From Sulfurimonas crateris (GTDB lineage: Bacteria; Campylobacterota; Campylobacteria; Campylobacterales; Sulfurimonadaceae): 64,000 bases of DNA. The DNA lies in the NCBI RefSeq assembly GCF_005217605.1, contig NZ_SZPX01000003.1, positions 62,001 through 126,000 on the forward strand. The letters are read 5' to 3'. The first letter of the stretch is position 1. Each line of letters begins with the position of its first letter. Positions 1 to 64,000 of this stretch are shown piece by piece. The notes below the pieces were generated by a model. It ran no database searches. It saw only the letters and a list, made by a program, of their open reading frames with translations, and was not told the DNA's origin. A program made the translations under genes and the position numbers.

Positions 1-2
1 TG

Positions 3-602
3 AAAAAAAGGGGCTATGAGATAGTAGCTCTTCACTTTAATTATGAGCAAAGAACGCAAAAAAAAGAGCTTGAATGCTTTCATGCAATATGCGACGAGTT
101 AAAAGTCTCAAACAGATATGTTTTGGATCTGGACTTTTTTGCCCAGATCGGTGCTTCGGCTCTTACTGATACAAACATAGATGTTCCAACGGGCGGACTT
201 GAAGAGGGCATACCTGTAACATACGTGCCTTTTAGAAACGGCATATTTTTAAGTATGGCAGCGGCAATAGCCGAAAAAGAGGGTGCTGAGGCAATAGCAA
301 TAGGCGTAGTAGAGGAGGATAGCAGCGGCTATCCTGACTGCAGAGAATCTTTTATAGAGAGTATGCAGCAAAGCATTAATCTAGGCACAAAAGATGAGAC
401 AAATATTGTGATCGAAATGCCTCTGGTACATCTGAAAAAATCTCAGATAGTCAAACAAGCATTAGAGCTTGAAGCTGCGCTTCATCTTACTTGGAGCTGT
501 TACAAGAGCGAAGATAAGGCATGCGGAGTCTGTGACAGCTGTCGCTTAAGATTAAGAGGCTTTGAAGAAGCCGGAGCAGAAGACCCGATTGAGTACCGAT
601 AA
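3..602 (+). CDS. queC: 7-cyano-7-deazaguanine synthase, 3' part
   Basis: The frame is open from the window edge, so the 5' end (with the ATP-binding loop) lies outside. QueC uses ATP and ammonia to turn 7-carboxy-7-deazaguanine into preQ0 in queuosine biosynthesis. The visible part begins with the family-like stretch IVALHFNYEQRTQKKELE, has the central GGLEEGIPVTYVPFRNG segment, and ends with the zinc-binding cysteine cluster CYKSEDKACGVCDSCRLR. The C-terminus is complete. Its last bases overlap the next gene on the same strand. The partial length (about 200 codons) fits a full-length family member of about 220-230 residues. Confidence 0.93.
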   Translation, partial: KKRGYEIVALHFNYEQRTQKKELECFHAICDELKVSNRYVLDLDFFAQIGASALTDTNIDVPTGGLEEGIPVTYVPFRNGIFLSMAAAIAEKEGAEAIAIGVVEEDSSGYPDCRESFIESMQQSINLGTKDETNIVIEMPLVHLKKSQIVKQALELEAALHLTWSCYKSEDKACGVCDSCRLRLRGFEEAGAEDPIEYR

Positions 603-1254
603 AATACGATTTAACGATCTGGAGATACTGCATCTCTGCAAACCAAGTCTAAAAAATAGCTATATCAGCGTAAAAAAAAACGGCGCTATTACGCTTAAAA
701 CCCCAAAAGTATCGGGCACATATATAGAGAACCTTCTTTTAAAAAAAGAGAGCTGGATAAGAAAGCAGTTAAAAGTAGCGGAAGAGAACCCGCCACAAAC
801 ATTCAATCTTCAAGATGAGATACTTCTGTTTGGGGAAGTTCTTAGCATTGACTGCTATGATGCACTTGAACTCAGAGAGAGCCTGTGTAAAATAGATATA
901 TCAAATACAAAGAGTGTGATTAGGTGTTACGACAGATATTACAGCTCATACGCAAAGAGCTATATAACGCAAAGAGCAGAGCACTACTCAAAAGAGATGG
1001 GACTTGAGTACAGCACTCTTAAGTTTAGAAAGATGAGAAGTAGATGGGGAAGCTGCAGCTCAAAGAGAGTTATAACCTTCAACACAGAGCTTATAAAGAT
1101 AGACAAAAGGCTTATTGATTTTGTAGTTGTTCATGAGTTGGCTCATCTGGTGCATATGAACCACTCCAAAAAATTTCATGATCTGGTTAGTCTATATACT
1201 CCGAATTCTCGCGTATTGAATCAAGAGTTAAAACGTCTCTCTCTTTGGCTCTAA
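562..1254 (+). CDS. YgjP-like M48-type metallopeptidase domain protein
   Basis: This is a predicted zinc metalloprotease of the YgjP (DUF45) group; the physiological substrate is unknown. The C-terminal half carries RKMRSRWGSCSSK followed by the zinc motif VVHELAHLVHMNHSKKFH, in which the two His and Glu of HELAH plus a later His form the expected metal site. The N-terminal half matches the usual beta-rich YgjP region. Only TTG starts are available: 562 follows an AAGAGG stretch and overlaps queC by 41 bp, while 589 would overlap by 14 bp. The 3' end overlaps the convergent gene by 68 bp. It is probably cotranscribed with queC. Confidence 0.85.
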   Translation: MKKPEQKTRLSTDKIRFNDLEILHLCKPSLKNSYISVKKNGAITLKTPKVSGTYIENLLLKKESWIRKQLKVAEENPPQTFNLQDEILLFGEVLSIDCYDALELRESLCKIDISNTKSVIRCYDRYYSSYAKSYITQRAEHYSKEMGLEYSTLKFRKMRSRWGSCSSKRVITFNTELIKIDKRLIDFVVVHELAHLVHMNHSKKFHDLVSLYTPNSRVLNQELKRLSLWL

Positions 1255-2491
1255 AATAGCTAAGCTCATATCTGCTTGAAGGTGACCACAACATCCATCC
1301 GCTAGTGTTTGTATCAGCTGCTGCTCTTATCTGCTCGTTTATTTCAAAGTAGTTATACTCAATTTTTCTGTGAGCATAATCTTTAAAAGATTGCAACCAA
1401 GGTCTGAGCCTTTTTGACTCTATTTGATCCTCTATGTTTTTCAGGCTTCTGTAGATAACCGCATGCGGATGCTCTGATGGATTTTCAAGCCCGAACGAGC
1501 CTTTTGCAAATCCCGAAGGGTAGAGCATAGGAGCTATATAGTCCGCATATTTGGAGAGCGGCTCTATCATCTGCCCTATACCCATATCATAATCTTCCCA
1601 ACAGATATTTCCGTAAGTGTCCACGGAGATAAAAACACCATATTTTCTGAGTCTGTTTTGCGCCAGTTTTAAAAATTCGCTAATTGCTTCAACACGACTC
1701 TCTTGCGTGCTCTCTTTTGAAAAACTAAGCCCATCTTTTGCAGGAAAGCGGATATAGTCAAAGTTTATCTCATCAAAACCTACTCTAGCAGCATCTTCGG
1801 CAATTGAGACCGTATACTCATGAGCTCTTTTATCAAAAGGATCGACCCATGCCATCTCATCGTGATTTCTCCAGAGAGTTCCATCACTCTTTTTGATGGC
1901 ATACTCAGGATTATTTGAAGCTTGAAGCTCATCTTTAAATGTCACTATCCTAGCAATAGTGTATATGTTTTTAGACTTCATCAGCTTCATAAACTGCTCT
2001 ATGTCTCTGTTTGTTCTATCATTATGCGCGCCATAAACGTTTGCTTTTTCAAAAGAGGTCTTATATGAGGTCGAACCATACTCGCTCTTGACATCTACGA
2101 CGATAGAGTTTATCTCTGTTTTCTCTATAATCTCTAAGATCTCTTTGAGTCTAGGAGAGTTGTTGCTTGCTCGCCAGAAGCTTAGATAGAGTGCTTTTAC
2201 CGTGATCGGTTCAAGTGCTAGTACAGTGCTGTTTGTCTCTTTTGAGAGAGTGTATGGTCTGTACCCGTATGCTTTTACAAAGATTTTATCTTCTGCGCTG
2301 TGAATCGCAAAAGTTCCGTTCTCATCACTTTTTACACTGATATAGGAGTCGTTTATTGTCGCATTTGCTACTGGTTTAGATGTTGTCTTATCGATAACTA
2401 CTCCACTAAATGAGCCCCATAAAAGAGCCTCAAACATAAAAAAAGAGAGTAGTAGTTTTCTTAAAACAGTGTTTCTATTCTTATCTCTCAT
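1187..2491 (-). CDS. DUF4015 putative glycoside hydrolase with N-terminal regulatory-like domain
   Basis: An exported protein of 434 residues. Residues 1-30 form a signal-like hydrophobic segment (LLLSFFMFEALLWGSFSG). Residues about 30-90 resemble a carboxypeptidase-regulatory or CnaB-like beta domain (GVVIDKTTSKPVANATI). The rest is a DUF4015 domain, a TIM-barrel family predicted to hydrolyse glycosides, with INSIVVDVKSEYG, the acidic FDEINFDYIRFP strand and YADYIAPMLYPSGF. Activity and substrate are unproven. It starts 11 bp inside the upstream TRAP-type gene, suggesting cotranscription, and its 3' end overlaps the YgjP gene convergently by 68 bp. Confidence 0.8.
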   Translation of the reverse strand: MRDKNRNTVLRKLLLSFFMFEALLWGSFSGVVIDKTTSKPVANATINDSYISVKSDENGTFAIHSAEDKIFVKAYGYRPYTLSKETNSTVLALEPITVKALYLSFWRASNNSPRLKEILEIIEKTEINSIVVDVKSEYGSTSYKTSFEKANVYGAHNDRTNRDIEQFMKLMKSKNIYTIARIVTFKDELQASNNPEYAIKKSDGTLWRNHDEMAWVDPFDKRAHEYTVSIAEDAARVGFDEINFDYIRFPAKDGLSFSKESTQESRVEAISEFLKLAQNRLRKYGVFISVDTYGNICWEDYDMGIGQMIEPLSKYADYIAPMLYPSGFAKGSFGLENPSEHPHAVIYRSLKNIEDQIESKRLRPWLQSFKDYAHRKIEYNYFEINEQIRAAADTNTSGWMLWSPSSRYELSYFRAKERDVLTLDSIRENSEYID

Positions 2492-3614
2492 TTAAAAAAT
2501 ACCTCAAACTTGCGTCACTCCACTCACGTGAAAGCTCTAAATAGCTCTCTATAGAGTCGTAGACTCTTTTAAAATCACTGTTTTTCTCACCAAGCTCCGC
2601 TATAACCTCTTTTAGAGCTCTTTTGCCCTCATCTACAACATCCCTTGGAAATTGATGGATGGAGATATCAAGCTCTTTTAGTTTTTTAAGCGCCTTGATG
2701 TTCTGGCTGTGAAACTCATAAGCCATATTTGAGTTCATCTCGCTCGCAGCGACCTCTATCATAGACTGCTGCTCATAAGATAGTTTAGCATAAAACTGTT
2801 TGTTAAACGTAAGTTCTAAAATTGAGCCCGGTTCATGCCATCCTGAGTAGTAGTAAGGAGCAACTTTATAAAAGCCCATTTTGATGTCGAGTGCAGGCCC
2901 GACCCATTCAGTCGCATCTATTACTCCACGCTCCAAAGAGGTGTATATCTCACCTGCTGGAAGCAGAACCGAGTTTACTCCCATTTTTGAAAAGACCTCT
3001 CCGCCAAGTCCCGGAATTCTCATCTTAAGACCCTGCATATCTGCGAGTGAATTTATCTCTTTTCTAAACCATCCGCCCATCTGGATATTGGTGTTTCCAC
3101 CCATAAACGGGTGAAGATTGTATCTTGCATACTGCTCTCTCCAAAGCTCCATTCCGCCGCCAAAAAGCATCCATGAGTTTATCTCCTCTGCCGTAAAGCC
3201 AAAAGGGATGCCGCTGTAGAGTGAAAAAGCGCTGTTTTTTCCCTTCCAGTAGTAGGGTCCAGAGTGAAAAGCATCTATCTGACCGCTAGAACAAGCGTCA
3301 AATACCGCCAAGTCAGGTATAAGAACATTTTTAGGGTATATCTTGACATCTAAAGAGCCGCCGCTGATATCATTGAGCCTTGTTGCCATTCTCTCTACGC
3401 CCACACCCATAATAGGAAAGTGCGCCGGCCAGCTTGTTGCAAGTTTGATAGTAGTTTTTTTATTTTTGTTTATATTTACTCTTTTTTCACCGCTCTCTTT
3501 TGCATCCGGATGTTTAGAGTAGTCTATAGCTTCTCTGTTGCTCTCATTACATCCGCTAAGCGCTATTACGCCTGTAGAAACGGTAGCCGCTGTTAAAAAA
3601 TCTCTACGATTCAT
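2481..3614 (-). CDS. TRAP transporter substrate-binding protein (DctP family), Tat lipoprotein
   Basis: A periplasmic solute receptor of 377 residues. The N-terminus, MNRRDFLTAATVSTGVIALS followed by GC, combines a twin-arginine motif with a lipobox, so it is predicted to be exported folded and lipid-anchored. The body matches DctP-type receptors: LATSWPAHFPIMGVGVERMA, the LKMRIPGLGGEVFSKMG segment bearing the conserved ligand-binding Arg, and the ATEWVGPALD region. The ligand cannot be read from sequence. No DctQ or DctM membrane subunits are adjacent; the neighbour is the DUF4015 protein, which overlaps by 11 bp. It could serve a distant TRAP permease or act in another capture system. Confidence 0.88.
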   Translation of the reverse strand: MNRRDFLTAATVSTGVIALSGCNESNREAIDYSKHPDAKESGEKRVNINKNKKTTIKLATSWPAHFPIMGVGVERMATRLNDISGGSLDVKIYPKNVLIPDLAVFDACSSGQIDAFHSGPYYWKGKNSAFSLYSGIPFGFTAEEINSWMLFGGGMELWREQYARYNLHPFMGGNTNIQMGGWFRKEINSLADMQGLKMRIPGLGGEVFSKMGVNSVLLPAGEIYTSLERGVIDATEWVGPALDIKMGFYKVAPYYYSGWHEPGSILELTFNKQFYAKLSYEQQSMIEVAASEMNSNMAYEFHSQNIKALKKLKELDISIHQFPRDVVDEGKRALKEVIAELGEKNSDFKRVYDSIESYLELSREWSDASLRYFLNER

Positions 3615-3715
3615 AATTGATTTTGCCTTAATATTTGTAGTTTAATCTAAGTTGCATATTGTACCAAAAATTTATCTAGCACAAAGTGTGAACAGAAACA
3701 TAATACTCTTTTTAG

Positions 3716-3721
3716 TATAAT
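3716..3721 (+). promoter_or_regulatory. Candidate -10 element for the downstream exported-protein gene
   Basis: A perfect TATAAT lies about 45 bp before the ATG at 3766. I see no good -35 hexamer, so this is a weak call based on position and the -10 match. Confidence 0.4.
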
Positions 3722-3765
3722 TCGAAAAAATCACATGTTTGTGTATAAAAAAGGAAATAACAACA

Positions 3766-4434
3766 ATGATAAACCCTATTAAATCAGCTCTAGCAACACT
3801 TCTGCTACTTACATCTTTAAGTGCGAAAGAGAGCGTTTCAGATGAGATACTAAATAAGATGATAGATGTATATGGCGGAGAGAAGAATATTATAAAAATG
3901 AACAGTTATGAGCAGGTTTGGCTTATTGAAGCAAAAGCAGGCAGCAGTAATGGGAGTGACCACAGAAGAGTATCGCTCCCAAGCTCGCTAAGTACTGAAC
4001 TTACATATCCTGATAAAAAAGAGACAAGGACTCTGATTAATGGCTATGGGGTAAAAGAGTTTGGCGATAAAAAAGTAGTAGCGAAAGGTCCAATGCTTGA
4101 TGCGATGAAACTACAGTTAATGCGTCTTTATAATCCTTTGGTGCTTAAAAACAGAGCGGAAAATATAGAACTTGGCAGCGACGATGCAAATTATATATTA
4201 ACACTTAAAGAGGGAGAGCTTGAGACAAAATATTTTGTCTCAAAAAGAGAGTATTTAATTGAGAAGGTAGTAGGAAAGCTATCTTTTGGTGCTAAAAGCA
4301 TGGAGTTTGTAACACTTTACAAAGACTATGAGAAACAAGAGGGTGTAATGATGCCGACTACAGAAGTAAAATATGCGGGAGAGGTCAACACTGCAGTTAT
4401 GAAGCTTCAAGCTCTAAAAGCTATCAATAATTAG
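3766..4434 (+). CDS. Exported protein of unknown function, outer-membrane lipoprotein-sorting-like
   Basis: I do not recognise a specific family with certainty. The ATG at 3766 follows a good AAGGAA ribosome site, so it is preferred over the in-frame TTG at 3739. It gives 222 residues with a clear Sec signal peptide (INPIKSALATLLLLTSLSAKE). The mature part, beginning DEILNKMIDVYGGEKNI and continuing with beta-strand-rich sequence (KETRTLINGYGVKEF, YFVSKREYLIEKV), resembles LolA/LolB-like or DUF4292-type folds that bind lipids. It stands alone between divergent and convergent genes. Confidence 0.7.
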   Translation: MINPIKSALATLLLLTSLSAKESVSDEILNKMIDVYGGEKNIIKMNSYEQVWLIEAKAGSSNGSDHRRVSLPSSLSTELTYPDKKETRTLINGYGVKEFGDKKVVAKGPMLDAMKLQLMRLYNPLVLKNRAENIELGSDDANYILTLKEGELETKYFVSKREYLIEKVVGKLSFGAKSMEFVTLYKDYEKQEGVMMPTTEVKYAGEVNTAVMKLQALKAINN

Positions 4435-4444
4435 AGCTGGGAGG

Positions 4445-5440
4445 TTAAAAATCCATTATAAGCTGAGTCTGCTTGGTAAGCGGCTTGTTTAGTATGGATT
4501 TATCGACACCGGCAACTAGAGCAAAATGAAAACTGTTGCTCTTTAGTATGTTTATAATATCTTTCTCATTTTTATAGGTAAAAATATTTTCGCTTCTCTC
4601 TTCTTTGGAGTGAGACGGAACTATAAAGATAATATTTGCCCATGAAGCGTGACGCTTTAAAAAAAGTATCTGTGAATCTATCAGGCTGACATTTGGTTCA
4701 AAAATAAGTACTTTATCACTCGTTCCGAAATTTTTAACCTCAAGCTTTTTGTTTGTAAAGACAGCTTCAAAATGCTCTATTGGAGTGAATTTTTTAAGCT
4801 TATAGTTTATCTTTGCCGTTTTAAAAAAATAGAGCAGCTCCTCTAAGTAGGAGATGAAAAAAGGAGAGATCAGCTGTCTCTCATAAAATATGTCATCATA
4901 TATAAAGGATGTCTCAAAAAGGGTCTGCTCCATTATCTCTATGGGAGCAAAAGGTCTCTTTGGCATTGTTTTTACTGTGGTAAATATCGCAGAATCCGTT
5001 AGAGCAGGGCAGAACAGCACGATGCATCTGCTCTGTATATCCCACAGACTCTTAAAAAGTGATCTCAGATCACCCTTGATCGGCAGAAAATTTGTCTCTG
5101 TAATCACCTGCATTGAAAGCTTTAGTACGATCTCATTGCACTCATAAGCTACAACCTCTTTTTCGATCATCTTAAATCGAAGCAGTTTTTTCAGAGCCGC
5201 ATCAAGAGAATCGACTCTTATCCATGCGATTTCAGGATCTATTATATCGGTTGTTTTTTCAAACACGACTCCGTAAGCGCCGTTTTGTACAGCCAAAGGG
5301 ATGTCATCATACTCAAAAGCGAAAAAGAGGTCACCCCTCTTTACTTTTGAAGCTTCAAAAACAATATTTTCAAAGCTGTATATGCATGGTTCATTAAGAA
5401 GAGCAGCTTGCGTAAGTGCTAGAAAATTTTCAAGTCTCAT
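4445..5440 (-). CDS. Protein with Mur-ligase-like N-terminal domain, no ATPase domain
   Basis: A protein of 331 residues of unknown function. Residues about 20-95 look like the UDP-sugar-binding N-terminal domain of MurE/MurF ligases (ASKVKRGDLFFAFEYDD, AVQNGAYGVVFEKT, IAWIRVDSLDAALKKL). The remainder lacks the GKT-type ATP loop of the central Mur ligase domain, so ligase activity is not expected. The start overlaps the metG stop as ATGA, so translation is probably coupled to metG. It may be a Campylobacterota-specific relative of Mur ligases; the function is open. Confidence 0.7.
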   Translation of the reverse strand: MRLENFLALTQAALLNEPCIYSFENIVFEASKVKRGDLFFAFEYDDIPLAVQNGAYGVVFEKTTDIIDPEIAWIRVDSLDAALKKLLRFKMIEKEVVAYECNEIVLKLSMQVITETNFLPIKGDLRSLFKSLWDIQSRCIVLFCPALTDSAIFTTVKTMPKRPFAPIEIMEQTLFETSFIYDDIFYERQLISPFFISYLEELLYFFKTAKINYKLKKFTPIEHFEAVFTNKKLEVKNFGTSDKVLIFEPNVSLIDSQILFLKRHASWANIIFIVPSHSKEERSENIFTYKNEKDIINILKSNSFHFALVAGVDKSILNKPLTKQTQLIMDF

Positions 5441-7371
5441 CCAATAGGCGTGCCTGCTTTTTTAGGTTTTTCAGGTCTGACTAAACATAGACCCTCTTCA
5501 TCCTTAGCAGCAAGAAGCATTCCCTCAGAGATCATACCCATAAGTTTTGCAGGTTTTAGGTTTGCTACAACGCAAACCTGTGTATTTAGCAGAGATTCAG
5601 GCGTGTAAAACTCTCTAATGCCTGCAACGACCTGTCTTGGTCTCTCTTCACCAAGATCGACTTGAAGCTTTAGAAGTTTTTTACTCTTTGGAACCTCCTC
5701 AGCTTCTACGACTACTCCGACTTTAAGAGATGTCTCAAAAAATTGTCCTATCTCAATAAGATTGTCTTCCTCTTTTTTGCTATTATCTTCGGTTTTTGAA
5801 CTCTCTTCGCTGACATTTGGATGAGCCAGAGGAGCTTCCGCCATTAAAGGCTCTTCAACACGAGGAAATAGAGGAGGAACAGGTTTAATATTAAATAATT
5901 TCAATAGTTTCTTATCCTCAATAAGCTCTCTGTAGCCTGCATGATCGATACTAAAACTTAGAGCATCAGCGATAGTGCTTGTAGTTTTTGGCATAACGGG
6001 AGAGAGCATAATAGAGGCTTTTGCCAAAATATTTGCAACAAGAGCAACCGTAGCAAGCGCCTCATCTCTTTTGCCCTCTTTCATCTTAACCCATGGAGCG
6101 TGCTCTTCTATAGCTTTATTTCCGATAGAAAATAGCTTCCAAAGCTCCTCAAGATATCTGTGTGTCTGCAGGTTCTCCATATAAGCATCCAGAGAGTCTA
6201 AGACCGTATTCATCGCATCTATCTCTTTTGTGTGGTACTTTAAAACATCCACGCTGTCTATCTCGAAGTCCGAATATTTGCCGCTCATCCCTATAATACG
6301 GTTGAGAAGGTTACCAAGATCATTGCTAAGTTCAGAGTTTATTCTATCAATAAATGCTCTTTGGGAGAAGTCTCCGTCCTGTCCAAAAGGGACCTCTCTA
6401 AGCATAAAGTATCTTAAGTTCTCAACACCGTAAGCATCTGCAACTTCTCTAGGAGAGACCACGTTGCCCTTTGACTTGCTCATCTTCTCGCCGTCTCTCG
6501 TCCACCATCCATGTGCACCGATATGCTGCGGAAGAGGGAGGTCTAAGCTCATTAAAAATGCAGGCCAATATATTGCATGAAAGCGGAGAATATCTTTTCC
6601 TACAAACTGAACGGAAGCCGGCCAATAATGCATATTTGCCTCATCTTTCCCGTAACCAAGCGCGGTTATATAGTTTAAAAGAGCATCAAGCCAAACATAC
6701 ATCACATGCTTGTCATCTTTGATCGACTCAGGCATCTTTACACCCCATGTAAAAGATGTTCTTGTCACGGAGAGGTCACGAAGACCGCCTTTTACGAAGT
6801 TTATAACCTCGTTTGCACGTGAACGCGGCATAATAAAATCAGGATTGTCCGCATAGTGCTTTAGAAGCGCGTCCTCGTATTTTGAGAGTCTGAAAAAGTA
6901 GCTCTCCTCTTTGATTATATTTGTGCTTCTTCCGCAGTCAGGGCAGAACTCTCCGTCAACCAGCTGAGTCTCGGTAAAAAAGGTCTCACAGCTTACACAG
7001 TAGTGTCCCTCGTAAAAATCTTTGTAAATATCACCCTTGTTATACATAACTTCAAAAGCTTTTTGAACGCCTATTTTATGCTCTTCATCGGTTGTGCGGA
7101 TAAATTTATCGTAGCTTATCTCAAAGTCATCCCAGAGATTTTTAAAGCCTGCACTTATCTCATCGGCGAACTGCTGAGTCGGCTTATCGTTTTTTTGAGC
7201 AGACTCCTCTATCTTTTGACCATGCTCATCAGTACCGGTTAAAAAGTAGGTATCTTCACCTTTTAGCTTCTCATATCTAGCCATAGAGTCTGCTATGAAA
7301 GTTGTATAGGCATGTCCAATGTGCGCCTCGCCGTTTACGTAATAGATAGGGGTTGTTATATATTTACTCAA
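5437..7371 (-). CDS. metG: Methionine--tRNA ligase
   Basis: A class I synthetase charging tRNA-Met. The HIGH motif appears as AHIGHAY near the N-terminus. A zinc knuckle with two CxxC pairs follows (CVSCETFF and CPDCG), then the class signature KMSKSKGNVV. The last 110 residues are an EMAP-II/Trbp111-like tRNA-binding domain (LKVGVVVEAEEVPKSKKLLK). I place the start at the TTG at 7371, preceded by AAGGAG at ideal distance; an upstream ATG at 7392 would overlap the preceding gene and has no ribosome site. The result is 644 residues, normal for the two-domain bacterial enzyme. Confidence 0.96.
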   Translation of the reverse strand: MSKYITTPIYYVNGEAHIGHAYTTFIADSMARYEKLKGEDTYFLTGTDEHGQKIEESAQKNDKPTQQFADEISAGFKNLWDDFEISYDKFIRTTDEEHKIGVQKAFEVMYNKGDIYKDFYEGHYCVSCETFFTETQLVDGEFCPDCGRSTNIIKEESYFFRLSKYEDALLKHYADNPDFIMPRSRANEVINFVKGGLRDLSVTRTSFTWGVKMPESIKDDKHVMYVWLDALLNYITALGYGKDEANMHYWPASVQFVGKDILRFHAIYWPAFLMSLDLPLPQHIGAHGWWTRDGEKMSKSKGNVVSPREVADAYGVENLRYFMLREVPFGQDGDFSQRAFIDRINSELSNDLGNLLNRIIGMSGKYSDFEIDSVDVLKYHTKEIDAMNTVLDSLDAYMENLQTHRYLEELWKLFSIGNKAIEEHAPWVKMKEGKRDEALATVALVANILAKASIMLSPVMPKTTSTIADALSFSIDHAGYRELIEDKKLLKLFNIKPVPPLFPRVEEPLMAEAPLAHPNVSEESSKTEDNSKKEEDNLIEIGQFFETSLKVGVVVEAEEVPKSKKLLKLQVDLGEERPRQVVAGIREFYTPESLLNTQVCVVANLKPAKLMGMISEGMLLAAKDEEGLCLVRPEKPKKAGTPIG

Positions 7372-7381
7372 TTTTTTCTCC

Positions 7382-7588
7382 TTAAAATTCAAATCCGCCA
7401 GTATCGCCTTTTGACATACTGTTGTAAACCGCTTTTACATAGTCGCTTCTAAGCTCACACTCCAGATAAAGTTCACAGCTGCTGCAGCTTGAGCGTTGTC
7501 TCTCATTTTGACACTTCTGCAGCTTCTCTATCATCTCATCAAGATAAAGCTCAAATTTGTCCATCTCTATCGCATTAGTTGTCTGCAT
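7382..7588 (-). CDS. Small cysteine-rich conserved hypothetical protein
   Basis: A 68-residue protein between fbp and metG on the same strand. It has four cysteines in [19 protein letters not shown], a spacing that could bind a metal or form a small zinc or Fe-S site, and an amphipathic helix N-terminal to it ([15 protein letters not shown]). Start is uncertain: ATG at 7588 overlaps the fbp end by 14 bp, and ATG at 7564 leaves a short gap. The tight packing and direction support a real cotranscribed gene. No function is assigned. Confidence 0.72.
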
Positions 7589-8414
7589 AGACTTCTTTTA
7601 CTCTTTGTATCTCATATTTAGAACCGAAAAAGCATGGAGATGTGTCATGTATATGCGCATGCCCAAGCTCCATCAGATCTTTTTTACCATCAATCGCCTC
7701 GCCGCCGGCTGTTTTAAATATAAACGCAAAAGGAAATACCTCAAAAAGCTTGCGAAGCTTGCCATCGGGCTTGTCGGAAGTTCCAGGGTAGCTAAAGAGT
7801 CCACCACCCTTTAGAAGGATCTGATGCAAATCAGGCACCATACCGCCAGAGTATCTCAGACGATAACCCTCTGCAAAGAAACTGTCTACAAGCTCTTTAT
7901 GGTAAGGCTTCCAGTTCTGCTGTGTTCCGCCAGGTGCGTTTAGCTTTCCTTTTTCATTAAGGCGGATCTCTTTTACAAACTCAAACTCTTTGCCCTGAAG
8001 CAGATGAAGTTTTGTCTTGTTGTGAGCAAAAACCATCTCTACGCGCGGTCCGAAAACGACATAGCACGAAGCGACCATATTTTGCGCCCCAAAACCGTTC
8101 TCATAGATGCCGAAAATCGAGCCCACACTCAGGTTTACATCTATCAATGATGAGCCGTCAAGCGGATCGTAGGCAATAAAATATCTGCCATCTTCGTGAA
8201 GAGTGAGCTCTTTTTCTTTCTCTTCACTTGCGATAGTATGGATAGAAGCTACATTTGAGAACTCCTCCTCAATGATCATATCGCACTTTATATCGAGTTG
8301 AAGCTGAGTCTCTCCGGAGCTGTTCTCCTGCTGTGAATAACCGATATCTTTCGTATCTATCGCATCTTTAATTCTAATTGCCGTTCTTTGTATGGCACTA
8401 AATATATCAGTCAT
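7575..8414 (-). CDS. fbp: Fructose-1,6-bisphosphatase class I
   Basis: It hydrolyses fructose-1,6-bisphosphate to fructose-6-phosphate, a gluconeogenic step consistent with an autotroph. The metal-binding motif [17 protein letters not shown] is intact, as are the upstream Glu pair in IASEEKEKE and the substrate-binding [20 protein letters not shown]. At 279 residues it is a compact class I enzyme. It lies 5 bp downstream of mobB on the same strand and upstream of the small Cys-rich gene and metG, so these probably form one operon. Confidence 0.94.
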
Positions 8415-8419
8415 CTATA

Positions 8420-8923
8420 TTACACTTCCTTCGCGTTTTTAAGTATCCAAGATATTACATCTTCGCAGTTGTTTATATCTAGAATATCTACATTTTTTGG
8501 TAGTTCATAATCACTCAAGTTTATACTTCCGTCAGTCGCCAAAGCGTCCATATAAGGGAAATAGTCACTGTCTAGCTCATCTCTAAACACACTTATTCTA
8601 GGAAGAGGGAGATTTTTTAGCCCTTCTACCAGCAAGATGTCAAAGTCGTTAAAGAGCCTTATCATCTCATCAAGCTCTTTGCGTCTATGTGAAAAGTATG
8701 TCGTGCGGTTTGGAGATGTCACAATGACCTCTGCACCCGTGTCTGAGAACTTGTAGCTGTCTTTTCCTTCAACATCAAAACGAGCTTTATCTTTTGGGTC
8801 ATGCTTAATAATAGCAACCTCTTTTTTAAAGTCGTGAATAAGTTTTCTGGCAACTTTTAAAATAAGTGTCGTTTTTCCGCTGTTTGACGGACCGGTAAAT
8901 GCAACCGCTAATCTTTTTTTCAA
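8420..8923 (-). CDS. mobB: Molybdopterin-guanine dinucleotide biosynthesis protein B
   Basis: A P-loop GTPase that assists MobA in attaching GMP to molybdopterin. The N-terminus has the Walker A AFTGPSNSGKTTLI; further on are the MobB-typical IIKHDPKDKARFDVEGKDSY and ILLVEGLKNLPLP. The frame stays open to a TTG at 8959, but the bases there form a TATAAT promoter box, so I place the start at the TTG at 8923 (LKKRLAVAFTG), giving 167 residues, the usual family length. The operon continues into fbp. Confidence 0.88.
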   Translation of the reverse strand: MKKRLAVAFTGPSNSGKTTLILKVARKLIHDFKKEVAIIKHDPKDKARFDVEGKDSYKFSDTGAEVIVTSPNRTTYFSHRRKELDEMIRLFNDFDILLVEGLKNLPLPRISVFRDELDSDYFPYMDALATDGSINLSDYELPKNVDILDINNCEDVISWILKNAKEV

Positions 8924-8950
8924 TCTTATTACTTTGTGAAAATTTAGGTG

Positions 8951-8956
8951 ATTATA
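8951..8956 (-). promoter_or_regulatory. Candidate -10 element of the mobB-fbp-metG operon
   Basis: TGTATAAT on the minus strand lies about 28 bp before the chosen mobB TTG start. The -35 region is weak. Its position inside the longer open frame argues for the shorter mobB start. Confidence 0.45.
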
Positions 8957-9019
8957 CAAAATAGTCGTTAAAAGCTTGTTTAATAAGATATAATTCTGCG
9001 ATTATTTAGAGGAATTTGA

Positions 9020-9514
9020 ATGAAAACTTTTTTGACTATTTTAACTTTTTTAACGATTTTTAGCGGCTGTTCGAGCAAAGATGCTTTTTTTGGGTTTGAT
9101 ATGGATCAGTCTCAAAAACTAAGCGCTTCTAGCCTTCAGAGCTCAAAAATAGTCTCAAAAAACGCAGAAGTAAAAGGTACGATCTCTGTTATATATCTAA
9201 ACGAGGTCTATCCGAAATCGTTTAATGGGCATGGGTACTTCTACATCTTTATATTTACAAAAGAGCCAAAGAAGCTTTATGATCCAAAAGAGCCATCAGA
9301 GTCAGATATGAAACTAAAACTAAACTCTGAGCTTCCTATAAAAGTCGAGAGGCTTGCTACAGAGAACAGATTCTCTCATCTGGTAGATACTAAAAACGAG
9401 TGGAACCAATACTATCTGGTCGCTTTTAATCCATCAGAGACAATAGAGCTTATAGTTGAAGATTTTGAGGATTCAAACTCAGTAGCAGCAGTTATAAAGT
9501 ATAAGAAAGAGTAG
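9020..9514 (+). CDS. Putative lipoprotein of unknown function
   Basis: A 164-residue protein with a textbook lipoprotein signal: MKTFLTILTFLTIFSGCSS, cleavage before the Cys of FSGC. The ATG is preceded by AGAGGAA at good distance, and a TATAAT box sits at 8989-8994. The mature part is predicted beta-rich with KGTISVIYLNEVYPKSFNG and YYLVAFNPSETIELIVEDF; I do not recognise its family. It faces the mobB operon divergently and converges on yggT. Confidence 0.72.
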   Translation: MKTFLTILTFLTIFSGCSSKDAFFGFDMDQSQKLSASSLQSSKIVSKNAEVKGTISVIYLNEVYPKSFNGHGYFYIFIFTKEPKKLYDPKEPSESDMKLKLNSELPIKVERLATENRFSHLVDTKNEWNQYYLVAFNPSETIELIVEDFEDSNSVAAVIKYKKE

Positions 9515-9529
9515 GACAGAGAGCGCTCT

Positions 9530-9814
9530 TTAAAGAGCACGCAGAAGAGAGCCAAGCAGGACACTCATCACCTGCAATCCTATTATTATTACCAATGGTG
9601 CCAAGTCTAATCCATTAAAATTTGTTCTTATATATCTTCTGACCAAAGAGTAAGCAGGGTTAGTTACTCTATATAGAAACTGAACAATCGGATTAAACGG
9701 GTCAGGGTTTACAAAACTCAGCAGCGCCGTTATGATAACGACCCACATATATATATTTATAAGGGTAAGGGCTATCGCTCCAAGACCTTGAACTATATCT
9801 ATTAAAATACTCAT
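9530..9814 (-). CDS. YggT family membrane protein
   Basis: A small integral membrane protein of 94 residues with two hydrophobic segments (about 10-30 and 70-90) and the family-typical loop FVNPDPFNPIVQFLYRVTNP followed by YIRTNFNGLDLAPLVII. YggT proteins are linked to osmotic tolerance and membrane or division functions, but the biochemical role is unclear. It overlaps the end of the gltX paralogue by 4 bp, so it is translated from the same mRNA. Confidence 0.88.
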   Translation of the reverse strand: MSILIDIVQGLGAIALTLINIYMWVVIITALLSFVNPDPFNPIVQFLYRVTNPAYSLVRRYIRTNFNGLDLAPLVIIIGLQVMSVLLGSLLRAL

Positions 9815-11085
9815 TTTGCTATCTCACCTATGTAATTTTTTATATATTTATATACCAAAGCAATATCAGGACCATCTTCGGCTCCTGTTAAAATAATTCT
9901 TAGAGGTTTAGAAAAATTTTCACCCTCAAGTTGCGACTCTTTCATAATATGGTTTTTAAAATCCTCATACTCTTCAAAGTAGGGTGCGCCTTCAACAGCC
10001 TCTGAGACTGTTTTTGCGTCCTCTGCAAACTCTATAGGTAGCTCTTTTTTTGCAAAAATGGCACCTATTTTTGATTTTAACTCTTTTGTAGTTGAGGCTT
10101 CCTCAAGATATACGCGTGCCAGTTCGCCAATATCGGCATCTGCAAAACCGACATATCTAGAGAGCTCCTTTGTATCTAGAGCTCTTAGATGCTCTTTGTT
10201 TATATCTCTTAATATCTCAATATCAAAACACTCAGAAGATTTTGATATATTTTTGAGATCAAACCACTCTATGGCGTCTTCTAAATTAAAGATCTCTTTT
10301 GGTGGCTTATTCCCGATCAATATAAGATAATTTGCAATGGCTGAGGGCAGATAACCCTCTTCAAGAAGCCATTTAACGCTTAAATCAGCATTCTCACCTA
10401 CTATGGCAGGCAGATGCGCATATTCGATCTTCTTTTCATAGCCAAGCGATGTTCGGATCGTATCCTCTTTGGGTGCATCGCTTAGGTGCTCCTCATCACG
10501 GATGATTAAAGATATATCACTCAACATATCATCAATACCGCAAGCAAAGTTATAAGTGGGTATCTTATTTTCGTTCATTATGATGAAACTCTCCATATCT
10601 TGAGGCTTGAAAGTTATCTCACCTTTGATATGGTCTTTTATGGTTATCGGTTCTTGCGACTTTTTTATTCTCACAGTAAACGGATTTTCATTGTCAATGA
10701 CAAGTTCTGCAGGCAAAGAAGCGCATGCATCATCATATCTGTATGCCTCTTTGTTATTTTTGGCTTCTTCTCTCTTTTTTTCAAGCCACTCGGGTGAGCA
10801 AAAACAGTTAAACGCCTTAGCCTCGTGCAAAAGCTGCAGAGCCATCGCTGCATGAAAACGAAAATTTTGGCTTTGGTGGACTACATGAGAGTAACCAATG
10901 CCGAAAAGTTCCAAAATACCAAGTGTCTCTTCATCTTTTTTCTCTATGTTTCTCTCTTTATCCATATCTTCTATGCGAACGATCAAATCTTCACCTCTCT
11001 GCTTAGAGACAATATAGTTAAACAGGGCAATTCTTAAATCACCAATGTGAATATCGCGAGTAGGGCTGGATGTAAATCTTAGCAT
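9811..11085 (-). CDS. gltX: Glutamyl-tRNA synthetase paralogue (GluRS2-like) lacking the KMSKS loop
   Basis: It is related along its whole 424 residues to the GluRS2 of Campylobacterota, which in Helicobacter charges tRNA-Gln with Glu. The opening MLRFTSSPTRDIHIGDLRIA keeps HIG but has Arg where SPTG is expected. The usual RGEDH is RDEEH (196-200) and SNTPKQ is SDAPKE. Most tellingly, the KMSKR loop expected near residue 230 is absent: the sequence runs HLPAIVGENADLSVKW with no GKKMSKRD. The reading frame is otherwise unbroken, so it is translated but probably impaired or repurposed. It sits divergent from glnS and upstream of yggT. Confidence 0.85.
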   Translation of the reverse strand: MLRFTSSPTRDIHIGDLRIALFNYIVSKQRGEDLIVRIEDMDKERNIEKKDEETLGILELFGIGYSHVVHQSQNFRFHAAMALQLLHEAKAFNCFCSPEWLEKKREEAKNNKEAYRYDDACASLPAELVIDNENPFTVRIKKSQEPITIKDHIKGEITFKPQDMESFIIMNENKIPTYNFACGIDDMLSDISLIIRDEEHLSDAPKEDTIRTSLGYEKKIEYAHLPAIVGENADLSVKWLLEEGYLPSAIANYLILIGNKPPKEIFNLEDAIEWFDLKNISKSSECFDIEILRDINKEHLRALDTKELSRYVGFADADIGELARVYLEEASTTKELKSKIGAIFAKKELPIEFAEDAKTVSEAVEGAPYFEEYEDFKNHIMKESQLEGENFSKPLRIILTGAEDGPDIALVYKYIKNYIGEIAK

Positions 11086-11113
11086 TTCTATTCCTGCATA
11101 ATGTAATTTTGGA

Positions 11114-11153
11114 ATTCTATCAAGTTTTAGCTAAAGCTCGGATTTGATAGAAT
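11114..11153. promoter_or_regulatory. Inverted-repeat divergent promoter region between gltX and glnS
   Basis: A perfect 10-bp inverted repeat, ATTCTATCAA at 11114-11123 and TTGATAGAAT at 11144-11153, places an identical TAGAAT -10-like box on each strand, facing gltX and glnS respectively. A TTTAGCTAAA palindrome lies between the arms. -35 elements are poor. It could be a shared operator or mirror-image promoters. Confidence 0.5.
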
Positions 11154-11193
11154 ACACTTAATAAAAGTTTTAAATGAAAAGGTTTGGCAGATA

Positions 11194-13443
11194 ATGAGTG
11201 AACACAAAGATTTTTTACGTACAATAGTTGAAAAAGACCTAAAAACAGGCAAATACAAAAATATTATTACAAGATTTCCTCCGGAGCCAAACGGCTTTCC
11301 TCATATTGGACACGCTAAATCTATCGCAATAAACTTCGGTATTGCACGCGATTACAATGGGCATTGTAACCTTAGAATGGACGACACAAACCCTACTACA
11401 GAAGATACTAAGTATGTCGAAGCTCTTAAAGATGCCGTTGAGTGGCTAGGCTTTGAGTGGAAGGGTGATGTACGTTATACATCTGATTATTTCGACAAAC
11501 TTTATGCGTGGGCAATTGAACTTGTCAAGATGGGTAAAGCTTATGTTGACAGCTTAGATGAAGAGACTATGCGTGAGTACCGTGGTACAGTAACAGAAGC
11601 GGGAAAAAGAAGCAAATATGCCCATAGAAGCGCAGAAGAGAATTTAGACCTTTTAGAGAGAATGAAAAACGGCGAGTTTAAAGATGGCGAACATGTTCTG
11701 CGCGCGAAGATCGATATGTCTGCGGCAAATATGAAAATGCGTGACCCACTTTTATACCGTATACGTCATGCACATCACTATAGAGCAGGGGATAAGTGGG
11801 CAATTTATCCTATGTATGACTTTGGACACTGTCTCTCTGATTACATCGAGGGTGTGACCCACTCTATCTGTACGCTAGAGTTTGAGAACAACCGTGATAT
11901 CTATGACTGGGTTATCGACACACTAGGCTTAGAGCCTCCGCGCCCTTATCAGCATGAGTTTGCACGTCTTGGTATCAACTATACCGTTATGAGCAAAAGA
12001 AAGCTTTTAGAACTTGTTGAGAAGAACTATGTAAACGGTTGGGATGATCCACGTCTACCTACTATTGCAGGGCTTAGAAGACGCGGATATACACCTGAGT
12101 CAATACTCAATTTTTGTGACACAATAGGTATAGCAAAAGCAAACTCAACCGTGGATGTAGCACAATTAGAGTTTTGTATCAGAGATGATCTCAACACAAA
12201 AGTGCCGCGCGTTATGTGTGTTCTTGACCCTTTAAAAGTAACTATAGAGAACTTCGTGGGCAGCGAAGAACTTGACGCCTCATACTACCCGGATGACGTT
12301 CCTAAAGAAGGATCAAGAAAGATACCTTTCTCAAAAGAGATATATATTGAGCGTGAAGACTTCTCACAAAACCCTCCAAAAGGCTATTTCCGTCTTACGC
12401 CTGATCAGCCTGTACGTCTTAAGCATGCTTATATCATTACATGCAAAGAGGTTAAAAAAGATGAGAGAGGCAATATAACTGAGATCATTGCCGAGTATAA
12501 TCCAGAGTCTAAAAGCGGATCTGACACAAGCGGTATAAAAGTCAAAAGTGCCATCCAATGGGTAGATGCCACATCTGCTAAAAAAGTGGAGGTAAGACTC
12601 TATGACAGGCTCTATTCATGTGAAAATCCTGATGGACTAGATGATCTCAATCCTGATTCTCTTAAAATTATAAAAGATGCGCTTATTGAGCCTGCGGTTG
12701 TAGCAGAGAAGCCGGATGTGCGATTTCAGTTTGAAAGAGAAGGGTACTTTTATGCTGATCCAATAGACTATACGGACGCAAACCCTGTATTTAACAAAAT
12801 AGTAGGTCTCAAAGACTCTTATGCCAAAAAGAAAGAGACACCTAGAAGTGAATCTAAATCCCAGGTTAAAAAAGTACAGATCGACGGTGAAACAGAGCCT
12901 ATGAGTGAGAGTGAGCAAGCTCTATTTAACAAATACACGACTACACTTAAACTAAACAGTATGGTTGCGGACATTTTAGCTAGGGATGAAAAACTATCTT
13001 CTTTTTATGCTGAAGTATTATCAGCCAACAACTCACCTGTAACTATCGCAAACCTAGTAGCAAATGAGGTTGCAAGAGAGTTAAAAGAAAAAGAAGTGCA
13101 TGAGCTTCAATTTAATGCATCTGACGTAGCTAAACTTGTGCAAATGCTAGATGATGGCACCATCTCAAATAAAATAGCTAAAGAGGTTTTTGAAGAGATG
13201 GCTAAAAGCGGGGAAGACCCAAAGAGAATAGTTGAAGCAAAAGGACTTGTACAGATAAGTGATACTGCCGTAATTGAGCCTATTATCGATGATATAATCG
13301 CAAAAAATCCTGACAATGTAGAAAAGTTTAGAGCAGGGAACACTAATCTGCTTGGTTTTTTTGTAGGACAGGTTCTAAAAGCTACGGGTGGGAAAGCAAA
13401 CCCAAAAGTGGTAAATGAACTTGTTGCACAGAAGTTAAAATAA
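11194..13443 (+). CDS. glnS: Glutamine--tRNA ligase with C-terminal YqeY/GatB-tail-like domain
   Basis: Direct charging of tRNA-Gln. Residues about 1-555 are a standard GlnRS: RFPPEPNGFPHIGHAKS (HIGH), LRMDDTNP, the YDFGHCLSDYIEGVTHS region, and VMSKRKL as the class I second motif, followed by the anticodon-binding beta-barrels. Residues about 590-749 are an added helical domain (PVTIANLVANEVARELKE, DDGTISNKIAKEVFEEM, NLLGFFVGQVLKATGGK) matching YqeY and the GatB tail, as in the Deinococcus GlnRS. Well-studied Campylobacterota lack GlnRS, so horizontal origin is likely. The start has only a distant AAGG. Confidence 0.95.
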   Translation: MSEHKDFLRTIVEKDLKTGKYKNIITRFPPEPNGFPHIGHAKSIAINFGIARDYNGHCNLRMDDTNPTTEDTKYVEALKDAVEWLGFEWKGDVRYTSDYFDKLYAWAIELVKMGKAYVDSLDEETMREYRGTVTEAGKRSKYAHRSAEENLDLLERMKNGEFKDGEHVLRAKIDMSAANMKMRDPLLYRIRHAHHYRAGDKWAIYPMYDFGHCLSDYIEGVTHSICTLEFENNRDIYDWVIDTLGLEPPRPYQHEFARLGINYTVMSKRKLLELVEKNYVNGWDDPRLPTIAGLRRRGYTPESILNFCDTIGIAKANSTVDVAQLEFCIRDDLNTKVPRVMCVLDPLKVTIENFVGSEELDASYYPDDVPKEGSRKIPFSKEIYIEREDFSQNPPKGYFRLTPDQPVRLKHAYIITCKEVKKDERGNITEIIAEYNPESKSGSDTSGIKVKSAIQWVDATSAKKVEVRLYDRLYSCENPDGLDDLNPDSLKIIKDALIEPAVVAEKPDVRFQFEREGYFYADPIDYTDANPVFNKIVGLKDSYAKKKETPRSESKSQVKKVQIDGETEPMSESEQALFNKYTTTLKLNSMVADILARDEKLSSFYAEVLSANNSPVTIANLVANEVARELKEKEVHELQFNASDVAKLVQMLDDGTISNKIAKEVFEEMAKSGEDPKRIVEAKGLVQISDTAVIEPIIDDIIAKNPDNVEKFRAGNTNLLGFFVGQVLKATGGKANPKVVNELVAQKLK

Positions 13444-13466
13444 TGATTGTTTTTTAGTTAATGAAG

Positions 13467-13541
13467 TGGTGACCCCGAGGAGAATCGAACTCCTGTAACA
13501 TGGATGAAAACCATGGATCCTGACCGCTAGACGACGGGGCC
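13467..13541 (-). tRNA. tRNA-Glu (UUC)
   Basis: A 75-nt cloverleaf on the minus strand with 7-bp acceptor stem GGCCCCG/CGGGGTC, anticodon arm CATGG-TTTTCAT-CCATG giving anticodon TTC, T-arm with GTTCGATTC, and an encoded CCA end. It lies just downstream of glnS, facing it. Confidence 0.97.
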
Positions 13542-13554
13542 ACTTATCAGTCTT

Positions 13555-13622
13555 ATTTGCTGAGCCGAAATTATATAGATTTATTTCTTAATAAAATATA
13601 AAATATACACAACTCAGCAAAT
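13555..13622. promoter_or_regulatory. tRNA-Glu promoter bracketed by a 10-bp inverted repeat
   Basis: On the minus strand a TATAAT (13570-13575) is followed by a GC-rich discriminator, as in stringently controlled tRNA promoters, about 22 nt before the mature tRNA. The arms ATTTGCTGAG (13555-13564) and CTCAGCAAAT (13613-13622) are perfectly complementary and flank this promoter. The right arm is also close to the 3' end of the receiver gene and might help terminate it. Confidence 0.45.
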
Positions 13623-13631
13623 AAAAGTTAT

Positions 13632-14177
13632 TTACTCGTAAAAATTGCGCAAAGCTCTTATGATAACAGCATTTTTAGAGATGCTCTCAGCTTTTGCATT
13701 TTCGTTTACGATTTCGTACAAATCTAACGGAAGTGAGATAGAGAATGTTTTAGTCTCGATCTTCTTCTTTTTATTTATCATAGATACAACGCTTGATAAG
13801 AGCTCGATTATCTTTTTAGTATCTATAGGTTTTTGTATAAAGCTATTTACACCCACTTCAATAGATTCAGATATCTTCTCAATGTCGTTACTAGCCGAAA
13901 TAACGATAATGATCTGGTTAGGATCTATTTCACGAATTTTACGTGAAAGCTCAATTCCGTCCATCTCTGCCATTATAATATCTACAAAAACGATATCAGG
14001 AGCTAATTTTGAGTAAGCTTCAAGAGCCTCTTTTCCGTTAAAGCACGACTTTACATCAGAGAAAAAGTTTTTAAAAGTAGAGCTAAGAAGCTCATTGGCA
14101 ACTTTTTCATCTTCTACAACCATTGCAGTTAGCTTTTTTGTCTCTTCCGTTAATTGAACCAAATCTACATTAGACAT
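13632..14177 (-). CDS. Response regulator with C-terminal ribbon-helix-helix-like domain
   Basis: Residues 15-130 are a CheY-like receiver: acidic pocket VVEDE (E22, D23), phospho-acceptor D66 in DIVFVDIIMAEMDG, S94 in VISAS, and K116 in IQKP. After a lysine-rich linker (NKKKKIETK), residues 143-181 read as a ribbon-helix-helix fold: a short strand TFSISLP, then helices LDLYEIVNENAKAE and SKNAVIIRALRNFYE, as in CopG/Arc-type dimers. The output is therefore predicted to be DNA binding or dimerisation. No histidine kinase is adjacent. Function is inferred; the domain reading is good for the receiver and moderate for the RHH part. Confidence 0.82.
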   Translation of the reverse strand: MSNVDLVQLTEETKKLTAMVVEDEKVANELLSSTFKNFFSDVKSCFNGKEALEAYSKLAPDIVFVDIIMAEMDGIELSRKIREIDPNQIIIVISASNDIEKISESIEVGVNSFIQKPIDTKKIIELLSSVVSMINKKKKIETKTFSISLPLDLYEIVNENAKAESISKNAVIIRALRNFYE

Positions 14178-14291
14178 ACAAAATCCTTCATTTTAATATG
14201 CGGAATTATAGCAGATATTTGGGTAACAAATCAAACAGTTAATCATTAAATTGGATTAAAACATAACTAAAAAGCACAAAGTAGGGTGCTG

Positions 14292-14498
14292 TTAATCATA
14301 TTTTTTAAACTTCTCAAGCCACTCCAAGTCAGACTCTTTTGAGAACTCTTTTTGTTTTAAAAGAGAATCTATGATGTTGACAAGTGTATCCTCATCCATA
14401 AATTCTAGTAAATTAGGATTAATTGAAGTTTTATGAACCCCCTCATAGCTGTTAAGTAGGTTTTGAATATCTTGTATTAACTTATCTTTTCTGCTCAT
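14292..14498 (-). CDS. Small hypothetical protein
   Basis: A 68-residue acidic helical protein (LIQDIQNLLNSYEGVHKTSI, LEFMDEDTLVNIIDSLLKQK). The family is not recognised. Same strand as, and about 110 bp upstream of, the receiver-RHH gene, so they may be cotranscribed. Codon composition and the absence of competing frames support it being real. Confidence 0.6.
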   Translation of the reverse strand: MSRKDKLIQDIQNLLNSYEGVHKTSINPNLLEFMDEDTLVNIIDSLLKQKEFSKESDLEWLEKFKKYD

Positions 14499-14680
14499 AT
14501 ATGTTCTCTTATTTGTAGTTTTTTGTATTATAGTATATGGAAGTGTATAAAAATGATTCTGTGCTCTTGATTATATTAACAATATTACTTTGGTTAACAT
14601 AATGTAAATTCTCTTGAAAATAATTTTGCTCTATTTGGAGCATTTGAACCCTAATATTAAAAAGTATGAGGCGGTAATTA

Positions 14681-15024
14681 GGCACAACATAAGCCGAGTT
14701 TTGTTTTGATAGTATTAATCTACTTTACTATTTGCATAGTAACTCTAGCGAAACAGTAGCAAAGAGATCTACGCAGAGCGCAAATCCCTACATAAGAGGC
14801 TGACCATCTGTTTCTTGCTGCCATGTTGGGTTTACAAGCTCTCTATATTGCTATAGAGACTGGTGGTCTCTTACACCACCCTTTCACCTTTACCGCATAA
14901 TGCGGCAGTCTACTCTCTGTTGCACTTTCCCTCGTATTGCTACGGCCATTGGTTAAATGGAACACTCTCTTATAGCAGCTCGGACTTTCCTCTTGAAATA
15001 TTTCAAGTAACTATCTGTTGTACC
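14681..15024 (-). ncRNA. rnpB: RNase P RNA, bacterial type A
   Basis: The catalytic RNA that matures the 5' ends of tRNAs. On the minus strand the conserved 5' P4 core AGAGGAAAGTCCG, the central GAGGGAAAGTGCAACAGAGA, and the 3' core ACTCGGCTTATG are all present in order. The ends pair as helix P1: GGTACAACA at the 5' end with TGTTGTGCC at the 3' end. Length about 344 nt is normal for type A. End positions are set by P1 and may be off by a few bases. Confidence 0.95.
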
Positions 15025-15030
15025 TGCAAA

Positions 15031-15036
15031 ATTATA
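15031..15036 (-). promoter_or_regulatory. -10 element of rnpB
   Basis: TATAAT on the minus strand lies 7 bp before the first base of helix P1, exactly where the rnpB promoter is expected. The -35 region is weak. Confidence 0.6.
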
Positions 15037-15072
15037 TAAAAACATTGCTTTAAAGTAGGTTTTTATATCGTA

Positions 15073-15181
15073 TGAACATTTGTTCACTTTTATATTTCAA
15101 GATATGAACAAGCGTTCATTTACTCTAAGGATATATTAACAACTGTTCATATATAATTTTATTTAAATTAACAACTGTTCA
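15073..15181. promoter_or_regulatory. Array of four TetR-type operator-like sites
   Basis: Four 14-bp sites: TGAACATTTGTTCA (15073-15086), TGAACAAGCGTTCA (15105-15118), TTAACAACTGTTCA (15136-15149) and again TTAACAACTGTTCA (15168-15181). The first two fit TGAAC-N4-GTTCA; the last two have one degenerate arm. Start-to-start spacing is 32, 31 and 32 bp, three helical turns, so all sites face the same side of the DNA. The last site ends 22 bp before the tetR ATG, and the first is centred about 55 bp upstream of rnpB. Autorepression of the TetR gene is the natural reading. Confidence 0.7.
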
Positions 15182-15203
15182 TATACAGGAAAAAGGTTAC
15201 AAA

Positions 15204-15821
15204 ATGCCAGAAAACAGGACTATTCCAAAGAAATCAAATACAAAACAGAAGATACTAAAAGCTTCATCAGCCCTCTTCTCAGAGCATGGTTTTAAAGCCA
15301 CAAGTGTGCGAAAAATAGCTTCAGAAGTGGGCATAAGAGAGAGTGCTTTGTACAATCACTTTAAAAACAAAGAGGAGATCTTTCTATGTGTTGCCAAAGA
15401 GATATTTACCACCCCCTTCTCTGATGATAAAACAGATATAAAAGAGTCTGCGCTAAGAGGAAAAGCATTTTTACAGAAATTTGCCATGCAGTACAAGCTT
15501 CTTACTTTTGATAAGAACAACGAGAATATGTTTAGGCTTTTAATGATAGAGCTGTTTCAAAACAGAGAGCTCAGAGAGCAGTTTATGAATGAGTTTCACA
15601 ATGAGAACATTAAAATGCTCTCAGAGGCATTTTTTATCATGATGCAGCACTCGTTAGTACGTTCTGCTGATCCTATAATGGTTGCGTATGAATTTGTATC
15701 CACCCTATTCTATATTAGACTGCAGATAACGCTTCTGAGGTTTGATAATACGCCGACAACTGCTCTATCTACGCAGTTTGAAAAGCATGTTGAGTTCTTT
15801 TGGGAGAGTATAAGAGTATGA
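15204..15821 (+). CDS. TetR/AcrR family transcriptional regulator
   Basis: A 205-residue repressor. The N-terminal HTH domain is clear: KILKASSALFSEHGFKATSV then RKIASEVGIRESALYNHF, ending KNKEEIF. The remaining 150 residues form the variable helical ligand-binding and dimer domain; no ligand can be inferred. The ATG follows AGGAAAAAGG. The upstream region contains four evenly spaced palindromic sites, strongly suggesting autoregulation. No efflux or fatty-acid gene is adjacent, so its targets are elsewhere, unless it also affects the divergent rnpB promoter. Confidence 0.92.
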   Translation: MPENRTIPKKSNTKQKILKASSALFSEHGFKATSVRKIASEVGIRESALYNHFKNKEEIFLCVAKEIFTTPFSDDKTDIKESALRGKAFLQKFAMQYKLLTFDKNNENMFRLLMIELFQNRELREQFMNEFHNENIKMLSEAFFIMMQHSLVRSADPIMVAYEFVSTLFYIRLQITLLRFDNTPTTALSTQFEKHVEFFWESIRV

Positions 15822-15879
15822 TATTTCTTAATATCAAAATATGCTCTTGTTGATACTAATTAATATTATAGATATATTT

Positions 15880-15907
15880 AAAAAAAGCAGCCCCATAAAA
15901 GGCTGCC
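15880..15907 (-). terminator. Rho-independent terminator of the oorDABC operon
   Basis: On the minus strand, stem GGCAGCC / GGCTGC with a short loop is followed by seven T residues, about 25 bp after the oorC stop. Confidence 0.8.
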
Positions 15908-15929
15908 AAAACTATTTGTAAAGTTTAGA

Positions 15930-16487
15930 CTACTTTGCCATAGCCTCTAGTGCATATTTTTCACCAAGAGTGTATGCTACTTTATTTACATCATGAACTT
16001 TTGCAGGAACTTTTGAAAGCATAGTATCTATAAGAACTTGCTTGTCAATAGCATTCTGCATTGTATTTGCAATTGCAAGTGCTACTACTGATTGAGTAAT
16101 AACGTTACCTACTTCTTCTTTTGCAATAGTAATAATTGGAATCTCTACTATATTCCATTTTTTTCTGTCTTCATCACTAGGCTTAACAAGGTTTGGATCT
16201 ACAACTATAGTTCCACCCTCTTGAACACCTTTTTTAAATTGATCATAGCTTACCTGTGCAACCGAAAGCATAAAGTTAATTTCGCCATCATTTGCATACG
16301 GATAATATATCTCATCATCATCTAGTGTGATATCAACAACTGTTGGTCCGCCACGAACCTGCGACGTATATGTCGCAGTTTTAAGTCCATGTCCGCCAGT
16401 CGTGATCTTTGCCGCAGCAAAGATCTCACCTGCAAGAAGAACGCCCTGCCCACCGACACCGGTAAATCTCATTAATGTTCTAGCCAT
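15930..16487 (-). CDS. oorC: 2-oxoglutarate:ferredoxin oxidoreductase, gamma subunit
   Basis: The gamma subunit of the CoA-dependent enzyme interconverting succinyl-CoA plus CO2 and 2-oxoglutarate, a key carboxylation in the reductive TCA cycle. It begins MARTLMRFTGVGGQGVLLAG, the family-typical glycine-rich start, and has the SQVRGGPTVVDI segment. The ATG at 16487 has AAGGAG in front. The frame continues open upstream to 16649, but that extension overlaps oorB and has no ribosome site. 185 residues, the usual size. Last gene of the operon, before a terminator. Confidence 0.94.
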   Translation of the reverse strand: MARTLMRFTGVGGQGVLLAGEIFAAAKITTGGHGLKTATYTSQVRGGPTVVDITLDDDEIYYPYANDGEINFMLSVAQVSYDQFKKGVQEGGTIVVDPNLVKPSDEDRKKWNIVEIPIITIAKEEVGNVITQSVVALAIANTMQNAIDKQVLIDTMLSKVPAKVHDVNKVAYTLGEKYALEAMAK

Positions 16488-16497
16488 TGCGCTCTCC

Positions 16498-17355
16498 TTA
16501 TATCTTTTTCTCAAAGTCATCTTGAGTAAGTGTTTTTCTCTTACCTTGATGAACTTTTTGTATCTCTGCGTACATATCACAATACTCTCTAACCTCTGTA
16601 TCCTCTTTAAGAATGCCTGTAGGTAGAAGATTTTTTCTCTCTTCTTCACTCATAGAGTCATATTTTTTCTTAGATACCGTAATGTTGTCTATCCAAGTCA
16701 AGTTCTCCATTGCTGAAGCCATCTTGTTTTTTCTTCCAAGGTTGATATGGCAGTTTGAGAGTACATCTAAAAATGCAAAACCTCTGTGCTCAAGCGCTTT
16801 AACAAAAATTTTCTCAAGTTTTTTAGGGTCGATCATACTCTCTCTAGCTACAAAAGATGCTCCAGCAGCAATTGCTAGATCAGTAGCATTAAAAGTAGGG
16901 TCGATATTACCCGCTTTTTGAGACACAGTCCACATACCCTGAGGAGTAGTAGGACTTGTTTGAGAGTTTGTAAGACCGTAAATGAAGTTATTGATAACTA
17001 TCATTGTTATATCTATATTTCTTCTACATCCGTGAATGGTATGGTTACCACCAATTGCAAGTGCATCTCCGTCTCCTGCAACACAGATAACATGCTTGTC
17101 AGGATTCATTAATTTTATACCTGTTGCAAAAGCAACCGTTCTACCGTGAGTTGTATGAACAGTATTAAAATCTACGTAAGAAGAAAATCTTCCCGAACAT
17201 CCAATACCAGAAACTACACAAACATCGTCTTTACTTATTCCAAGTTTATCAACAGCTCTAATAAAAGCTTTTAAAATAACTCCGTCACCACAACCCCAAC
17301 ACCATAGAGTCGGTACTTTCTCTAATCTTAAATAATTCTCATAATTAAATGCCAT
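16498..17355 (-). CDS. oorB: 2-oxoglutarate:ferredoxin oxidoreductase, beta subunit
   Basis: The thiamine-pyrophosphate-binding subunit. The TPP/Mg motif runs GDGDALAIGGNHTIHG to the downstream Asn in VINNFIYG. Cysteines in WCWGCGDG and SGIGCSGR are those expected near the cluster. 285 residues matches the Helicobacter/Campylobacter OorB size. It is 1 bp downstream of oorA and 10 bp upstream of the oorC start, in one operon. Confidence 0.95.
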   Translation of the reverse strand: MAFNYENYLRLEKVPTLWCWGCGDGVILKAFIRAVDKLGISKDDVCVVSGIGCSGRFSSYVDFNTVHTTHGRTVAFATGIKLMNPDKHVICVAGDGDALAIGGNHTIHGCRRNIDITMIVINNFIYGLTNSQTSPTTPQGMWTVSQKAGNIDPTFNATDLAIAAGASFVARESMIDPKKLEKIFVKALEHRGFAFLDVLSNCHINLGRKNKMASAMENLTWIDNITVSKKKYDSMSEEERKNLLPTGILKEDTEVREYCDMYAEIQKVHQGKRKTLTQDDFEKKI

Positions 17356-17356
17356 C

Positions 17357-18490
17357 TTAGAGCTCCTTTACTTTATTTACTATTTCATAAGGAGAGATCG
17401 GTCTTCCGTTTACTTTAAATAGACCATCAATATCAAGTCTACCTGTAGCACGTTGAACTTCGTCTCTGTATTGCCCTATATTTAGCTCAACGCATAGAAC
17501 TTTTGGGATTCTAGCTGCAAGCTCTCTCATCTTCTCTGCCGGGCTTGGCCAAAGTGTAATAGGTCTGAATAGACCTGCTTTAATGCCCTCTTCTCTTAAG
17601 TGTCTGATCGCCTCTTTTGCCGCAAGGGAAACTGAACCGTAAGCAACTATTAGTATCTCTGCATCATCAGTATGAAACTCTTCATATAGTTCGATCTCAT
17701 CTTTATGAAGCTCAACTTTATCTTCAAGTCTTTGGATAAGCTTTCTACAAGTCTCTATCTCTTCAGTAGGGAAACCCTTCTTATCGTGGTGAAGACCGGT
17801 AAAGTGGTAGCGGTATCCTTTAAACATCGGGTTTAGAACTGCCGGCTGATCATGCTCGCACTCATACGGGAAATACTCCTCTGCAGGACCGTCAAAAGTT
17901 TTTCTAGGAACGATTCCGGCTGCAACTTCTTCTTCAGTAGGAAGAACAGCTTTACCGTGCATGTGTCCAAGTGTCTCATCTAGTAAAACAAATACAGGCT
18001 GCATAAATCTATCTGCTAAGTTAAATGCTCTTACCGTCTCTGTATAACACTCTGCAAGTGAACCTGCACAAAGAGTGATAGACTTATAGTCACCGTGAGA
18101 AGGGTTTTTTGCCTGAGCAACGTCACCTTGTGAAACACGAGTAGGAAGACCAGTTGATGGACCGCCACGCATAACGTTTACAACAACTAAAGGAACTTCT
18201 GCCATTTGAGCAAGTCCAAGATTCTCAGCTTTTAGCGATATACCAGGACCTGATGTTGCGGTCATAGTTCTAACACCGGCCATACCAGCACCGATTGCAG
18301 CTGCTACACCTGCGATCTCATCTTCCATTTGAATACAGACACCGCCGACTTCCGGCATTAAGTCTGACATCTCATGCATTACTTCGCTTGACGGAGTAAT
18401 CGGATAACCTCCAAAAAATCTACATCCAGCATCTTTTGCAGCTAATGCAGACAGTTCATTTCCGCTTGAAATAACTTCTCTTTTTGCCAT
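17357..18490 (-). CDS. oorA: 2-oxoglutarate:ferredoxin oxidoreductase, alpha subunit
   Basis: The large subunit carrying pyruvate:ferredoxin oxidoreductase domains I and II, 377 residues. Visible landmarks are CRFFGGYPITPSSEVMHEM, QMEDEIAGVAAAIGAG, TATSGPGISLKAENLG and the C-terminal domain around ILIVAYGSVSLAAKEAI. Its ATG shares a base with the oorD stop, so translation is coupled. Order D-A-B-C is the Campylobacterota arrangement. Confidence 0.95.
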   Translation of the reverse strand: MAKREVISSGNELSALAAKDAGCRFFGGYPITPSSEVMHEMSDLMPEVGGVCIQMEDEIAGVAAAIGAGMAGVRTMTATSGPGISLKAENLGLAQMAEVPLVVVNVMRGGPSTGLPTRVSQGDVAQAKNPSHGDYKSITLCAGSLAECYTETVRAFNLADRFMQPVFVLLDETLGHMHGKAVLPTEEEVAAGIVPRKTFDGPAEEYFPYECEHDQPAVLNPMFKGYRYHFTGLHHDKKGFPTEEIETCRKLIQRLEDKVELHKDEIELYEEFHTDDAEILIVAYGSVSLAAKEAIRHLREEGIKAGLFRPITLWPSPAEKMRELAARIPKVLCVELNIGQYRDEVQRATGRLDIDGLFKVNGRPISPYEIVNKVKEL

Positions 18491-18825
18491 TACTTAACTC
18501 CTTTTTGATCTAGCGACATATAATTATTTGCAACAATAGCTACTTGACGCTCTTTTGCCTCATCAGTAAGTTTTGCAAATTTATACTCTTTTTTCTCCGC
18601 TACATATATAGCAAAGTCAGGACAAGTTAATTCGCACTCATTACACCCTATACATGACTCTGGATGCTGGATAGATATCATAGCACCTAGAGTAGATGTA
18701 GGCTCATACACCATTCCAAGAACGCCCGCAGGGCATACAGAAACACAAATGTCGCAAGCTTTGCAGTTGTTTGTGTTTACCCAAACAGGCTGATTGCCAG
18801 GGTTTTCAGTTCTAAAAGTTCCCAT
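18490..18825 (-). CDS. oorD: 2-oxoglutarate:ferredoxin oxidoreductase, delta (ferredoxin-like) subunit
   Basis: A 111-residue 2[4Fe-4S] ferredoxin-like subunit that passes electrons to or from the catalytic subunits. Both cluster motifs are complete: CKACDICVSVCP and CIGCNECELTCP. First gene of the operon; its ATG follows GGAG. A 187-bp gap with a palindrome separates it from sucD, so it may have its own promoter. Confidence 0.95.
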   Translation of the reverse strand: MGTFRTENPGNQPVWVNTNNCKACDICVSVCPAGVLGMVYEPTSTLGAMISIQHPESCIGCNECELTCPDFAIYVAEKKEYKFAKLTDEAKERQVAIVANNYMSLDQKGVK

Positions 18826-18912
18826 TTATTCTCCTCTTTTGTTTTGAAGTGCAGTGCAATATGTGAAGTATCTCTACGCCACACTTTTGAACTGTTACTT
18901 ATTTTTACAGAT

Positions 18913-18984
18913 TAGGTTAACCTACTTTAATTAATATAGCTCTAAAATTGTGCTAATAGCGCTTCTTTGTAACCGAAATGTTAC
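18913..18984. promoter_or_regulatory. Palindromes upstream of oorD
   Basis: The 187-bp sucD-oorD gap holds a perfect 12-bp palindrome TAGGTTAACCTA (18913-18924) and an interrupted one, GTAAC-N6-GTTAC (18969-18984). A TATATT -10-like box on the minus strand lies between them. These are candidate operators for the oor operon. A regulator cannot be named. Confidence 0.4.
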
Positions 18985-19012
18985 TGAATGAAGCTCGCAC
19001 TAAGAGATAATA

Positions 19013-19885
19013 TTATTTAGAAAGCACCTCTGCAACCGCTTTTCCGATGTCAGCCGGAGAAACAACAACCTTAACGCCTGCCGCCTCTAATGCAGCCATC
19101 TTTTCAGCCGCAGTACCTGCTCCGCCTGAAACGATTGCACCTGCGTGACCCATTCTTTTACCTTTTGGAGCAGTCTGTCCTGCGATAAACGCTACAACAG
19201 GTTTTTTGATATTCTCTTTGATAAATGCAGCTGCTTGAATCTCAAGATCTCCACCGATCTCACCGATCATAACGATCGCATGTGTTTCTGGGTCTGCTTC
19301 AAACATAGCAAGAAGCTGCTTGTATGAAAGACCGATGATAGGGTCTCCACCGATACCGACTGCCGTAGAGATTCCAAAACCCTCTTTTACAACTTGGTTT
19401 GCGCCCTCATAAGTAAGCGTTCCAGACTTTGAGATAAGACCGATATTGCCCTTTTTGAATATCATACCCGGCATAATACCGATCTTACACTCTTCTGCAG
19501 TTATAATTCCAGGACAGTTTGGCCCAATTGTCTTCATACCGTGTTTTGTAGCGTAAGCTTTTGCAGCTTGCATGTCACGAACAGGAGCACCCTCTGTAAT
19601 AACAACGGCAAGTTCAATTCCTGCATCTGCAGCTTCCATTACAGCATCTGCAACAAAAGCAGGCGGTACGAAAATCATTGAAACAGTAGCACCTGTAGAT
19701 GATACAGCCTCTTTAACTGTATTGAAAACAGGTTTTCCTAAATGCTCTTGACCACCCTTATTTGGAGTAACACCACCTACGATCTTTGTACCGTATGCCA
19801 AACACTGCTCAGCATGAAAAGACCCCTCTTTTCCTGTAAAACCTTGAACGATTACTTTTGTCTCTTTATTTACTAATATACTCAT
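19013..19885 (-). CDS. sucD: Succinate--CoA ligase, alpha subunit
   Basis: It forms succinyl-CoA from succinate, CoA and ATP in the reductive direction. The CoA-binding Rossmann start is [17 protein letters not shown]; the phosphorylated His is in [14 protein letters not shown]. 290 residues, full length. It starts 14 bp after sucC, with AAGGGG before the ATG. Confidence 0.96.
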
Positions 19886-19899
19886 ATAGATACCCCTTC

Positions 19900-21075
19900 T
19901 TACTTAGCTTGTTTTGCAGCTGCTACTGCTTTTGCGGCACCATCAGCTAAATCTGTTGCAGCTATTACATTTGAAATATTTGCATTTTTAAGAATTTCTG
20001 CAGCCTCAAGTGCATTTGTACCGTCAAGTCTAACAATAACAGGAACATGAACATCTGTAAGTTTTGTAGCTTCCAAAATACCGTTCGCAATACGGTCACA
20101 TCTAACGATCCCGCCGAAGATGTTAACAAATATAGCTTTTACATTTGGGTTCTTAAGAATGATCTCAAAACCTTTTGCAACGGTCTCAGCGTTTGCAGAA
20201 CCGCCGACATCAAGGAAGTTTGCAGGAGTTCCGCCCATATAGTTGATCGTATCCATAGTACCCATCGCAAGACCTGCTCCGTTTACCATACAACCGATCT
20301 CACCGTCAAGAGATACATAGCTCAGTCCATATTTACCTGCTTCACGCTCATCAGGATCCTCTTCGGTAATATCTCTCATAGCTTCGATATCTGGATGACG
20401 CCCAAGTGCAGAGTCATCAAATCCCATCTTTCCGTCAAGTGCTAAGAAGTCTCCGCTGCCTGTCTTTACAAGTGGATTGATCTCAATCATCTCTGCATCG
20501 TTTTCCATATAGAGCTTATAGAGTTTTGAAGCAAAGCTTATAAACTTTTTCTGCTCTGCAGGATCAGTGATACCAAGACCAAACACTAGCTCACGCCCGT
20601 GAAAACCTTGAAAACCTATGGCAGGATCAACAGCAACTTTGATGATCTTCTCAGGAGTATCGTGTGCAACATCTTCAATTGCCATACCGCCCTCTGTTGA
20701 AGCCATTATTACAGGCATCTCTTTTGCGCGGTCAAGAACAACACCAAGATATAACTCATCTTTAATATCTGCACCGTCTTCGATGTAGAGTTTTTGAACT
20801 AACTTGCCCTCAGGTCCTGTTTGGTGAGTCACAAGAGTCATTCCAAGGATCTCTTCTGCTAGAGCCTTAACTTCATCTATGCTTTTAGCAAGTTTTACAC
20901 CGCCCCCTAATCCACGGCCGCCTGCGTGTATCTGAGCTTTTACAACCCAGATAGGTCCGCCAAGCTCTTCTGCATTAATAACAGCCTGCTTTACGCTCTC
21001 TGCCATTAAACCCTTTGGTGTAGGAACACCATATTTAGCAAAAATCTGTTTTGCCTGATACTCATGTATATTCAT
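19900..21075 (-). CDS. sucC: Succinate--CoA ligase, beta subunit
   Basis: The ATP-grasp subunit paired with sucD. Landmarks are [18 protein letters not shown], the ATP-grasp loop [24 protein letters not shown] for metal binding, and [14 protein letters not shown] plus [16 protein letters not shown]. 391 residues, normal. It is downstream of fumC and directly upstream of sucD. Confidence 0.96.
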
Positions 21076-21126
21076 CTAATCTCCTTCTTTAAATTAATTT
21101 TTCTAAGCTTTTCTAAAGAAAGCCTT

Positions 21127-22518
21127 TTAAGCTTTTGGTGCTATCATATCTTGAGGTACGACATATTTGTCAAACTCTTCGGCACTAAGTAGACCAAGCT
21201 CTATAGCAGTCTCTTTTAGAGTCGAATTGTTTTTATGCGCAGTCTTAGCTATTTTCGCCGCATTTTCATAACCTATATAAGGGTTAAGAGCAGTTACAAG
21301 CATAAGTGAGTTGTTAAGATAGAAATCTATTTTATCTTCTACAGGTTCGATACCTACAGCACAGTTATCGTTAAACGATACGATAGAGTCTGCCAATAGA
21401 CGGCATGACTGCAAGAAGTTGTAAGCGATCACAGGTTTGAAAACGTTAAGCTGGAAGTTTCCTTGGCTTGCCGCAAAACCGATAGCCGCATCATTTCCCA
21501 TAACCTGACATGCAACCATTGTTACTGCTTCGCTCTGCGTAGGGTTTACTTTTCCAGGCATAATTGAAGAGCCAGGCTCATTTTCAGGGATAGTGATCTC
21601 CCCTATTCCGCATCTTGGACCAGAAGCCAACCATCTTACATCGTTAGCTATCTTCATCATATCAGCCGCAAGAGCTTTAAGCGCACCGTGAGAGTATACA
21701 AGCGCATCATGAGAAGTAAGTGCGTGAAACTTGTTAGGAGCAGTTACAAAACTGTGTCCTGTAAGTTCGCTCACTTTCTTTGCCACTCTCTCTCCAAGCT
21801 CAGGATGAGCATTAAGCCCTGTTCCGACAGCTGTTCCGCCAAGTGCCAGTTCACGAACTGCCTCAAGCGAGTCTTTTGCCATCTTTTCACACTTGTTGAG
21901 CATCTCGACCCAACCGCTAATCTCCTGTCCAAGAGTTAAAGGCGTTGCATCTTGAAGGTGCGTACGACCGATCTTTACAATCGAGTCAAACTTTGCAGAC
22001 TTTTCAACTAGTGTAGCTTTGAGTTTTGCAATTGCAGGAAGAACACGAGTCTCTACCGCAATAACAGATGCTATATGGAGCGCTGTCGGGTATGTGTCGT
22101 TTGAGCTTTGAGACTTGTTTACATCATCGTTTGGATGAACAAGCTTCTCTACTCTAAAATCGCCGCCAAGTATCTCTGTAGCACGGCTTGCGAGAACCTC
22201 ATTGTTGTTCATATTTGATTGTGTACCTGAACCTGTCTGCCAAACTACAAGAGGATAGTTTCCGTCAAGTTTTCCTGAGAGCATATCATCTGCTGCCTGA
22301 GCTATTGCGTCAGCTTTTTTTGAATCCAATTTACCGAGATCTCTGTTAACAAGCGCTACGGCCTTTTTTAGGTATGAAAATGCTCTTGTTATCTCATACG
22401 GCATTGTCTCTTCACCGATAGCAAAGTTCTCTATCGATCTTTGAGTCTGTGCTGCCCAATAAGCATCTTTTGGGACATTTATTTCGCCCATTGTGTCTTT
22501 TTCAATACGAGTGCTCAA
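21127..22518 (-). CDS. fumC: Fumarate hydratase class II
   Basis: The iron-free, oxygen-stable fumarase interconverting malate and fumarate. The superfamily signature [16 protein letters not shown] is complete, as are [16 protein letters not shown]-type substrate contacts (here [13 protein letters not shown]) and [15 protein letters not shown]. 463 residues. It begins 2 bp after the mdh stop, so mdh and fumC are cotranscribed. Confidence 0.97.
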
Positions 22519-22520
22519 AT

Positions 22521-23477
22521 TTATTCTCCTTTAAAAAAATTATTTTTATTTAGTGTATCGATCAGGGACTTAACAGAGTCACATGAGTTTTTAAACATAG
22601 CTTTCTCTGAATCATCAAGAGTTATCTCGATGATCTTCTCTGCTCCGTTTGCTCCGATCATTACCGGAACACCTGAGACTACGTCCGAGTAACCGTATTC
22701 ACCCTCTAAATAGACCGCACACGGGTGAATCTGTTTTGTATCTTTTAAAATAGCTTCAACCATTATTGTAGTAGATTTTGCAGGCGCATAATATGCAGAA
22801 CCGGTTTTGAGATGACTTACTATCTCTGCACCGCCGTTACGGGTGCGAGTCACTATCTCTTCGATCTCTGCAGATGTCAAAAGGTCTGCAAGAGGAACGC
22901 CTGCTACGGTAGAGTATCTAGGAAGAGGAACCATATCATCACCGTGACCGCCCATTACTGACGCACGAATCTGTCCTCCGCCGTATCCAAGTTTTTCCTG
23001 AATAAAGCTTGCCATTCTTGCGCTGTCTAATATACCAGCCATACCTATAACACGACTTCTCTCAAAGCCGCTCTCTCTAAGTGCTACATAAGTCATAGCG
23101 TCAAGAGGATTTGAGACCATTATAACTATCGCATCAGGAGAGTATTTAGCGATCCCCTGAATAACCTCTTTTGTAATATTCGCATTTATCATAAGCAAGT
23201 CATCACGGCTCATACCCGGAAGCCTAGGGCTTCCTGCTGTCACTACGACAACATCGCAGTTAGTTAAATCAGACATATCCTCAGCCACTGTCACAATAGT
23301 GTGACTTCTTACAGCTGCAGCAGCTTGACTCATATCAAGCGCTTTTCCTTTAGCAACATCAATCTTGTTGTCACGAAGAATTATTTCATGACAAGAACCA
23401 AGCATTGCTAAAGAGTAAGCTACTGTTGCGCCGACATTTCCAGCGCCTACTATCCCTACTCTTTTTCCTTGATTCAT
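22521..23477 (-). CDS. mdh: Malate dehydrogenase (LDH-like type)
   Basis: It interconverts malate and oxaloacetate with a nicotinamide cofactor. The Rossmann loop is [17 protein letters not shown], the substrate Arg region [13 protein letters not shown], and the catalytic His lies in [15 protein letters not shown]. The ATG at 23477 with AAGGAG before it is preferred over an in-frame GTG two codons upstream. 318 residues, typical of the tetrameric LDH-like group. Confidence 0.95.
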
Positions 23478-23612
23478 ACACACTCCTTGAGTAAATTATT
23501 CCGATATTTTAGTCAAATACTTTTTATGTATCTTTAAATTATCATATAAAGACTTTTTGCCTTTTAAATAAAACCAAAAAAGTTTCACTAAAAAAGAAAA
23601 ATATAAAAGGTA

Positions 23613-23648
23613 GAAGCCTCCGCATATTATCTATGCGGTAACGGCTTC
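23613..23648 (-). terminator. Hairpin downstream of icd
   Basis: An interrupted stem, GAAGCC/GGCTTC outside and CCGCATA/TATGCGG inside, is followed on the minus strand by a T-rich run (TTTTATATTTTT) just after the icd stop. Likely a terminator that separates icd from mdh-fumC. Confidence 0.65.
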
Positions 23649-23663
23649 TTTATGGTAGATAAT

Positions 23664-25838
23664 TTAGATACTCTCTATTATAGCATTGAGTGTAGCAGAA
23701 GGACGCATTGCCTTTTGTGCCAACTCATCATTTGGATGGAAGTAACCACCGATATTTTGAGCTTTGCCTTCAACAGCTAAAAGCTCAGAGATGATTTGGT
23801 CTTCTTTTTCACTAAGAGCTTTAGCAACCGGAGCAAACTTAGCAGCTAACTCAGCGTTGTCACCCTCAGCCAGTGCTTTTGCCCAGTATTGAGCTAAATA
23901 GAAGTGAGAAGCTTTATTATCAGGCTCTCCCGCTTTTCTTGAAGGCTCTTTTGAGTTATCAAGGTAACCTTCATTTGCTTTATCTAAAGCTGCCGTTAAA
24001 GCTGAAAGTTTAGCATCTGAGTGCTTGTGACCTAAGAATCTTAGAGACTCTGCGAGTGCTAAGAACTCACCAAGAGAATCCCATCTTAAGTGACCCTCTT
24101 TTAAGAATTGCTCAACGTGCTTAGGAGCAGATCCGCCCGCACCTGTCTCATACAATCCGCCGCCAGCTAAAAGTGGAACGATTGAAAGCATCTTTGCAGA
24201 TGTTCCAAGCTCTAAGATCGGGTACATATCCGTTAAGTGGTCACGTAGAACGTTACCAGTTACAGCGATCGTATTTAACCCTTGTCTGATTCTTGCATTT
24301 GTAAATCTAGTAGCATCAGTTACGTTCATAAACTGAATATCTAGGCCGTTTGTATCGAAATCAGCTAAATACTTTTTAACTTTCTTAATCATCTCAGCAT
24401 CGTGAGCACGGTTTTCATCTAACCAGAATACTGCAGGGATACCTTCGATTCTTGTTCTCTCAACAGTTAGACGAACCCAGTCTTTGATCGGAATATCTTT
24501 AGCGCGAGACATTCTCCAGATATCACCAGCCTCACACTCAAAGCTCATCAATACTTTACCGTCTTCAGTAGTAACTGTTACAGTACCAGCTTCTGCAAGC
24601 TCGAACGTAGTCGGGTGAGAACCGTACTCTTCAGCTTTTTGAGCCATAAGACCGATATTTTGCATTGTACCCATAGTTGTTACATCGTACTGACCGTTTT
24701 TAACACAATCAGCTACCATCTCAGCGTGGAACATTCCGTATGTAGAGTCAGGAATAACTGCAACACACTCTACAGCTGCTCCTGTTCTATCCCACTGCTT
24801 ACCGCCCTCACGTACAACTACCGGCATAGAAGCATCGATAATTACATCATTTGAAGCATTGAAGTTCGTTGTTCCTTTATCAGAATCAACCATTGCAAGT
24901 TTTGGTGCATCAGAATCTAGTGCAGCTTTAAATGCAGCTTTGATCTCTGCCTCTTTAGCATGACCTTTGATCTTCTTCTCTAAGTCAGACATACCTTGGT
25001 TGGGATTAACATTTAACTCTTTAAATGTATCCGCATATTTAGCGAAAACATCTTCAAAAAATGCAACAAATCCATGTCCAAACATAATTGGATCAGAGAT
25101 CTTCATCATAGTCGCTTTTAGGTGAAGTGACCATAATACATCATTTGCTTTTGCATCTTCAATTGTCTTCTTATAGAATGCTTTAAGTGCAGCAACTGAC
25201 ATAAATGTACCGTCAAGAACTTCACCAGCCAATGCTTTAATAGTTGTTAGCTCTTTACCGTTTAGTGCGATTGTCACTTTTTGGTCTTTGTCAGAAGTTA
25301 CAGATTTCTCATTTCCGTAGAAATCACCATTTCCTTCCATATGCGCAACATAAGCTTTTGAGTTTTCTGAGAAAGCTCTTAATTTATGAGGATTCTTTTT
25401 AGCAAAGTTTTTAACTGCCACTGCAGCACGGCGGTCAGAGTTACCTTCACGTAGAACAGGGTTAACCGCTGAACCTAAACATGTGCTGTATTTAGCCTGA
25501 ATAGCTTTCTCAGAATCATTTGCAGGATTTTCAGGATAGTTAGGAATATCGTAACCTTGCCCTTGAAGTTCAGCAATACAATCTTTAAGCTGACCGACTG
25601 AAGCTGAAATATTTGGAAGTTTGATAATATTCGCATCTTCTTGTAAAACAACTTCACCAAGTTTTGAAAGCTCATCTTCTGCAAGACCCATTGCAGCTAA
25701 AACTCTACCTGCCAGTGAAATATCACTTAAAACCACTTCGACACCCGCTGCTTTAGTAAAAGCATTTACGATTGGCAATAACGAATAAGTTGCTAAAGCC
25801 GGTGCTTCATCAATCTTTGACCAAATAATTTTTGACAT
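23664..25838 (-). CDS. icd: Isocitrate dehydrogenase, monomeric NADP type
   Basis: It interconverts isocitrate and 2-oxoglutarate plus CO2. At 724 residues it is the single-chain type, unrelated in length to the usual 400-residue dimeric enzyme. Signatures include NPVLREGNSDRRAAVAVKNF, DPIMFGHGFVAFFEDVF, FWLDENRAHDAEMIKKV and the GAGGSAPKHVEQFL stretch. The ATG follows TTGAGGAAACACA. It leads the TCA block but is separated from mdh by a hairpin, so it is probably its own transcription unit. Confidence 0.96.
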   Translation of the reverse strand: MSKIIWSKIDEAPALATYSLLPIVNAFTKAAGVEVVLSDISLAGRVLAAMGLAEDELSKLGEVVLQEDANIIKLPNISASVGQLKDCIAELQGQGYDIPNYPENPANDSEKAIQAKYSTCLGSAVNPVLREGNSDRRAAVAVKNFAKKNPHKLRAFSENSKAYVAHMEGNGDFYGNEKSVTSDKDQKVTIALNGKELTTIKALAGEVLDGTFMSVAALKAFYKKTIEDAKANDVLWSLHLKATMMKISDPIMFGHGFVAFFEDVFAKYADTFKELNVNPNQGMSDLEKKIKGHAKEAEIKAAFKAALDSDAPKLAMVDSDKGTTNFNASNDVIIDASMPVVVREGGKQWDRTGAAVECVAVIPDSTYGMFHAEMVADCVKNGQYDVTTMGTMQNIGLMAQKAEEYGSHPTTFELAEAGTVTVTTEDGKVLMSFECEAGDIWRMSRAKDIPIKDWVRLTVERTRIEGIPAVFWLDENRAHDAEMIKKVKKYLADFDTNGLDIQFMNVTDATRFTNARIRQGLNTIAVTGNVLRDHLTDMYPILELGTSAKMLSIVPLLAGGGLYETGAGGSAPKHVEQFLKEGHLRWDSLGEFLALAESLRFLGHKHSDAKLSALTAALDKANEGYLDNSKEPSRKAGEPDNKASHFYLAQYWAKALAEGDNAELAAKFAPVAKALSEKEDQIISELLAVEGKAQNIGGYFHPNDELAQKAMRPSATLNAIIESI

Positions 25839-25968
25839 TGTGTTTCCTCAAGTTTATATTTTTATTTTCATAAACAGTGCATGAAAATTTACAAGTTCAA
25901 TGATATCACTAAGATGTAATAATATGAGGTATGATGAGACAAAGATTGAGTTATTTATCTGAAGTGTT

Positions 25969-26913
25969 TCATTTGGTAGCACGCTTTATATTGGTCAAAT
26001 GTGTAGAATAGTTACGCGAGAAAGTGTGCTCTCCGCTTTTTGATTTCATAAAATAGAGAAAATCACTCTGCGCCGGAAATATTGCAGCCTTGATAGCATC
26101 GAAACTTACGTTACAGACCGGAGCCGCTGGAATACCGTTGTGCAGGTAAGTATTGTACATCGAGCGATCCTCTTTTATCATCTTTGGAGTTACTCTTACG
26201 TGTGAATATTGTCCATAATTTAGCGTACCGTCCATCTGCAGTTTCATACCTTTTTTGAGTCTGTTGTATATAACGGAACTCACTAGTGGCATCTCCTTTA
26301 TATTTGCAGATTCCTTCTGAATAATAGAGGCGATTGTTACAAAATGAAACCATTTCTTCTCATTATAGGTTCCAAAGATCTTCATAGACAAACTTTTCAT
26401 CTGTGAGAGTGACTCGTTTAAAAGTATCTTTATAGCCATCTTCTCCGTTATTCCCATCGGCAGACTGTATGTATTGGGAACAAATGCACCCTCTATGTGC
26501 TTTGTTTGAAGTTCATACTCTTTTTGCAAAATATCTCTTTGAAGATTTAGCTCTTCTGATAACTGATCTAGAAAAATATAGGTTGTCTCACCAGGTATTA
26601 AAGTTACATTTTGAAGCGCAGCTTTTGCCGTTGTGAGCTTATATAAAAAATCGCCTCTTGTGCTTAGTGTTGCTCCTACGTTTATCCAGCCGCTTTGAGG
26701 AGAGCCGATTACTCTTAAAATCAGTGAATCCAGTTTGCCTACGTTAAAATTTTTATCATTCAAATGTGTTATAATCTTGTTAATAGAACCTGTGGGGATA
26801 TATATTACCTGAGGGGATTTAATAGGCTTATTTAGGTAATACATGAACGACAGCATAATAATCAACACTATCTCAAAAATCCATTTTATACTTATAAGCG
26901 TCTTATCGTTCAT
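25969..26913 (-). CDS. mltG: Endolytic murein transglycosylase (YceG family)
   Basis: An inner-membrane enzyme that cleaves nascent glycan strands. One N-terminal transmembrane segment (IKWIFEIVLIIMLSFMYYL) is followed by a LysM-like part and the YceG domain. The catalytic Glu lies in ASIIQKESANIKEMPLVSSV; other landmarks are LQMDGTLNYG and NTYLHNGIPAAPVCNVS. 314 residues. Its first 71 bp overlap the 5' end of the divergent gene. A start at an inner Met would remove the membrane anchor, so the full start is kept. Confidence 0.93.
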   Translation of the reverse strand: MNDKTLISIKWIFEIVLIIMLSFMYYLNKPIKSPQVIYIPTGSINKIITHLNDKNFNVGKLDSLILRVIGSPQSGWINVGATLSTRGDFLYKLTTAKAALQNVTLIPGETTYIFLDQLSEELNLQRDILQKEYELQTKHIEGAFVPNTYSLPMGITEKMAIKILLNESLSQMKSLSMKIFGTYNEKKWFHFVTIASIIQKESANIKEMPLVSSVIYNRLKKGMKLQMDGTLNYGQYSHVRVTPKMIKEDRSMYNTYLHNGIPAAPVCNVSFDAIKAAIFPAQSDFLYFMKSKSGEHTFSRNYSTHLTNIKRATK

Positions 26914-29900
26914 ATTTATACTGCTCTTTGCTGCTTTTATACTTCTGCAAAATGGACTCTATATAGATGATATATCATTCCAAAATATTAAAGTTAAGAA
27001 ATTATACATTAAATGGGACGAAAAAATAACACTTAGCGCAAATGAGATTGCTATTTCAAGGGATAAAAACGATCAGAACTCTGATGTTGAATACAAGAGA
27101 GTGATCCAAACCCTAAAAGAGATACTCCCATTTACAAACTGGTTAAAAGAGATTGAAATTAAAAAAGTCACTATAAACGGCATTGAAGGAGAGGTAAAAT
27201 ATATTGATGACCAGAAAGGATATCTAAATCTTAGATCAAACATATTTACTCTAAAGAGCTCTCTTCTGCCAAACAGTGGTTTGCTATATGTGACTATAGA
27301 GGAGTTGAAAGCTTTTAAAGATGCCATGAATATTAACGGTACCCTACTCCTAAAAGCTAAACAAGAGCCTGATTTTACGGCACTTTTAAATATAAAACTA
27401 GATGACGAAATAAACTTTAACCTACATCTTCACGGCAACACTCAAAAACTCTTTTATGAACTGGAATCTAAAGAGGCTATAACAAATACAAGAAAAATAG
27501 TAGATATTTTTAACTTGGGTCCAAAGATTAAATATTGGGTATATGACGCCATAGAGATGTCAAGTCTATCCATTGAGAGCTTTAAAGGATGGTTTGAGTA
27601 CAAAGATCTCGATAAAGCGTATCTTAATCTTCATGCAAAAGCTACTGCAAATGATTTAAACTATACGTATGATCAAAAGCTTGCCCCTGTCAGTTCTGCT
27701 AAAACAGAGCTGGAGTTTAAAAATGGAGTTCTCTATATTAGACCCAAAGAAGCATACTCTTACGGCTTCTATCTGGATAGAAGCTGGCTGAAGATAGATT
27801 TTGCACAAGATGAAGAGACTTTAACACTGCATCTTCTGTTTAACGCTCAAGCCAATAGAGATATAGTATCTCTGCTTGATAGGTATGAGATAAAACTGCC
27901 GCTTGTTCAGAAAAAGGGTGAGGTTGAGACCGATTTGACACTGGATGTAAAGCTAAGAACACTGGATGTTGAAGCAGAGGGAAGCTTTCATGCAAAAGAT
28001 TCTCAGATCAACTATCTTGGACTCGATATTGATGTGCCAAGTGCAGACATATATTTAAAAAACAGCTATGTTACCATTGAGAACATGTATGCAAAATACA
28101 GAGATATAGCCTCTGCAGATGTATGTATGGAGCTTGACGCAAAAGAGTCGGAGGGCAAACTAACACTTAAGTTTGACAAGATAGCCCATAAAGAGAGCTC
28201 CTTAGCGCTTCTTAACAAAAAAGAGCTGCTCACCGTATACAATATATCGCCTAAAGAGGACTACATCTCAATTGATAAATCAACATGGAAATACAAAGGG
28301 AAGATGATAAACGTCAGTGCGATAAAAGTACCTTTTCATATAAAGGAGCTAAAAGCCCATCTGCCGGTCACCTCCATCCTTGCTCCTGAGCTTGGTTCAG
28401 CTCTGCTCTCAGGTGATATATCTTTTAAATCAGGTATAGCCGATCTGGATGTAGATATTATGAAGATAAATAAAAAAGGTATTGAACTAAGCAGACCTGC
28501 ACCGGCCTTTAAGATGCTTTACGAGAATGGCACTATTAACATCTCCTCAAAAAAAGCTATCTCAATGAAAGTAGACAATAAACCTACAACACTTCAAGAT
28601 TTAGCGTTCAACATAACAAAAGAGTCGATTAAAGCAGAGAGTATAGCTCTAAACTATAACGACACCATCAAATCAAAAATAGGTCTTGATTACGATCTTT
28701 TAAACTCCAAGGGAGTGCTTAGTTTAAAAGATAATGCGATTTACGACAATGATTTTAACGAGATGTTTAAAACAGAGAAGAGTATAGAACTTTACTTGGA
28801 AAATAGGGACAACAGTACAGTGATAGGCTCAAAAAAGTATGCTTTTGAGTATATAAGCTCTAAAGATGGATGGATATTTGATGCAAAATCACTTGAGAAG
28901 ATCTCACAATACTCTAAACTCTTAAAGAAGTATGATCTGACAAATGGAAGCCTTAAGATAGAGAAAAAAGATGACCAAAGAAACTTGGAGTTTTTACTGC
29001 AGAGTGCATATAAATATAAATTTTTAGCGACTCTTGAGAAGCCGATTGAAAACTATACGGCTGAGGGTAAATATAATCTGGATACAAAAGAGACAGATAT
29101 TACGATCAACAATAGTGTCAATGTCGAAATAAAAGATAATATCAAAATAGATGCTAAAAATATAGGCATAAATATAAAAGAGATCATAAACTACTTTGAT
29201 CAAAGAGAGACCGCAGAAGGGCTTAATGATAAAACTGAGTTGCATATTCAAACGCAAAACTGCTTTTTATATCTGGCAGAAAACAGACGTATAGTCTCTG
29301 ATAGGATCGATCTTACATATATTAACAAAACTATTTCGGCAGAACTTCTGCACAACAGAGGACATGCCGTCTTTACACTTACTGATGACAAGATCTATCT
29401 TTATGGAGATGAGTTCGGCGATGAGTTTATGGACAAACTCTTTGCCCTCTCTAGGTTTAGGGGAGGCTCTTTTGAGTTTTTTATAAACGGCACTCTAAAA
29501 GAGTTTGACGGAATGATTAATATCAAGGATACGACCATCCTTGACTATAAAATATTAAACAATATTCTTGCTTTTGTAAACACTGTTCCTTCGTTGATTA
29601 CCTTCTCTCTTCCCGGATATAACAAGAGCGGTATAGCCGCTGAGAGAACCTACATAAACTTTAAATTCAAAGATGACATATACAAGATGAGCGATATATA
29701 TATGAAATCAAAAGAGATAGAAATAACAGGTGTCGGGGAAGCAAGCATAGAGAAAAACAGCATTGATCTAGACCTAAACCTAAAAACGGACCTTGGCAGT
29801 TCTGTATCTAAAATCCCGCTTGTAGGTTATATTCTTCTTGGCAAAGAGAGTGTCTCTACCACGCTTAAAGTAACAGGCAAGCTTGATGATCCAAATGTTA

Positions 29901-30013
29901 CGACTCAGGTAGCAAAAGATATAGCAGTAGCTCCTTTTAATATAATAAAAAGAACCTTTATGTTCCCGTTTGAACTCTTTAAGAGCAAAGATAATAAAGA
30001 GGAGCAGAGATAG
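26843..30013 (+). CDS. AsmA-like / DUF3971 envelope protein
   Basis: A 1056-residue protein with one N-terminal membrane anchor (FILISVLSFIFILLFAAFIL) and a long beta-rich periplasmic body. The C-terminal 200 residues match AsmA-like C-terminal domains (FINGTLKEFDGMINIKDTTI, KSGIAAERTYINFKFKDDIY, IPLVGYILLGKESVSTTLKV). YhdP/TamB/AsmA proteins are thought to form lipid-transport bridges between the membranes. It overlaps mltG divergently and stops 3 bp short of the convergent lolC/E-like gene. Confidence 0.82.
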   Translation: MNDSIIINTISKIHFILISVLSFIFILLFAAFILLQNGLYIDDISFQNIKVKKLYIKWDEKITLSANEIAISRDKNDQNSDVEYKRVIQTLKEILPFTNWLKEIEIKKVTINGIEGEVKYIDDQKGYLNLRSNIFTLKSSLLPNSGLLYVTIEELKAFKDAMNINGTLLLKAKQEPDFTALLNIKLDDEINFNLHLHGNTQKLFYELESKEAITNTRKIVDIFNLGPKIKYWVYDAIEMSSLSIESFKGWFEYKDLDKAYLNLHAKATANDLNYTYDQKLAPVSSAKTELEFKNGVLYIRPKEAYSYGFYLDRSWLKIDFAQDEETLTLHLLFNAQANRDIVSLLDRYEIKLPLVQKKGEVETDLTLDVKLRTLDVEAEGSFHAKDSQINYLGLDIDVPSADIYLKNSYVTIENMYAKYRDIASADVCMELDAKESEGKLTLKFDKIAHKESSLALLNKKELLTVYNISPKEDYISIDKSTWKYKGKMINVSAIKVPFHIKELKAHLPVTSILAPELGSALLSGDISFKSGIADLDVDIMKINKKGIELSRPAPAFKMLYENGTINISSKKAISMKVDNKPTTLQDLAFNITKESIKAESIALNYNDTIKSKIGLDYDLLNSKGVLSLKDNAIYDNDFNEMFKTEKSIELYLENRDNSTVIGSKKYAFEYISSKDGWIFDAKSLEKISQYSKLLKKYDLTNGSLKIEKKDDQRNLEFLLQSAYKYKFLATLEKPIENYTAEGKYNLDTKETDITINNSVNVEIKDNIKIDAKNIGINIKEIINYFDQRETAEGLNDKTELHIQTQNCFLYLAENRRIVSDRIDLTYINKTISAELLHNRGHAVFTLTDDKIYLYGDEFGDEFMDKLFALSRFRGGSFEFFINGTLKEFDGMINIKDTTILDYKILNNILAFVNTVPSLITFSLPGYNKSGIAAERTYINFKFKDDIYKMSDIYMKSKEIEITGVGEASIEKNSIDLDLNLKTDLGSSVSKIPLVGYILLGKESVSTTLKVTGKLDDPNVTTQVAKDIAVAPFNIIKRTFMFPFELFKSKDNKEEQR

Positions 30014-30016
30014 TCT

Positions 30017-31219
30017 CTACTCGTTTCTAAGAACAGTCAAGATATCCACTTCACTAGCTTTTTTTGCAGGGTAAAAAGAGGAGAGCACGACGATAACAAA
30101 TGCTCCGATGACTATAGAGAAAAAATCTTTAAGACTCAGATCTAGCGGCAGAGTAGATGTAGGATAAACATCTTTTGGCAGATTTACGATGTCAAAAGTA
30201 CTTAACACCCACAATCCGCTCAGACCTAAAACAATACCCGCCATAATACCGCTCACTCCGATAACAATACCCAGATAGAGGAACACTTTTTTAACTTCGG
30301 CAGATGTAGCACCAAGTGAGAGAAGCAGCGCAATTTCGCTTCTTCTGTTCATAACCGTCATCAAAAGCGAAGAGATGATGTTAATTGCGGCAATCAGTAT
30401 AATAAGCATAAGAACTATAAAGAGCGATACCTTCTCAAGCTCTAGTGCCGCAAAAAAGTTTACATTATCTTCCCACCACCCTTTAATAGATACGCTTCTT
30501 GGAAGATGCTCTTTTATTCTTAGTATATCTTCGTGCGGGTTGGCTGAGAAGATATGGATTCCGCTATATTGGTTGCTTGGCAGATTCATGATCGCCTGAA
30601 GTGAAGCAAGTGTCGTATAGCTGTACGCCTTGTCGTAGGCAGATAGTCCTGAATCAAATACGCCGCTGACGTTAAATCTTTTTATCTTAGGAGTAACGGA
30701 CATCCCGCCCGGCTCAACGTGTGTAAATATATACATAAGTTTTTCATCAATATCAAGAGAGAGCTCCTCTTTAAGTGACTTGCCTATCAGAATATCAAAC
30801 TTATTAAAGCTGTTCTCTTTGATCGCTTCTCTAAGAACACTGTTTACGTTGGCTTCGCTATTAAAATCAACCCCGAATATATAACCGCCTTCAAGCTTTG
30901 AACCGCTTCTTGCCATAACCGATGACTGTACGTAAGGGCTGAATTTAAGATCAGGAAACTTTGACTCCAGATCCAAAAGCAGATTCTCGTTAACTGAGCC
31001 GTAAAATTTTGGAATGATTGTTAGAGGATAGTTCATAATAGTGAGTTTTTTTCTAAACTCATTGTCAAAACCGTTCATAAGAGCCATCGCAATTATTAGA
31101 ACCATGACACCTAGAGTAATGCCTAAAAATGCCAATAGAGCAGACAAGAATATAAATGGCTGCTCACTGTCAAAGCGCAAAAAGCGCTTTACCAAATATG
31201 GGACTATTGATGTTTTCAA
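30017..31219 (-). CDS. LolC/LolE-type ABC transporter permease
   Basis: A membrane subunit for release of lipoproteins from the inner membrane to LolA. One membrane segment near the N-terminus ([20 protein letters not shown]), a large periplasmic domain, then three C-terminal segments around [38 protein letters not shown] and [20 protein letters not shown] give the MacB/FtsX topology. 400 residues. It starts 4 bp inside the end of secA. The ATPase LolD is not adjacent. lolA lies on the other side of secA, consistent with the assignment. Confidence 0.9.
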
Positions 31220-33789
31220 GAGGCGAACAGACCTTTTTTAGGACCGCTCTTACCGCAGCACTGCTTATATTTCTTACCGCTTCCGCATGGACAAGGATCA
31301 TTTCTGGATATCTTCTTTTCGCCGCCCTGCTCATCTTCGTTGTAGAGATTAAACTGTCTTGCAGCCTCAGCTATCTTTCTCTCCATATCCATCTTCTGAG
31401 CAACTCTTTTTGCCTCTTCCTCTGGATCTTCAACTCTAAAACGAATAACGTGAAGCGTCTTGATAGTGTTGAATTTAATATCTGATATAAGCTCAGTAAA
31501 GAGATTAAAACTCTCTTTTTTGTACTCAACAAGAGGATCTTTTTGATTATAAGCTCTTAGTCTGATACCTGTCTTCATATTGTCCATTGCGTAAAGATGC
31601 TCTCTCCAAGCGCTGTCAAGCTCTTTTAGATATAGCTCTCTCTCGATCTCGCTGCGTACAGCGACATCAAGTACGCCCATCTTCTCATCGTATGCTTTTT
31701 TAACGCTCTCTATGATCTTGGCTAAAAGCTCTTCGTACTCTAAAGAAGCGAACTCTTTTGTGTCAAGCTCAATATTTAACTCTTCGTGGATAAGCTTAAA
31801 GACTTTCTCTAGATTGAAATCCTCTTTGTCTCCACCGTCAAATATATCAGAGCTGTTTAGTATATGCTCTGCGTATTCGGTTCTTAGCTCATCGATTTTT
31901 GTATTGATATCAAATTCAGGATCAAGGAGCTGATTTCTAAATCTATATACTATCTTTCTCTGCTCATTTGCGACATCATCATACTCTACAACGTGCTTTC
32001 TGCCCTCATAGTGCATATTTTCAACTTTTTTCTGCGCTTTTTCAACCGCACGAGTGACCATTTTAGACTCTATATACTCACCGTCTTCAACACCGAGTCT
32101 CTCCATAATGCTCTTGATCTTGTCACTTCCGAAAATTCTAAGAAGATTATCTTCAAGAGATAGGTAAAACTGCGTAGTTCCCGGATCACCCTGACGTCCG
32201 CTTCTTCCTCTAAGCTGATTGTCTATACGACGGTTTTCGTGTCTCTCAGTTCCTACAATATAAAGACCGCCAAGATCTCTTACTTCATCATTGACTTTGA
32301 TGTCGACACCACGACCCGCCATATTCGTAGCGATCGTGACTGCACCTTTTGCGCCCGCATTTTTAATGATCTCACCCTCTTGCGCGTGATTCTTTGCATT
32401 GAGTACCGTATGTGCTATCTTCTCTTTTTTTAGCATCTCGTGCAGAGCTTCGGATTTATCGATAGAAGCGGTACCGATGAGAACCGGTTGACCCGTTTTT
32501 GAGAGCTCTTTTATTATATTTATAACTGCTTCAAACTTCTCTTTTTCTGTTTTATAGATAAGGTCATTTAGATCTTTTCTTGTAACCGGAATATTTGTAG
32601 GTATGGAGATAACATCAAGAGAGTATATCTGAGCAAACTCTGTAGCTTCTGTCTGTGCAGTTCCCGTCATACCCGCCAGTTTATCATACATTCTAAAGTA
32701 GTTTTGAAATGTAATGTCTGCTAACGTCTGTGTCTCCTCTTTGATCTCAACACCCTCTTTTGCTTCAAGTGCTTGGTGCAGACCCTCGGAGTAACGGCGT
32801 CCTTCACTAAGACGGCCGGTAAACTCATCTACTATCACAACTTCGCCGTTATTTACGACATAGTCAACATCTCTCTCAAAGAGGTAGTTTGCTTTGAGCG
32901 CCTGATCGAGAATATGTGAAAGAGAAGCATTTTCAGGACTGTAAAGATTCTCTACTTTAAAGAGCTCTTCCGCTCTTGTTATACCCTCTTCTGTCAGAAG
33001 AACTACTTTATCTTTTTCATCAACGCTAAAGTGCTCATCCTTGACAAGCTGCATAGCGATCTTATTCGCATCCGCAAAATCTTGAAGCGTTCTGTTTGTA
33101 GGACCTGAAATAATCAGCGGAGTTCTAGCCTCATCTATCAAGATACTGTCAACTTCATCCACGATAACGAAGTTGTGACCTCTTTGAACCATATGATCTT
33201 TAGAGTAGCTCATATTGTCTCTTAAGTAATCAAAACCAAACTCGTTATTTGTTCCGTATGTTATATCTGCATTGTAAACTTCACGCTTTAGTGCCGGATC
33301 ATGCATATTCTCTTCTATTACGCCTACGCTAAAGCCTAAGAACTCATAAAGAGGACGCATCTCATTACCGTCTCTTGAAGCAAGATAATCATTTACAGTT
33401 ACCAGATGCACACCCTTGCCCCCAATAGCATTTAAAACAATAGGAAGAGTTGCTACAAGAGTCTTTCCTTCACCCGTTTTCATCTCGGCGATCCTGCCCT
33501 CATGAAGAACGACTCCACCAACCAGCTGAACATCAAAGTGCCTCATTTTCAACGTTCTCACACTTGCTTCTCTAGTTATTGCAAAAGAGTCAGCTAGAAC
33601 GTCATTTAAACTTCTGCTTCCGTTTAAAACACTCTCTTTCAATTCTGAAAAAGCACTCTTTAACTCATCATCACTCAGAGTCTGATATTTGCTCTCCAAA
33701 GAATTTATCTTATTTACAATTTTTGTATATTTTTTTAATTCACGATCATTTGTCGTACCAAAAACCTTACCTAATAACGCCTGCAGCAT
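31216..33789 (-). CDS. secA: Preprotein translocase ATPase SecA
   Basis: The motor of the Sec pathway. Walker A is [14 protein letters not shown], the DEAD-like box is [17 protein letters not shown], and helicase motifs [11 protein letters not shown] and [13 protein letters not shown] follow. The C-terminal zinc tail is complete: [17 protein letters not shown]. The ATG at 33789 with AAGG before it is preferred over an in-frame TTG seven codons upstream. 857 residues, full length. Confidence 0.97.
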
Positions 33790-33977
33790 CCGTAACCTTA
33801 TTATAGACAAGTACCGTTTTATGGGTGCTCGCCACTGAAATTCTTTTTATTCTATCATACTTATAATTACATTTTGCATAAATAAGAAAATGATTTTTTC
33901 AAAATAGCGGAGACATTTAATATTAAACAATATGTAAACAGTCCCTTGGATATAATTTTTCAAAAACAAGGGTCAAA

Positions 33978-34499
33978 ATGAGAAAACTTCTTCTTACTAC
34001 TTTAATAACCGTGCAGCTTTTTGCATCAACTGCACTTGAAGAGGTTACTTCATTTGAAGCTGATTTTTCACAGAGCATTACAGACGAAAAAGATAAAGTG
34101 CTGGTATACAACGGGCGCATAGTTGCTCTAAAGCCGCAAAATGCAAGATGGAGTTATATTAAGCCGATAAAAAAAGATGTATTTATAAATGACTTTGAGG
34201 TAACAATTGTAGAACCTGAGATCGAGCAGGTCATAATTAAAAGGCTTGAATCAAATTTTGACTTCTTTAAAATAATCTCAAATGCAAAACAAATAGACCA
34301 AAATACCTACGTCGCTTTCTACAGAGATTCAAAGTTCACTATAGTTAAAAAAGGCGCTCTCATAGAATCTATATCGTATCTTGATGAGTTTGAAAATAGA
34401 GTAGAGATCACATTTGAGAACCAGAAACAGAACCATATTATTGAGAAATCGGTTTTTATTCCAAAGTATCCTATGGAATTTGATGTTATAAAAGATTGA
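33978..34499 (+). CDS. lolA: Outer-membrane lipoprotein carrier protein LolA
   Basis: The periplasmic chaperone that carries lipoproteins to the outer membrane. The signal peptide is MRKLLLTTLITVQLFASTA; the mature part has the LolA-typical VTSFEADFSQSITDEKDK, NARWSYIKPIKKDVFINDF and YLDEFENRVEITFENQKQN. 173 residues, slightly short but usual for Campylobacterota. It is divergent from secA and lolC/E-like, so two steps of the Lol path are encoded together. Confidence 0.9.
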   Translation: MRKLLLTTLITVQLFASTALEEVTSFEADFSQSITDEKDKVLVYNGRIVALKPQNARWSYIKPIKKDVFINDFEVTIVEPEIEQVIIKRLESNFDFFKIISNAKQIDQNTYVAFYRDSKFTIVKKGALIESISYLDEFENRVEITFENQKQNHIIEKSVFIPKYPMEFDVIKD

Positions 34500-34523
34500 T
34501 TTAACGAGTTGATGGAAGTTTTA

Positions 34524-34548
34524 CAGAAGAGGTCATTGACCTCTTCTG
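34524..34548. terminator. Bidirectional hairpin between lolA and acnB
   Basis: A perfect 11-bp stem, CAGAAGAGGTC and GACCTCTTCTG with a 3-base loop, lies between the two convergent stop codons. The following T runs are short on both sides, so it may terminate both genes weakly. Confidence 0.65.
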
Positions 34549-34562
34549 CGCTATTTTAGAGC

Positions 34563-37154
34563 TTATATGGCTTTAATTGTAACACCGTATTTATCTTCAG
34601 CTACACTACGATCTTCAAGATGGTAGTCTTTAATCTCATTGAAGTTTAGGTATCTATAAACACCAGCCTCTTTTCCAGAAAGTTTTGAAGGTACAATGTT
34701 CATGTACTCCTCTACCGTAGGAATCTTACCTAACTTAGCACATACCGCCGCAAGTTCAGCAGAACCTAGGTAAACCTGAGTTCCTTTTCCTAGACGGTTG
34801 TCGAAGTTACGAGTAGATGTAGAGAAAACTGTCGAGTCTGGACGAGCACTTGCCTGATTACCCATACATAGTGAACAACCAGGTACTTCAGTTTGTGCAT
34901 GAATAGATCCAAAAACATCATAGTAACCTTCGTTGATAAGCTGCTGCTCATCCATACGAGTCGGCGGAACAATCCAGAACTTCTCAACTGCAACTTTGCC
35001 TTCACCGCGCATAACTTCACCAGCAGCACGATAGTGACCTATGTTAGTCATACATGAACCTAAGAATACTTCATCTATCTTCTCGCCTGCAACTTCACTT
35101 AAAAGTTTAACATTGTCAGGATCGTTCGGACAAGCTACGATAGGCTCTTTTACTTCATTAAGGTCGATCTCTATAACTGCTGCGTACTCTGCATCAGTAT
35201 CAGGCTGCATTAAAGAAGGATTGCTTAACCACTCTTTCATCTTATCTGCACGACGCTGCAAAGTACGAGCATCTTGGTAGCCGTCTTTTATCATCGCTTC
35301 GATAAGCGCAACATTTGACTTTAGATACTCAACAACCGGAGCCTCATTTAAAAGTACCGTACATGCAGCAGCACTTCTCTCTGCAGATGCATCTGAAAGC
35401 TCGAACGCCTGCTCTGCTTTAAGTTCAGGAAGACCCTCTATCTCTAAAATACGTCCGTTGAAAATGTTCTTCTTACCTTTTTTCTCAACAGTCAAAAGAC
35501 CCTGCTTGATAGCATAATAAGGAATAGCGTTTACAAGGTCACGAAGTGTGATACCAGGCTGTAGTTCACCTTTAAATCTAACAAGTACCGACTCAGGCAT
35601 AGTAAGAGGCATAGAACCTGTTACTGCTGCAAATGCAACGATACCAGAACCGCCGGGAAAAGAGATACCGATCGGGAAACGTGTATGAGAGTCAGCACCT
35701 GTTCCTACAGTATCCGGAAGAGTCAAACGATTTAACCACGAGTGGATAACTCCATCACCAGGACGAAGTGCAACACCTGAACGGTTCGAGATAAAATCAG
35801 GAAGCGTATGGTGCATAACAACATCTGAAGGCTTTGGATAAGCCGCAGTGTGACAGAAAGACTGCATAACAAGATCAGCGCTAAAGCCGAGTGCCGCAAG
35901 CTCTTTGATCTCATCACGTGTCATCGGTCCTGTTGTATCTTGGCTTCCAACTGTAGAAGTTACAGGCTCAACGTACATACCCGGACGAACGCCCTCTATA
36001 CCGCAAGCCTTACCTACCATTTTTTGAGCAAGAGTATAACCTTTACCGCTATCAGCAGGCTGCTCTGCAGTCAAGAATATATCAGTAGCACCCATTCCTA
36101 GAACAGAACGAGCTTTAGTAGTCAGACCGCGACCGATGATAAGAGGAATACGACCGCCTGCACGTACTTCATCAGTAATAGTGTTTGGGTTTAGTTTAAA
36201 TGTAGCGATACATTTGCCCTCTTTATGAGCTTCGCCTTTGTATGGATAGATAGTAACAACGTCACCGCTCTCCATAGAAGTAACATCCATCTCTAACGGA
36301 AGAGCACCTGAATCTTCACAAGTAGCAAAGAAAATAGGAGCAATAATACCGCCGATAACTACACCGCCTGTGCGCTTGTTTGGAACACCGGGAATATCTT
36401 CACCCATGTGCCACTGAACAGAGTTAACACCTGACTTACGGCTAGAACCTGTTCCTACAACGTCACCGACGTAAGCAATAGGATTGCCTTTTTCTTTTAA
36501 CTTTTTAATTGTATTGATCGGGTCATCCATCTTTGCAACAAGCATAGAGTTTGCGTGAAGAGGAATGTCAGAACGTGTAAACGCTTCAGAAGCAGGTGAG
36601 AGATCATCAGTATTTGTCTCACCAGGAACTTTAAATACAGTCACTGTGATCTCTTTAGGAAGCTCAGCTTTGTGAGTAAACCACTCAGCATTTGCCCATG
36701 AAGTCATAACTTCTGTAGCATGTGCGTTTCCGGCTTTGTGCAGCTCTTCAACATCATTGAATGCATCATACACAAGAAGAGTATGTTTTAGAGCCTCTTT
36801 TGCAGCTTCAACAACTTCAGAGTTTTTTGAAGCAAGAGCGTCAACCAGTGGTTTTACATTGTACCCGCCAAGCATCATACCCATTATTTTTGCGGCATGA
36901 GCAGGAGATATAGCATCTACACTGACTTTTTCAGAAGCAACATCATTTAAAAATGCAGCTTTTACGTATGCAGCATCATCAACGCCCGGTGAAACACGGT
37001 TTGTGATTAGATCTACATTCTGTTCCATATCGCCTTGTCCGGCTTTGATCATCTCAATTAATGCAGCAGTTTGTTCAGCAGATAGCGGAAGCGGTGGAAC
37101 ACCGAGTGCCTCTCTCTCTGCTATATGCGCTTTATACTCTTCTATAAATGCCAT
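34563..37154 (-). CDS. acnB: Aconitate hydratase B
   Basis: It isomerises citrate and isocitrate. AcnB architecture: an N-terminal HEAT-like domain (about 1-160), then the swivel domain and the catalytic core. Cluster and active-site landmarks are [39 protein letters not shown] and the substrate loop [19 protein letters not shown]. 863 residues, full length. Monocistronic, with its own TATAAT promoter. It supplies the aconitase step missing from the main TCA block. Confidence 0.97.
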
Positions 37155-37183
37155 TGTTATTCCTGTTTATAAATTTATGAGTG

Positions 37184-37189
37184 ATTATA
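37184..37189 (-). promoter_or_regulatory. -10 element of acnB
   Basis: TATAAT on the minus strand, 30 bp before the acnB ATG, with TTTTAC about 16 bp further upstream as a possible -35. The ribosome site AGGAAT precedes the ATG. Confidence 0.5.
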
Positions 37190-37276
37190 ACCAAATATGT
37201 AAACAGTAAAACACAGGTGTTACGAAACTAAACAAAAGCTATAAATTTTATTTAAATAGTGTTTATTTTAGTAACA

Positions 37277-37672
37277 CTATAAATTTCTAAATTTTAGCTC
37301 CGCATCTATAATTTCTCGATTTTTACCGCTGTAGTTACTTTTTAACCACAAAAGGTATGAGTCAGGCAGATCGCTATATGCCAATCCCTTATATTTTCCA
37401 AACTCCACTCTTTGAGTCTGCTGAGTTTTTAGGAAGTTCTCCTCACACAGAGCGTCAAGGTCACTTTTTTGCAAAAGAAGAACAAACTCTTCAAACTCTA
37501 ATCTTTTTTGGATGACAAAAGTGTAAGTGTTAAAATCAAAAATGCCCTTTCTCTGCAGGGCAAAAGCTTCAATGTGGCGTATCTGCCCAACACTGAGCTG
37601 CTCTAAATTTTTTACATAGACACTAAAAGAGTTGTGTAGTTTTGTAAAAATAAAGTGCGGCTTTGTACTCAT
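37277..37672 (-). CDS. DUF3820-like hypothetical protein
   Basis: A 131-residue protein. The C-terminal 45 residues, VEFGKYKGLAYSDLPDSYL then LWLKSNYSGKN, match the DUF3820/exonuclease-associated module (FGKYKG...DLPxxYLxWL). The N-terminal part (HFIFTKLHNSFSVYVKNLEQ) is not recognised. Its ATG overlaps the ftsK stop by one base, so it is translationally coupled to ftsK. No function is assigned. Confidence 0.72.
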   Translation of the reverse strand: MSTKPHFIFTKLHNSFSVYVKNLEQLSVGQIRHIEAFALQRKGIFDFNTYTFVIQKRLEFEEFVLLLQKSDLDALCEENFLKTQQTQRVEFGKYKGLAYSDLPDSYLLWLKSNYSGKNREIIDAELKFRNL

Positions 37673-39858
37673 CAGAGGATCTCACGGATCCCTTTAGAGT
37701 TTGGAGCAGAAAGTATGCCCTCACCTTCGAGCTGCTCTATAAGCCTTGCAGATTTATTGTAGCCTATCTGAAGTTTTCTCTGCAGATACGATATAGAGGT
37801 TTTTCTATCAGATAAAATTACATTTTTAGCCTCACCAAAGAGTGGATCAAGCTCTTCGTAAGTATCGCTTGATGAGGAGCTCTCTTCGCTCTCCTCTACT
37901 AAAAAGCTTTTATCGTAGTTAGGCGCTCTTTGAGATTTTATAAAATCGACAATTTTTTCTATCTCCTCTTCCGTGCTCCAAGGTGCATGCAGACGCACCA
38001 AGCCCGTTGAGCCCGGAGGAGTAAATAGCATATCCCCTTTTCCAAGAAGCGACTCTGCACCCTGTTGGTCCAAGATGATCTTAGAGTCAACTTTCTGCCC
38101 TACTCTATATGAGATACGAGATGGAAGATTTGCTTTTATAAGCCCTGTTACGACATCGACTGAAGGTCTTTGCGTTGCTACTACAAGGTGGATTCCCGAG
38201 GCTCTTGCCATCTGTGCAAGCCTTGCAATGGAGTGTTCTACGTCTTTGCCGCTTGTCATCATCAGGTCTGCAAGCTCATCTATTATAACCACTATATACG
38301 GCAGATGCTCTCCGCCCTCTTTAGTGACTTTTTCGTTATAGCTTTCAATATTTTTTGTTCTATTCTCGCTCATAAGAGCGTAACGTCTCTCCATCTCATA
38401 AACCATATTGTTTAGTGCTACGATAGCCTGCTTTGCCTTAGTAATAACAGGAGTAAGCAGATGAGGAATATCGTTGTATATTGAGAACTCAAGCATCTTC
38501 GGATCGATCATAAGCAGTCTAAGCTTATCGGGAGAGTTTTTATATAAAAGCGAGAGTATCATAGCGTTTATGCCGACACTCTTTCCGCTTCCCGTAGTTC
38601 CGGCAATAAGAAGATGCGGGAGTTTTTTGAGGTCAGTTATAAAAGGCTTACCGACAATATCTTTACCCAGAACAATGGTTAGCGGCGAAGATGACTCTTT
38701 AAAAAGCTTGCTGTCAAGAAGCTCTCTTAGATAGATAGTGTCGATCTTCTCGTTTGGTATCTCAATGCCCACTACATCCTTACCAGGAATAGGCGCCTGA
38801 ATACGTATGGTCTCGGCACTCAGAGCCATAGCAAGGTCATCTTGAAGATTGAGGATTCTAGAGACCTTTACATTTGCCGCTGGCTTGAACTCAAATGTTG
38901 ATACAACCGGACCTGCATATGTTCTGACAACATCGCCATCTATTTTAAAGTGTGCAAGTTTTTCTATAAGAAATTTTATTTTGCCGTCAAGCTCGCTCTC
39001 ATCTACACTGTGGGCTTTATTGTTTGGTTTTTGCAAAAAATCTACAGAGGGGAGTTTAAAGTTTTTAGGCTTTTCAACCTCGCCTTTTTCAATAGACTCC
39101 AAAAGTTTAGCATTCTCTTCAAGCTCATCGACAATGATCGCATTTTTCTGCTCTTTTATCTCATTTACAAGCTCTACGATATTTTGCGTCTTTTCGCTGT
39201 TTGGCTCTTTTGCATCCAGCGGTTTCTCTGGGGCTTGATAAGTCTGAGCTTTCGAAGTACTCTCTTTTCTTAGATAGGCAGGTTTGTCTATCTCCTCTTC
39301 AAAACTATCTTTTACGATCTCTTTAGTCACCTGCTCTTTTTTTAGAGCTTTTTGCTCAACTTTTTTTATCTCTTTTTGAGTGCTTTCTCTAGGAGTGAAG
39401 AATCTGTTCTTACTCTTTTTTAAAAAGATGTCAACCATCTCATGGGCACTTTTGTCAAAAACTATGACTACTGAGAGCAGAGTTATGATAAACCAGAACG
39501 TCCATAATCCAAAAGAGCCTATATATGGGGATAAAAAGTCAGCAAAGCCTGCACCGATAGCTCCACGCAGGCTGTCATTTACAAGCATTGCCTGTGCTAA
39601 AAGTGAGGAGAAAAGAAGCAGAAATGATGCAACTGCCAACTCAAATTTTCTCATATTTATATTGCTGTTTTTATAAAAAAAGTACAGAGGTATCATAAAA
39701 ATAAAGATATATGCGTAAGAGATGTAACCGAAGTATTTATGGTTGTATGATGCAAATGCAGCACCGTATCTGCCCATGAGAGCAGTGTCACCCAGAACAG
39801 TAGAGAATCCAAGATAGATCAACAGACCAAAACTTATAATAAATATAGTATCTTTCAA
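37672..39858 (-). CDS. ftsK: DNA translocase FtsK
   Basis: A septal DNA pump for chromosome segregation. The N-terminal about 140 residues hold four membrane segments; a charged linker follows. The motor domain has Walker A LIAGTTGSGKSVGINAM, Walker B YIVVIIDELADLMM and the FtsK-typical SRISYRVGQKVDSKIILDQ. The C-terminal winged-helix gamma domain, which reads KOPS sites, is ISYLQRKLQIGYNKSARLIE. 728 residues, the compact form found in this phylum. Confidence 0.95.
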   Translation of the reverse strand: MKDTIFIISFGLLIYLGFSTVLGDTALMGRYGAAFASYNHKYFGYISYAYIFIFMIPLYFFYKNSNINMRKFELAVASFLLLFSSLLAQAMLVNDSLRGAIGAGFADFLSPYIGSFGLWTFWFIITLLSVVIVFDKSAHEMVDIFLKKSKNRFFTPRESTQKEIKKVEQKALKKEQVTKEIVKDSFEEEIDKPAYLRKESTSKAQTYQAPEKPLDAKEPNSEKTQNIVELVNEIKEQKNAIIVDELEENAKLLESIEKGEVEKPKNFKLPSVDFLQKPNNKAHSVDESELDGKIKFLIEKLAHFKIDGDVVRTYAGPVVSTFEFKPAANVKVSRILNLQDDLAMALSAETIRIQAPIPGKDVVGIEIPNEKIDTIYLRELLDSKLFKESSSPLTIVLGKDIVGKPFITDLKKLPHLLIAGTTGSGKSVGINAMILSLLYKNSPDKLRLLMIDPKMLEFSIYNDIPHLLTPVITKAKQAIVALNNMVYEMERRYALMSENRTKNIESYNEKVTKEGGEHLPYIVVIIDELADLMMTSGKDVEHSIARLAQMARASGIHLVVATQRPSVDVVTGLIKANLPSRISYRVGQKVDSKIILDQQGAESLLGKGDMLFTPPGSTGLVRLHAPWSTEEEIEKIVDFIKSQRAPNYDKSFLVEESEESSSSSDTYEELDPLFGEAKNVILSDRKTSISYLQRKLQIGYNKSARLIEQLEGEGILSAPNSKGIREIL

Positions 39859-39918
39859 ACTATAACTTCCTTTTTTTAAATCAAAGAAATTATAGCTAAA
39901 ACTATTCCATAATATAGA

Positions 39919-42021
39919 TTATAGGTAATTAACAAGGCTTAACTTCGATACTTTTGCCGCAGTTGAGAGCAGGGCCTCATAATTGGTGTTTAATCTTGCC
40001 AGATTCAATGAAGCCTCAGCCATATCCGTATCAACAACGGTTGATCTTAGACTTTTTGCACTGATCTCTAGAAGACTTGTCCTCTGTATAGATGTATTTA
40101 ATGCATTTGTCTGCACACCGACCTGAGAGTGAGCTCTGTAGACATGGTCTTGAAGGTCATCCATCATTGCTATTGCATTTTCTATACCAACATTTCTAAT
40201 ATCCCCTGAGCTGCTGTCAGGATAGAGCTTATAGTTTTCAACAGATCGGATCATCTCATCCATCGTCTTAAAAAAGTCGGTTTTTGGGTCACGCACAGTT
40301 ATGGCGTTGTTTGTATTGAACGTCATTACAGATGCATCTGCACCTACCGTAAAATCACCGCTGTTTGCGTCATAAATGGCAAGAGAGGCCTTAGTATTAC
40401 CCGTGCCGATCTCTTCAAACTGTATCTTTCCGTCGTGACTTAAAAATGTTCTTCCCATTAGGTCTGATGTCTCGATCGCTGCATCATACTCTGCATCACT
40501 CCCAGGAACAGTTGCCGGAAGATTACCTGTTGTGAGCATATTAACAACATCCATAAACTGTTTATATGTCATATCATCACCGTTTACGGCTGCTCTTGGG
40601 GTTCCCATATCATAAATATTGTAGGTATTGCCGCCGACTGTAAAAGTTGAACCCGCAGCACTCAGATCAACTTGTGCACTATAAGCTACACCATTTACAT
40701 CTGTGCCTTCAACAACAAATGAAGTCCCGTTAAGCGTGCCTGCAGTTCCCTGTGAGATATCTGCAACTTCAGAGAGTTTGGTTTTGGCAGTCGCAAATGC
40801 ATTTGTCTCTCTTACGATTTGAGGAGTTGCTGAAGAGAGCGTTGCACCCTCTTTGCTAAACTCTGCTCTGTCATAGATGGTCCCCTCTATAAGATTTGTA
40901 GCTGCAACACTGTCTGCAGATGAGAGTGACGACTTAATAAACTCTCTAACATGAAGATCAGGATTGATAGCAGTAGACGTTCCTAGAATTATCCTATCAA
41001 AGTTTGCCTCTCCTACTCCCAAGTCATCAATATTTGTAACATCAGCCGCTGCGCCGCCGCTTAAATCAGTTGCACCCACCATATGAAAATCTATCTTACT
41101 AGAGCCTTTGATTTTGTCTTCTACTACAATCTGCCCATTTTGGTTCATGCTGACATTTACGACATCCACTTCAGGAGTATTTCCATATAGATCACCGATT
41201 TCTTTTAAAAGATCACTGATCTTCTCATCATCGCTCATTGCAATTTTTTCTTTAAAAGAGACACCGTCGCTTCTTGTGCCACTGACATAAAAAAAGTGCT
41301 TGTCAACTCCAGCGTCAACCGCATTGTCACTATCACCCATAAGATCACGGATGGTATCACTACTTTTAATAAGCGCGGAAGTTCCAGCAACAGTCGAATC
41401 TGTAAAATCAGGATATTTTGTACTTAAGTTTGTTTGAACGACATTTGTCGTCACTTCTCTTTGCACCAACTTCTTCTCACCGAGAAAAAGCTCTGCACCG
41501 CTTATGTTGTACTGCTGAGATGTTTTTGAGCCGGTAAATGCTTCTAGCAGTCCATCGTTGCCCATGTAGCTACCATCATCAGCTATCGGTCTTACGTCAA
41601 CAGCGGTGCCTGAAAAAAGATACTGACCGTTTATAGAGGTATTTGCTAGATTTTTAAAATGATCTTCTATTGATCTTAGCTCCTGTGCTATTGCATCAAG
41701 AGAAGTCTCATCATTTGTACCGTTTGCGGCATTTAAAAGAAGTGTTCTCATTCTGTTCATAGATGATTCAAATTCACCCAGCACGGCATCTGTTTGGTCC
41801 GACATCTTAAGAGCACTCTCGGTGCTACTTGTTATCTGTGCAAGAGTAGATATCTCGTTATCAAGTCTCATAGTCTCTGTAAACGTTCTGATATCGTCTT
41901 GAGCGTATTGAATTTTAAGTCCAGAAGCTATCTGTTTGTTTACATCAAAAAGAGCTTCGTTTAGTTGTCCGTTATTTTGACTATATATGCTCTTATAGTA
42001 CATACCGCTTGTAATTCTCAC
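39919..42021 (-). CDS. flgL: Flagellar hook-associated protein 3 (long form)
   Basis: A junction protein between hook and filament. The N-terminus (MRITSGMYYKSIYSQN, then LNEALFDVNKQIASG) and C-terminus (MAEASLNLARLNTNYEALLS, ending AAKVSKLSLVNYL) are the flagellin-like D0/D1 coiled coils. The 700 residues greatly exceed the 300 of enteric FlgL because of a large central variable domain (about 160-560), as in Campylobacter. It is monocistronic on the minus strand, upstream of ftsK. No sigma-28 or sigma-54 site was evident by eye. Confidence 0.9.
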   Translation of the reverse strand: MRITSGMYYKSIYSQNNGQLNEALFDVNKQIASGLKIQYAQDDIRTFTETMRLDNEISTLAQITSSTESALKMSDQTDAVLGEFESSMNRMRTLLLNAANGTNDETSLDAIAQELRSIEDHFKNLANTSINGQYLFSGTAVDVRPIADDGSYMGNDGLLEAFTGSKTSQQYNISGAELFLGEKKLVQREVTTNVVQTNLSTKYPDFTDSTVAGTSALIKSSDTIRDLMGDSDNAVDAGVDKHFFYVSGTRSDGVSFKEKIAMSDDEKISDLLKEIGDLYGNTPEVDVVNVSMNQNGQIVVEDKIKGSSKIDFHMVGATDLSGGAAADVTNIDDLGVGEANFDRIILGTSTAINPDLHVREFIKSSLSSADSVAATNLIEGTIYDRAEFSKEGATLSSATPQIVRETNAFATAKTKLSEVADISQGTAGTLNGTSFVVEGTDVNGVAYSAQVDLSAAGSTFTVGGNTYNIYDMGTPRAAVNGDDMTYKQFMDVVNMLTTGNLPATVPGSDAEYDAAIETSDLMGRTFLSHDGKIQFEEIGTGNTKASLAIYDANSGDFTVGADASVMTFNTNNAITVRDPKTDFFKTMDEMIRSVENYKLYPDSSSGDIRNVGIENAIAMMDDLQDHVYRAHSQVGVQTNALNTSIQRTSLLEISAKSLRSTVVDTDMAEASLNLARLNTNYEALLSTAAKVSKLSLVNYL

Positions 42022-42164
42022 GCTGCACCTCCATCTTTTTTATGCCGTTTTGTCCAAATATTTAAAATATTAAGCAATACAAGTTCCATTTGAGTCATAT
42101 CGGCAAAAACTTGTTTACTTATAACTTATCTTTAAGTAATAACTCACTATTATTTCGTCACTAA

Positions 42165-43747
<1,583 letters not shown>

Positions 43748-43751
<4 letters not shown>

Positions 43752-44344
43752 TTACTATTTCCTTTGAATTTTTCAATTGTAGCACTTGAAGATGAGCTAA
43801 TATCTACTCTTTGGATAACATTTTTAAATGTTATCCAAAGTATCTTTATGTCAAGCAAAAAAGATCGATTATCTACATACCACGTGTCTAACTCAAACTT
43901 TTGCTCCCATGAAATTGCATTTCGTCCATTTACTTGAGCCCAGCCTGTAATGCCCGGTTTTACATCATGCCTTCTTTTTTGTTCGTTACTGTAGAACTCA
44001 AGATACTCCACAAGAAGAGGTCTGGGACCGACAAAACTCATCTCGCCCTTTAGCACATTGAAAAGCTGCGGAAGTTCATCTAAACTTGTACTTCTTATAA
44101 ACTTTCCAACTCCCACCAGCCTTTGTTCATCAGAAAGCAACTCTCCGTTAATATCTTTCTCATTGGTCATGGTACGAAACTTATATATGCTAAATATCTT
44201 CTCTTTATATCCGGGTCTTTTTTGTATGAAAAATATAGGCCGCCCCATACTCCACCAGATAAGTAAACTTACTATAATATAGATAGGCAATAATAAAATT
44301 ATAAAAAACAGTGCAAATACCTTGTCAAAAAGTGTTTTAAGCAT
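43748..44344 (-). CDS. pglC: PglC-like initiating phosphoglycosyltransferase
   Basis: A small monotopic membrane transferase that places a phospho-sugar on undecaprenyl phosphate. One N-terminal hydrophobic re-entrant helix ([20 protein letters not shown]) is followed by KFRTMT, the catalytic [20 protein letters not shown] with Asp-Glu, and PRPLLVEYL. 198 residues, the minimal PglC size. With PglF/WbpM and PglE encoded in the same run, UDP-diNAcBac is a reasonable substrate. Confidence 0.9.
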
Positions 44345-45548
44345 TAAATTTTTTTACCTCTTCTTTTAAAACTTTTTCTAGAGTGTCGGTTAATATCTCT
44401 ATTGAGTAATTTTCCTCACAATAGCTTCTTATTTTTTTTCCGATTGAGACTCTTTCTTCATTTGTCAGGTCATAGATTTCTAGAATTGTTTTTTCCAACT
44501 GCTTCACATCGTCAGTAACTATACTGTACCCGGCATTTGCTTCTTTTATAGGGTTGTTTTTTGAGTTTCCTGCAAATATTATAACTCTTCCGCTTGCCAT
44601 ATAGTCAAATAGTTTATTTAAACTTATCCCAAATCTATATAAAGGGGCATTAACTAAACTCAAAAAGAGGACATCGCTATTTTCTAATATTTTTGAAACT
44701 TCACTTTTGGAGACAGAATTTTCTATGCTTACATTTTGCAGGCTATTTTCTTTCACAAAATTTTTAAGTTTTTCTTTTTGAACACCATCACCCACTATTC
44801 TGAAATAGATATCTTTTTTATCTTGCAGTTTTTTTGCTGCATCTAAAAAAATCTGCAAATTATTTGCAACACCGATTGCCCCAGTGTAGCTTATTATAAA
44901 CTTATCATTTCTTTTTTTTGGAGTGTATTTTATATTCGACAAATCAACCCCGTTTGATATCCATATACATTTTTCCTTCTCAACAAACTGCCCTATATGA
45001 TCATAAGCATAGGGAAGATTTGAGATGATCTTGTCTGCTTTTTTGTAGAGATATCTCTCAATCCACCCAAGCAGCAATATAAACGGATGCCATTTTGATA
45101 TCCCCATATCTATTAAAGTTTGAGGCCAAAGGTCTCTAACTTCCATTACAAAAGGGGTTTTATACCTACAGGAGAGTTTATAGGCAGCCAAAACAGCAAA
45201 AAGATGGACTGAAGAACCTATGATAATATCAGGCTTTGATAAATTTAGCTTTGGAATAATCTTAAGAACTTTAAATGTATAACTCAGCATATTTCTCACT
45301 CTGCCTATGCCGTTTCCAATATAAGCAGGTGTTTTTATCCAAATAAAATCTATGCCGTCTCTATTCTCTAAAAGATATTCTTTATCGCCATAGCTCTTCA
45401 TCTCTTTATATTTAGAATAGTGGAAACCAGATGCGACTATTGTAACCTTATGCCCTCTTTTTATAAGCTCTTTTGCAAAATCATAGTGTCTGGTCCCTCC
45501 ACCCATATCTGGAGTTAGGGCATGATGGTTAAATATCCAAATATTCAC
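44337..45548 (-). CDS. GT4 glycosyltransferase (WbuB-like)
   Basis: A GT-B fold enzyme of 403 residues. The N-terminal domain starts [20 protein letters not shown], and the C-terminal nucleotide-sugar domain has [39 protein letters not shown] and the acidic region near [13 protein letters not shown]. It resembles WbuB-type N-acetyl-fucosamine transferases. The actual sugar is unknown. Overlaps of 8 and 4 bp with its neighbours place it firmly in the operon. Confidence 0.85.
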
Positions 45549-46663
45549 TTTATCAATTCCTCATAAACCTCAAATAGTTTCTTCTCTTCGACACTCCAAT
45601 TATATTTTTCTATAACCGCTTTTTTACCGTTTTGCCCCATTTGCTCGGCTTCTTTTGGATGAGTAATTATATATTCTATAGCTGTAGCTATCTCTTTTGG
45701 TTCCAGCGGATTGACGCAGATACCACAATTATAATTCTCAATAACATCTTTATAAAGTTGAAAATTTGAAGTTATCACAGGTAACCCGATAGCCATATAT
45801 TCAAATATTTTAGTCGAATAAGATTCTTTGTAATTTGCAATAGGCTTTAGAATTGATAAACCTACTTTTGCATTTCTTGACAATTCCATTCCCTCAAATA
45901 AAGGTATAGAACCATAAAATTTTATATTTTTATTCTCTTGAACATTCAAGCTTTCGAGAAGTGTGGAGCCAAAAGGTCCTATATAATGCATAAAGATATC
46001 TGGAAATTTATTTTTAAGTATGTTTAGAGCTTCTATTGTTACATCTAATCCTCTATCGTTAGAAATACCGCCTATATAAAATAATTCATTTTTTGTTCTA
46101 TTCTTGGAATAGAACTTTTCTAAAGGTTTAATATCAGGCATATTCAAAACTATCTCATATTTATTGGCAACTTTTTTATAATCTTTTGCATATGAATTTT
46201 CTGCTAGCACTAAATAATCAAACTTTTTCAATGCATAGTTTTCGTATGCTCTATAAATTTTTGACACCGCTGTTCTTAAGAATTTGTTTATATATTCTTT
46301 ATTTAATATTTGTTTTGATATATTCTCATGAGCATCAAATATCACTTTAAAACCCAGTTTTTTTAACTTCAGTCCTATGGAAATAAGCTCAGGATCATGA
46401 AGATGGTATATATCGCTGTTTAATTCCTTAGCCTTTTGAAAAACTTTTTTAACCGTAGTTGTCATGCGAGAAATGCGACCGCCTGTTTTTGCCCCAACAT
46501 CGACGATATTAACACCATTTTTACTCTCATCACCCTTTCCGTCTGCTACGACTAAACTTACACTATAGTTTTCATTTTTAGCTAATGATGAGCACATCTT
46601 TAGAAATATACGAGTATCATATCTACTATGCGCTGATGTTAGGTGTGTTATTTTAGTTTTCAT
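45545..46663 (-). CDS. GT4 glycosyltransferase
   Basis: A GT-B enzyme of 372 residues beginning KITHLTSAHSRYDTRIFLKM, a start shared by many capsule and O-antigen GT4 enzymes, with IYHLHDPELISIGLKLKKLG and, in the C-terminal domain, YSTKIFEYMAIGLPVITSNF. Donor and acceptor are not predictable. This stretch of the locus is visibly AT-richer than the housekeeping genes, consistent with transfer. Confidence 0.87.
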   Translation of the reverse strand: MKTKITHLTSAHSRYDTRIFLKMCSSLAKNENYSVSLVVADGKGDESKNGVNIVDVGAKTGGRISRMTTTVKKVFQKAKELNSDIYHLHDPELISIGLKLKKLGFKVIFDAHENISKQILNKEYINKFLRTAVSKIYRAYENYALKKFDYLVLAENSYAKDYKKVANKYEIVLNMPDIKPLEKFYSKNRTKNELFYIGGISNDRGLDVTIEALNILKNKFPDIFMHYIGPFGSTLLESLNVQENKNIKFYGSIPLFEGMELSRNAKVGLSILKPIANYKESYSTKIFEYMAIGLPVITSNFQLYKDVIENYNCGICVNPLEPKEIATAIEYIITHPKEAEQMGQNGKKAVIEKYNWSVEEKKLFEVYEELIK

Positions 46664-47757
46664 TTATATATATCTACCCAACTTTGTATTGTATTATCCC
46701 ACAATGATAACTCTGAAATAATCTTCTGATTTTTCGATGTATCATAAGTTTTAATATCTGAGTTGATCAACTCTGCCAATTTAAAAGACAACTCATCAAT
46801 ATTGTCTATTTTTATATATTGAACGCCCGCGTCATCAAAAACTTCATAAGGCAACCATGAGCCGGTGATGACAATATTATTCGCATATAAAAACTCCTGC
46901 ATACTGCCGGAGAAGCTATCGGTCTCAAGCATATTTATCATAATATCAGAAGCTAATTTTATATTTGCGTTATCATCACCATATAAAAACTCTTCAAGCA
47001 CTATATAATCCAGATTTTTCTGTTTTAAAATATTTTTGACCTTTTGTCTATTTAGATCATTGCCATAGGTCATAGGAAAAACAAACTGTATTTTGTCTAA
47101 TAATTCAGTTGGAAGTTTTAAAATATTATCAATTATTTTGTCATGCTGCTGCTCTTTTGTAGAGTTATGCCCGCATGTGATCACTATCTTTTCTTTATTG
47201 TAACCCAGAGAATCTCTTAAGCTTTTTTTATCTATTTTTCTATTTTTGTCTATAAAATAAAGTGTTTTAAGTCCAAACCTGCACACATGGCTTTTGCTTT
47301 CAAAATCTTTGTAATATTTTAAAAAACTGTTTTTTGTCAGTGGATTTGTAAATGTTATGGCATCTGCTTTTTTATATAAATTAGTTTGAATCTTTTTTAT
47401 AAAGCCTGATGTGCGATAAAAATCACTTCCGTAAAATGTGACTATAAATTTTTCTCTTGCCAGCCAAGGTAAAATTATTATATAAAACCATCTTGACATA
47501 TGAATATTCACTATATCAAAATCATTTTCTTGTATAACTTTTTTTATATACCACATTCTAAAAAACATACTTAATTTTGGTATAGATTTAAACTTTTTAA
47601 ATAGTGAGCCATACCTGTCATTTTTAAAATCACTTCTATTATATAAAGTCAAAGATTCAAAATCAAGTAAACTTACATCTAAGCCTTTATTAATAAGTTC
47701 GCTTTTGAGCTCTTTTCCAAAAACTATTTTTGAATTTGCAATTATCAGAATCTTCAA
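46660..47757 (-). CDS. Probable GT-B glycosyltransferase
   Basis: 365 residues. A Rossmann start (MKILIIANSKIVFGKELKSE), IVNIHMSRWFYIIILPWLA, FYGSDFYR, then a C-terminal half with TCGHNSTKEQQHDKIIDNI and FVFPMTYGNDLNRQKV, a pattern also seen in GT56-like/WecF-like enzymes. The conserved acidic motif of GT4 is not obvious, so the family is uncertain. It overlaps its neighbours by 4 bp on each side. Confidence 0.72.
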   Translation of the reverse strand: MKILIIANSKIVFGKELKSELINKGLDVSLLDFESLTLYNRSDFKNDRYGSLFKKFKSIPKLSMFFRMWYIKKVIQENDFDIVNIHMSRWFYIIILPWLAREKFIVTFYGSDFYRTSGFIKKIQTNLYKKADAITFTNPLTKNSFLKYYKDFESKSHVCRFGLKTLYFIDKNRKIDKKSLRDSLGYNKEKIVITCGHNSTKEQQHDKIIDNILKLPTELLDKIQFVFPMTYGNDLNRQKVKNILKQKNLDYIVLEEFLYGDDNANIKLASDIMINMLETDSFSGSMQEFLYANNIVITGSWLPYEVFDDAGVQYIKIDNIDELSFKLAELINSDIKTYDTSKNQKIISELSLWDNTIQSWVDIYK

Positions 47758-49013
47758 TTCTCAGCCTTTAGGGCATCTGTCATCCAAATAAAATTATAAG
47801 TCAAAACCAAACTGTTTATTACACACATTAGAACCAATGATATATAAACATCATAATGTTCTGAAGCAAAATATAGTGCTAACGACAATAAAACAAAATG
47901 AATTATCGTAATTTTAAGGGCCTTGCTTTGTAAGTTTAATAGACTTGGAATATAGGCTATAATAGATACAATTAGATTTAAAATTAAATATACGGATAAA
48001 ATCTGTATATACTTTCCGGAATCAACCCATTGTTCGCCAAACACTGTTTCAAAAATTTGTGGTGCAAATAGTATAAAAACAATAAATGGCGCCAATATCT
48101 TTTTTAAAAGCGATTTTATAATATTGAGAGTGAAGGCATAAGTCTCCTCTTTTTTGTTATATAGCTCCGATAGCTTTTGATTATACACTTTTGCTGTCGA
48201 GGTTGCAATTATTGACATTGGAGCTAATACTATCATCATAGCTAAAGAATATTTACCTACCATAGCACTTCCAAAAAATGGAGTGAGTATGTATATAGGT
48301 AAATTTGATGATACATTTCCAAGTAAAGCATGAGGCATATTGTATTTTGGAAAATTGAGATATTTTTTTGCTAAAAACAATATGTTTTTAAATGAAATTG
48401 TTGCCAATAATGTTTTATCTTTTATGACATTTTTAGCCAATTTAAGATTTGCAAATAATTGAGCCAGAATTTGACCTGCGATCAACCCGGCAAATCCATT
48501 TTTTAAAAAACCTATCAAAACTTGAGCTATAGTCAATACAAGTGATTTAATAACTGTTGCTTTTGCTATATCTTTATAATGTTTTGTTCTATTGTTATAG
48601 TTTGTAAGCAAGTTAAATAAAGCGACAAAAAAAACAGTAACAGGTACTAAATAAATCCAATTTCCCAATAGGTTGCTATTTAACAGCTGTAAGATTGTAT
48701 CTTTAAACACGAAGATAATTAAAAAACTAACGATAGAAGTAAAAAAAATCAATATCAAACTTAATACAAATATATTTATTGCGTACTTGTCATATTCAGG
48801 AAGCATTATTGCTTGTTCATATCTTCCAGAAGCAATAACAGCTATAGAGCCAACAATAGCTACAAAAAGCGCAAACACCCCAAAATCCTCAGGAGTATAT
48901 ATCCTCGCGAGTATCGGACTTATAGCTATAGGTATGGCTTGTGCTATTGTTGTACCTGTCATTAGAGTTAAGACATTACGACTAAATTCACTCCTTGGCT
49001 TGAATAGTCTCAT
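47754..49013 (-). CDS. Wzx-like oligosaccharide flippase
   Basis: A polytopic membrane protein of 419 residues with about 12 hydrophobic segments, starting FSRNVLTLMTGTTIAQAIPI and ILARIYTPEDFGVFALFVAI, the typical MATE/PST-family opening. It would move the undecaprenyl-linked glycan across the inner membrane. Together with the ligase-like gene and a WbaP-like transferase, it suggests a Wzx/Wzy-type pathway. Confidence 0.88.
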   Translation of the reverse strand: MRLFKPRSEFSRNVLTLMTGTTIAQAIPIAISPILARIYTPEDFGVFALFVAIVGSIAVIASGRYEQAIMLPEYDKYAINIFVLSLILIFFTSIVSFLIIFVFKDTILQLLNSNLLGNWIYLVPVTVFFVALFNLLTNYNNRTKHYKDIAKATVIKSLVLTIAQVLIGFLKNGFAGLIAGQILAQLFANLKLAKNVIKDKTLLATISFKNILFLAKKYLNFPKYNMPHALLGNVSSNLPIYILTPFFGSAMVGKYSLAMMIVLAPMSIIATSTAKVYNQKLSELYNKKEETYAFTLNIIKSLLKKILAPFIVFILFAPQIFETVFGEQWVDSGKYIQILSVYLILNLIVSIIAYIPSLLNLQSKALKITIIHFVLLSLALYFASEHYDVYISLVLMCVINSLVLTYNFIWMTDALKAEN

Positions 49014-49016
49014 CGT

Positions 49017-49592
49017 TTACTCTACAAAAACTATATTATCATCTTCAAGCTTGTATTTGCTGTTGTCATATATATCAACCGCAAAGCCATTCATATCAAA
49101 TTCAAGTCTATTACCCGCACGACTAACCCATCCCATCTGTTTTGCCGGAACTCCTACCATCAGTGCGTATGGTTTCACATCTCTGCTTATAACCGCTCCG
49201 CTTCCTACAAGTGCATACTCTCCTATCGTCACGCCACATATTACCGTAGCATTTGCACCGATCGTACAGCCATATTTGAGCACTGTTTTTTTGAACTCGC
49301 TTTTTCTGACTATAAAAGCTCTTGGGTTAAGGACATTTGTAAAAACTGCGCTCGGTCCTATAAAAACTGCATCATCTATCTCAATACCCTCGTATATAGA
49401 GACGTTGTTCTGCACTTTAACGCCGCTGCCTATTTTAACGTTTGGACCCACTACGCAGTTTTGCCCAAAAGAGCAATTAGCACCGATGTTTGAACCGCTT
49501 AAGATGTGTGAGAAATGCCATATTTTTGTATCGTCTCCGACAATAATGTTATCATCGATAAAAGAAGATTCATGAGCAAAATAACTAGCCAT
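49017..49592 (-). CDS. WbpD/WlbB-like UDP-sugar N-acetyltransferase
   Basis: A left-handed beta-helix enzyme predicted to acetylate the 3-amino group of UDP-GlcNAc(3NH2)A. Hexapeptide turns are clear: [55 protein letters not shown]. The ATG at 49592 overlaps the wbpB stop (TAATG) and follows a GGAAAGG stretch; the longer frame to 49613 is not preferred. 191 residues, normal for WbpD. Confidence 0.88.
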
Positions 49593-50551
49593 TAGCTTAC
49601 TACCTTTCCACAAAACTGGTGATACTCTCCTTGGAGTCCCAATGGAGCAAGTTTTCGTATCTCTGAGACAATATTGATAGAGCTTCTAGCTGACTCTAGA
49701 CCAAATCCGCCGCCGCTAAGTATATCTTGGTAAGACTTTGTATGAAGATCACCAAAGCCTTCACTGAACTCTATCTCTTCGCCGTCAACCACTATGCTTC
49801 TGTATGTTCTCTGCCCTGTGACTTTGAGCTGCTCTGGCACATAATCGTAGTTTACGCTCAAAAACCATCTGACATTTGCATTTTCGAGCCTCATAAACCC
49901 TGCATTTGCATCTGCTTGTTTTACATGTACGAAACTCTCTTTCACATCTCCAAATATCCATGATAGCATGTCAAAGAAGTGTACGCCTATGTTTGAAGCG
50001 ATTCCGCCACTCTTTGCTTCGTTGCCTTTCCAGCTCTCAAAATACCATCTACCTCTGCTTGTTATGTAGGTCAAATCTATATCGAAAATCTTGCTCGGAT
50101 TTTGTTTTAACTCTTCAGCGATTTTTTTCTTCAAAGCGACGATAGAGTCATGAAGTCTTAACTGAAGTACGGTATATACTCTCTTACCGCTCTGTTTTTC
50201 CATAACAAGTAGCTCGTCGATCTCTTTTGGATCTAGAACCAGAGGCTTTTCACAAATAGCATGAGCTTGATTTTGAAGCGCTGCTCTTATATGGCTATAG
50301 TGCAGGTAGTTTGGAGAGGCTATGGAGATATACTCTATCTTCTCTTTTTCATTTCTTTGGCGTCTCTCTACAAAACTCTCAAAAAGTTCAAACTCCGTAA
50401 AAAAATGAGCCTGAGGAAAGTTGCTATCCATTATCCCTATACCGTCATAAGGGTCAAATGCAACCAAGAGCTCGTTCCCTGTCTCTTTTATAGCTCTCAT
50501 ATGGCGAGGGGCTATATATCCACTAGCCCCAATTAGTGCAAAGTTTTTCAT
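49592..50551 (-). CDS. WbpB/WlbA-like UDP-GlcNAcA 3-dehydrogenase
   Basis: A Gfo/Idh/MocA oxidoreductase that oxidises C3 of UDP-N-acetylglucosaminuronate. Rossmann start [20 protein letters not shown], the lysine of CEKPLVLDP, and [20 protein letters not shown] containing the catalytic His. 319 residues, matching WlbA. It follows the wbpA-like gene by 1 bp and precedes wbpD, as in Pseudomonas and Bordetella. The matching WbpE/WlbC transaminase is not next to it. Confidence 0.88.
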
Positions 50552-50552
50552 A

Positions 50553-51818
50553 TCAAAGCCTCCAAGTGGGTTTTTCCACGATGCCTTTTACGTCCAAGAC
50601 TATCATCTCGCCTCTTGACATCTCCTCGTATTCCTCAGTTGATATCTCTTTAAATCTATCATGTCCAACGGCTACGATGATAGCGTCATATTTTCCAGAA
50701 CCAAAGGGTAGCTCATCTAAAAACTTAAGAGGTTTTGTCTCCTTGTCGCTTTTATCTACCCAGTAATCATAAACTTCCACATTTAACTCAAACTCTTTGA
50801 GCTCTTTTATTATATCAAGTACTTTAGAGTTTCTCATGTCAGGGCAATTCTCTTTAAACGTAACCCCAAGCACGAGCATATTTGCACCTTTTAGTTTTTT
50901 ATCGCTTTTAATCATCAGCTTTATAGCCTTGTTGGCTATATATCTGCTCATGCCGTTGTTTATCTGTCTAGCACCAAGTATAAGGTTTGGCATATAGCCC
51001 AAAGACTGCGCTTTATGGGTTAGATAGTACGGATCAACCCCTATACAGTGTCCGCCTACAAGCCCGGGGAAAAGCTTTATAAAGTTCCATTTAGTGGCTG
51101 CTGCCTCTATCACCTCGCGCGTGTCTATGTTCATCATATCAAATATCATTGCAAGCTCGTTTATAAGAGCTATATTTACATCTCTTTGTGTATTTTCGAC
51201 CACCTTTGCCGCTTCTGCGACTTTTATACTTGAGGCTCTATATGTTCCGGCTGTTATTATCGAGGCGTAAAGCTCATCTATCTTTTTGGCAATAGCAGGT
51301 GTACTTCCTGAAGTAATTTTAAGTATTTTCGTCACAGTGTGTTCTTTATCACCAGGATTTATGCGCTCCGGGCTGTATCCGCAAAAAAACTCCTCATTAA
51401 ACTTAAGCCCTGACTCTTTTTCAAGTATCGGAACGCACACCTCTTCAGTAACTCCAGGATATACCGTTGACTCATATATGACTATATCGTCTCTCTTAAG
51501 CACTCTGCCGACAGTTTGAGTTGATTTTATGATCGGGGTCAAATCAGGCTCATTACTATGATTTATAGGAGTCGGAACAGTCACAATGTATATATTGCAC
51601 TCTTTTATTTTATCTATATCGGTAGTGTACTTTATGCCGTTTTTTGCAGCTTCTTGGAGTTCGTCTGCACCAAGCTCTTGCGTTCTGTCAAACCCAGCGC
51701 AAAGCTCATCTATTCTATCTCTATTTATATCATATCCAACTACACTATACTTTTTGCTAAATGCGTGAGCCAAAGGAAGTCCGACATACCCCAAGCCGAT
51801 AATACATATTTTTGTCAT
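50553..51818 (-). CDS. Nucleotide-sugar 6-dehydrogenase (WbpA/TviB-like)
   Basis: It oxidises UDP-GlcNAc (or a similar UDP-sugar) to the uronate. The NAD fold starts CIIGLGYVGLPLAHAFSKKY, the catalytic cysteine is in GLVGGHCIGVDPYYLTHKA, and the C-terminal UDP-binding domain has VLGVTFKENCPDMRNSKVLD. 421 residues. Its position before wbpB and wbpD suits UDP-GlcNAc as the substrate. Confidence 0.92.
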   Translation of the reverse strand: MTKICIIGLGYVGLPLAHAFSKKYSVVGYDINRDRIDELCAGFDRTQELGADELQEAAKNGIKYTTDIDKIKECNIYIVTVPTPINHSNEPDLTPIIKSTQTVGRVLKRDDIVIYESTVYPGVTEEVCVPILEKESGLKFNEEFFCGYSPERINPGDKEHTVTKILKITSGSTPAIAKKIDELYASIITAGTYRASSIKVAEAAKVVENTQRDVNIALINELAMIFDMMNIDTREVIEAAATKWNFIKLFPGLVGGHCIGVDPYYLTHKAQSLGYMPNLILGARQINNGMSRYIANKAIKLMIKSDKKLKGANMLVLGVTFKENCPDMRNSKVLDIIKELKEFELNVEVYDYWVDKSDKETKPLKFLDELPFGSGKYDAIIVAVGHDRFKEISTEEYEEMSRGEMIVLDVKGIVEKPTWRL

Positions 51819-53554
51819 GCCTTAAACTCCACAACTATCTCTTTTAATTTTGTCACCTTGTCTTTGGCTGTTATAAGCTCTGCAATATCGTTATTTAATT
51901 TTTCTATATCCATATGCGTCTTTTGCGCTACGGCTATAGAGTCATACTGTGTCTTTGCATCACGCATATCCAAAAAAAGCTCCTCATACAGCTTTTCTCC
52001 CGGACGAAGCCCTATAAAACTTATATCTATTTCTTCTTTAGAACTTAATTCTATCATCTTTTTTGCCAGATCCAATATCTTTACGGGTTCTCCCATATCA
52101 AGCACAAAGACTTCACCGCCTTTGCCTATGCTTGCCGCCTGCAAAACAAGTTCGCACGCTTCGCCTATAAGCATAAAGTATCTTGTAACATCAGGATGTG
52201 TGATAGTGAGAGGTCCACCCTCTTGTATCTGCTTTTTAAATAACGGGATAACGCTTCCGCTGCTTCCCAATACATTGCCGAACCGCACTGAGACTATCTC
52301 CGTCTCTTTACATGGCACATTCTGGGCGTAGAGCTCGCATATACGTTTTGTTGCGCCCATCACGCTTGTCGGTCTTACCGCTTTGTCCGTTGAAATAAGC
52401 ACGAATTTTTCTACGCCGTGCTTTATGGAGAGGTCTATGCTGTTTTTCGTACCTATGACATTGTTAATTATAGCCTGTTCTATATTTTGCTCCACCAGAG
52501 GCACATGTTTGTATGCGGCCGCATGTATGACTATCTGAGGTTTGTAAGTTTCAAAAACCTTCTCCATCGACGCCTTATCAACAACACTCTGCATAACAAA
52601 AACCATTTTGTCGCTTTTTAACTCCTCACCGATGCTGTAGAGATTAAACTCACTATGGTCCAAAAGTATGAGTTGTTTTGCACCATACTCTAAACATTGT
52701 CTGCTTATCTCGCTGCCTATGCTCCCCCCTGCTCCGGTAATGAGAATAACTCTTGAGTCTATGAAATTTTTTATGCTCTCTTTGTCCAGATCTTTGGGGC
52801 GTCGTGCCAAAAGATCCTCAATGCTCAGATCTTTGAGCTTTTTTTCTTGATTTTTTAGAGATAAAATCTTAATGTCATGTATTTTAAGTTTTTTGAGTTT
52901 TTCATATATCTCATTAAGCCTGTTTGCTTCAAAGTCTTTGGCTATTATGACCGATCTTATCTCAAGCGACTCAACTGCTTTGGCTATTTCGTTTATGCCG
53001 CTAACCTTCATATTTGAAAAATATGTTCCTATGTTTTCTTCTTCATCATCCACAACGGCAGCTATGTAGTAGTTTGTCTTATCTTTTATAAGCGCTTGGG
53101 CAAGAGGCGTAGTGCCGATAAGCAGACTTTTTGTCAAGTTTAGATTTTTGTCATTCTCTACAATAAGTCTCTTTAGCACCCTAAATAGACCCAAAAAAAG
53201 AATGGACAAAAAGAAGTCTATCATTAAAACGCTTCTTGGAAAAGGGTTGAATGTCTCAGGTGAGAGGTAGTACAGAAAAAGCACAACGGGATATGCAAAC
53301 AGATGAACATACAATATCTTCTTTAACTCTCCCAAAGAGAAAAATCTCCATGCTACGCCGTAGATGTGAAAGAGCGCCATAAAAGTGACCTTAACACTTA
53401 CAAGCAGAGCAAATACCGCCAAAAAATTCTCTATAAAGATATCTTCTATGGTAAAGTTAAATCTAAGATTATAAGCCAAAAAAAGCGTTCCCAAAGAGAT
53501 AAGTATGTCAAAAAAAAGAAAAAACAGCACTCTTTTTAACGGTGTTGGCTTCAT
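51815..53554 (-). CDS. pglF: PglF/WbpM-like UDP-GlcNAc 4,6-dehydratase
   Basis: A membrane-anchored dehydratase making UDP-4-keto-6-deoxy-GlcNAc. Four N-terminal membrane segments (about 10-110), a CoA-binding-like Rossmann domain (SLLIGTTPLAQALIKD), then the catalytic SDR domain with VILITGAGGSIGSEISRQCL and LISTDKAVRPTSVMGATKR, where Thr-Asp-Lys replaces the usual SYK arrangement. 579 residues, the full-length form. It supplies the substrate for PglE. Confidence 0.93.
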   Translation of the reverse strand: MKPTPLKRVLFFLFFDILISLGTLFLAYNLRFNFTIEDIFIENFLAVFALLVSVKVTFMALFHIYGVAWRFFSLGELKKILYVHLFAYPVVLFLYYLSPETFNPFPRSVLMIDFFLSILFLGLFRVLKRLIVENDKNLNLTKSLLIGTTPLAQALIKDKTNYYIAAVVDDEEENIGTYFSNMKVSGINEIAKAVESLEIRSVIIAKDFEANRLNEIYEKLKKLKIHDIKILSLKNQEKKLKDLSIEDLLARRPKDLDKESIKNFIDSRVILITGAGGSIGSEISRQCLEYGAKQLILLDHSEFNLYSIGEELKSDKMVFVMQSVVDKASMEKVFETYKPQIVIHAAAYKHVPLVEQNIEQAIINNVIGTKNSIDLSIKHGVEKFVLISTDKAVRPTSVMGATKRICELYAQNVPCKETEIVSVRFGNVLGSSGSVIPLFKKQIQEGGPLTITHPDVTRYFMLIGEACELVLQAASIGKGGEVFVLDMGEPVKILDLAKKMIELSSKEEIDISFIGLRPGEKLYEELFLDMRDAKTQYDSIAVAQKTHMDIEKLNNDIAELITAKDKVTKLKEIVVEFKA

Positions 53555-54774
53555 TGCAGCCTCTCTTCTTTAGCCGCGACTATGGATATTGAAGCGATGA
53601 ACAAAAACAGCGTCAGAGGAAACTGCAGCATCCAAATCGGTTCTGCCACAAAACTCACTATTACCACGACAAATCCTAAAATACTCACTTCCTTTAACCC
53701 TCTGTCTTCCATCTTGAGTCTAAAAAATTTATAAAACAGCAAAAACATCAATGCAAGACCGATCATACCGCCTTGTACAGCTACCATAAGGTACTGATTG
53801 TGAAAATGCTGCTCTCTCATAAAATCGACAGTTCCTTTGGTAAGTCCGTAATCTTTTCTACTTAGAACATCTTTTGTAGAAACTATAAAATCCCCGACTC
53901 CATTGCCAAGGAGAGGCTTTTCTTTTAGAACTTCGCTTGCAACAAGCCAGTAAGCTACTCTTATGCCAAAAGATGAGTTATAGTTTTCATTCATTATATG
54001 CTTTATGTCGCGCACTCCCATGTCAGCCCTTTTTTTAAATAGATCCAAACTATTATAAGCTATAAAAAATATCATGACTACCGATAATATGCTTAAAAAA
54101 ATACTTTTTATGGATATTTTGAATTTTAAAATTATCAAAACTACAATAGAGACAAAAAAAGCCAACTGCCCTGCTCTGCCAGTTGAAAACATCAGGTTTG
54201 CAGTACTTATGAGAAAGAAAAAAGCGTACGGAAGCTTTTCGTAAAAACTGAGACCTTGTGAAAGAACTCTGCTAAGAAGCAAAATGGCAGTAAAAGCCAA
54301 AAATATACTGTAATGAATATGCGTCATAAACGGCGTCGGATATGATGAGTCTTTTCCTTTTATAGTCCAAAGATCAAAGAACATACCGTATGCCAATATC
54401 TCGCTTACAAACATGCCAAGCAAAAAGGCAGTCAACATACTCCAGAGCCACTCTTTTTTTACTAAAACCGCCATAGCGGGAAGCACAAGCACCCAGTATC
54501 CGTAAAGCCTGATCTGATTCAACCCCTCTTTTATATCTTCGCTCCAAAATAGAGTAAGTGCCATATAGAGCAAAAAGACTGAGATATATGCGAAGATCGG
54601 ATTACTTTTTAACGTATGAAATGTATCGGCATACTCTCTTTTGTAGAGCAAAAGGATAAAAAACCAAAATATAAAAAAACTGATCATCCCTCTTGATAGC
54701 GGAATAATAAATGCAAACAGAAGTACGGAAGAGTAAACTACTTTTTCAAAGTCAATATTTCTGCTTATAGTCAC
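53551..54774 (-). CDS. O-antigen ligase/polymerase-like membrane protein
   Basis: About ten hydrophobic segments and a large periplasmic loop with LLGNGVGDFIVSTKDVLS and FMREQHFHNQYLMVAVQGG, the HN-containing motif of the O-antigen ligase (WaaL/Wzy) family. It either polymerises the repeat or attaches it to lipid A core or protein. A GTG at 54774 overlaps the preceding stop as GTGA and is preferred; the open frame extends to 54861 inside the upstream gene. 407 residues from this start. Confidence 0.85.
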   Translation of the reverse strand: MTISRNIDFEKVVYSSVLLFAFIIPLSRGMISFFIFWFFILLLYKREYADTFHTLKSNPIFAYISVFLLYMALTLFWSEDIKEGLNQIRLYGYWVLVLPAMAVLVKKEWLWSMLTAFLLGMFVSEILAYGMFFDLWTIKGKDSSYPTPFMTHIHYSIFLAFTAILLLSRVLSQGLSFYEKLPYAFFFLISTANLMFSTGRAGQLAFFVSIVVLIILKFKISIKSIFLSILSVVMIFFIAYNSLDLFKKRADMGVRDIKHIMNENYNSSFGIRVAYWLVASEVLKEKPLLGNGVGDFIVSTKDVLSRKDYGLTKGTVDFMREQHFHNQYLMVAVQGGMIGLALMFLLFYKFFRLKMEDRGLKEVSILGFVVVIVSFVAEPIWMLQFPLTLFLFIASISIVAAKEERLQ

Positions 54775-56096
54775 TTTGCGCCAACTTTGCCAAAAACAAC
54801 TTTTATGGTCTTCATAAAGATTACAAAATCCATCCACAGCGACCAGTTTTGTATATACCAAACATCCATATCCACTCTTTGATCAAAAGTGAGATTGTTT
54901 CTGCCACTCACCTGCCAAAGTCCTGTAACTCCAGGTTTTACTTTTATGATGATTTCTTTATGTTTTTCGTGTATAACATCCTCTTCTGATGGCATATATG
55001 GTCTTGGTCCTATCAAGCTCATATCTCCTCTTAGAACATTAAAAAATTGCGGTAGCTCATCTAGTGAACTTCTTCTTAAAAAAGCTCCTACTTTTGTTAT
55101 ACGCGGATCATTTTGATACTTGTGATACATATCATAGTGCTCTACTTCGTCAGGATTTTTTTGAAGGTAGTCACTCAGCAGCTTCTCTTGTTCTTCATAC
55201 ATCGTTCTATATTTGTAGCAACTAAATAGCTTGCCGTCTTTGCCTATACGTTTTTGTTTAAAGAGCACCTTGCCCTTAGAATCACTTTTTATAGCAATAT
55301 AGATAAAGAGGTGTAGTGCCAATACTAAAGGAGAGATTAAAAAAACCAAAATTTTTTCAGCCAACCCTTTTATAAAAATATTTTTTCTGTAAAGTAGCCT
55401 ATTTTCAAGGTGAAACGCTGAGAGCCTAAGGTTAAAGTAGTCTATATTTTTGGTATGTGAAAAATCGAACTGATAAAGATATGGAACAATATAGACGCTT
55501 TTTGTATCATATATCTTTTTTTCTATGATCACATTAAGCTCTTGAGGTTTTAGCCCTTCAGATATTACAAATACTATATCTTTGCTCTCTTGGGTGGCTT
55601 TTAGCCCAAGATACCAATTATTTTCAAATTCACTTAAAAAAGCCTCTCGCAGGCCATCTTTGCCTATAACTTTGCATGGCAGTCTCAATGTATCAATACT
55701 AAAGAGTACTTTCTTTACTATCCTCTTTGAAAAAGGGAGCAAGAAAACTAAAACTAAAAAATAGATAACCAAAAAGGATCTGGAAAAATCATAAGAGACC
55801 TTTACCAAAGATAGAATCATGAAAACTGCTATAAAGGAAAAGAGAAGCGCTTTTAGTATCTGTCTGGTCTCTCTCCAAAAGTCAAATCTTTGGAAGTAGA
55901 TCCCCTCATAAAAAAGCAGCGTGATGATCAAAAGTTTTATCCAGATATATCTTGAAGCTTGATTGTCTTTGAAAAAAGGCAGTACCGCATTCAAGCTCTC
56001 TCTTATTTTACACGCTATCTCATATGCTAAAAAAAGCACTGCTACGTCGATAGCAAGGAGAACCAAAAAAAGTATATAATTTTTATCTAATCTCAA
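54771..56096 (-). CDS. WbaP/WcaJ-like polyprenyl glycosylphosphotransferase
   Basis: A large initiating transferase of 441 residues. Four N-terminal membrane segments, a cytosolic linker domain, a further hydrophobic segment (LVFLISPLVLALHLFIYIAI), and a PglC-like catalytic domain: CYKYRTMYEEQEKL, SSLDELPQFFNVLRGDMSLI, GPRPYMPSEED, KPGVTGLWQVSGRNNLTFDQ. Likely transfers hexose-1-phosphate to undecaprenyl phosphate. It is the second initiating enzyme in this locus, besides the PglC-like one. Confidence 0.9.
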   Translation of the reverse strand: MRLDKNYILFLVLLAIDVAVLFLAYEIACKIRESLNAVLPFFKDNQASRYIWIKLLIITLLFYEGIYFQRFDFWRETRQILKALLFSFIAVFMILSLVKVSYDFSRSFLVIYFLVLVFLLPFSKRIVKKVLFSIDTLRLPCKVIGKDGLREAFLSEFENNWYLGLKATQESKDIVFVISEGLKPQELNVIIEKKIYDTKSVYIVPYLYQFDFSHTKNIDYFNLRLSAFHLENRLLYRKNIFIKGLAEKILVFLISPLVLALHLFIYIAIKSDSKGKVLFKQKRIGKDGKLFSCYKYRTMYEEQEKLLSDYLQKNPDEVEHYDMYHKYQNDPRITKVGAFLRRSSLDELPQFFNVLRGDMSLIGPRPYMPSEEDVIHEKHKEIIIKVKPGVTGLWQVSGRNNLTFDQRVDMDVWYIQNWSLWMDFVIFMKTIKVVFGKVGAK

Positions 56097-56149
56097 ATTT
56101 TTTTAACCTTGCATATCTGTTTTGTTTTTTTATTTTACTTTAATTTGTC

Positions 56150-57250
56150 TTAACTCTTATTACTCTTTATAGATTTTAAAAAAATGTTTTCATAATCTTG
56201 TATTATTTTTTTCCATTCATAAATATTTCTGATTTTTTCAATATTGTTTTTTAAAAATGTAGCAAAGTTTTTTTTATCTTTGCTCTGCAAAGTTATCTTT
56301 ATGTCATCAGCTGTTTTAAAGTAGAGCCCATCTTCACCTAAAATAGCACTGTTAAACTCATTTTTGTGCGCACAAACAAGCGCTTGGGCTCCCATTGCTT
56401 CTAACAATGAAGGATTTGTCCCGCCAACAGTATGCCCGTGAAAATAAAGATTTGAAAAATATCTCAAACTATTTATCTTTGAGAGTTCATACACTCCACC
56501 TACGAAAACAATATTTTTCTCATCTTGAAATTTTAATTTGAGATATTCACCAAACTTATTTTTATGATTTCCAATAACTAAAAATTTTCTTTTTTTATTG
56601 CTTTTTTTAACTCCATCTAGTATGACTTCTATGCTATTTTCAGGTTCAAGTCTTGCTATAAGCATATCATACTCATATTTTTTCACTCCATACTCAAGAC
56701 AAACCACTTCATCATACTCCTGTATGACATTTGCCCCGTAAGGGATATATACAGACTCTTTAGCATATTTTGATCTTATATAGTTTTGTATTCCTACGGA
56801 ATCACTTACCAAAAAATCGCTTTTTTTTACGGCAAGAGACTCTGCCCATTTTAAAAATCTTTGGACTTTTGGGCTATACTTACTCCTCTTCCACTCCAGC
56901 CCGTCCATATTTGTAATTACTGCACTAGACTTAGGATGTAGATCAAAAAATATAGAACTGCTTGTATAGCCAAGCTGTAAAATAACATCATAATTATTTT
57001 TTCTGCTATCCATTATGCACAAGAAGTCATACACAAATTGCCCTGCCGTACCTATCTTATTTTCAGGGTCATACATATGTTTGATAGTAACGCCGTGAAA
57101 CTCTTTTTCTTTGTATGGGTGTAAACTACTATTATAAACCGTTACGCTGTGACCTCTCTCCACCAGACCTACGCTCAGATGCTCAGCAAACTGTTCGAAA
57201 CCGCCGTAATGATTTGGAATACCTCTTGTTCCCAATATTGCTATATTCAT
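56150..57250 (-). CDS. GT4 glycosyltransferase with DUF1972 domain (rhamnosyltransferase-like)
   Basis: 366 residues. The N-terminus MNIAILGTRGIPNHYGGFEQ is diagnostic of the DUF1972/Cps2T-like group of rhamnosyl and related transferases; the C-terminal domain has LIARLEPENSIEVILDGVKK and HGHTVGGTNPSLLEAMGAQA. The donor sugar is inferred from family members only. A 53-bp gap separates it from the WbaP-like gene. Confidence 0.88.
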   Translation of the reverse strand: MNIAILGTRGIPNHYGGFEQFAEHLSVGLVERGHSVTVYNSSLHPYKEKEFHGVTIKHMYDPENKIGTAGQFVYDFLCIMDSRKNNYDVILQLGYTSSSIFFDLHPKSSAVITNMDGLEWKRSKYSPKVQRFLKWAESLAVKKSDFLVSDSVGIQNYIRSKYAKESVYIPYGANVIQEYDEVVCLEYGVKKYEYDMLIARLEPENSIEVILDGVKKSNKKRKFLVIGNHKNKFGEYLKLKFQDEKNIVFVGGVYELSKINSLRYFSNLYFHGHTVGGTNPSLLEAMGAQALVCAHKNEFNSAILGEDGLYFKTADDIKITLQSKDKKNFATFLKNNIEKIRNIYEWKKIIQDYENIFLKSIKSNKS

Positions 57251-57283
57251 CTGATTAAACGCCCTAAAATATTGTATCTCATT

Positions 57284-58192
57284 TTATATTTTTAAGAAAA
57301 GTCCTGCATTTCTTAAAAACCCATATTTTAAGAGTCTGTGCTGCCATAAAACAACTCTCTTTTGCCAAAATGTTTTTTGCTCTAAGGTTATAAAATCTTG
57401 AAGCATTTTTTTTGTCTGTTTATCTAATTCATCTTCAAACTGCTTTAAAAATGCCTCTGCCTGCATAGTGTTTTTGCTTATTGAGTACTTTTTAAATATA
57501 TGCTTTAGAACAAAACCTATGTCAAACTTTTTGGCGCCAAGACTATTTTTTGAATGTTGGACATACTTAATGGTCGCTTCATCCACATAGCCGATCTTAC
57601 CAAACCGACTAGCCACAAGACCAACCCACCCATCGTGCATCATACACTCTTTTGGCATAGGCAAGCTTTTTATAGCTAGGCTTTTGTTTATCATCACAGT
57701 ACAACCCGTAATGTTGTTTTGCATTAAAAGATAGTTTAGCGTACTTTTTTGCGCAGGGAGATTTTGATATGCCATAAAAGAGCTGCCCAAAGTATGAAGC
57801 CCCTCGTCAACCACCTCCAAATCCGTATGCACCAAAAGTGGAATATCCCCATGCTCTTTTTCCATCTCTTGCATTTTAGCCAGTGTTTTTTCTATCTTGT
57901 CTGTGTTCCATACATCATCCTGGTCACAAAACATGAAGTACTCTGAGGCACTATTATTTACCGCGTACTCCAAAAGAGCAGCAAAACTCATCTTTGCTCC
58001 CAGGTTCTCTCCGGTATTTAAAACTTTTACATTATAAGAACTGAGAATTTCCACCGTATCGTCACTACTGCCATCGTCGCGAGCAAGTATCTCAAAATCT
58101 TTATATGTTTGAGCAAATAACGAATCTAATTGATTCTTTAGATATTTTGAGCCGTTATATGTAGATAGAAGTATGGATATGTTACTGCTCAA
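57284..58192 (-). CDS. GT2 family glycosyltransferase
   Basis: A GT-A enzyme of about 302 residues. ISILLSTYNGSKYLKNQLDS starts the domain, DDGSSDDTVEIL follows, and the metal-binding DxD-like element is FMFCDQDDVWNTDKI. It resembles rhamnosyl or galactosyl transferases of O-antigen loci. Two TTG starts are possible: 58192, one base after the wecE stop, and 58213, which overlaps wecE; I prefer the former. Confidence 0.87.
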   Translation of the reverse strand: MSSNISILLSTYNGSKYLKNQLDSLFAQTYKDFEILARDDGSSDDTVEILSSYNVKVLNTGENLGAKMSFAALLEYAVNNSASEYFMFCDQDDVWNTDKIEKTLAKMQEMEKEHGDIPLLVHTDLEVVDEGLHTLGSSFMAYQNLPAQKSTLNYLLMQNNITGCTVMINKSLAIKSLPMPKECMMHDGWVGLVASRFGKIGYVDEATIKYVQHSKNSLGAKKFDIGFVLKHIFKKYSISKNTMQAEAFLKQFEDELDKQTKKMLQDFITLEQKTFWQKRVVLWQHRLLKYGFLRNAGLFLKI

Positions 58193-58193
58193 A

Positions 58194-59327
58194 CTAAACT
58201 CTAAAAAATTCAAATATATTTTTGGCTATCAAAGTAATCTCCTCACTGCTCAACCCATAATAAATAGGTAATCTTATCAGCCTTTCACTCTCTTTTGTAG
58301 TATAAACATCTTTGCCGTCAAAGCGTCCAAACTTGACCCCTGCCGGTGCGGAGTGAAGAGGTACATAATGGAACACGGCATTAATCCCATTTTCTTTTAA
58401 ATGTTCAAGCAGCGCAGTTCGTTCATCTAAATCTTTGACTTTGATGTAAAACATGTGTGCATTTTGAATGCACCCATTTGGAATGATAGGCAACTCTAGA
58501 AAACCTTTGCTTTGAAGACTTTTTAAACCATCATAATACTTTTGCCAACTATTGAGCCTATCTTGATTTATCTCATCAGCTTTTTCAAGATTTCCCCAAA
58601 GGTAAGCAGCACTCACATCATTCATAAGATAGCTACTTCCTAGATCTACCCAAGAGTATTTATCTACCATACCTCTAAAAAACAAGCTTCTATTTGTCCC
58701 TTTTTCTCTGATAATCTCTGCTCGTTGAATAAACTTTTCATCATTGATGATAAGAAGTCCGCCTTCTCCTGCACTTGTGTAATTTTTGGTCTCATGAAAA
58801 CTAAAGGCTCCTAGATGTCCTATAGTCCCAAGTGCTTTGCCTTTATAACTACTCATCATCCCCTGAGCGGCATCTTCTACGACAAAAAGCTTATAGCGGT
58901 TCGCTAGTTCCATGATAGCTTCCATTTCACATGCCACACCTGCATAGTGCACGGGAACTATCGCTTTTGTTTTATCTGTAATGGCTTGTTCGATCTTTGT
59001 TTCGTCAATATTCATTGTATCGGGACGAATGTCGACAAATACAATCTTAGCACCTCGAAGTACAAAAGCATTTGCAGTGCTTACAAAAGTATAAGATGGC
59101 ATGATCACTTCATCACCTTCTTGTATGTCTAGTAAAATCGCAGCCATTTCAAGTGCATGAGTACAAGAAGTAGTCAAAAGTGCTTTGTTACAATCAAGCT
59201 TTTCTTCAAACCATTTGTGGCACTTCTTTGTAAATTCTCCGTCTCCTGAAATTTTACTACTTTTCATAGACTCTAAAATATATTTTTCTTCATTTCCCGT
59301 AAATGGCGGCTTGTTAAATGGTATCAT
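58194..59327 (-). CDS. wecE: dTDP-4-amino-4,6-dideoxygalactose transaminase (WecE/RffA)
   Basis: A PLP aminotransferase of the DegT family that aminates dTDP-4-keto-6-deoxyglucose. The start MIPFNKPPFTGNEEKYILES is a WecE hallmark; the PLP lysine lies in AFSFHETKNYTSAGEGG, and VHYAGVACEMEAIM and FHYVPLHSAPAG are also typical. 377 residues, full length. The dTDP-sugar genes rmlA and rmlB are not in the window. A diverged copy of its first 20 codons lies at 61253-61321, on the far side of the ATPase/TOPRIM cassette. Confidence 0.93.
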   Translation of the reverse strand: MIPFNKPPFTGNEEKYILESMKSSKISGDGEFTKKCHKWFEEKLDCNKALLTTSCTHALEMAAILLDIQEGDEVIMPSYTFVSTANAFVLRGAKIVFVDIRPDTMNIDETKIEQAITDKTKAIVPVHYAGVACEMEAIMELANRYKLFVVEDAAQGMMSSYKGKALGTIGHLGAFSFHETKNYTSAGEGGLLIINDEKFIQRAEIIREKGTNRSLFFRGMVDKYSWVDLGSSYLMNDVSAAYLWGNLEKADEINQDRLNSWQKYYDGLKSLQSKGFLELPIIPNGCIQNAHMFYIKVKDLDERTALLEHLKENGINAVFHYVPLHSAPAGVKFGRFDGKDVYTTKESERLIRLPIYYGLSSEEITLIAKNIFEFFRV

Positions 59328-59995
59328 TGTTTATTTCCTATTTCATTATTTTTCATACTTTGTAAAAACTTTTTTAGACTGTCAAGTACACTATGCTCAA
59401 AATCCCAAATATCTTTTTGCATAGCACTTTGAAAGCTACACTTTTTACCAATCTGTTTTTGCTCCTCTTTGGTACATGTATCAAATCGTATATAATTGTT
59501 TACCCAAAATTTTAAAAAGTCTTTTTGAGACATCCCTTTATCATTATCTTCTAAGCATTTTTTCCAACTCTCTAAACAATCAGCAAATACGGTATCATTT
59601 TTTGCTATTTGTTTGAGTATATTTTCTAGTTCGCCCTTTCCATCAATGTTGAGTATATGGCATGCGATGCTTATATCCAGATTTTTATCTTTTCTAAATT
59701 CATTTATCTTTTCAAGCTCTATATTTATATTTAACTCTTTTAGTACTTTATTTATTTGTTCTATTCTTTTTAAAACACCAACTTCATCAGCATCTAAAAT
59801 GATTCCTAATCTATCTATATTATCAAGCTTGAGGTCTTTTAGTTTATGTTTAAGGTTATCTATACCGTCTAAACAGATATATTCATCTACATTGCACAAA
59901 GGTTCATCTACCTCTAGCTCATTGAGATTGAGTGCATTTATCAAAGCTTCAACAAAGTACTTGTCATTTTTACTTTCTACTATAAGTTTATTCAC
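59324..59995 (-). CDS. TOPRIM-like protein (DUF3226 type), partner of the adjacent ATPase
   Basis: About 223 residues from a GTG at 59995 that follows GGGAG; an ATG at 60010 would overlap the ATPase gene further and lacks a ribosome site. The N-terminus MNKLIVESKNDKYF gives the TOPRIM glutamate (E7), and RLGIILDADEVG gives the DxD pair (D68, D70), the metal-binding set of OLD-type nucleases, topoisomerases and primases. The rest is helical. DUF3226-type proteins are often encoded next to AAA ATPases. Inferred role: nuclease or nucleic-acid effector controlled by the ATPase. It ends 4 bp inside the wecE start. Confidence 0.78.
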   Translation of the reverse strand: MNKLIVESKNDKYFVEALINALNLNELEVDEPLCNVDEYICLDGIDNLKHKLKDLKLDNIDRLGIILDADEVGVLKRIEQINKVLKELNINIELEKINEFRKDKNLDISIACHILNIDGKGELENILKQIAKNDTVFADCLESWKKCLEDNDKGMSQKDFLKFWVNNYIRFDTCTKEEQKQIGKKCSFQSAMQKDIWDFEHSVLDSLKKFLQSMKNNEIGNKQ

Positions 59996-60935
59996 CTCTA
60001 AAACTCCCATTGTGAGTTAGAGAATACGCAAGCTGCTCATGATCTCTTGGTTTGACTACTGCTTTTTCTTTTTTGTTTTTATAGATCTCAAAGTAAACAC
60101 CATCATCATTACTATTTATCTCATTGAAAGCTTCTATACACTCTTTTGAGTGTGTAGAGATAAAAAGTTGACAATTTGCCTCTTTGGATATCTCAAAGAT
60201 AATCTTCCAAAGCTTAAGATAATTTGTATAGTGGATTCCATTTTCTATCTCATCTATAAAAAGATACCCATCTTTACTAGCCCAAATAGCACAGATGATA
60301 GACATAAATCGATTGACCCCTTCACCCAACGATGAAAGCATAATAGGCTTTTGCATATTGTTCATCTTTACTTTAAACACAGGATTGCCTTGAGTGATTT
60401 GGATAATAGAAATAATATTTTTATCAAATAATCTCAAAGATTCATTGAGAAGTTCATCTTTTCCCTCATTGACAAGCGAAGCATAAAAATCTATCAAAAG
60501 ATCCATGCTTACATAACCAGAGATTATATAATTAATCTTTGTGGGTCTATATTTGTTAAATGTTATTTGTCTTGTTAAAATATCTGTTAAAAAAATCTTC
60601 TCTTCTTTTTTATCTATACTCAAGGTCAATATAACTCCAGATGGATCATCTATGTATGTAAGTAAAACCTCTTTTTTATCACTTTTTATAGTAAGTTTGT
60701 TTTCACCTTGATGAAACATATCAAACTCTATAAAGTTGTTTCGCCTTTGTATGATATTTTTTATACTCATAAGCAAAACATTAAAATCTATAGCCGATAC
60801 ATTCAGACTTAAAGCTTCTAAAAAAGATGTTTTTCCAACATTGTTTTTTCCACCTACTAAATTCACTCTCTTAAGCTCTTTTACCTCTACATCTTTAAAG
60901 AGTTTAAAGTTGTCTATATATATATTGTTTAACAT
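59988..60935 (-). CDS. OLD/RecF-like AAA ATPase of a putative defence cassette
   Basis: 315 residues with all ABC/SMC-type ATPase motifs: Walker A GGKNNVGKTS (28-37), signature LSSLGEGVNR (200-209), Walker B YLFIDEIENG (224-233, with D228 and E229) and H-loop STHS (260-263, H262). No TOPRIM domain is fused to it; that activity is encoded by the next gene, overlapping by a few bases. This is the split arrangement of PARIS-like or class 4 OLD systems. The gene begins 12 bp after the repeat-protein stop. ATP-dependent sensing is inferred, not shown. Confidence 0.85.
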   Translation of the reverse strand: MLNNIYIDNFKLFKDVEVKELKRVNLVGGKNNVGKTSFLEALSLNVSAIDFNVLLMSIKNIIQRRNNFIEFDMFHQGENKLTIKSDKKEVLLTYIDDPSGVILTLSIDKKEEKIFLTDILTRQITFNKYRPTKINYIISGYVSMDLLIDFYASLVNEGKDELLNESLRLFDKNIISIIQITQGNPVFKVKMNNMQKPIMLSSLGEGVNRFMSIICAIWASKDGYLFIDEIENGIHYTNYLKLWKIIFEISKEANCQLFISTHSKECIEAFNEINSNDDGVYFEIYKNKKEKAVVKPRDHEQLAYSLTHNGSFRGE

Positions 60936-60947
60936 AATTTTCTCACT

Positions 60948-61223
60948 TTATCGTATCTCATAATCAGGCAATCCACTCCAACCATCAGCATGATGAAGTG
61001 TCCTAAAGATTTGATTGTCTCGTATCTCATAATCAGGCAATCCACTCCAACCATCAGCATGATGAAGTGTCCTAAAAATTTGATTGTCTCGTATCTCATA
61101 ATCAGGCAATCCACTCCAACCATCAGCATGATGAAGTGTCCTAAAGATTTGATTGTCTCGTATCTCATAATCAGGCAATCCGCTCCATCCATCATGATGA
61201 TTTAGAGTTCTATAAAGCTCCAT
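60948..61223 (-). CDS. 91-residue protein of four 23-residue repeats
   Basis: The protein is nearly all repeat: MELY, then four units of the form RTLHHADGWSGLPDYEIR with DNQIF between them; the first unit differs slightly (RTLNHHDG). N-terminal MELYRT could pair with the C-terminal DYEIR to close a four-fold symmetric beta toroid. The ATG at 61223 has AAGGA seven bases before it, and the stop is 12 bp before the ATPase start, so it is the first gene of a three-gene operon. I do not know its family. Perhaps the trigger, inhibitor or scaffold of the ATPase/TOPRIM pair. Confidence 0.75.
   Translation of the reverse strand: MELYRTLNHHDGWSGLPDYEIRDNQIFRTLHHADGWSGLPDYEIRDNQIFRTLHHADGWSGLPDYEIRDNQIFRTLHHADGWSGLPDYEIR
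60951..61223. repeat. 69-bp tandem repeat, four units
   Basis: Units start at 60951, 61020, 61089 and 61158, each beginning TCGTATCTCATAATCAGGCA on the plus strand. The first three are identical except one base (TCCTAAAGAT versus TCCTAAAAAT); the fourth diverges in its second half. The period is 23 codons, so every reading frame through it is also periodic. Near-identity at DNA level points to recent expansion or gene conversion. Confidence 0.97.
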
Positions 61224-61252
61224 TTACCTATCCTTGACTAAAGTGAGTGATT

Positions 61253-61321
61253 TTAACATATTGACCCTAAAACATATTTTTCTTCATTGCCAGTAAATGG
61301 TGGCTTATTAAATGGTATCAT
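61253..61321 (-). pseudogene. wecE 5' remnant
   Basis: On the minus strand it reads MIPFNKPPFTGNEEKYVL then GSIC and stop: 18 of the first 22 codons agree with intact wecE at 59327. About 57 bp align with about seven mismatches; the first four are synonymous third-position changes, so it is a diverged allele rather than a fresh target duplication. The rest of the gene is gone and sequence homology ends at about 61260. Its first bases overlap the stop of the putAbiC-like gene. Confidence 0.85.
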
Positions 61322-62234
61322 TTGTTTTATCCTTATTTTTAGTTCTTTCTTGAGCATATTCAAACTCTTGTAGCATCCCGTCATTTTTTCCAAAAACTTT
61401 TCTGTCATACTTTACAACCAAGGCATCTATTACTGGATTCATCTTTTTATTGATTGTCAAATCATTCCATCGCAAATGTTCAAAAAACTCAAACTTTTCT
61501 ACTAACTTTTGATAATCATCTGTTGTAAACTTTTGCACCCCAATACAATTTAAAAGCAACAGTACCAACTCATCTTTTGATAATTGAGCTCTTATGATAT
61601 TTGAATACTCTTTGGCTTCTTCTAAACTATCTGCATTGTCATCGATATACTTTAAAAGTTGAAACAAGTTAAGAAAATAGTATTTAAATGAGGTGTCATA
61701 TTCATTATTAAATCTTACAAAGTTTGACTCAAAAAAGCTGTAGTAATTCTTATCAATATTTTGTTGATTTTGTTCTATTGTTTCTACAATAAAGCTTTCT
61801 AATTTCTCTCTTTGTTTTTTAAAATCAAATTCACTTTTTACATTTATTTTTACAAAATTAAAAAGTTCTAACATCTGAAAAAATTTATTGTCAAAGCTTT
61901 GGACTGTCATCTCATACTGTTGTTTTTCGAGTGCCTCACTTTGTCTTGCAAACTCACCCCTTGCTTCTTTTAGCTCTTTTTGTTGTAGCACTATAGTAAT
62001 AAGCAATCCCATAAATGTAAGAAAGGTCAAAATAGGATTAAGCACACCACCAAAAAAATCTCCCCAAGCACCGAGTCCCTCGCGGTTAAAAAGAAGATTA
62101 AAAGCAAAAACTATAGCTATACCAATCAATGCAAGTTTAAATAAAGAAAAAAGAGTATTTTCATTTGTATCGTTTGATACTATTTTTTTGAAGATTTTAT
62201 CTAATTTATCGTTGAAGCAGTTAAGGATACTCAT
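61308..62234 (-). CDS. putAbiC-like phage abortive infection protein
   Basis: A 308-residue protein. Two membrane helices near the N-terminus (LFKLALIGIAIVFAFNLLF and LTFLTFMGLLITIVLQQKEL, the latter preceded by GAWGDFFGGVLNP), then a coiled-coil (ELKEARGEFARQSEALEKQQ), then a helical domain with FDNKFFQMLELFNFV, YYFLNLFQLLKYID and IIRAQLSKDELVLLLLNCIG, all typical of the putative AbiC family. The ATG at 62234 has a strong GGAGGT site and overlaps the SMR stop by one base (TGATG). Anti-phage function is inferred from the family. Confidence 0.82.
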   Translation of the reverse strand: MSILNCFNDKLDKIFKKIVSNDTNENTLFSLFKLALIGIAIVFAFNLLFNREGLGAWGDFFGGVLNPILTFLTFMGLLITIVLQQKELKEARGEFARQSEALEKQQYEMTVQSFDNKFFQMLELFNFVKINVKSEFDFKKQREKLESFIVETIEQNQQNIDKNYYSFFESNFVRFNNEYDTSFKYYFLNLFQLLKYIDDNADSLEEAKEYSNIIRAQLSKDELVLLLLNCIGVQKFTTDDYQKLVEKFEFFEHLRWNDLTINKKMNPVIDALVVKYDRKVFGKNDGMLQEFEYAQERTKNKDKTNDTI

Positions 62235-62554
62235 CAAACTTGACCTCCAAAACTAAAAATAACTATACCGATTATAACAAGAAAAACACCTGTTATTTTG
62301 ACTTTATTTAATTCTTCTTTAAATATCCAGGCCGATAAAAGAAAAACTGTCACATAATTTAAACTCATTATGACTGTAAAATATTTCAAGTCTATCAACT
62401 TCATTAAAAAATATGATGCTACAACAACTAACACAAATAAAAAATATCCAGTTGCTAAAAATAGCTTACTGTTGTTCTTAATAGCTGCGTATTTTAGTAA
62501 TAGTTGCCCTACAGTAGTAAATAAAATATTTATGATTATTAAAACAACTGTCAT
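62234..62554 (-). CDS. SMR/EamA-type small membrane carrier, second of a pair
   Basis: 106 residues and four hydrophobic helices (VLIIINILFTTVGQLLLKYA, LATGYFLFVLVVVASYFLM, YFTVIMSLNYVTVFLLSAW, GVFLVIIGIVIFSFGG). It resembles ArnE/ArnF-like carriers that flip undecaprenyl-phosphate sugars. It overlaps the first carrier by 4 bp (ATGA), suggesting a heterodimer. Confidence 0.82.
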   Translation of the reverse strand: MTVVLIIINILFTTVGQLLLKYAAIKNNSKLFLATGYFLFVLVVVASYFLMKLIDLKYFTVIMSLNYVTVFLLSAWIFKEELNKVKITGVFLVIIGIVIFSFGGQV

Positions 62555-62886
62555 CTACTTTTTCCTAGTAATATAACACCATAAACCATCAATCCCAATC
62601 CAACCACATGCCAAAAACTAACAACTTCTCCAAAAAGCACCACAGCATATACAAAAATAAGTACTTGTACCAATGAGTTAAATGGATACACTCTCGAAAG
62701 TTCGTTATGTTTTAAAACTATTTGCCAAATATACGCTCGTGAAACGATAAATGCAAAAGCAACTCCTAATAGAATCAAGCTATATGTTTCATAAATTGAA
62801 GCATATTTTATAGTCATAAATGAAAAAGATTGCAATAGTATTGCGATAAGTACAAAATCTACTCTCTTAATTTGCAGTTGCATCAT
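62551..62886 (-). CDS. SMR/EamA-type small membrane carrier, first of a pair
   Basis: 111 residues with four hydrophobic helices (FVLIAILLQSFSFMTIKYAS, LILLGVAFAFIVSRAYIWQI, VYPFNSLVQVLIFVYAVVLF, FWHVVGLGLMVYGVILLG). The charged LKHNELSRVYPFNSL segment is typical of EmrE/ArnF-like proteins. It starts 20 bp inside the end of the sulfotransferase gene. With the upstream GT2 it could form a sugar-phosphate-lipid donor and flippase set for glycan decoration. Confidence 0.82.
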   Translation of the reverse strand: MMQLQIKRVDFVLIAILLQSFSFMTIKYASIYETYSLILLGVAFAFIVSRAYIWQIVLKHNELSRVYPFNSLVQVLIFVYAVVLFGEVVSFWHVVGLGLMVYGVILLGKSR

Positions 62887-63907
62887 ATCGCTTTATCTCT
62901 TGCTCAATATTCTCACTTAAAGAACTGAACTCTTTATCTAAATGCTCTGAAGCTTCCACTCCAAAATCTTTAAAAGTTTTGATAATTCCTTTGTTTGGTT
63001 GTGTATCAAAGCTATATCCCATCAGCTCCATTTCACTTTTACAAATACTCTCTATGTAGTTTATCTCATCATCAGATAAAACATTTTTATACCCACCAAC
63101 TGACTTAGATGAGATAAACGATGTCTTTGTGTCAAAAGAGGTGTTAGCTTTCCAAAGTTCCCCGTCTCTGTCGTAAATACCTTTTTTAAAATGATTTTTT
63201 TCAAAAGGTGCTGTACCCAGAAAGTCGGTAACTTTAGCCAATATTTCATAAGGAGCGGTTACTAGGTCTTCATATTTTACATAAATAATATTTTTGCTAT
63301 TTTTTAAATTTTTGATATAGTCAATCGTGCGCCTCCAACCCCTCAAAACAAATAATGTTGGCTTTTTATTTCCTAAATATTTTTCTTTTTGAGGGTAGTT
63401 CACAGAAGCTACTACATCCCTTGGATCTCTTACTATAGCAACAACTCTTGTACCGTTTTGTACCAAATAAGGTATAAACTCTTCACACATTATCTCTTTT
63501 GCACCAAAGAAATGAACATCTTTTTTTGCTAGATTATTTTTTAGTATCAAGTCAAAAACTTCTAATAAAGTATAAGTTTCTTTTTTCGGTAGATTAAAAC
63601 TAACTTTTGTCATTTGCCCTGAATAACTCTTCATCTTCTCAAATAGCTGTTCAAGCGTTTGATAGTTAATCTCATAGGTATGAAGAAAAAAATTGAAATC
63701 TTCAATTTTATAATCTCCATCAAACACATTATCGTTTAACACATAGTACTTTTCTATTTCATTTTGCTTTAAAAAAGTTTTTTTTGCTTCTGTAAATAGC
63801 AAAGGAAAAGGTTGAGATAATATCTCAATATTTTTATGGTTCGATAAAAGTTTATCAAGCAGTGTAGTTCCAGAACGCCCCATTCCTGTTATAAAAGTTC
63901 TATTCAT
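62867..63907 (-). CDS. PAPS-dependent sulfotransferase family protein
   Basis: 346 residues. The 5'-phosphosulfate-binding loop is FITGMGRSGTTLLDKLLS and the 3'-phosphate site is VVAIVRDPRDVVASVNYP; WKANTSFDTKTSFISSKSV and a C-terminal helical part follow. The ATG at 63907 follows GGTGA and overlaps the upstream stop by 8 bp; the frame to 63934 is not preferred. Inferred role: adding sulfate to the surface glycan. Some members of this superfamily act differently, so the acceptor is open. Confidence 0.85.
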   Translation of the reverse strand: MNRTFITGMGRSGTTLLDKLLSNHKNIEILSQPFPLLFTEAKKTFLKQNEIEKYYVLNDNVFDGDYKIEDFNFFLHTYEINYQTLEQLFEKMKSYSGQMTKVSFNLPKKETYTLLEVFDLILKNNLAKKDVHFFGAKEIMCEEFIPYLVQNGTRVVAIVRDPRDVVASVNYPQKEKYLGNKKPTLFVLRGWRRTIDYIKNLKNSKNIIYVKYEDLVTAPYEILAKVTDFLGTAPFEKNHFKKGIYDRDGELWKANTSFDTKTSFISSKSVGGYKNVLSDDEINYIESICKSEMELMGYSFDTQPNKGIIKTFKDFGVEASEHLDKEFSSLSENIEQEIKRYDATAN

Positions 63908-64000
63908 TTTCACCGCCCCTAATTTTTCTAACAAAATAATGCGGTCTATTTTCAGAAGTATGGATAATCCGCACCAAATACTCCCCTATGACACCAAGAG
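63900..64000 (-). CDS. GT2 glycosyltransferase of the GtrB/ArnC type, C-terminal end only
   Basis: The window ends inside this gene. The minus-strand frame gives LGVIGEYLVRIIHTSENRPH then YFVRKIRGGENE and stop; the GEY-R-I-NRP-Y pattern is the usual tail of polyprenyl-phosphate sugar synthases with C-terminal membrane helices. Translation overlaps the sulfotransferase start by 8 bp. Confidence 0.8.
   Translation of the reverse strand, partial: LGVIGEYLVRIIHTSENRPHYFVRKIRGGENE

Follow-up and report, generated by a model that had tools for sequence, protein, structure and literature searches.

The gltX2 locus

The window, a stretch of 64,000 nucleotides from Sulfurimonas crateris (contig NZ_SZPX01000003.1, positions 62,001 to 126,000), carries a second glutamyl-tRNA synthetase gene, gltX2, between yggT and a divergently transcribed glnS (Table 1). 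The genome it comes from (G000) is 2.2 Mb in size, with an estimated completeness of 100%. The gltX2 frame begins with ATG and is open throughout. A tRNA-Glu(UUC) gene lies on the reverse strand at 13467-13541, 24 bp past the end of glnS, and thus glutamyl and glutaminyl genes cluster in the window.

Table 1. Features of the gltX2 locus, in window coordinates.
Feature	Position	Strand	Basis
yggT (PF02325), start codon overlapping the GluRS2 stop by 4 bases	9530..9814	-	ORF and profile match
GluRS2 (GltX2), predicted catalytically dead, putative pseudo-synthetase, 424 aa	9811..11085	-	ORF, profile match, alignment, fold match
Codon 389, Glu where active orthologues have Lys (reference K397); recurrent K to E	9919..9921	-	alignment
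Helical domain 4 (reference residues 317-360), no significant relaxation of constraint	10030..10161	-	pN/pS, residue retention
Junction codons 231/232, KMSKR loop absent (8 residues vs intact orthologues)	10390..10395	-	alignments and DNA
RDEEH replacing RGEDH, codons 196-200	10486..10500	-	alignment
Zn-type motif C94-x-C96-x20-Y117-x3-C121 retained, acceptor-binding/pZBD subdomain	10723..10806	-	constraint near normal around motif; motif class from PMC4381286
HIGD replacing HIGN, HIGH-type signature, codons 13-16	11038..11049	-	alignment
SPTR replacing SPTG, codons 7-10	11056..11067	-	alignment
Divergent intergenic region between dead gltX2 and glnS, 108 bp	11086..11193	.	ORF positions
GlnRS-YqeY fusion, intact HIGH and VMSKRK	11194..13443	+	NF011291, 1210 bits

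The window protein scores 346.9 bits over its full length against TIGR00464 (gltX_bact; curated cut-off 289.95). It is not a GluQ-RS (YadB), since it falls below the cut-off of TIGR03838 (126.2 against 276.7 bits) and possesses a full-length architecture with a C-terminal domain. An AF2 model of modest confidence (pLDDT 69, pTM 0.62), which served for fold identity alone, matches GluRS structures end to end. Moreover, the protein groups with intact GluRS2 and co-occurs with a separate canonical GluRS1, placing it in the GluRS2 subfamily of the order. That GluRS1, a second gltX product which the sequence-only reading had presupposed, is encoded elsewhere in the genome (462 aa, KLSKR). Of gatCAB, which the same reading had proposed to look for, gatB is likewise present elsewhere in the genome, as it is in almost all relatives. 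AsnRS was not found in the window genome nor in 40 relatives. GatCAB should therefore still work, being needed for Asn-tRNA.

Alignment with intact relatives shows that the eight residues bearing KMSKR are absent between Glu231 and Asn232: intact relatives read LNDxGKKMSKRDDASSVKW and the window protein VGE--------NADLSVKW. No KMSKS-like substitute loop was found near the deletion in this alignment. The sequence-only reading had described an uninterrupted frame of 424 codons without a KMSKR-like motif and with SPTR and RDEEH in place of SPTG and RGEDH, next door to GlnRS, and all of this holds. In addition, the HIGH-type signature is altered, its His and Gly being retained and its Asn gone. 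GluRS2 of relatives without GlnRS keeps all of these motifs. The loop is also missing from the closest relatives, G134 (86% identity) and G031 (78%), and so the deletion is no sequencing oddity. Catalysis has very probably been lost.

The arrangement with an overlapping yggT is common to intact GluRS2 and to copies predicted to be catalytically dead (hereafter dead copies); the 4-base overlap occurs in six families, in almost every genome, whether the GluRS2 is active or dead. Of about 122 genomes, 56 have glnS adjoining gltX2, divergently in 42 (93-210 bp apart, in two families) and in tandem with glnS first in 14 (1-27 bp apart, also in two families). This adjacency is missing in families f3, f6 and f8.

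Loss of the KMSKR loop and the presence of GlnRS

The GluRS2 set comprised 174 sequences, 110 from genomes of the genus and 64 from others of the order. KMSK was lost in 120 of the 128 genomes with GlnRS against 3 of the 46 without it, the other 43 having kept it (Fisher p=6e-29, a value that ignores relatedness between species, which are not independent, and in which GlnRS-free genomes outside the genus are lightly sampled). The same pattern is found in five other GlnRS-containing families outside the genus. The KMSKR loop region, 23 residues long (P226 to L248), is reduced to 11-22 residues in most dead copies, with lengths that differ within each family. GlnRS motifs were intact in all 20 sequences checked.

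The three KMSK-less GluRS2 from genomes without GlnRS all come from draft assemblies that are 74-94% complete; a search of these drafts for GlnRS fragments returned none, the only matches being to the GatB C-terminal region and to GluRS. The eight exceptions among GlnRS-containing genomes include G025, G057, G252 and G363, in which GlnRS directly neighbours a GluRS2 that is still intact or nearly so. This is the pattern expected shortly after acquisition, and these intermediates thus suggest that GlnRS came first. The reverse outcome is seen in G354, whose intact GluRS2 is accompanied by a GlnRS remnant (L197, G354:C171; 47% identity) with 15 in-frame stops, 4 TAG and 11 TAA. GlnRS matches with one in-frame stop each were also observed in G038, G095, G127 and G280, reflecting either draft errors or early GlnRS decay. 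We also considered the U1-A72 pair of tRNA-Gln as a possible marker for the indirect pathway. This pair, thought to be used by GlnRS too, is identical in genomes with and without GlnRS, and we rejected it as uninformative.

With the active-site columns left out, a GluRS2 tree requires at least 18 changes for both traits, and its supported independent pairs number about 5 in the expected direction and 0 in the opposite one; a GatB tree covering 60 members of the genus needs at least 14 gains or losses of GlnRS and at least 12 changes for the motif loss, with pairs at 5 against 0, so few that a sign test can go no lower than p ~0.06. Together the two trees call for a minimum of a dozen switches (12-18). 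A GlnRS tree of 20 genomes follows neither of them; in it, G109 groups with G363, a member of another family, and the window genome with G013. Such groupings cut across the genus and suggest repeated transfer; horizontal transfer, perhaps of a linked glnS-gltX2 locus, is likely. The exact count of independent losses is uncertain because the GluRS2, GatB and GlnRS trees disagree in places.

Selection on dead copies and loss of the gene

Dead copies evolve under purifying selection. Omega was 0.12-0.36 in 16 close dead-dead pairs, with all 95% limits below 0.53. For the window genome and G134, the dN/dS comparison suggested by the sequence-only reading gave an omega of 0.147 [0.103-0.205] at a dS of 0.53; neutrality predicts 11 stops per lineage for this pair and none was seen. 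Across the dead pairs approximately 4-16 stops per lineage would be expected if evolution were neutral, and these frames contain 0. Close pairs of active GluRS2 have an omega of approximately 0.04-0.10, and therefore constraint on the dead copies is reduced yet strong. On the omega with G134, the open frame and the stop expectation, we reject the idea that the window gltX2 is a pseudogene. The order-wide association with GlnRS, together with this selection, strongly supports the earlier proposal that GluRS2, dispensable for catalysis where GlnRS is present, has been inactivated or repurposed. We consider it probable that the protein is retained under selection.

Retention is not universal. In G296 glnS runs straight into yggT, whilst sister genomes have gltX2 between them. 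Two further genomes, G362 and G396, have no gltX2, and their relative G169 retains a broken piece, making it the only genome with in-frame stops among the GluRS2 copies recovered alongside GlnRS. This remnant (L211) lies upstream of yggT and represents a decay intermediate, its relatives showing clean deletion. Clean deletions of gltX2 in several GlnRS-containing lineages indicate that the gene, or its role, is dispensable there. In three genomes with GlnRS (G044, G127 and G091) gltX2 and yggT both went undetected, a possible loss of the whole unit.

Constraint is modular

Relaxation is unevenly distributed along the dead copies. The ratio of pN/pS between dead and intact copies is 4.6 for residues 181-252, which contain the GEDH and KMSKR region, 2.3 for residues 1-72 and 2.7 for the anticodon-binding domain 5. 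It is 1.21 [0.88-1.76] for residues 73-144, the Zn-type subdomain, and 1.24 [0.88-1.78] for domain 4, neither of which is significant. Cys94, Cys96 and Cys121 are retained in 96-100% of dead copies, and the domain 4 positions K332, T340, K347 and K355 are K/R or T in 95-100%. Moreover, site-conservation profiles agree between dead copies of different families (partial rank correlation 0.60 with conservation in intact enzymes removed). Structure alone could account for the near-normal constraint seen in the Zn-type subdomain.

Residues of the ATP site and of the Glu pocket, which we assigned by presumed homology with Thermus thermophilus GluRS, have a mean retention over dead copies of 0.18 and 0.73, respectively. 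Sites invariant in intact enzymes have an average retention of 0.68-0.75 in dead copies. All five Glu-pocket homologues (T. thermophilus R5, S9, E41, Y187 and R205) are present in the window protein, and across dead copies R3 is kept in 99%, whilst Y178 and R196 are lost in more than 40%. Glu-pocket retention, taken with the YqeY/GatB tail, was considered as a sign of editing and rejected, as this retention is no more than average.

The dead copies have also become acidic, with a net charge of -16.4, and of -26 in the window protein, against -8.6 for active copies; GatB, used as a control, hardly differs (-13.8 against -14.9). K397 is replaced by E in 64% of dead copies, in all six families, and adjoins a lysine which we take to align with a tRNA-contacting lysine of T. 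thermophilus GluRS. Dead copies have lost basic residues that lie close to the tRNA path (R116, R171, K395 and K397), and aliphatic residues are their best-retained class (0.91). The acidification, the change at K397 and the loss of basic residues argue against simple tRNA binding. The sequence-only reading had offered tRNA binding without catalysis as an example of repurposing; in its simple form this is doubtful, given the 2.7-fold relaxation of the anticodon domain and basic residues lost or reversed to acidic.

A proposed non-catalytic role and its alternatives

We hypothesise that the dead GluRS2 is a pseudo-synthetase, its catalysis having been lost after the arrival of GlnRS and the protein having since been maintained by selection in a role without catalysis, which might be docking to GatCAB; we give this even chances. 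A GlnRS-YqeY would have been gained by horizontal acquisition, whereupon GluRS2, the maker of Glu-tRNA-Gln for GatCAB in GlnRS-free relatives, would have turned redundant. The sequence-only reading had called a mischarging GluRS2 useless or harmful. Redundancy fits, but harm is unlikely because gatB is present and AsnRS absent, such that GatCAB could amidate any Glu-tRNA-Gln. The adenylation and ATP site would then have been lost, through deletion of the KMSKR loop and alteration of HIGN and GEDH, along with part of the tRNA-binding charge. The dead protein would still be made and folded, and its Zn-type subdomain and domain 4 may carry the non-catalytic role. In Escherichia coli GluRS the Zn-type subdomain positions the tRNA acceptor arm, and in the Thermotoga maritima transamidosome it is the part in contact with GatCAB (PMC4381286). 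As the retained module is one known to touch GatCAB, docking to that enzyme, still required for Asn-tRNA, would be the simplest explanation; the alternative target would be the tRNA-Gln acceptor arm. Once docked, the protein might serve as a scaffold or control what acts on tRNA-Gln. Docking to GatCAB or to the acceptor arm is, on our analysis, the likeliest specific mechanism, with a probability still well below even. Only tentatively do we suggest the broader version, that an essential GluRS2 repeatedly became, on acquisition of GlnRS, a conserved subunit without catalysis in the machinery of tRNA amidation or of tRNA-Gln, with the docking module kept and the active site and anticodon reading discarded.

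The main rival, which we think unlikely, is that gltX2 is a harmless passenger, translated just for the sake of the overlapping yggT and selected to keep an open frame and a soluble, folded product that does not bind tRNA, the acidification and the loss of tRNA-binding charge being the adaptation. Wherever a family has the stop/start overlap, virtually all of its retained copies carry it, whether dead or intact; this is consistent with such coupling, as are the three genomes in which neither gene was detected. The recurrent change of K397 to E and the high retention of aliphatic residues favour this reading too, and the shift in charge with GatB unchanged is well explained by it. Modular constraint is less well explained: coupling requires an open frame and not a particular sequence, and an omega of 0.12-0.2 with two constrained modules exceeds apparent solubility needs. 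Moreover, several lineages dropped gltX2 but kept yggT, which shows that the coupling is easily escaped. Another possibility is that a useless gene is decaying slowly under neutrality and has been sampled before any stops arose. The broken G169 remnant and the clean deletions are end points of such decay, but the omega of post-loss branches and the expectation of stops that only G169 displays already disfavour this reading, leaving it extremely improbable.

Two further explanations were considered. The protein may be an accessory tRNA-Gln binder or a GlnRS partner, such as an Arc1p-like helper or an autoregulator. This would suit the frequent linkage to glnS, in tandem or divergently, and the continued constraint on the acceptor-binding segment, the acceptor stem being where H. 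pylori GluRS2 chiefly recognises tRNA-Gln (PMC9976931); the U1-A72 pair is compatible but not discriminating. The acidification, the K397 change, the relaxed anticodon domain and the absence of linkage in three families point the other way, and we regard such a partner as very unlikely. The dead protein might instead keep a form of catalysis that needs neither ATP nor KMSKS, for example trans-editing by hydrolysis of Glu-tRNA-Gln, an activity of the kind that Huot et al. (2011) reportedly described for the GluRS2 of H. pylori. The Glu pocket is indeed better kept than the ATP site, with R3 almost invariant and all five residues present in the window protein. However, pocket retention does not exceed the average, Y178 and R196 are often lost, basic residues near the tRNA path have gone, and no remaining active enzyme is expected to make Glu-tRNA-Gln. 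We judge trans-editing highly improbable.

Relation to known systems

By sequence and by co-occurrence with GluRS1, the window protein belongs to the same subfamily as the H. pylori-type GluRS2 (function of the H. pylori enzyme in PMC9976931), but it lacks the KMSKR loop along with further adenylation residues, and hence should not charge tRNA. Its retained Zn-type subdomain is the GatCAB contact in the T. maritima glutamine transamidosome (GluRS-tRNA-GatCAB, 3AL0; PMC4381286). Here, in contrast, the GluRS is predicted to be dead, GlnRS would supply Gln-tRNA and GatCAB binding is putative. A second GluRS without charging activity has been reported in T. maritima (PMC3927822), where it is a duplicate of the catalytic-domain gene with no involvement of GlnRS, whereas here a once-active, tRNA-Gln-specific orthologue appears to die repeatedly with GlnRS. 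HisZ and YadB/GluQ-RS similarly reuse a synthetase fold after duplication (review PMC9437257). Unlike dead GluRS2, GluQ-RS still adenylates and consists of the catalytic domain only, and HisZ derives from HisRS. Our search of that review's table showed no full-length dead GluRS2.

Dasgupta and Basu (2014; PMC3927822) reported that six of ten epsilonproteobacteria carry both GluRS2 and GlnRS, and suggested that the GlnRS of these bacteria may be non-functional; a search of their text for KMSKS gave no match. With GlnRS motifs intact in 20 sequences and GluRS2 dead in most GlnRS-containing genomes, the present data point the opposite way and call that suggestion into question. Dead synthetase paralogues are already known. 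The recurrent dead GluRS2 tied to GlnRS is new, and our literature search, which was partial in coverage, found no description of it.

Taken together, these genomes constitute a replicated natural experiment on the outcome when direct glutaminylation displaces the indirect route. Should a role for the dead protein be established, it would represent a widespread pseudo-synthetase in core translation, directly testable by removal; if it is indeed a subunit, this is a recurrent switch from enzyme to pseudoenzyme with at least a dozen replicates. Dead genes are annotated as glutamate--tRNA ligase across the order, and consequently the presence of 'gltX2' falsely suggests an active indirect pathway. 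A more distant GluRS2, from a MAG titled Campylobacteraceae (DT_9; L009), also has the loop deleted and carries RDEIY in place of RGEDH.
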